NCBI GenBank assembly: GCA_030833825.1
Contig: JAURGL010000002.1
Location: 1-35,494 of the forward strand
Reading direction: 5' to 3'
Origin: Vulcanococcus sp. SFB_649D_100_25
GTDB taxonomy: Bacteria; Cyanobacteriota; Cyanobacteriia; PCC-6307; Cyanobiaceae
DNA: 35,494 bases
In this document: positions 1-35,494 of the stretch, piece by piece
Numbering within the stretch: position 1 is the stretch's first letter
Layout of the letters: every line of letters starts with the position of its first letter
The notes under the pieces: model-generated
Databases searched by the model: none
What the model saw: the letters and a program-made list of their open reading frames with translations, nothing else
Told to the model about the DNA's origin: nothing
Position numbers and translations under genes: made by a program

Positions 1-2
1 CC

Positions 3-680
3 CGTTGGGGTGAGCGTCTTGCCCGCAGGGGGGATCCAATCCTGCTGGCGGAGTGTGTGCCCGGCGGAACCACCACTGCCCTGGCGGTGCTGGAGGGGTT
101 GGGGATCAAGGCGGAGGGGTTGGTGAGCGGCAGTCAGCGCCAGCCGGATCACCAGCTCAAGCAGGGGCTGGTGCGGCAGGGCCTACGGGCCGCAGGCCTG
201 CATGCCCCCGGGGGGGCGCAGGAGGTGCTGGCGGCGGTCGGGGATCCGATGCAGGCCCTGGCCGCTGGGCTGGTTCAGGCGGCGGCTCTGGCGGGAGCTC
301 CCCTGCTTCTGGCCGGGGGGAGCCAGATGGCCGCTGTTTTGGCCCTGGTGCTGGCGGCCACCGAGCCGGATCGGCGCCAACAGGTGGCCGATCTGGCGGC
401 GGTCGTGACGACGGCCTGGCTGGCCCATGAAACCGGGAGCGATCTCAAGGGGCTGTTGGGGCGCCTCGCGGGGCGCTGGGGGGTGGAACCGCTGGGATTT
501 GCCACCTCGCTTCGCTTCACAGGCAGTGACTGCACGGAGTTGCTCGCCTACGAGCAGGGCTTCGTCAAGGAGGGGGTCGGCGCGGGCGGCTTGGCGGCGC
601 TCTGGCAATTGAGCGGACGGGCCACGCAGGATCTCCGCATCGCCTGTGAGCACGCCTGTGCGTTGCTGCGGCAGACCTAG
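3..680 (+). CDS. Nicotinate-nucleotide--dimethylbenzimidazole phosphoribosyltransferase-like (CobT-like) protein, 5' truncated by window edge
   Basis: Frame is open to the window start (…DPILLAECVPGGTTTALAVLEGLGIKAEGLVSGSQ…), with CobT-like PGGTTTALAVL and GDPMQ segments; stop at 680. Confidence 0.75.
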   Translation, partial: RWGERLARRGDPILLAECVPGGTTTALAVLEGLGIKAEGLVSGSQRQPDHQLKQGLVRQGLRAAGLHAPGGAQEVLAAVGDPMQALAAGLVQAAALAGAPLLLAGGSQMAAVLALVLAATEPDRRQQVADLAAVVTTAWLAHETGSDLKGLLGRLAGRWGVEPLGFATSLRFTGSDCTELLAYEQGFVKEGVGAGGLAALWQLSGRATQDLRIACEHACALLRQT

Positions 681-703
681 GGTCTGGGGAACCGCCTGAA
701 GCC

Positions 704-1765
704 GTGACCAGCCGGCGCCACGTTCTGCAGCTGCTCGGTTCCTCCGGGGCTCTGCTGGCCGCAGGAGGCTGCAGCCCCGCCGCACCGCCGGCCCCCACCC
801 TCCTGGGGGTGAAGGGGCAGTTGCCGAAAGCCTGGCTCAAGCAGTTGCCCAGCCCCTGGCGGTCCCAGCTGCTGGAGGGGCCGCAGCAGGTGCTGGCCCT
901 GGTGGAGCAGGGGACGGCGGAACCTGGGCTGCTGGCCCTCGGCGATGGTTGGGCCCAGCAGTTGGATCGCGCCCGGCTGCAGCCGCTGCAGGCGGAGGCC
1001 CTGCTTGAGGGGCTGGCCCCTTTTGCGGCAGCACCGAGCCGTCTGTTTGGCCCGCCAGGATCAAGGCCGGTGGCCTTTCCATGGGCCTTTGGTACCTGGC
1101 TGCTCCTGTTGCGCAACCGAGCCGATCTCGAGCGGCAGCGCAGCCGCGGCTGGGAGGTGCTGCTGGATCCAAGCCTCAGGGGGAAGCTGGTGTTGCCCTC
1201 CAGTCCGAGGGTGGTGATCGATCTGGCCCTGCGGCAGCTCGGACTGTCCAGCACGGATCCCGCCTCGCTGGAGGATCCACGGCTGCTCCAGCAGGTGCGT
1301 GAGCTGGTCAACCAAGCCCAGAGCCTTGATGAAAGCCAGGGGATCAATCTGCTGCTGGCCGGTGATGCGGAGGCGGCCGTTGTGCCGAGTCATCAGGCCA
1401 TCCCCCTGCTGCAGAAGGATCCACGCCTGACTGCCGTTCTGCCGGACTCGGGTTCCCCGTTCTGGTGGCAGCTGCTGCTCAGGCCTGCCCCCCTCGGTTC
1501 CCTCAGTGATTCTCCGCCTCTGCCGCTGGAGTGGCTGCGGGACGGGTTCACCGAGCCGCTGGTGGATCGCCTGCTGGCGGGTGGTTGGGTGCCGCCATTG
1601 CCCCGACCTCAGCTCGAGGGGGTTCTGCGCCGCTGGCCCCCGCGCCTGCGGCCGCTGCTGTTGCCCCCGGAAGCGGTGCTAAAGCGTTGCTCGAACCTGG
1701 TGGCGTTCCCCCCCCTCGAGCGCAAGCGCTGGCAGGCCATCTGGGATCAGGCCCTGAGCGCCTAG
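704..1765 (+). CDS. ABC-type extracellular solute-binding lipoprotein (polyamine/iron PotD-like)
   Basis: GTG start; N-terminus MTSRRHVLQLLGSSGALLAAGGC has a twin-arginine and a lipobox; internal segments resemble solute-binding proteins (SRGWEVLLDPSLRGKLVLPSSPR, GDAEAAVVPSHQA). Confidence 0.7.
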   Translation: MTSRRHVLQLLGSSGALLAAGGCSPAAPPAPTLLGVKGQLPKAWLKQLPSPWRSQLLEGPQQVLALVEQGTAEPGLLALGDGWAQQLDRARLQPLQAEALLEGLAPFAAAPSRLFGPPGSRPVAFPWAFGTWLLLLRNRADLERQRSRGWEVLLDPSLRGKLVLPSSPRVVIDLALRQLGLSSTDPASLEDPRLLQQVRELVNQAQSLDESQGINLLLAGDAEAAVVPSHQAIPLLQKDPRLTAVLPDSGSPFWWQLLLRPAPLGSLSDSPPLPLEWLRDGFTEPLVDRLLAGGWVPPLPRPQLEGVLRRWPPRLRPLLLPPEAVLKRCSNLVAFPPLERKRWQAIWDQALSA

Positions 1766-2898
1766 CCCCAGAGACGGCGCCGCGGCGCCGCCGCTAGGCG
1801 CCGATGCGTGTCAGCGAGGAGATCGGGGATGGGCAGCTGATGGGGGCAGCGGGGCAGGCAGTCCCCGCAGCGCTCGCAGGCCGCGGCATTGACCTGCTCC
1901 CACCAGTGCCCGGCGCGGCCGATCAGGTTGTAGCGCTCTTCGGCGAAGGCCCGCATCCCATGGCCCGCATCCAGGTTCCGCAGCCGCAGCAGGGCTGGGA
2001 TCGGGACCTCGTTGGGGCAGGGCAGGCAGGCCATGCATTGATGGCAGGCCTCCGGCCCCAGGCGGGCGGCACCGTTGCTCTGGAGGCGCTGCAGGGCGTC
2101 CCGTTGGGCAGGGCTGAGCCACACCCCGCTGCTGGGGGCAATGGAGGCAGCCAGCTGCAGATCACTGCCTTGGGCGGCCCCCAGGCTGAGGGTGGAGATG
2201 CCCTGATCCAGCAGGAAGCGATAGGCCAACTCCAGGGGGCTGAAGGGTGCGCAGTCCGCGATTAGGTCGGGCGATGGGGCATACAGCCGGCCTCCTTTGT
2301 CCGCCGGAGAGATGGCCAACACCCCCAGGCCCGCCTGCAGAGCGGCCCTGGCCAGGGGGATGCGTTGCTGATCAAACCAGTGGAGGTGAAGGCTGCAGAA
2401 CTGAAAGCGCCCACTGTCGAGGGCCTCCGCGATCAGGTCGTTCCCGCCGTGGCTGGAGAAGCCCACCTGCCCCACCAGTCCCTCCGCCAGGGCCCAGCTG
2501 AGCAGGGCAGAGCCTTCACCACGCAGGGCCCACTCCAGGTGCTCGGGCCGGTTGAGCCCATGCACCGCCAGGTTGTGGAGCTGCGGCAGCCCCAACCGCT
2601 GAAGGATGTCCCGCAGCTGCGCCTGTCCCTCTTCCAGGCTGAGGCCAGGGAGAAGCTTGCTGGTGAGCACCAGATCAGCGGCCGCTTCGGGTTGCCGTTG
2701 CCGCAGATCAGTGAGGGCGAGCCCAAGGAATGACTCTGCGGGGCCATAGGCCGGAGCCGTTTCGATGTGGTTGATCCCGGCGTCCAGCGCCGCCTGGAGA
2801 ACCGAGGCCATCTGAGCGGCACTCCCGGTGGCCCGCATCGTGCCGAGGCAAAAAGGGGAGACCGCGGGGCCTCGCCCAAAGGGGCGGCGCTCAGGCAG
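1762..2898 (-). CDS. Aldo/keto reductase with C-terminal [4Fe-4S] cysteine motifs; start codon uncertain (CTG at 2898 proposed, ATG at 3021 possible)
   Basis: AKR-type N-terminus (VSPFCLGTMRATG…ETAPAYGPAESFLG), C-terminal CHQCMACLPCP and CERCGDCLPRCP; start discussed in findings. Confidence 0.85.
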   Translation of the reverse strand: MPERRPFGRGPAVSPFCLGTMRATGSAAQMASVLQAALDAGINHIETAPAYGPAESFLGLALTDLRQRQPEAAADLVLTSKLLPGLSLEEGQAQLRDILQRLGLPQLHNLAVHGLNRPEHLEWALRGEGSALLSWALAEGLVGQVGFSSHGGNDLIAEALDSGRFQFCSLHLHWFDQQRIPLARAALQAGLGVLAISPADKGGRLYAPSPDLIADCAPFSPLELAYRFLLDQGISTLSLGAAQGSDLQLAASIAPSSGVWLSPAQRDALQRLQSNGAARLGPEACHQCMACLPCPNEVPIPALLRLRNLDAGHGMRAFAEERYNLIGRAGHWWEQVNAAACERCGDCLPRCPHQLPIPDLLADTHRRLAAAPRRRLWG

Positions 2899-3433
2899 GG
2901 GTGTCCTCCTGGTCGTCGCTGATGGCTTCGCTGTCGCTCTGGGCTTGGTCGATGTGGCGCACCAGTTCAGCGGGGCTGATCCCGTCCAGGAAGCGGCGGA
3001 AGTCGGCGGCGTCTTCCGCATCGGCTTCGGCGTCCACAGGAATGGAGGCGTCGGAAACCACTTCCTCCAGCATCCAGATCCCGCTTTCGGTGCGCACCGC
3101 TAAGGCGATCGCGTCGCTTGGCCGGGCATCGAGTTCGTGTTCCTGCCCGTCGGCGCCGCTGAGCTTCAAGACGGCGCGGAATGTGCTGTCTTCGATGGCG
3201 TGAATGATCACCCGATCGAGCTGCAGACCTGCCACCAGCAGGAGGTCTGCCATCAGGTCATGGCTCAAGGGGCGGGGGGGAGCCTGGTCGCTGAGTCCCG
3301 CCATGATGTTCTGGGCCTGGGCCTGGTCGATCCAGATCGGCACCTGACGCCGGCCCGAGGGGTCCCTCAGCAGGACGATGGGGCTGCGGCTTGCTGCATC
3401 GAGGGCAATGCCGGCGACCCGCATTTCCACCAT
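2891..3433 (-). CDS. Bifunctional nuclease family (DUF151) protein
   Basis: MVEMRVAGIALDAASRSPIVLLRDPSGRRQVPIWIDQAQAQNI…ELDARPSDAIALAVRTESGIWM is typical of DUF151. Confidence 0.9.
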   Translation of the reverse strand: MVEMRVAGIALDAASRSPIVLLRDPSGRRQVPIWIDQAQAQNIMAGLSDQAPPRPLSHDLMADLLLVAGLQLDRVIIHAIEDSTFRAVLKLSGADGQEHELDARPSDAIALAVRTESGIWMLEEVVSDASIPVDAEADAEDAADFRRFLDGISPAELVRHIDQAQSDSEAISDDQEDTPA

Positions 3434-3488
3434 GGCTTGCCTGCCGTCCCTGCTGCCCGATTATGGCCAGGGTTGATCGGGCCACGGC

Positions 3489-4151
3489 ATGTTCACAGGG
3501 CTGGTGCAGGCCATGGGTCAGCTGCAGCGCAGCAGTGGCGGTGTGCAGATCCAGATTCCTGCCGCCTCGGGCCTCGATCCATCCCAGTTGGCGCTTGGAG
3601 ACAGCGTGGCGGTCGACGGGGTCTGCCTCACGGTCACGGAGCACTCCCCGTCCGGTTTTCGTGCCGATGTCAGCGAGGAAACCCTCTCCCGCAGCACCCT
3701 GGCGGCCAAGGCGGATCGTCGGGCCTGGGTGAATCTGGAGCCGGCCCTGCGGCTGCAGGATCGCCTCGGTGGCCATCTGGTCAGCGGTCATGTGGACGGC
3801 CTGGGCACGGTGGTGGCGGTGGAGCAGCAACCCGCGTCCTGGCGCCTCAGCCTGCGTTGGCAGGACCCTGCCTTCGGGCGTTACATCTGCGAGAAAGCCA
3901 GCGTGGCTGTCGATGGCATCAGCCTGACGGTGGCGGGATGTGCTGCGGATGGGTCTGAGTTCTGGATCGCCGTGATTCCCCACACCTGGGCGAGCACCAC
4001 CCTGCAGGGCTTGAAGAGCGGAGACGCGGTGAACCTGGAGGCGGATCTGCTCGCGAAGTACACCGAGCGGTTGCTGGGGTCCAGCGCCGCCGCGCAGGCG
4101 GGGCCGCCATCCATCAGTGAGGCCTGGCTGCGGGATCACGGCTGGAGCTGA
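3489..4151 (+). CDS. ribE: Riboflavin synthase alpha subunit
   Basis: MFTGLVQAMGQL start, duplicated lumazine-binding domains (VAVDGVCLTV / VAVDGISLTV), GHLVSGHVDG. Confidence 0.95.
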   Translation: MFTGLVQAMGQLQRSSGGVQIQIPAASGLDPSQLALGDSVAVDGVCLTVTEHSPSGFRADVSEETLSRSTLAAKADRRAWVNLEPALRLQDRLGGHLVSGHVDGLGTVVAVEQQPASWRLSLRWQDPAFGRYICEKASVAVDGISLTVAGCAADGSEFWIAVIPHTWASTTLQGLKSGDAVNLEADLLAKYTERLLGSSAAAQAGPPSISEAWLRDHGWS

Positions 4152-4165
4152 CAACCCCAGATGCC

Positions 4166-4792
4166 ATGCCTACGTTCCGGGGGTTCGTGTTCCCTCTGAA
4201 CACCTCCATGGCTTTTGAGAATTCCGATCTCGATCTCAGCTCCTTGCGGACCTTCACCATTGCCGAGGGCATCCTGCTGCTCGTGCTCGGGGTGTTGGCT
4301 CTGGTCTTCCCGGTGATCGCCTCCGCCTGGGTCACGGTGATCGTCGCGATCGCCTTCCTGGTCGGGGGGATCATCGGCTGGGTTAACAGCATCAACCGCT
4401 CCCGCCGCCTGACCAAGTGGCATTGCTTCTGGCGTTTGGTGGTGTCCACGCTGTTTGTGGTGACCGGGGCCTGGATCATTCAGCAGTTCACCCGTGGAGT
4501 CGGGGAGGCTGCGGTTCAGGTGGCTGCCCTGGCCTTCGCGGTCGGCATCGTCTTCCTGGTGGAAGGTGTCGTGGCGACGATCGTGGCGCTCTCCCACCGT
4601 GAGATGGCCGGATGGGGCTGGGGCCTGGCCAATGGGATCGTGACCTTCATCCTTGGCCTGATCATCGTGACCATGCCGGGTCTGGCTCAGCTCACGGTGC
4701 TGGGGATCCTGGTGGGGATCAGCTTCCTGTTCAGCGGCATCGATTTGCTGGTGTTCAGCGCCGCCTTCCACGGCCCGGAAGACCGGGCCTGA
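4166..4792 (+). CDS. HdeD/DUF308-family membrane protein (start could be ATG at 4208)
   Basis: About six hydrophobic segments; IAEGILLLVLGVLALVFP and WGLANGIVTFILGLIIV pattern of HdeD-like proteins. Confidence 0.75.
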   Translation: MPTFRGFVFPLNTSMAFENSDLDLSSLRTFTIAEGILLLVLGVLALVFPVIASAWVTVIVAIAFLVGGIIGWVNSINRSRRLTKWHCFWRLVVSTLFVVTGAWIIQQFTRGVGEAAVQVAALAFAVGIVFLVEGVVATIVALSHREMAGWGWGLANGIVTFILGLIIVTMPGLAQLTVLGILVGISFLFSGIDLLVFSAAFHGPEDRA

Positions 4793-4801
4793 AGGGTCCC
4801 G

Positions 4802-5212
4802 TCAGTCGATCGGGCTGTTGCCCTCGCCTTCCATGGGCAGCAGCCAGATCGATCCGGTTTCCTTGTGGATTTCAATCTTGAATTCCTGGCCCGGCTCAAG
4901 CCCCATGCGGCGGGTGTAGGCATTGCCGATCAACAGGTTGCCGTTGCCGTGGACGCGGGTGCGGAATTCGGCTTGGCGACCTTTGCTGCCCCCACCACCA
5001 CTGGATGCGACCTGGCTGGGAAGGGTGTACCCCTTGGCCTCCACCAGGGCCCTGTAGAAGCTCTTTTTCAGCAGGCGGCCACTCGGACCGACATAACCAC
5101 AGGCCCGGGCAATCTGATCTTCAGGGCGATTGCTCAATGAGCGCGCTTTATCAAGCAGCGCCTTGCCTTGCAGCATCTCGATTGGCTTGCTGGTCTTCTC
5201 TTCGACGAACAC
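4802..5212 (-). CDS. cyAbrB-type (AbrB-like) transcriptional regulator (start could be internal, near 5176)
   Basis: GKALLDKARSL…ARACGYVGPSGRLLKKSFYRALVEAKGYTL plus C-terminal AbrB-like GNLLIGNAYTRRMGLEPGQEFKIEI. Confidence 0.85.
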   Translation of the reverse strand: MFVEEKTSKPIEMLQGKALLDKARSLSNRPEDQIARACGYVGPSGRLLKKSFYRALVEAKGYTLPSQVASSGGGGSKGRQAEFRTRVHGNGNLLIGNAYTRRMGLEPGQEFKIEIHKETGSIWLLPMEGEGNSPID

Positions 5213-5246
5213 CGTGGGCGATGAGTGCTTCTGCGCTGATTGTGCC

Positions 5247-5292
5247 GATCACTTCAGTTCATCCGCAAGGGCAACTTGCACGAACTGTGATC
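5247..5292. promoter_or_regulatory. Nested hairpin/dyad between ctaE stop and cyAbrB start
   Basis: GATCA(CTT)CAGTTC atcc GCAAG-ggcaa-CTTGC ac GAACTG-TGATC: outer 11 paired positions with a 3-nt bulge and a perfect inner 5-bp hairpin. Confidence 0.5.
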
Positions 5293-5302
5293 AGGTTCGA
5301 AT

Positions 5303-5896
5303 TCAGAGCAGATAGAGGATGCCGTAGAGCACGACCCAGATCCCATCCACGAAGTGCCAGTACAGCTCGGCAGCTTCCAAGGGAAAGAGGTTGTGGCTGC
5401 TGACGCGGCCGCCTGAGCGGGATTGCCACCAGACAATCAGGATCATCAAGCCCCCCAGCGTCACGTGCAGACCGTGGAAGCCGGTGATGGCGTAGAAGGT
5501 GCTGGCGAACAGGTTGTCCGTCAGACCGAAGGGAAGGGTGAAGTACTCCTTCATCTGCCCAGCCAGGAAGGCAAATCCAAACGCTGCTGTCACCAGTAGC
5601 CAGCGACGGGCCAGGGGACGGTTGTCCCGCTTCATCGCGGACCCGGCCCGATGGAAGGTGAAGCTGCTGGCCAGGAGCAGCAGGGTGTTGATGGTCGGAA
5701 GGACCAGCTCCAGCTCGTAGGAGGAGCCACTGGGCAGGGGGTTCACCGCCCGAAAGGTGAGGTAGGCGGCAAAGAAGCCCGCGAAGGTCATCCCGTCTGC
5801 CACCAGGAAGGTGGCAAGACCAAACATGCGGTGATCGGCGTGCGCTTCGTGCTGCTGCTCGCTGACGCTGGGGCTGGAGGTGGAGAGGGTGGTCAT
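5303..5896 (-). CDS. ctaE: Cytochrome c oxidase subunit III
   Basis: HRMFGLATFLVADGMTFAGFFAAYLTFRAV…ITGFHGLHVTLGG…AAELYWHFVDGIWVVLY. Confidence 0.95.
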   Translation of the reverse strand: MTTLSTSSPSVSEQQHEAHADHRMFGLATFLVADGMTFAGFFAAYLTFRAVNPLPSGSSYELELVLPTINTLLLLASSFTFHRAGSAMKRDNRPLARRWLLVTAAFGFAFLAGQMKEYFTLPFGLTDNLFASTFYAITGFHGLHVTLGGLMILIVWWQSRSGGRVSSHNLFPLEAAELYWHFVDGIWVVLYGILYLL

Positions 5897-5911
5897 GGCT
5901 GCGCGTGAGCG

Positions 5912-7590
<1,679 letters not shown>

Positions 7591-7594
<4 letters not shown>

Positions 7595-8421
7595 GACTGC
7601 ACCGGGGTGACGTCGCTGGCTGAGGCGATGGGGCTGTTCTGGTTGACCCAGGCCTGGAAGGTCTCGGGCTCATCAACGATCACGGTTGAGCGCATACCAC
7701 CGTGATACGGACCGCAGAGTTCGGCGCAAACGATCGGGTAGCGGCCGGGGCGCGTCGCCGTGAAGCTCAGCAGGGTTGGCTGGCCAGGGATCACATCCTG
7801 TTTGAGGCGAAATTCTGGAACCCAGAACGCATGGATCACATCATTGGCCTGCATGTGCAGAGCGATGGGTTGGCCCGCTGGAACATGCAGTTCACCGGAA
7901 GTGATCTCTGCATTGGGGTAGTGGAAGATGAAGGCGAACTGCATCGCTGTGACATCCACGGTCAACGGGGCGATGCCGCTGTCTTGATCGAGGCTCACAG
8001 GGCTAATGCCGGCCCAGGTGTGCTCCTTGGAGGCCATGGCATGCATGCTGTGGTCGTTGAGGGGTGCCATTCCCCCCATCCGGTCATAGATGTCGTAGCT
8101 GTAGATGCCGACGAACAGAACCACCACGGCGGGGATGGCGGTCCAGAGAATCTCGAGGGGCAGATTGCCTTCGATGGCCGCGCCATCACTTTGATCTCCC
8201 TCCCGTCGCCGGAAGCGGACCAGGCTGTAGACGATCAGCCCGACGATCCCGACAAACAGGATCGTGCCAATGCTGAACAACACCTTGAACAACTCGTCGT
8301 AGACGGGCGCATTCGCGCTGGCGTCAACGGGAAGCAGGTTGATGTTCTGGCCAACCCAGAGGCCGGCCAGCACCAGCACCATGCCCGTGATCAGGGTGAG
8401 GATTGCGGCTGGGATCCGCAT
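7591..8421 (-). CDS. ctaC: Cytochrome c oxidase subunit II
   Basis: CuA site CAELCGPYHGGM, two N-terminal TM segments; 4-nt ATGA overlap with ctaD. Confidence 0.96.
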
Positions 8422-8450
8422 GGTCCTGAAAGCGATCGGGATCAGCCTAT

Positions 8451-8588
8451 GGATGCCATCCGCAGAACGCGCCGTTCTTGCTGCTTTGCAGCAATCGCCT
8501 GGTTTCCCGTGAGGGAATCCTCACGGGTTCATCACTGATGGTGTCGCTTTGACCTGGGTTGGTCCCCGCTCCAGCGCTCATGGAGCGG
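8451..8588. promoter_or_regulatory. Cluster of perfect inverted repeats in divergent ctaC/ctaA intergenic region
   Basis: 8451-8461 GGATG-C-CATCC; 8464-8478 AGAACG-CGC-CGTTCT; 8478-8494 TTGCTGC-TTT-GCAGCAA; 8506-8527 CCCGTGAGG-GAAT-CCTCACGGG; 8566-8588 CCGCTCCA-GCGCTCA-TGGAGCGG. Confidence 0.6.
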
Positions 8589-8627
8589 CATCGTTAGTTT
8601 GACGCCAACCGCATCAGCAGCTGCTCT

Positions 8628-9533
8628 GTGGTGAGCGTCAGCCTCCAATCCAGTCGCGGTCGGCGCGATGGCCTCGCCGCCTTCAGCGCTCATCTGCTGG
8701 TGGCCCTGATTGCCCTGGTGGTGGTCGGCGGGGCTACCCGGGTGATGGAGGCGGGTCTGGCCTGCCCGGATTGGCCCCTTTGCTACGGCTCCTTCCTGCC
8801 TGGCCAGCAGATGAATCTGCAGGTCTTCCTGGAGTGGTTCCATCGCCTCGACGCCTTTGTCGTTGGGGTGGGCTTGCTGGTCCTGACGACCGTGAGTTGG
8901 TGGTGGCGTCGGGAACTGCCGCGTTGGTTTCCCCCGGTCGCCACCCTCGCCCTAGCACTTGTCGCAATCCAGGCCGGGCTGGGGGCACTGACGGTGACCC
9001 TGCTGTTGCCGTTCCCGGTTGTCACCGCACATCTGTTGACGGCCTTGTTGCTTGTGGCCTTGCTCAGCGGAGCGACCCAGGCCCTGTGGCGCTCAGCAGG
9101 GCCCTCGGAGTTGCGGCCTGCCAAGAGCCAATCCCACCGCTGGTGGTCCTGGTGGGCGGCCGGCTCTGCTCTGCTGGTGTTGGCTCAGTGCCTGCTCGGC
9201 GGACTGATGGCCACCCAGTGGGCCGCAGGGCGCTGCATCGGCAGCGGCGATGGCTGCGAGTGGTTGCTCCTGCATCGCCTCGGTGCCCGAGCTGTCGGGT
9301 TGCTGGTGCTCCTGCTGGCCGCGGTCTGGAGCTGGAAGCGCCCAGCCGATCGCTGGCTGGCGGCGGCTTCGGCCCTGATGGTGCTGCTGCAGATCGCCCT
9401 GGGGGTTCTCAGCCTGCGTTTCAGCCTCTCGGTGCCCGCCATCACCATTGCCCATCAGCTCGGGGCTGCCCTTTTGGTGGCCTTGCTGTCTGCCCTTGTG
9501 GTCCGCAGCGGGCCGGAGCTCATCCATGGCTAA
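8628..9533 (+). CDS. ctaA: Haem A synthase (COX15/CtaA family)
   Basis: [26 protein letters not shown]…[14 protein letters not shown]…[16 protein letters not shown]. Confidence 0.93.
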
Positions 9534-10533
9534 CGCCCAATCCCTCACCCGCGAGCAGGTCGTCCCCTCCCGGGCCAAGGTCGCCCTGCCCCCTTGGCTG
9601 GAGATCGCCAAGCCGCGGCTGATCCCCCTGCTGCTGGCCACGACCCTGGGGGGGATGGCGATTTCAGAGGGCTGGCCCCTGCCTCCCCTGCGGTTGGCCT
9701 GCACCCTGGGCGGCGGAGCCTTGGCTGCCGCTGCCGCAGGCGTGCTCAATTGCCTGTGGGAGCAGGAGCTCGATGGGCGCATGAAGCGCACCAGTGGTCG
9801 CGCTCTGCCATCCGGGCGGCTCTCCATTGGAACGGCCTTTGCGATCGCCGTGGCCCTCACCCTGTGTGCCGCCACCCTGCTGGTGGGTGGGGTGAATTGC
9901 CTGGCGGCGAGTCTGTCGCTGCTGGGGCTCTGCAGCTACGTGCTCCTGTACACGGTGGTGCTGAAGCCCCGCACCCCACAGAACATCGTCATTGGCGGGG
10001 TGGCCGGAGCGATCCCCCCCCTGGGGGGTGCGGCGGCGGCGACAGGCCACCTCGGTCTTGGGAGCTGGTGGCTGTTTTCCCTGGTGATGCTCTGGACCCC
10101 AGCCCATTTCTGGGCCTTGGCCCTGCTGCTCAAGGACGACTACCAATCCGTTGGCATCCCGATGTTGCCTGTGGTGAAGGGGAGCACCGCAACAGCCCGG
10201 GCCATCAGTGTCTATGCCCTGGCCACCGTTGTGTTCAGCGTCCTCGGTGTCTGGGCGCTGCCCGGTGGCGGCCTGCTCTACGGGCTGCTGTTGCTGCCGT
10301 TCAATGCGCGGCTCCTGCAGATGAGCGGGAACCTTCTGCAGAAGCCCGATGACATCCAATGTGCCAAGGGGCTGTTCCGCTGGTCGATCCTTTATCTCTT
10401 TGGGATCTGCCTGCTGCTCTTGCTGGCCCGCCTGCCCGCCGGGGAACAGTTCACCCGGCAGAGCCTTGATCTGCTGGCCATGGCCGGGTCCGGCAATGGA
10501 GCCTTCACCCTGGTTCCTGATCTGGTCGGTTGA
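9526..10533 (+). CDS. ctaB: Protohaem IX farnesyltransferase
   Basis: UbiA-superfamily motif [47 protein letters not shown] at 9526 overlaps ctaA. Confidence 0.95.
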
Positions 10534-10579
10534 ACTTTCTAGAGTCACCTACTCATGTGGCTGAGCGGGGTCTGAGGCG

Positions 10580-11623
10580 GTGACCAAGGCGGCAACCCAT
10601 CCGGTGCTGGAGCTGGAGAACGTCTGCAAGCGCTTCGGCAAAGGGGAGAAGTCCGTTGAGGCCCTACAGGGACTGACCCTGTGTGTTCCCCGCGGCTCAC
10701 TGTTCGGGTTGCTGGGCCCCAATGGAGCGGGGAAAACAACCACCCTGCGGATCCTGGCCACCCTGCTGGCCCCCTGCAGCGGGAGCGTGCGGGTCGCAGG
10801 GGTGGATGCCCTGAAGGATCCCCGTCAGGTGCGGGAGCGCCTGGGGTATGTGGCCCAGGAGGTGGCCCTCGACAAGATCCTCAGTGGACGGGAGCTGCTC
10901 CAGCTCCAGGGAGATCTGTATCACCTGCAGCGCAGCCAGCGCGATCAGCGGATCTCGGAGCTGATTGAGCTGCTGGCGATGGGGGATTGGATTGACCGGC
11001 GCAGTGGCACCTACTCCGGCGGCATGCGCCGTCGTCTGGACCTGGCCTGTGGACTGCTGCATCGTCCGGAGGTGCTGGTGCTCGATGAACCCACCGTCGG
11101 CCTCGATATCGAAAGCCGTGCCGCGATCTGGGCGGTGCTACGGCAGTTGCGCGACCAAGGCACAACGGTCCTGCTCAGCAGCCACTACCTCGAGGAGGTG
11201 GATGCCCTGGCCGACCAGCTGGCGATCATTGAGGGTGGTCGTGTGATTGCCGCTGGTCAGCCGTCTGAACTCAAGGCTGCCTTGGGGGGCGATCGGGTCA
11301 CCTTGCGGGTGCGTGAATTCAGTGATGAGCCCGAGGCCCTGCGGGTGCAGCAACTCCTCCAGGACTGCCCGGGGGTGCGTCAGGTGGTGGTCAACCGGGC
11401 CCAGGGTTATTCCCTGAACCTAGTGGTTGAACATGACGGCGTGGTGGAGCAGTTGCGGCGTCAGCTTGCGGAGGCCCAGCTGCCCGTCTTCGCCCTGGCC
11501 CAGAGCCGCCCCAGCCTGGATGACGTGTATCTGCAGGCCACCGGTCGCACCTTGATGGATGCCGAGTTGGCCGTCGCCGGCAGCAGGGACCCCAAGGCCG
11601 AGCGCAAACAGTCGATGCGCTGA
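10580..11623 (+). CDS. ABC transporter ATP-binding protein (DrrA-like exporter family)
   Basis: Walker A GPNGAGKTT, signature YSGGMRRRLDLA, Walker B VLVLDEPTVGLD. Confidence 0.95.
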   Translation: MTKAATHPVLELENVCKRFGKGEKSVEALQGLTLCVPRGSLFGLLGPNGAGKTTTLRILATLLAPCSGSVRVAGVDALKDPRQVRERLGYVAQEVALDKILSGRELLQLQGDLYHLQRSQRDQRISELIELLAMGDWIDRRSGTYSGGMRRRLDLACGLLHRPEVLVLDEPTVGLDIESRAAIWAVLRQLRDQGTTVLLSSHYLEEVDALADQLAIIEGGRVIAAGQPSELKAALGGDRVTLRVREFSDEPEALRVQQLLQDCPGVRQVVVNRAQGYSLNLVVEHDGVVEQLRRQLAEAQLPVFALAQSRPSLDDVYLQATGRTLMDAELAVAGSRDPKAERKQSMR

Positions 11624-11666
11624 TCGCTTCTTCGTTCTCTCCCTTTGTTCGATTGCTCCGATCCCG

Positions 11667-12533
11667 ATGACCAGCGCCACCCCCTCCCTGCTTAGCCCTG
11701 ACGCCGCTGCGGCCGGTCACCGTTCCCCCCTGGCCGATCTGACGCAGGAAACCCTGGCCCTAACGAGGCGCCTGTTCCTGCAGCTGGCGCGCAGACCATC
11801 GACACTCGTGGCCGGGGTGCTGCAACCCCTGATCTGGTTGATCCTGTTTGGGGCCCTGTTCGCCAATGCCCCAGAGGGACTGCTGCCGGAAGGGATGAGC
11901 TACGGGCGTTTTCTGGGGGCAGGGGTGATCGTCTTCACCGCCTTCAGCGCAGCCCTCAACGCGGGTCTGCCGGTGATGTTTGACCGTGAATTCGGTTTTT
12001 TGAATCGCTTGCTGGTAGCACCGCTGCGGTCCCGTAGCTCGATCGTGCTGGCTTCGGTGCTCTACATCACCTCCCTCAGCCTGGTGCAGAGCGTGGCGAT
12101 CATGGCCACCGCCTGGGCCCTGGGTTATGGCTGGCCTGGCGGGGCTGGATTGCTGCTGGTCCTCTTCACCCTGCTCCTGCTGGTCTTCGCGGTGACGGGC
12201 CTCAGCCTTGGGCTGGCCTTTGCTCTGCCCGGGCACATCGAGTTGATTGCAGTGATCTTCGTGGCCAACCTCCCGCTGCTGTTCGCCAGCACCGCCTTGG
12301 CCCCGCTGTCGTTCATGCCGGCCTGGCTGGGCTGGCTAGCGGCCCTGAATCCCCTTACCTTCGCGATTGAACCCATTCGTGCTGCCTACGCCGGCCACTT
12401 CTCCCTGTCCGCGGTTGTGTTGGAGGCTCCCTACGGGGCCGTCAGTGCCGCCGGTTGCCTCGGGGTTCTGGCTGCTTTGGCACTCGGGTTGTTCCTGCTG
12501 ATCCGCCCGTTGCTGGATCGCAAGCTCGCCTGA
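11667..12533 (+). CDS. ABC-2 type transporter permease
   Basis: Directly downstream of the ATPase; RRPSTLVAGVLQPLIWLILFGALFA and multiple TM segments; ATG at 11667. Confidence 0.9.
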   Translation: MTSATPSLLSPDAAAAGHRSPLADLTQETLALTRRLFLQLARRPSTLVAGVLQPLIWLILFGALFANAPEGLLPEGMSYGRFLGAGVIVFTAFSAALNAGLPVMFDREFGFLNRLLVAPLRSRSSIVLASVLYITSLSLVQSVAIMATAWALGYGWPGGAGLLLVLFTLLLLVFAVTGLSLGLAFALPGHIELIAVIFVANLPLLFASTALAPLSFMPAWLGWLAALNPLTFAIEPIRAAYAGHFSLSAVVLEAPYGAVSAAGCLGVLAALALGLFLLIRPLLDRKLA

Positions 12534-12537
12534 TTGT

Positions 12538-12987
12538 TTGTTACCCCCCTCTGTGGCTCAGCGACCCCCCGCCCCCCTGTCTCCCCAGGCCCGCCGTCAG
12601 GCCCAGCAGCAGGCGCTCCAAGCCACCCTGGCCCGCCGTGATCCGGCCGCTTTCTCGGCCCTGCTGGCGCAGTGGGCCCATCGCCGAGGGGTCGCCAGTC
12701 TTCAGCCTCTCCTGCTGGAACTCGGCAGCAGTGATCCTGATGGGGTGTTCTGGTGGAACGCCTTGCAGGACGAGCTGCAGCCGGCTGATCCCATCCCCTC
12801 TCCTGTCGAGCAAGCGGAGCTGACACCCGAGCCTGAGCCTGAGCCTGAGGCGATCAACCCCCAGCCACTGCTCCGGGTCCTGCCGAAGGTTGCCAAACTC
12901 TCGCGCCCTGCACCCGCCCCCACCCATCCGGGGCTGGCTCAGTTGCGCACCTGGCTTCCGGATCAGGAGGCCCCCCGTGCTGCCTGA
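12538..12987 (+). CDS. Hypothetical protein with acidic Pro/Glu repeat linker (start TTG 12538 or GTG 12553)
   Basis: Open frame fitting tightly between the permease stop and nanE with an 11-nt overlap; Gln/Ala-rich N-terminal helix; no family recognised. Confidence 0.6.
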   Translation: MLPPSVAQRPPAPLSPQARRQAQQQALQATLARRDPAAFSALLAQWAHRRGVASLQPLLLELGSSDPDGVFWWNALQDELQPADPIPSPVEQAELTPEPEPEPEAINPQPLLRVLPKVAKLSRPAPAPTHPGLAQLRTWLPDQEAPRAA

Positions 12988-13666
12988 GCGCCAGGACTTG
13001 CAGTCGGGATTGATCGTCTCGGTTCAGGCCCCGGAGGGTTCCCCGATGCGGCATCCCGATGTGATCGCTGCCATGGCCGAGGCCAGCTTGAACAACGGGG
13101 CTGTGGGGGTGCGGCTTGAGAGCCCTGAGCACATCGGGGCCGTGCGCCGCCGTTGCCCGAAGGCCTTGATTGTGGGCCTGTGGAAGCGCACCTTCCCTGG
13201 CAGTTCCGTTTACATCACCCCGAGCTGGCCTGAGATCCAGGCGGTGTGGTCAGCGGGGGCTGATGTGATTGCCCTTGATGCCACAGAGCGCACCCGACCC
13301 GGTGAAGAGGATCTGGCCCAGTTGATTGCTCGCGCCCGATCCGAACTCGGTGCCGTGTTGATGGCCGATGTGGACAGCATCGAGAACGGCCTCAGGGCTG
13401 CCGAGCTGGGCTGCCATTGGGTCGGGACCACCCTCTACGGCTACACGGAAGCGACTGCCGCGGCGAAGCCCCCGGCCTGGTCGCTGTTGGGACCATTGCG
13501 TCAGCAGTTGCCCGCCGAGGTGCTCCTCGTGTGTGAAGGGGGAATCGCCAGCGCTGAGCAGGGCCGCCGCGCGCTCGCGGACGGGGCAGATGCTGTGGTT
13601 GTGGGGACCGCGATCACCGGGGTTGATCTGCAGGTGGCTGCCTATCGGCGTGCCCTGGCTTCATAG
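12977..13666 (+). CDS. nanE: Putative N-acetylmannosamine-6-phosphate 2-epimerase
   Basis: LIVSVQAPEGSPMRHPDVIAAMAEASLNNGAVGVRLESPEHI…ALDATERTRP…ADVDSIENGLRAAELGCHWVGTTLYGYT…VCEGGIAS…VVVGTAITG; GTG start 12977. Confidence 0.9.
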   Translation: MLPERQDLQSGLIVSVQAPEGSPMRHPDVIAAMAEASLNNGAVGVRLESPEHIGAVRRRCPKALIVGLWKRTFPGSSVYITPSWPEIQAVWSAGADVIALDATERTRPGEEDLAQLIARARSELGAVLMADVDSIENGLRAAELGCHWVGTTLYGYTEATAAAKPPAWSLLGPLRQQLPAEVLLVCEGGIASAEQGRRALADGADAVVVGTAITGVDLQVAAYRRALAS

Positions 13667-13754
13667 GTTCTGGAAACCTTTCTGAAGCGAAGCTGCTGCG
13701 CTTCCTGCTGAACGCAAACTAAAGGAGTCTCAGCGGTCTCACCGGAGGTGCGCC

Positions 13755-13946
13755 ATGACCTCCCAGAAGGTTGTCCCCATGTTTTCCCTCGTGGTGGGTG
13801 GGCTGTTTATGGCCACCCCCATGGCGGGGTTCCCGATGGCTGATCTTGAAGCCCTGAACCGGGAGCTGGGCCGCTTGTGCAGCAGCCCGCCCCCAGAAGC
13901 ACTGACGGTTTGCCGGATCCATGCCCGTCTGATTCGGGCGATGTAA
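13755..13946 (+). CDS. Small putative secreted/membrane protein, 63 aa
   Basis: ATG preceded by CCGGAGGTGCGCC; hydrophobic N-terminal segment and two Cys in the C-terminal half. Confidence 0.5.
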   Translation: MTSQKVVPMFSLVVGGLFMATPMAGFPMADLEALNRELGRLCSSPPPEALTVCRIHARLIRAM

Positions 13947-13965
13947 GCCGGCTAACGGCGTGGGC

Positions 13966-15651
<1,686 letters not shown>

Positions 15652-15754
15652 CTACAGGCTCCCATGACGGGGTGGCCGCTGGCTTGTGGGGAAAGCCGAA
15701 TGAACAGGCCGCTCGTCAAAGCCGTATCCCGCTGCAGCCGATAGGGTTTGCCCC

Positions 15755-16003
15755 ATGCAGGACAGCATCAGCGACACCCTGGTCGAGAGCTTCGCCGTAC
15801 CGCTCACCGAGGCCCTGGCCGATCCGGGTGCGGGGAGCAACGTGATGGCCTTTCTGCTGGTGGCCGGTCTCGGCCTGGGGATGGCCCTGATCTATGTCCC
15901 GCTGCGTCTCTTCTTGACCATGACGGAACGCAGCCGCCGGCTGAAACTGCTTCAGCGGATTCGGCGACTGCGGGAGGAGTTGGCTCAGCCGCTGCAGAGC
16001 TAG
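15755..16003 (+). CDS. Small conserved-looking single-TM protein (82 aa)
   Basis: One TM helix ([26 protein letters not shown]) followed by a basic helix; divergent from groL, stop shared with fabG. Confidence 0.65.
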
Positions 16004-16752
16004 CGCATCACCATGCCGCCATCCACCTGCAGGACCTGACCGGTCATGTAGGCGGCGGCAGGATCGGAGGCCAGGAAGCGCACGGCGCTGGCCACCTCAG
16101 CCGGCTGTCCCATCCGGCCCATGGGAATGGCCTTGAGGATCGGCTCTTTATCCAGTTCAGCGGTCATGTCGCTCTCGATGAAGCCTGGGGCCACGGCATT
16201 CACCGTGACGCCTCGGCTGGCGAATTCGGCCGCACTGCTGCGGGTCAGACCGATCACCCCGGCCTTGGCAGCGCTGTAGTTGGCCTGCCCGGGGTTGCCC
16301 ATCAACCCCACCACGGAGGTGATGTTGATGATGCGGCCGGCCCGGGCTTTGAGCATGGAGCGGCTGACGGCGCGGGTGCAGAGGAAGACCCCGCTCAGGT
16401 TCAGATCGATGACGCTCTGCCAGTCGGCAGTTTTCATGCGCATCAGCAGGCCGTCGCGGGTGATCCCCGCGTTGTTCACCAGCACATCCAGGCGCCCTTC
16501 CTTCTCCAGGACAGCCTTGATCAGGCCTTCCACCTGCTCCTCATCGGCAACGTTGGCCTGATGGCTCCAGGCCTGTCCGCCGGCGGCCTGGATCTCGCCC
16601 ACCACCGCTTCTGCCGCGGTTGGGGAGCTGGCGTAATTCACCACCACCGTTGCCCCTGCTGCGGCGAGCTCCTTGGCAATGGCCGCACCGATGCCGCGAC
16701 TCGCTCCCGTGACCAGAGCAACCTGACCGCTCAGGGGGGTGGCGTCTGACAT
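16000..16752 (-). CDS. fabG: 3-oxoacyl-[acyl-carrier-protein] reductase
   Basis: [50 protein letters not shown]. Confidence 0.95.
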
Positions 16753-16778
16753 GGAACGTGCGTTGAGGTCCGGCCAGG

Positions 16779-17912
16779 CTAGGCGGGCATGCTTTCCACG
16801 CCGGCCAGGGCGTTGCCGAGCAGTTCGCCAAAGCGGTGCAGTTGCCGTTTGCTGCCCATCACCACCAGCAGTTGCCCAGGCGCCAGCCGGATGTCACCCC
16901 CCGGATTGGCGATCAGAGACTCCACGGATCCTGTGCTCAGCTGACTGGCGGCGGGGTTGCGGATGGCGAGAACCAGGGCCCCGCTGCGGCGCCCCAACTG
17001 AAGCTCCGACAGGCTGGCCCCATTGAGATCCCCCAGGCGGTCGGGGTGCTCACTGAGCAGAAACTCCTCCACCTCACAATCGCTGCCGGCCAGGAGCTCC
17101 ATGAAGGTGACCGCCAGGGGGCGCAAGGCCGTTGCCGCCATGGCCCTCCCCCCGGCTACATAGGGGCTCACCACCTGATCGGCGCCGGCCAGGCGCAACT
17201 TGCCTTCCGCCTCTTCGCTATCGGCCCGGGCGATCAGGCGGGCGTTGGGAGCAAGGCCTCGGGCGCTGAGGATCACGTAGAGGTTGGCCGCGTTATTCGG
17301 CAGGGCCGCCACCAGGGCACGGCAGCGGTGGATGCCGGCTTCCTCGAGCGTTTCATCGAGGGTCGCGTCGCCCTGAAGCACGGTCAGGCCCCTTTGTTGG
17401 GCTTCATCGATGCGGTCGGCATCGTTTTCAACCACCAGGAGCTGGATGTTTTCCCCGCAGAGCTGCTCGGCAATCTCCCGTCCGATTCGGCCGTAGCCGC
17501 AGAGGATCACGTGCTGATTCATCGAACGCTGCAGCTGCTGGCGGTAACGCCGCTCGCGAAGGCGGCGGAAATAACCGGAATTCGTTAATTCCAGCAGCTT
17601 CTGCAGCGTTTGCTGCACCACCACCAGTCCGCCCACCAGCAACAGGGCGGTGACGACGCGACCACCGCTGTGCACCAAAGGGGTGTGCTCGTCACTGAAG
17701 CCCAGGGTGCTGAGGGTGATCAGCACCATCCAGTAGCAATCACCCCAGTCCCAGCCCTCACTGATGCGGTAGCCCACGGCACCGGCGTTGACCACCAGGG
17801 TCAGAGCCAGCACTGGGCCGGCCCAGGGGAGTTGATCCAGGAGACGGCGCAGGGGGGCCAGGGGACCCCGGTAGCGCGGGCGGATTGGTCCTCGGCGGCG
17901 GCGGGTGGTCAT
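16779..17912 (-). CDS. Potassium channel-like protein with TrkA-N (RCK) and TrkA-C domains
   Basis: Two TM helices flanking a pore-like loop ([19 protein letters not shown]), then [18 protein letters not shown] Rossmann domain. Confidence 0.88.
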
Positions 17913-18742
17913 CCCAGGCCGAGGGCCTGCAACACCGCACTGGGTTCAAGGCTGTGGAGCGATCCTGCTTGGCCCACCGCTTTGACCCCTTCGCGCTGGG
18001 GCAGAGCCTCAGGATCAGCGCCGATCGCCACCAGGGGCATCCCGCTGAACAGGGCCAGGGCATTGCTGAGGGGATCGCTGCTCAAAACGACGTCGCAGTT
18101 CGCCATTTGACAGGCACGCTCCATCAGCGATCCCGAGCTGGCCTGCACCACCCGCAGATCAGGCAGCTTGCTTCGAATCGCAGCCGGTAGGGCCTGCCAC
18201 TGATCAGCGGGCCAGTCCTGATTGGCGCCCGATGGGGAGAGCAGCAGAGCCGGTCCCTGGCCGCTGGGCATCGCGGCGGCAGCCTTCTCCAGGGAGGCTT
18301 TAGGCAAGGACAGGCGGAACTGCGCGGCGTCGAGCTCGATGCCGAGGGGTCGCAGAAAGGCCGCCATCGCTTGCGGGGGCCAGCCGCCGCCGGCCGTCAC
18401 GGTGCTTGTGGCGGAGAAGCCGCCGGCCGCCACCCGATTCGGGATATGGCTCATCGAGAGCATCAGGTCCACCTGCCGGCCCTGGGCCAGGTTGATGCAG
18501 GCCTGGAAATCCGGTTCCCGAACGTTCCCGAGCAGATTGGCCCAATCCGCCAGGCTCGGGCCGTCGTCAAAGCTGAAGGGAATCACCTTCTCGAGCGCCG
18601 GTAGCAGGGACCAGGCGCCGGCGGCCTTGGGGTCGCAGGCCACCTGAACCTGAGCTTTCAACGTTTCTGCCACCTTTGCTGCCGCAGGCAGCACCTGCAA
18701 TTGCTCAGAGAGGCCACCGGGAACCAAAAACAGAACGCGCAT
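17909..18742 (-). CDS. Glycosyltransferase family 9 (heptosyltransferase)-like protein
   Basis: [28 protein letters not shown]…[18 protein letters not shown]…[28 protein letters not shown] at 18742. Confidence 0.7.
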
Positions 18743-18816
18743 GGCTGCCGGTGGCGTGGGCGGATCGCAGGCTGATTGTATGTAGGTCTGATTACTCAGT
18801 TTTTCAGGAGCGGCTG

Positions 18817-19494
18817 ATGCATTTGCTGATTGCCTGCGCCGGCAGCGGTCGTCGCATGGGGGCTGAGCGCAACAAGCTGCTGCTGGAAGTCTGTGGTCGT
18901 CCGGTGCTTGCCTGGACCCTGGATGCCGCCTTGGCGTCCACCAGCGTGCGCTGGATCGGGATCGTCGGGCAGGCGGTGGATCGCGCCGACATCGAGCAGT
19001 TGGTGTCGGCTGCCAGGGCCCAGCTGCCGGTGGTCTGGATCCAAGGCGGTGAGACCCGCCAGGATTCCGTCTGCAACGGCCTGGCCGCCCTGCCGGAGGG
19101 GGCCACATCCGTCCTGATCCATGACGGGGCCCGCTGCCTGGTGGATCCCGCTCTGATTGATCGCTGCGCAGCGGCGGTGGATGCCGGCGATGCCGTGATC
19201 GCGGCGGCCCCAGTCACCGACACGATCAAGCGGGTGGATGCGGCGGGGGTGATTCAGGACACGCCCGATCGCTCCGTGCTCTGGGGTGCTCAGACGCCCC
19301 AGGGTTTTGCCGTCGAGCGCCTCAGGCAGGCCCACGCCCAGGCTCGGGCGGAAGGGTGGAGTGTCACCGACGACGCCTCCCTGTTCGAGCGTCTCGGCTG
19401 GCCGGTGAAGGTGATGGAGTCATCTCCCTCCAACATCAAGATCACCACCCCCTTTGACCTCACCATCGCCGAGGCGGTTCTGGCGGGTCGCTAG
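18817..19494 (+). CDS. ispD: 2-C-methyl-D-erythritol 4-phosphate cytidylyltransferase
   Basis: [65 protein letters not shown]. Confidence 0.95.
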
Positions 19495-20405
19495 AGCAGC
19501 TCCAACGTTCCGCAGCCCCCATCGAGCCGGGCCCTGCGGCCCAACGGCAGGGCTGCATTGCCGCAGTCATGGCCAAAGGGCAGCTGCCCCACGACGGGGA
19601 TCCCTAGGCCCTCCGTGCGCTCCCGCAGCACCTGCTCCAGCGTGAAGCGGGACCGGTCGTTGGCTGCGCTCTCCTCCCGGGCGTCATCGTCCTCGCAGTC
19701 GCTGAAGCTGCCGAAGCCAATGCCCGCCAACCGTTGCAGCACCCCTGAAAGCCTCCAGTGGGTGAGCATGCGATCAATCCGGTAGGGGGCCTCGCCCACG
19801 TCCTCCAGCAGCAGGATCGCTCCCTGAAGGTCAGGCCAGTGGGGGGTGCCCAACAGATGGGTGGCCACGGTGAGGTTGCCCACCAGCAGGTGCCCTTCGG
19901 CCAGGCCACCCCCCCAGCCGCTGCCCTGCAGTGGGGGCAGGCTCGATCCGAACAGCAGGGACTTCAGCCGCTCCTGACTCCAGAGCGGCTCCGCAGCCAG
20001 TGTTGTGAGCATCGGTCCGTGGATGCCCCCAGGGATCCCGGCGGCCTGTCGCGCCCAGAGCAGGGAGGTGACATCGGAGAAGCCCAGGAGCCAGTGGGGG
20101 CGTGCTTGCTCGCCCACTGACTCGGGCTTCTCCAACAGTCGGGCCGATCCCCAGCCGCCGCGAAGGCAGGCCAGCAGAGGGGCTTGCGCCTGTAGGTCAT
20201 TCAGACGTTCAGCGTCGGAGCCGGCGTAGTAACCCCAGCTCCGAAGCGGTTGGGGGTGGGGGGCCACCTCCAGGCCCCAGCCTTCGACGATGGAGATCCC
20301 CGCTGTGAGGCGCTCCAGGGCCTCGGGCTGTAGGGCTGAACTGGCAGCGACCAGTTGAACCCGATCGCCGATCTGCAGAGGGCTGGGCCAGGGGACGGGG
20401 CTCAT
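19491..20405 (-). CDS. ldcA: LD-carboxypeptidase (peptidase S66)
   Basis: [61 protein letters not shown]. Confidence 0.88.
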
Positions 20406-21325
20406 GGCAGCACCGTCCAGCTGCGCCCGATCACCAGGGCCAGCAGGAGCAGAGAACCCAGAAACACCTGATGGCGGAAGTGTTGGCCGAAGCTGGATCG
20501 AGGCAGGTCGACCCGGCGCAGCCGCAGGCTTTCCCGCAACTGTCCGGCGCCCGCCACCGCCCAGAGGGCCCAGAAGGGGACGCCTACCCCCTGGAGTGCG
20601 GCGCCAAGGCCGAGCAGCAGCAAGCTGCCGAAATAACAGAGGCCAACGGCCATCGGGGCCCGGGCCCCCAGGCTGAGGGCGCTGCTGTTGACCCCGACTC
20701 GGCGATCGTCATCGCGATCGGACATGGCATAGACCGTGTCGAAACCGAAGGTCCACAGGAGCGTGGCCAGCCAGATGCAGGCCAGGGGCCAGCCGCCGGA
20801 GAGGGAGCTGCTGGCGGCAGCCCAGGGGATCAGGACGGCAAAGCCCCAGCAGAGGGCGAGCACCGCCTGGGGGTAGGGAAACCAGCGCTTCGCCGAGGGA
20901 TAAAGGAGCACCGGCGGCAGCGCCGCGATTGACAGCAGCAGGCAGAGGTTGCGGCTTGCGGCCGGTAGCCCCCAGATCACAACAGCCAGGGCCACCAGCA
21001 GGCAGAGGAGCAACAGGACGGCCGCTCCGACCACGCCGATCTGCCCGCTCGCCAGCGGGCGTTGACGGGTTCGCTCCACCAGCGGATCAATGCGGCGATC
21101 CCAGAGGTCATTGGCGACGCAGCCGGCTCCACTCACCGCCAGTCCCCCGAGAACGATGGCCCCCACCAGGGCGCTCGAAGGAGGGCCCTGGGGCAGCAGC
21201 CACAGGCTCCAACCGGCTGGGATCAACAAAATCAGTCGCCCACTGGGTTTGTCCCACCGCAGTAGGCCAATCCAGGCCCGCAGGAACGCCATCAGTCCAG
21301 TTGCGGCGGCCAAGACGCTGTTCAC
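20402..21325 (-). CDS. ubiA: 4-hydroxybenzoate polyprenyltransferase (UbiA family)
   Basis: LLRWDKPSGRLILLIPAGWSLWL, VANDLWDRRIDPLVERTRQRPLASG, DTVYAMSDRDDDRRVGVNSSAL. Confidence 0.92.
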   Translation of the reverse strand: MNSVLAAATGLMAFLRAWIGLLRWDKPSGRLILLIPAGWSLWLLPQGPPSSALVGAIVLGGLAVSGAGCVANDLWDRRIDPLVERTRQRPLASGQIGVVGAAVLLLLCLLVALAVVIWGLPAASRNLCLLLSIAALPPVLLYPSAKRWFPYPQAVLALCWGFAVLIPWAAASSSLSGGWPLACIWLATLLWTFGFDTVYAMSDRDDDRRVGVNSSALSLGARAPMAVGLCYFGSLLLLGLGAALQGVGVPFWALWAVAGAGQLRESLRLRRVDLPRSSFGQHFRHQVFLGSLLLLALVIGRSWTVLP

Positions 21326-21399
21326 ACGGCGGGGGCACCCTAGGTCTGCTGAGCGGGCCGGCAGCAGTGCGAAAGTGGCTGCGCGCCTGAAACCGGCCT

Positions 21400-22989
21400 G
21401 TGAGTGAAGCTCCCAGCGGCACGATCCGCCCGGTTGCGGGCATCGATATCGGCACCAATTCGATCCACCTGCTGATCGCCGGGGTGGACCCGGAGCTGCG
21501 CAGTTTTTCGGTCCTGCTCACGGAGAAATCCACCACGCGCCTGGGGGATCGCGATCCCCAGAGCGGTGATCTCACGCCCGAGGCGATCGAGCGGGCCTTC
21601 ACCACCCTGCGCCACTGCCGCGAGTTGGCCGCGAGCCACGGGGTGGCCCTCGCTGATGTGGTGACCGCCGCCACCAGTGCGGTGCGCGAGGCCCCCAACG
21701 GCCGCGAGTTTCTGCAGTCCATCCAGGAACAGCTGGGCCTGGATGTGGACCTGGTGAGTGGTCCGGAGGAGGCCCGCCTGATCTACCTCGGCGTTCTCTC
21801 GGGAATGGCCTTTGGGGATCAGCCCCACGTGATCGTTGACATCGGTGGAGGGTCAACCGAGCTGGTGTTGGCTGATGCCTCCGATGCCCGCGCCCTCACC
21901 AGCACCAGGATTGGTGCGGTCCGCCTGCAGCGCGATTTCGTGCGGGAGGAACCCATCCCCCCGAAGCGGGTGGCCTTCTTGCGGGCCTTCATCCAGGGGG
22001 CTCTGGAGCCGGCGGTCCTCAAGGTGCGGCAGCGCCTGAACCCTGGGGAAAAGCCGGTGTTGGTGGCCACCAGCGGGACGGCCATGGCGGTGGCGGCGAT
22101 GGCCGCCCAGGAGGAGCCAAGACCTCCCCTGCGGATGCAGGGCTACCGGGTCAGCCGCGCCAAGTTGGATCAACTGGTGACGCGTCTGCTGGTCATGACG
22201 CCGGAGGAGCGCCGGGCTGTGCCGGGCCTCAATGAACGTCGCGCCGAAATCATCGTTCCTGGGGCCCTGATCCTGCAGACCGCGATGAGCATGCTCGGGG
22301 CCGACGAGCTGGTGATCAGTGAACGGGCCCTGCGGGAGGGGCTGATTGTCGATTGGATGCTGCGCAACGATCTGATCGTTGATCGCTTCAGCTTCCAGAG
22401 CAGCATTCGTCAGCGCACGGTCCTGCATCAGGCCCAGCGCTACGGGGTGGATCTCTCCCGCTCTGAGCGGGTGGCTGGCTTGGCCTTAAGCCTCTATCAG
22501 CAGAGCCATGGGGTCCTCCATCAAGACGATGGCCAGGGCCGACAGTTGCTCTGGGCCGCCGCGATGCTCCATAGCTGCGGGCAGCACATCAATGTTGGGG
22601 CCTATCACAAGCACACCTGGTATCTGATCCGTCACGGCGACTTGCTCGGCTATTCCGACAGCGAGCACTTGATGGTGGCTGCGATCGCCCGCTACCACCG
22701 CCGCTCTCTACCCAAAAAGCGGCATGAGTCCTGGCAGCTCCTCGATGGCAGGGAGCAACGGCGCACCGTGGCGGCGATGGCCTTGTTGCTGCGTCTGGCG
22801 GTGGCTGTGGACCGGCGCCCCCAGCCGGTGCTGGCGGGGCTCACGTTGGAGCGCCAGTCCGAGAGCTGCGTTTCGATCACCCTGAAGCCCGCTTCCCCTG
22901 AGCTGGATCTCAGCCTGGAGCGCTGGAGTCTGCGCTCCTGCGCGGCTGCCGTTGAGGAGGCCGTGGGGCTGCGACTTGAGGTGTCTTGA
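21400..22989 (+). CDS. ppx: Ppx/GppA family exopolyphosphatase
   Basis: AGIDIGTNSIHLLI, ATSAVREAPNG, GPEEARLIYLGV, VDIGGGSTELVLAD; C-terminal HD-like segment. Confidence 0.92.
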   Translation: MSEAPSGTIRPVAGIDIGTNSIHLLIAGVDPELRSFSVLLTEKSTTRLGDRDPQSGDLTPEAIERAFTTLRHCRELAASHGVALADVVTAATSAVREAPNGREFLQSIQEQLGLDVDLVSGPEEARLIYLGVLSGMAFGDQPHVIVDIGGGSTELVLADASDARALTSTRIGAVRLQRDFVREEPIPPKRVAFLRAFIQGALEPAVLKVRQRLNPGEKPVLVATSGTAMAVAAMAAQEEPRPPLRMQGYRVSRAKLDQLVTRLLVMTPEERRAVPGLNERRAEIIVPGALILQTAMSMLGADELVISERALREGLIVDWMLRNDLIVDRFSFQSSIRQRTVLHQAQRYGVDLSRSERVAGLALSLYQQSHGVLHQDDGQGRQLLWAAAMLHSCGQHINVGAYHKHTWYLIRHGDLLGYSDSEHLMVAAIARYHRRSLPKKRHESWQLLDGREQRRTVAAMALLLRLAVAVDRRPQPVLAGLTLERQSESCVSITLKPASPELDLSLERWSLRSCAAAVEEAVGLRLEVS

Positions 22990-23065
22990 GATCAGCTGCG
23001 GCTTGCAGGTATGCAGCAAGCTGCAAGATTGGCTGCTTGATTAACAACCAGGTGTCTCAAATCAA

Positions 23066-23137
<72 letters not shown>

Positions 23138-23190
23138 TTGTGCGCTGATTGCTCGCGCCCCGCGACTTTAGGACATCACCCGCACCGGCC

Positions 23191-23955
23191 TCAGTCGATG
23201 CCCCCGCGAAAGAGGTGGTTGTGACTGGCTGAGTAGAGCTTGGAGCGGGGCTCCCCAGGGGCTGCCAGAGCAGGGCTCACCAGATACAGGGTCGTGCGGA
23301 TCAGGTCTCGCTCCTGACTGACCCGGGCCATGTCCCGCAGTGGGATCACACTGAGCCATTGATCGGGCCAGCTCACCCGGTAACCAATGGCCACCGGGGT
23401 GTCGGCCGGGTAGTGCTTCAGCAGCTCCGCCTGCACCTCCTCCACATGCCTGGCGCTGAGGTAGAGGCAGAGGGAGGCCTTGAGCGAGGCCAGGCGCTCG
23501 AGGGATTCACTCTCCGGAACACCGGTGCGACCACCGGCCCGGCCGATCACGATCGTCTGCACCAGGCCGGGAATCGTCAACTCGCTGCTCAGGGCTGCGG
23601 CTGTGGCCTGATAGGCACTCAGTCCAGGCACCACCTCCACGTCAACCTCCGCATCCAGCAGGCGGCAGAGTTGTTCGTTGAGGGCGCTGTAGAGGCAGGT
23701 GTCCCCATCGTGCAGCCGCACCACCCGTTTGCCGGCCGCGGCCCGCTCGAGCATGGCCTCCATCACCTCTTCAAGGGTGAGGGTGCTGGTGCGAATCCGT
23801 TCGCACGCAGCGGGTGCCATGGCCGCCAACTGGGGATTGACCAGGGAATCGGTCCAGATCAGGACCTCCGCCGCTTCAATGGCCCTGGCGGCCCGCAGGG
23901 TAAGCAGGTCAGGGGCACCGGGCCCCGCCCCAACGATCCATACCTTGCCGCTCAT
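23191..23955 (-). CDS. cobM: Precorrin-4/cobalt-factor IV C11-methyltransferase
   Basis: [78 protein letters not shown]. Confidence 0.93.
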
Positions 23956-24806
23956 GGGTTCACTCCGCTGGGATCCGGCAAGGGTTGACGCCGCCCGTAG
24001 AGCCAGTAGAGCCCAAGGGATCCAAGGGCGATCAACAGCAGGCTGATCAGCTGGGCCATCCGCAGACCACCTTCGCAGTAGGGAGGGGTACCGACCAGGC
24101 AGAGGGGGTCAATCCGCAGTCCCTCGATCCAGAGGCGACCCAGGCTGTAGCCGATCAGGTAAACGCAGCTGATTGCTCCTGCCGGCAGCTTGATCGTGCC
24201 GCGGATGCCCCGCTGGAACAGGGTCAGGAGCACCAGCAGGACCCCAAGATTCCAGAGGGATTCGTAGAGAAAGGTTGGATGAAAGGTCGCCTGATCAAGA
24301 AATTCAACCGGTCGATTCGCAAAAGGAATCGTCAGCTTCCAGGGCAGATCAGTGGGTAGACCAAAGGCCTCGGAATTGAAGAAATTCCCCCAGCGCCCAA
24401 TGGTCTGTCCGAGGGCGACCGAGGGCAGCAGGACATCCAACAGGTTCCAGAAGGGGATCCGGCGCCAACGGGAGTAGAGGATCACCGCCAGGGTTCCCCC
24501 GATCAGGGCGCCATGGATGGCGATGCCCCCTCGCCAGATCGCCAGGGCATCGAGCCAATTGAGTTGGTATTGCCGCCACTCAAAGGTGACGTAGTAAACG
24601 CGTGCCCCCAGGACAGCCGCTAGCACCAACAACGGCAGCAGGTCCGCGATCAGAGCGGGATCAATGCCCCGCTGCTTGCCAAGTCGGGTGGCTAGGGCCA
24701 GGCCGCAGAGCACGGCAATGGCGATCAGCAGGCCATACCAACGCAGTGAAAAAGGCCCCAGCTGAAACAGCAAGGGGCCCGGAGAGGTGAACACAGCGAG
24801 GGGCAT
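23952..24806 (-). CDS. lgt: Prolipoprotein diacylglyceryl transferase
   Basis: [67 protein letters not shown]. Confidence 0.96.
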
Positions 24807-25738
24807 CAGATGCCTTCGGCGGCCTGCACCTTCTCAATCTGCTTCTTCTTCAGCACCAGCAGGATCTGGGCCAGGGCAACAGCGGCGAAGAAGGCCAGAA
24901 GGCCGTAGATGCGCAGGGGGTTCTGGAGAACGACTTCCGCATCAAGCTGACCGAAACCACCCACGTTGGGGTCGTTGGTCAGGGCTGCGCCGGCGGCCAC
25001 CACATCACCAACCTGGGCGGTGACGGTTGGGCCCGCGGGGATCGTGTCGCTGACGCTGTTGCCGTCGTCGGTCTTGATCACAACGACAGAGCCGCCGTTG
25101 TCGCCAGCGTTCACAGCTTGAACGGTGCCTGCAGCAGAGGCGGTGTAGACGGTGTTGTTGCTCTTCTCACCGGTGGGATACACCTGGCCACGGCCGCGGT
25201 TGCCACCGACGTGCAACTGGTACTTGCCGAAGTGGATCTTGCTGTCGGCTGCAGGATCGGGGGAAAGGATCGGGAAGACGATCTTCTGGTGGTCGTCACC
25301 GGGCAGGGGACCCACCAAGAGGATGTTGGGGTTCTCTTCGTTCCAGGTGGTGACGTAGACGCCCGCGGTCTCTTCCTTGAGTTCGTCGCTGAGGCGATCA
25401 GCGGGGGCAAGGGTGAAGCCGTCGGGAAGCATCACCACGGCACCTACGTTCAGGCCGGTGGGGCTGCCATCGCCCGAGACCTGTTGAACCTTGGTGTCGT
25501 AGGGGATTTCCACTTCAACCTTGAACACCTCGTCGGGGAAGACCGCCTGGGGCAGTTCCACGTGGGTGGGCTTCTTGGCGAGGTGGCAGTTGGCGCAAGC
25601 CAGTTTGCCGGTGGCTTCCCGGGGGTAGTCGTAGTTCTGTTGGGCCCAGAACGGGTAAGCCCAGCTGGCCTGGGGAGCGAACAGCAGTGCGCTGAAGGCC
25701 AGCAACGAGCTCAGCAGCAGGGAGAAGGAGCGACGCAT
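24806..25738 (-). CDS. petA: Apocytochrome f
   Basis: CANCH haem motif ([26 protein letters not shown]), signal peptide, C-terminal TM helix. Confidence 0.97.
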
Positions 25739-25776
25739 GGGGCGTTGGGGCAAGGGGGGAACGGTCGAGGAGGAGA

Positions 25777-26325
25777 TCAGACCCACCAGGGCTTCTCGCC
25801 GGTGCGGAAATCAGTTTCGGTCCACTGGCTCAGGAACACGTTGTCGTTGTCAACGGACACGTGGGCCAGGGCCAGGGAGAGGGGAGCGGGGCCGCGGACC
25901 ACCTTGCCGGTGGCGTCGTACTGCGAGCCGTGGCAAGGGCACATGAACTTGTTGGCCGCTGCGTTCCAGGGCACCACGCAGCCGAGGTGCGTGCAGATGG
26001 CGTTGATGCCGTAGCTGCCGATGGCATCGCTGCCCTCGACGATCAGATAGGTGGGGTCACCCTTGAGGCCCTGCACCAGATTGCGGTCACCCTCGCGGTG
26101 GCTGCTCAGCCAGCCACTGGCGGTGACGGAATTGCCCAGTTCGTCCTTGGCGGAGGTGCCGCCGCCAGAGCCGGCGGCCTTGGGGGGGATGAAGTAGTTG
26201 GCAACCGGATACAGGGCGCCCAGAGCCACACCGGTCACCGACCCGAAGGTCAGCAGGTTCATGAACTGCCGGCGACCCATTCCGGGGACATCACCGCTCG
26301 AGGCGCTCGCAGGGATCTGGGTCAT
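25777..26325 (-). CDS. petC: Cytochrome b6f Rieske iron-sulfur protein
   Basis: CTHLGC and CPCHGS cluster motifs; N-terminal MGRRQFMN Tat-like signal. Confidence 0.97.
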
Positions 26326-26455
26326 ACGGGGCGGCCTGTAGCCACAACGACGTGGGGGCCATTATGGACCTTGCAGTTGCCGGAACGAGCCGGAACCACC
26401 GGCCTGCCGTTGAAGCCTGCAACATGCTGTTGTGAGCTGTCCTGATTCCTGAGCC

Positions 26456-26791
26456 TTGGTCCAGCCCGTTGCCGATCCGCTCACGGCAGAGGAGCTGCTG
26501 CAGCTGCTCCGGCGTCGCTGGCAGGCCTCCTACGACGTGCAGTTGGTGGTCCGTCGTGGTCGCCTGTATTTCCAGGTGATGTGGGCCTACCTGGAGCAAC
26601 AGTCCTTCCCCCTTGATGCGGAGGGCTATCGGGCCAAGCTGGAGGAGGTGGTCTCCACCCTCAATGGGATCGGTGCGGGCCCTTTGGTGCGGGACTGGCT
26701 GAGCAGCACCGGGGACAAGCCCCGGTTGGGCAAGGCGATGACCCTGGCCCTGGAGTGGCCGGAAGGCCGCAGCAGTGAGTTTGTGCTCTAA
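26456..26791 (+). CDS. DUF3067-like cyanobacterial protein
   Basis: LTAEELLQLLRRRWQASYDVQLVVRRGRLYFQVMWAYLEQQSFPL…YRAKLEEVVSTLN; TTG start. Confidence 0.75.
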   Translation: MVQPVADPLTAEELLQLLRRRWQASYDVQLVVRRGRLYFQVMWAYLEQQSFPLDAEGYRAKLEEVVSTLNGIGAGPLVRDWLSSTGDKPRLGKAMTLALEWPEGRSSEFVL

Positions 26792-27627
26792 CCCCGCTGG
26801 ACCAGCCGCGCCAGGCCCACCCCCACGAGGTAGAGGGCGGTGATCGCCCCGCTCAACAACAGCATCGTGATCGGGTCCGTGGAGGGGGTGAGCACAGCGC
26901 CCGCCAGGGCCGAGGCCATCACCACGAATCGCCACGCTTTCAGCATGCTGTCCGCCCGCACCAGCCCCAGAGCCGCCAGCAGCATCTGGAGCACCGGCAG
27001 CTGGAATGCCAAGGCTGTGGCCACCATCAACAGCAGGACGAAGTCGAGGTAGCGCTCGATCGACCAGAGGGGCTCCACCACATCGGCGCCGTAGCTCACC
27101 AGGAAGCGCAAGGCCGCGGGCACCAGGGCCGACCAGGCAAAGGCCAGGCCGGCGAGAAACAACACCGCAGACCCGGCGACGGCCGGGGCCACCAGGCGCT
27201 GTTCCCGTCGGGTCAGGCCAGGGAGTACGAAGGCAAGGCCCTCATAGAGGACATAGGGAAGGGCCAGGGTGAGGCCCGCATAACCGGCCACCTTCAAGGA
27301 GACCAGCAGGAACTCACCCGGGGCCAGTTGCAGGAAATGGATCCCCTTGGCGGGTACCTCCAGCAGACGCACCAGGGGCCGCACAAACAGCAGGCAGACG
27401 CCTGCCCCCACCACCACTGCAAGGAGGCCGCGCAGCACCCGGCTGCGCAATTCCTCGAGATGACCCACCAGGGTCATCTCGACCTCGGAGGGGAAGTCCT
27501 GATCCGCTTGCAAGCTCTCTGACGGGGATGCGACCTGATCCTGCCGCTTCACCGCAATCGGTGGAGGAGGAGTGAGCACGGAGGGTTCGCTCGGTTCGTG
27601 CTGCTGGCCTGGGGGTTGCTCGCTCAT
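26788..27627 (-). CDS. tatC: Sec-independent (Tat) translocase subunit TatC
   Basis: EVEMTLVGHLEELRSRVLRGL, six TM segments, YEGLAFVLPGLTRREQRLV. Confidence 0.95.
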   Translation of the reverse strand: MSEQPPGQQHEPSEPSVLTPPPPIAVKRQDQVASPSESLQADQDFPSEVEMTLVGHLEELRSRVLRGLLAVVVGAGVCLLFVRPLVRLLEVPAKGIHFLQLAPGEFLLVSLKVAGYAGLTLALPYVLYEGLAFVLPGLTRREQRLVAPAVAGSAVLFLAGLAFAWSALVPAALRFLVSYGADVVEPLWSIERYLDFVLLLMVATALAFQLPVLQMLLAALGLVRADSMLKAWRFVVMASALAGAVLTPSTDPITMLLLSGAITALYLVGVGLARLVQRG

Positions 27628-29360
27628 GACTCCACAGCCCCTGAAAGGTTAGGAGCTGCTGCACGCAGGACGGCGTGCACCTGGCCTGGCTCAGCCCAGA
27701 TCACCTCCCCACCGCGGTGGCGCACCGTTCCGGGGCCAGCGCCGGGGATCCGCTGCAGGGCTTCGCAGGGGGTCATCACCACGGCGACTCGGCTGTTGCC
27801 GCGGGCCCGGCTAAAGAATGCAGCAAGGTTCGCGGCGCTCTGCAGGTCCTGCTCGTCCGGCTGCCCGGCGGAACTTTTCAGCACCACGTGGCTGCCTGGG
27901 CACTCCTGGGCATGGAACCAAAGGTCACCCTTGCGGGCCTGCTGGAGGCTGATCCACTCGTTCTGGCGATGGTTGCGGCCCACCTGCACCGTCAATCCAC
28001 CGGGTGTGAGCAGGGTCAAGGGTTGGGGGGCTTCCGAGCGTCGCCGCTCCCGCCTGGTGAGCGGTTGGCGCTTGAGCAGGACCTCGCTGTCATCCTCCAG
28101 TTGCTGGAGCTGCTCGAGGACCTCGGGGATGGGGGCATCGCCTGCCCCCCCCAGCTCCAGGAACAGCAGGCTCTCTTCCAGCTGGGCAATCTGCCCCTGG
28201 TGTTGTTCGATCCGCGGCGTGATCGCGGCCACTGAGCGCCGCAGCTTGCGGGCCTTTTTGTAGAGCTTCTGGGCCTCGTTCACCTGCTCACGGCTGGGTT
28301 CAGCCAGGCAGAGCAGGGCGTTGGCCTGCTCCTGCAGAGCCTCGCTGCCCTCCACCTGCTGGAGCAGATCCTGCTGATGCCCCAGCTGGTGCCGCTCGCG
28401 CCCCAGGGCCTGCTCAAGCTTCTGCCGCAGGGTGTGCTGCCGCTGCTGCAGCTGCCGGGCCTGCAGGCTGCCCTGGAGATAGCGGGCCAGGCCGCAGTTG
28501 ATTGGCAGGGGTGGACCTGGGGGGGCTGCACCCGCCTGGGGCTCCCGTTGCCAGCAGCAGTAGGCACTCACGGGCCCGAGTTGAAAGCAAAACTGCTCCT
28601 GCTCCAGGCAGGTGAGCCATTGCTGCCAACGCGTCCACAGCCTGTCCCAGTCCTCTGCGGTGAGATCGCCCACCGCCTGATTGAGCAAGGCATTCGCTGC
28701 TTCCGGAGCATCTCCGGCCAGTTGCAGGGCCAGGGCTGGACTGATGCCCTGGTAGGCGCTTTGCAGGGCCTGCTTGAGGTTGAGGGGGAGCAGGCTCAGT
28801 TGCGCTTGCCAGTGCTCAAAGCTTTCCTGCCGGGTGGGAGGGGTGCCGGATAGGGCCGGGGGTTCGCAGTACAGGTCCCCGGTGCCGATCGGACGCAGGC
28901 GCGACTGGTTCTGGCGCACCTGGCGGGCCATGGCCACCACCCGCCGATCCGGGTCCAGGAGGAAGAGGTTGCTGTGGCGGCCCATCAGCTCCAGCAGCAG
29001 GGTCCGTTGCACCGGCTCCGTGGGCCGGGAGGCGAAGCCCAGCTCCACCACCCGCTCCCAGCCCGTCTGCACCAGCTCCGTCAAGGCCAGGCCGGAAAGG
29101 CCGTGTTGCAGCTGCTGGGCCAGGGTGCTGCCCGCCCCGATCCGTGGCGGTGCCTCGATGGCCATCAGCCGAGGTGCCTCCGCCTGCCAGGCCAGCTCCA
29201 GCCAGATCCGTCTCTCAAGGGTTCGAAACCCCAGATGCAGGCTGTGGGGATCCGGTTGCTGCGCCTTCTCGAAGCGACTGGGGATCAGGCTGGGCCGCAA
29301 CTCCGACAGCACCGCCCGAAGGCTGGTGAGATCCATGGCCTGGAGAGCCGGGGCGGCCAT
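27624..29360 (-). CDS. NFACT-family (RqcH/FbpA-like) protein (start 29360 or 29336)
   Basis: [56 protein letters not shown]-terminal NFACT-R segment ([17 protein letters not shown]). Confidence 0.9.
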
Positions 29361-29409
29361 GGGGAAGGGGTCGGGCACTCTTACTCTGCAGGGCCGTGTT
29401 CGTGCCCCG

Positions 29410-29979
29410 ATGGCTGCAGAGCCCTCCCCCAGCGGCAGGTTGTTTTTGATCACCGGCCCCAGCGGGGTTGGCAAAGGCACGTTGGTCACTGCTCTGCTGC
29501 ACCGCCATCCAGAGATCTGGTTGTCGATCTCGGCCACCACCCGGGCTCCCCGCCAAGGAGAGGTGGACGGCCAGCATTACTTCTTTCTGGAGCGCGGCGC
29601 ATTCGACGCCAAGGTTGCCCAGGGGGGCCTCCTGGAGTGGGCTGAGTTCGCTGGCAACTGCTACGGCACGCCGCGTGAACCCGTCGAGGAACAGCTCAGT
29701 GCTGGCCGCCCCGTGTTGCTAGAAATCGAGCTGGAGGGCGCCAGGCAAGTCCGCCAAAGCTTCCCCAGCGGTTTTCAGATTTTCATCAAGCCCCCCTCCT
29801 TCGCGGAGTTGGAGCGCCGCATCCGTGGTCGCGGGACGGACAGTGATGAGGCGATTGCACGGCGCCTCGAGCGGGCGACGGTGGAGCTTGAGGCGGAGTC
29901 CGAATTTGATGCGGTCCTGGTGAATGCCGATCTGGAGACGGCCCTCACTGAACTCGAACACTTGATGGGGTTGAGCTGA
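29410..29979 (+). CDS. gmk: Guanylate kinase
   Basis: [51 protein letters not shown] at 29410. Confidence 0.96.
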
Positions 29980-30005
29980 GCCCGCTCGCTTCAGGAGCGC
30001 CCAAC

Positions 30006-30032
30006 AAAAAAGCGGCCCATCGGGCCGCTTTG
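30006..30032. terminator. Bidirectional Rho-independent-like terminator between gmk and psaJ
   Basis: AAAAAAGCGGCCC-ATC-GGGCCGCTTT hairpin flanked by A-run and T-run. Confidence 0.8.
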
Positions 30033-30062
30033 TGACTTGCTTGTGGCGGAGTTGCCACCCGA

Positions 30063-30179
30063 TCACATCGGGTGGAACAGCAGGTCGGGATAGAAGCGGT
30101 TGAACTCGATCAGGATGCCGGCGGTCACGGTGAACCAGATCGCAGCGAAGACCGGAGCGGTGGTCAGGAACTTCTTCAT
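30063..30179 (-). CDS. psaJ: Photosystem I reaction centre subunit IX
   Basis: Reverse complement translates to [38 protein letters not shown] (38 aa); absent from the supplied ORF track. Confidence 0.96.
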
Positions 30180-30228
30180 CGTGAAGATCTCGTCGTGAGG
30201 GGGATGAGGAAAGGGGGTGTCGCCGCGA

Positions 30229-30708
30229 TCAGCGGGGGGAAACCGTGACCTTGTCGTCGGACTCGGTCAGCTTGCCGCCGCTGAGTTCAGCGAAGGCAGC
30301 GATGGGCCAGGTGGCAGCGGCGAGGGTGCTCTTGAAGGCCAGAGACAGGTCGATCTGGATTTCCTTCATGGCGGCGTCCTTGTCGCCACGGATGGCCATC
30401 AGGTAGTTGCGACCGGCCCAGCCGATGCAACCAGCGATGTAGAGGAATGCAATGCCAGGAATGATGAAGTCACCGGCGTGGCTCAGGCGGCCATCCACGA
30501 TCAGGTGGGGCAGGCCATCGGCACCGCAGGAGGCCTGGCTGTACATCGCAAAGCGAGCCTTGGCCTGGTCGGTGGTGGCAGCAGCAGCGCGCTGCTGGAA
30601 GCGGGCGCTTTCAGAGCAGGGGGTCAGACCTGCCACATCAGCTTTTGCCACAGGGGCGAAGCCGAAGATCAGCAGGGCAGAAATGAGAACAGCAAAGAGG
30701 CGGCGCAT
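30229..30708 (-). CDS. psaF: Photosystem I reaction centre subunit III
   Basis: [41 protein letters not shown]…[49 protein letters not shown]. Confidence 0.97.
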
Positions 30709-30773
30709 CGTCAGGTCCAGCTGCTGCACGGCAGGATGTCACTTGCGGACAGTAAGGGAATCCCCAAGACCTG

Positions 30774-31841
30774 ATGCCCACAGTGCTGGCCCTCGAAACA
30801 AGTTGTGACGAGTCGGCAGCTGCGGTTGTGCGGGATCAGCGAGTGCTTGCCAGCGCCGTTGCCTCCCAGATCGAGGAGCACGCGCGCTGGGGAGGTGTGG
30901 TGCCTGAGATCGCCTCTCGGCGCCATGTGGAGGCCCTGCCAGCTCTGATTGAGCAGGTGATGGATCAAAGCGGCCTTGCCTATGGGGATCTCGATGCCAT
31001 TGCCGCAACCGCTGCCCCGGGCCTGGTGGGTGCGCTGTTGGTGGGTTCGGTGACCGGCCGCAGCCTGGCCCGGCTGCATGGCAAGCCCTTTCTGGGGGTG
31101 CACCACCTGGAGGGACATCTCTGTTCGGTGCATCTCGGGGATCCCCTGCCGGAGGACCCCTTCTTGGTGCTGCTGGTGAGCGGGGGGCACACGGAGATGA
31201 TTCGTGTGGATGGGCGCGGTGCTTACCAGCGTCTTGCCCGCAGCCGCGATGACGCCGCAGGGGAGGCCTTCGACAAGGTCGCCCGGCTTCTGGATCTGGG
31301 CTATCCGGGAGGACCTGCGATCCAGGAGGCTGCCTCCACGGGGGATCCGAAGCGTTTCCCCCTGCCCAAGGGGCGTGTCTCCCTGCCTGAGGGGGGCTTC
31401 CATCCCTATGACTTCAGCTTCAGTGGCCTGAAAACGGCTGTCCTGCGCCTGGTGAACCAGCTCAAGGCGGAGGAAGCGGCGGGCGGCCAGCCATTCCCCC
31501 TGGCGGATGTGGCGGCCAGCTTTGAGCAGGTGGTGGCGGACGTGCTCGTCGAGCGGACCACGCGCTGTGCGGTGGATCAGGGCCTGCGCACCCTGGTCCT
31601 GGTTGGTGGGGTGGCGGCCAATCGACGCCTGCGGCAGCGCCTTGAGCAGCGCTGCCATGAGCTGCAGCTCCAGTGGAGGGCGGCGCCGCTGGCCTACTGC
31701 ACCGACAACGCCGCGATGATCGCGGTGGCGGCGGAGCAGCGTTTCCTGGCGGGTGGCAGGAGCTCGATTCGCCTGGCCGTTGCACCACGGTTGCCCCTGG
31801 AGCAGGCCCCTGTTCTCTATGAACCCCAGGCACCCTTCTGA
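30774..31841 (+). CDS. tsaD: tRNA N6-adenosine threonylcarbamoyltransferase
   Basis: [72 protein letters not shown]. Confidence 0.98.
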
Positions 31842-31876
31842 GGTCTTTAGGGTGGTGAAACTCTGTAGGAGCTGGG

Positions 31877-32059
31877 ATGGCTTCGGCTCAGCCTGTCGAT
31901 GACGCGGACGGCGTGGTCGAGGCGCCTCCGGAGGAACTCAACCAATGGAAACGCGGCTTTACCCCCCAGGCTGAGATCTGGAACGGGCGCATGGCCATGG
32001 TCGGACTCTCGGTTGGCCTGGCGGTGGTGTTGATCGCCCGGCTTGCCGGCAAGGTCTGA
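31877..32059 (+). CDS. High-light-inducible (Hli/CAB-ELIP-HLIP family) protein
   Basis: AEIWNGRMAMVGLSVGLAVVLIARL matches the chlorophyll-binding Hli helix (ExxNGRxAM); 60 aa. Confidence 0.92.
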   Translation: MASAQPVDDADGVVEAPPEELNQWKRGFTPQAEIWNGRMAMVGLSVGLAVVLIARLAGKV

Positions 32060-32075
32060 AGGGGCTTCTCCTTCC

Positions 32076-33239
32076 CTATTCCCGCCCCCGTAGGGCTTGG
32101 GCCAGTTCGTTGGGCCTGAGGCTCTGGGCTAGGGCGTCATCCCGTTCGACCCGTCCTGCTTCCACCAGGTTCTGCAGGGCCTGATTGGCGGTTTGCATGC
32201 CGTCAAAGGCGCTGCGGGCCATGATCTCCTCGATCGCTTCCAGTTCACCGCGCTGGATGTAGTCCTTGCAGGCGTCGGTGTTGATCAAGATGTCGTGAAA
32301 GGCGACCCGTTTGCCGTCGGTGCTCTTGAGCAGCCCCTGGGCCACCACACCCAGCAGGCTTTCGGAGACGGCCCGGCGGATGCTCTCCTGCTCGGCTGCG
32401 GGCACCATCCCGAGGACGCGCTCCACGGTTTTCACCGCTGAATTGGTGTGCAGGGTGCCGAACACGAGATGTCCGGTCTGGGACGCCTCGATGGCGGTGG
32501 CCAGGGTCTCCCCATCGCGGATTTCCCCCACCAGGATCACGTCCGGGTCCTCCCGCAGCGCCGCCCGCAGGGCGTTGTGGAACAGCTTGGTGTGCTGCCC
32601 CACCTCCCGATGGCGGATCAGCGATTCACGGCTTTCGTGCACGAACTCCACCGGGTCCTCAATCGTGAGGATGTGGCGGGTCATGTGGCGGTTGATCCAA
32701 TCGATCATGGCCGCCAGGGTGGTGCTCTTGCCTGACCCGGTGGGGCCCGTCACCAACACCAGTCCCTTGGGTCTTGCGGAGAGCTCCTTGAGAACCTCCG
32801 GTAGCCCGAGTTCCTCGAGGGTTGCGATCGTCTGGGGGATCAGGCGCAGGACCAGGGCGGGACCGCGGACGGAATCCAGGAGGTTGATCCGGACCCTGAC
32901 GAAGGGGAAGCCGTGGGATCCGTCGAACTCCTTCTCCCGCTGAAAGGCATCGATCTGGGCGGGGCTGAGCATCTCGCGCAGCCAGCGCTGGAAGGTGGCT
33001 TGATCGGTGATCGGCCAACCGGTCCGCAGCATCTCGCCCCGGGCCCGGTAGCGGGGTTCTTCGCCGACCCCCAGGTGCACATCGGAGAAGTTGTTGTCAT
33101 GGGCGAGTTTGACGATCCCCTCCAGGCTGCTGGGCTGGGCCCCCTGCAGGGCTCCGTCATGGGGGGGCTGCTCCGGGGCTGGGGCAGCTGCCGGCACCGG
33201 CGGGAACAGGCTGCTGGGGAAGGGGGAGGGGGCGCTCAC
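32076..33239 (-). CDS. pilT: Type IV pilus PilT-like twitching ATPase
   Basis: Walker A GPTGSGKSTT, Asp boxes (TIEDPVEFVHE), DPDVILVGEIRDGETLATAIEASQTGHLVFGTLHTNSA. Confidence 0.93.
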   Translation of the reverse strand: MSAPSPFPSSLFPPVPAAAPAPEQPPHDGALQGAQPSSLEGIVKLAHDNNFSDVHLGVGEEPRYRARGEMLRTGWPITDQATFQRWLREMLSPAQIDAFQREKEFDGSHGFPFVRVRINLLDSVRGPALVLRLIPQTIATLEELGLPEVLKELSARPKGLVLVTGPTGSGKSTTLAAMIDWINRHMTRHILTIEDPVEFVHESRESLIRHREVGQHTKLFHNALRAALREDPDVILVGEIRDGETLATAIEASQTGHLVFGTLHTNSAVKTVERVLGMVPAAEQESIRRAVSESLLGVVAQGLLKSTDGKRVAFHDILINTDACKDYIQRGELEAIEEIMARSAFDGMQTANQALQNLVEAGRVERDDALAQSLRPNELAQALRGRE

Positions 33240-33341
33240 GCCACGCCGACATCGCTGCCATCACTGTTGCGGCAAAAGCGGGTTAGCACCAGCGATTCCG
33301 CGCGTCATCTTTAGGATCCAGGTGAAAGCCCGCTAGAGCCA

Positions 33342-34478
33342 GTGAGCGCCCCGCACAACGTCTGCATCGTGTTGGGCACCCGCCCGGAAGCGATCAAGCT
33401 GGCTCCGGTGATCCAGGCCTTTCAGCAGGCCGATGACTTCAACACCCGGGTGGTGCTCACGGGGCAGCACCGCGAGATGGTCTCCCAGGTGATGGAGCTG
33501 TTTGACCTGGAGGCGGACCACGACCTGGCCTTGATGGCACCCAAGCAAACCCTGACCCACATCACCTGCGGGGCCTTACAGGGGTTGAAGCAGGAGTTCG
33601 AGCAGTTCCATCCGGACCTGGTCCTGGTTCAGGGGGACACCACCACCGCCTTCGCCTCAGCCCTGGCCGCGTTCTATGAGCAGATTCCCGTCGGGCATGT
33701 GGAGGCGGGGCTGCGGACCGACAACATCTTTGATCCCTACCCGGAGGAGGCCAACCGCCGCCTGATCTCCCAGGTGGCCTCCCTCCATTTCGCCCCCACC
33801 CACGTGTCGGCGCGGAACCTGGCGGCTTCCGGGGTGGTGGGGCAGACCCTCACCACCGGGAACACGGTGATCGATGCCCTTCTGCTGATGGCGCAGAAGG
33901 CGCCCCCGTTTGAATTGCCGGGGCTGGATTTTGAGAAGCAGAGGGTGATCCTGGCCACGGTTCACCGCCGTGAGAACTGGGGTGAGCGTCTCCAGGACAT
34001 CGGTCAGGGGTTCCTCGAGGTGCTCGAACGCTTCCCCGATACCGCCCTGCTGCTGCCCCTGCACCGCAATCCCACGGTGCGAGAACCCCTACAGGCCCTG
34101 TTGGGGGATCATCCGCGCGCCTTCCTGACCGAACCCCTCGATTACGACCGCTTGGTGGCGGCGATGCGGGGATCCTTCCTGCTCCTCACCGATTCCGGGG
34201 GGCTCCAGGAGGAGGCTCCGGCCCTGGGTAAGCCTGTCCTGGTGTTGCGGCGCACCACCGAGCGGCCTGAAGCGGTGGATGCCGGGACGGCAAAGCTGAT
34301 TGGCACCGATGTGGCCGACATCGTCCGTGAAACCGCCCTGCTGCTCGAGAACTCCCAGGCCTATGAAGAGATGGCCCGGGCCCACAACCCCTTCGGGGAT
34401 GGCCATGCCAGCAGCAGGATTCTCGAGGCCTGCCGCAGTTTCCTGAACGAACGCCGGAATGCCCGGGCGCAGGGCTAG
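33342..34478 (+). CDS. wecB: UDP-N-acetylglucosamine 2-epimerase (non-hydrolysing)
   Basis: VLGTRPEAIKLAPVI, VVLTGQHREM, VQGDTTTAFASALAAFYEQIPVGHVEAGLRT, HRRENWGERL, LLTDSGGLQEEAPALGKPVLVLR. Confidence 0.96.
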   Translation: MSAPHNVCIVLGTRPEAIKLAPVIQAFQQADDFNTRVVLTGQHREMVSQVMELFDLEADHDLALMAPKQTLTHITCGALQGLKQEFEQFHPDLVLVQGDTTTAFASALAAFYEQIPVGHVEAGLRTDNIFDPYPEEANRRLISQVASLHFAPTHVSARNLAASGVVGQTLTTGNTVIDALLLMAQKAPPFELPGLDFEKQRVILATVHRRENWGERLQDIGQGFLEVLERFPDTALLLPLHRNPTVREPLQALLGDHPRAFLTEPLDYDRLVAAMRGSFLLLTDSGGLQEEAPALGKPVLVLRRTTERPEAVDAGTAKLIGTDVADIVRETALLLENSQAYEEMARAHNPFGDGHASSRILEACRSFLNERRNARAQG

Positions 34479-35494
34479 TTCTTCTCCTGCTCCCGCTTGG
34501 CCCAGGGGGGGAGGTCAATGAACACGCGGGTTCCACTCTTGAGGCCGTCAAGGATCTGGGTGTCCCTGCCGCTGCTGGCCCCGAGGGTCACAGCCTGGAA
34601 GGTGGGTTGATTGCCGGGCCCCACGAGCAGCACGCCGGGTTTCCCCTCTTGGGTCACCACCGCCACGGTGGGCACCAGCGTCCGTGCGGCCAGGCTGCCG
34701 GTGTTGAAGTCGATGTCGGCATTCATGCCGATCCGCAGTTCCGGAGGGGGATTGATGAACTGCAGCTTGACCTCGAAGGAGGTGACGTTGTTCAGCTTTC
34801 CTGCCCGTGGTGCGATCTGGCGGACCTTCGCGGCAAAGCGTCGATCGGGGAAGGCATCCACCCTCACCGAGGCGCTCTGCCCAAGCTTGATCCGCCCGAT
34901 GTCGCTCTCGGGCACCTTGGCAATCACTTCAAGGCCCTGGGCCAGCTCAACGATCGAGGAGCTGCTGGCACCGGCGGAAGCGGAGGCGGAGGTTGTGGGG
35001 GTGACGTAGGCACCGGGATCGGCGAAGCGGGCGGTGATTACCCCGGCGAAGGGGGCACGCACCACCAGTTCGCTGCGCTCCATCTGCCTCTGCTCGAGGC
35101 GTTGTTGGGCGGCCTCAACCGCCGCCTGGTCAATGAGATAGGCCGCCTTGGCCGCGTTGTAGTTGTCCTGGCTGATAGCCCCGTTGCGCACGAGGGTTTC
35201 GCGGCGTTGGAGCTCGCTGCGGCTGCGCACCAGGGCTGCTTTGGCTGAATTGAGCTGGGCGGCAAGCTCCTGCAGGCGCTCCTTGAGGTCGCCGTCATCC
35301 ATCAGGGCCAGGGCCTGCCCCGCCTGAACCTGGTCACCTTCTTCGACGTAGAGCTTCTCGAGGATTCCCTGGCGTTTGGGGCTCACGTTCACCAGGCGGA
35401 AGGCTCCGAGCTCACCGCTTGCCGTAATCACCCCGGGCAGAGCCCCCTGACGGGCCACAGCCGTGAAGCTGGCCAACTTGCTCTGCTGGGTGGC
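34475..35494 (-). CDS. RND/HlyD-family efflux periplasmic adaptor (membrane fusion protein), 5' truncated by window edge
   Basis: Frame open through window end; LYVEEGDQVQAGQALALMDDGDLKERL, coiled-coil, LVVRAPFAGVITARFADPGAYVTP. Confidence 0.9.
   Translation of the reverse strand, partial: ATQQSKLASFTAVARQGALPGVITASGELGAFRLVNVSPKRQGILEKLYVEEGDQVQAGQALALMDDGDLKERLQELAAQLNSAKAALVRSRSELQRRETLVRNGAISQDNYNAAKAAYLIDQAAVEAAQQRLEQRQMERSELVVRAPFAGVITARFADPGAYVTPTTSASASAGASSSSIVELAQGLEVIAKVPESDIGRIKLGQSASVRVDAFPDRRFAAKVRQIAPRAGKLNNVTSFEVKLQFINPPPELRIGMNADIDFNTGSLAARTLVPTVAVVTQEGKPGVLLVGPGNQPTFQAVTLGASSGRDTQILDGLKSGTRVFIDLPPWAKREQEKN

Follow-up and report, generated by a model that had tools for sequence, protein, structure and literature searches.

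Cyanobacteria switch their respiratory oxidase according to light and the time of day. The consensus site is TGTGA-N6-TCACA for CRP and GTA-N8-TAC for NtcA. In Synechococcus elongatus PCC 7942, the genes for cytochrome c oxidase belong to the early-dusk genes (PMC5785211); a review counts ctaAB and ctaCDE of this strain among the targets of RpaA and gives the HLR1 box of RpaB as KTTACAWW-N2-KTTACAWW (PMC13421787). A paper on cyanobacterial CRP mentions neither cta nor cytochrome genes. A literature search found no paper that names an oxidase control site in Cyanobiaceae.

The locus considered here lies in a window of 35,494 nucleotides from Vulcanococcus sp. SFB_649D_100_25 (contig JAURGL010000002.1). 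The gene for cytochrome c oxidase subunit II, ctaC (7591..8421, minus strand; Pfam COX2_TM and COX2), and the haem A synthase gene ctaA (8628..9533, plus strand; Pfam COX15-CtaA; start GTG at 8628 or 8631) diverge from a gap of 206 nt, with the starts at 8421 and 8628 and the gap length all as given in the initial annotation. This divergent layout is present in several lineages of the class. Downstream of ctaE (5303-5896), on the strand shared with ctaCDE, lies a gene for an AbrB-like (cyAbrB type) regulator (4802-5212, minus), which occupies the same position after ctaCDE in 10/10 family genomes checked, spanning several genera; its co-transcription with the oxidase operon and a regulator role over that operon are possible. 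Genes for an ABC-transporter ATPase and an ABC-2 permease are found by Pfam 3' of ctaA-ctaB (10580-12533, plus).

Five dyads are present in the gap at the positions reported earlier: 8451-8461, which has a 5-bp stem and a 1-nt loop, and 8464-8478, 8478-8494, 8506-8527 and 8566-8588, with exact stems of 6, 7, 9 and 8 bp, respectively. Stems of 6 bp or longer number four in the gap vs. 0.31 expected (P 0.0002, 5000 dinucleotide shuffles), so that the idea that shuffled sequence might give a comparable dyad density is not borne out. Among stretches of 206 nt taken from the actual contig, only 0.7% reach this number of such stems, and 1.6% contain a stem of at least 9 bp. No T-run follows the two strongest dyads, as had been observed before, and a terminator scan of the gap likewise returned no match; a terminator reading of the dyads was rejected.

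Homologous ctaC/ctaA gaps were drawn from named genome contigs and family genomes. Dyad conservation was followed in an alignment of 16 gaps (the window alongside 15 relatives), and family-wide word and matrix counts were made in 57 non-redundant ctaC/ctaA gaps. In the alignment, dyad 8451-8461 is intact in the window alone, and dyad 8464-8478 keeps 1-3 of its six pairs in every relative. Dyad 8478-8494 keeps 6/7 pairs only in L033, the closest relative (CtaC 94% identical), and 1-4/7 elsewhere, its right half being conserved and its left arm diverging. Dyad 8566-8588, which falls where the gap is least conserved, keeps at most 4/8 pairs and is mostly absent in seven of the 15 relatives. These four dyads fail in L033 or in the next-closest relatives. 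Dyad 8506-8527 turned out to be the only one with conserved sequence under both arms: GTG...CAC is kept almost everywhere, and the outer and inner pairs break. When 21 relatives are scanned, 11 stems of at least 6 bp are seen vs. 7.1 expected, which is near chance, and the sole stem recurring in place is that of the 8506-8527 site, in L033 and L004-L006. The five dyads, which the initial annotation implicitly treated as one feature, are not confirmed as such: lack of conservation in relatives, named there as grounds for abandoning the idea, applies to four of them and not to 8506-8527, where primary sequence is kept. As a cluster, the dyads are peculiar to the window's genome. The cluster is without importance in itself; the comparison with relatives removes most of its interest, and the interest that remains is modest.

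Conservation in the gap is of primary sequence and falls into separate blocks. Identity to the window is 0.55 over the whole gap and 0.31 over 8551-8589, vs. 0.85 in the ctaC -10 box, 0.88 in block B and 0.84 in the core of block C. The predicted ctaC -10 box, TAGGCT (8444..8449, minus), lies within CCATAGGCTG, its 0.85 being the column identity in the alignment of 16; the extended box CAGCCTATGG occurs with at most one mismatch in 36/57 family gaps, whereas no 10-mer exceeds 11 in shuffles. Block B, CTTTGCAGCAATC (8484-8497), precedes the inferred ctaC start by about 50 bp. Block C (8508-8527, plus), a putative transcription-factor site with the core GTGAGGGAATCCTCAC, forms the core of dyad 8506-8527, and block D, ATCACTGATGGTGTCGCTTT (8531-8550), is conserved in the nearest relatives only. 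The predicted ctaA -10 box is TAGTTT, of the TANNNT type (8595-8600, plus), in ATCGTTAGTTT; the region 8590-8600 has an identity of 0.78, and the TA is invariant in all 16 sequences. Both -10 boxes were called from conservation alone, and a promoter scan of the gap did not find a full sigma-70 promoter. Transcript starts are predicted near 8437 (minus) and 8607 (plus); if the two boxes are real, these starts leave all five dyads outside both transcripts.

Element C, as block C is called below, recurs in most ctaC/ctaA gaps of the family, almost always in one orientation, and shows primary-sequence conservation above its surroundings in orthologous promoters. Its general form is TGTGNGGGATNGCTCATC, the window having the core given above and the marine form being TGTCAGGGATGG...GATT; GTGAGGGAATGCTCACC and GTGTGGGATTGCTCACC are variants found near the window. 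In a Cyanobium-like group, the 20-mer TGTGCGGGATCGCTCATCTG is identical in several genomes and precedes the ctaA -10 box by 31 nt. An untrained k-mer count reveals GTGCGGGATTGC within one mismatch in 14/57 gaps, with any shuffled 12-mer reaching at most 5. A weight matrix, which was trained on the same gaps as those scored, finds element C at scores exceeding the 99% shuffle level in 41/57 gaps, L102 being the single exception in orientation. The centre of the element, GGGATTG, is about as well conserved as the dyad arms. Together with the fixed orientation, this suggests a site of weak or no symmetry that is read by a protein, not a hairpin. Beyond the nearest relatives the element is only weakly symmetric, and its distance to the ctaA -10 box varies from 31 nt to about 86 nt, which makes a single fixed mechanism for both genes uncertain. 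Outside the family, a class-wide search gave no convincing element C. Beyond the ctaC/ctaA gap, no clear further targets appeared in the window's own genome, in 151 family genomes or in nine chosen genomes; element C-like words elsewhere in genomes are few, mostly within open reading frames, and few go beyond the control. A regulon-wide operator is ruled against, since the element is not visibly repeated upstream of other genes. Some gaps carry additional words. In L008:1292-1558, L009:1295-1561 and L010:2334-2600, which form a sister group, a second inverted repeat, GATTGCA...TGCAATC, comes after element C; the window lacks it. In the gaps L045, L049 and L030, from marine and related forms, the stretch from the ctaC -10 box to element C holds a conserved word, GTGATTGTTAA, and the stretch from element C to the ctaA -10 box holds words resembling TGTTGCAGAC.

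We consider it likely, judging from these sequence comparisons, that the gap is a bidirectional promoter with one conserved transcription-factor site. Such a promoter would drive ctaCDE leftward and ctaA-ctaB rightward, each gene side having its own -10 box nearby, and conserved double-stranded DNA elements, chiefly C, would lie between the boxes. Element C is probably a docking site for a gene-control protein, and the transcription factor that would most likely bind there may regulate the oxidase subunits and haem A synthesis jointly. In the window's lineage the element is near-palindromic by happenstance, hence its appearance as a 9-bp dyad, and the remaining four dyads are not maintained. 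The initial annotation held that conserved primary sequence would support protein binding, and by that reasoning the conserved part is a putative protein-binding site. The operator option proposed there survives for dyad 8506-8527, on account of the primary sequence conserved family-wide, and lacks support as a "dense array", the other four dyads being unconserved. An array with one operator per dyad is accordingly a very unlikely reading: the dyads are indeed denser than in shuffles, but four of the five lack conservation, and no clear excess of dyads is seen in relatives. It is somewhat less improbable, though still unlikely, that all dyads including 8506-8527 arose by chance or lineage drift and that the conservation is merely that of a core promoter. 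Four dyads do behave in this way, and multiple testing over the 35-kb window reduces the surprise of the cluster. However, element C is at least 58 bp from either -10 box in the window's clade, yet few stretches are as well conserved, and it recurs throughout the family.

A structured 5' leader or a small RNA transcribed from the gap, also offered initially, appears highly improbable. Both strands of the window's gap fold better than shuffles (z of -3.0 for the plus and -5.2 for the minus strand), and z falls to about -3 for the minus strand of a few relatives, but most relatives have z between -2.2 and +1.6. The helices are broken in relatives, and pairs changed on both sides number 13 vs. 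12.7 in shuffles. The overall covariation score does exceed the shuffles, 6/500 of which reach it, an excess that, by the covariation tool's own warning, relatedness alone may yield. It is owed mainly to helices 2 and 5, where most of the both-side changes fall and where the alignment is weakest, between one third and almost one half of the cells being unpaired. Compensatory change keeping the helices was looked for in the aligned relatives, and no helix gave a convincing case. RNAalifold applied to the aligned gaps finds almost nothing (scattered short pairings, -5.7 kcal/mol), and an Rfam search of the gap gave no match to a described RNA family. Moreover, the dyads lie upstream of the predicted starts, and the predicted leaders are merely about 15-25 nt long. 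With pairing lost in relatives and no convincing covariation, a structured leader or small RNA is unsupported.

The likely bidirectional promoter is an ordinary one, and its conserved element is family-specific. An element of 16-20 bp common to freshwater and marine lineages offers a small, testable handle on oxidase control. Tentatively, element C could be bound, across the picocyanobacterial family, by a regulator that serves the terminal oxidase and haem A synthesis exclusively and is used at a single place per genome, although we regard this as rather doubtful. The site of a global regulator should be enriched genome-wide, and the lack of clear enrichment of element C counts against such a regulator.

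Among the described systems, HLR1 of the OmpR-type regulator RpaB resembles the present case as an element conserved in a promoter; elements B and C differ from it in having no TTACA direct repeats. An RpaB HLR1 site was rejected, as inspection by eye found no KTTACAWW direct repeat with 10-bp spacing. The GTGA...TCAC arms of element C in the window's clade are reminiscent of CRP, but the spacing, GTGA-N8-TCAC, is two bases longer, and unlike an NtcA site the element has no GTA/TAC; CRP and NtcA sites were both rejected by eye on these mismatches. The Rre1 motif GTNCGGK fits the Cyanobium form GTGCGGG of element C, whereas the window form GTGAGGG does not fit. RpaA or RpaB may be considered as candidates because the Synechococcus elongatus homologues of these genes appear among the listed RpaA targets; of the regulators described in the literature, the clock regulator RpaA is the best candidate here. 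In this respect the locus is comparable to the RpaA-controlled dusk promoters of ctaAB/ctaCDE (coxBAC) in PCC 7942, where the genes are homologous and RpaA control has been reported (PMC13421787, PMC5785211).
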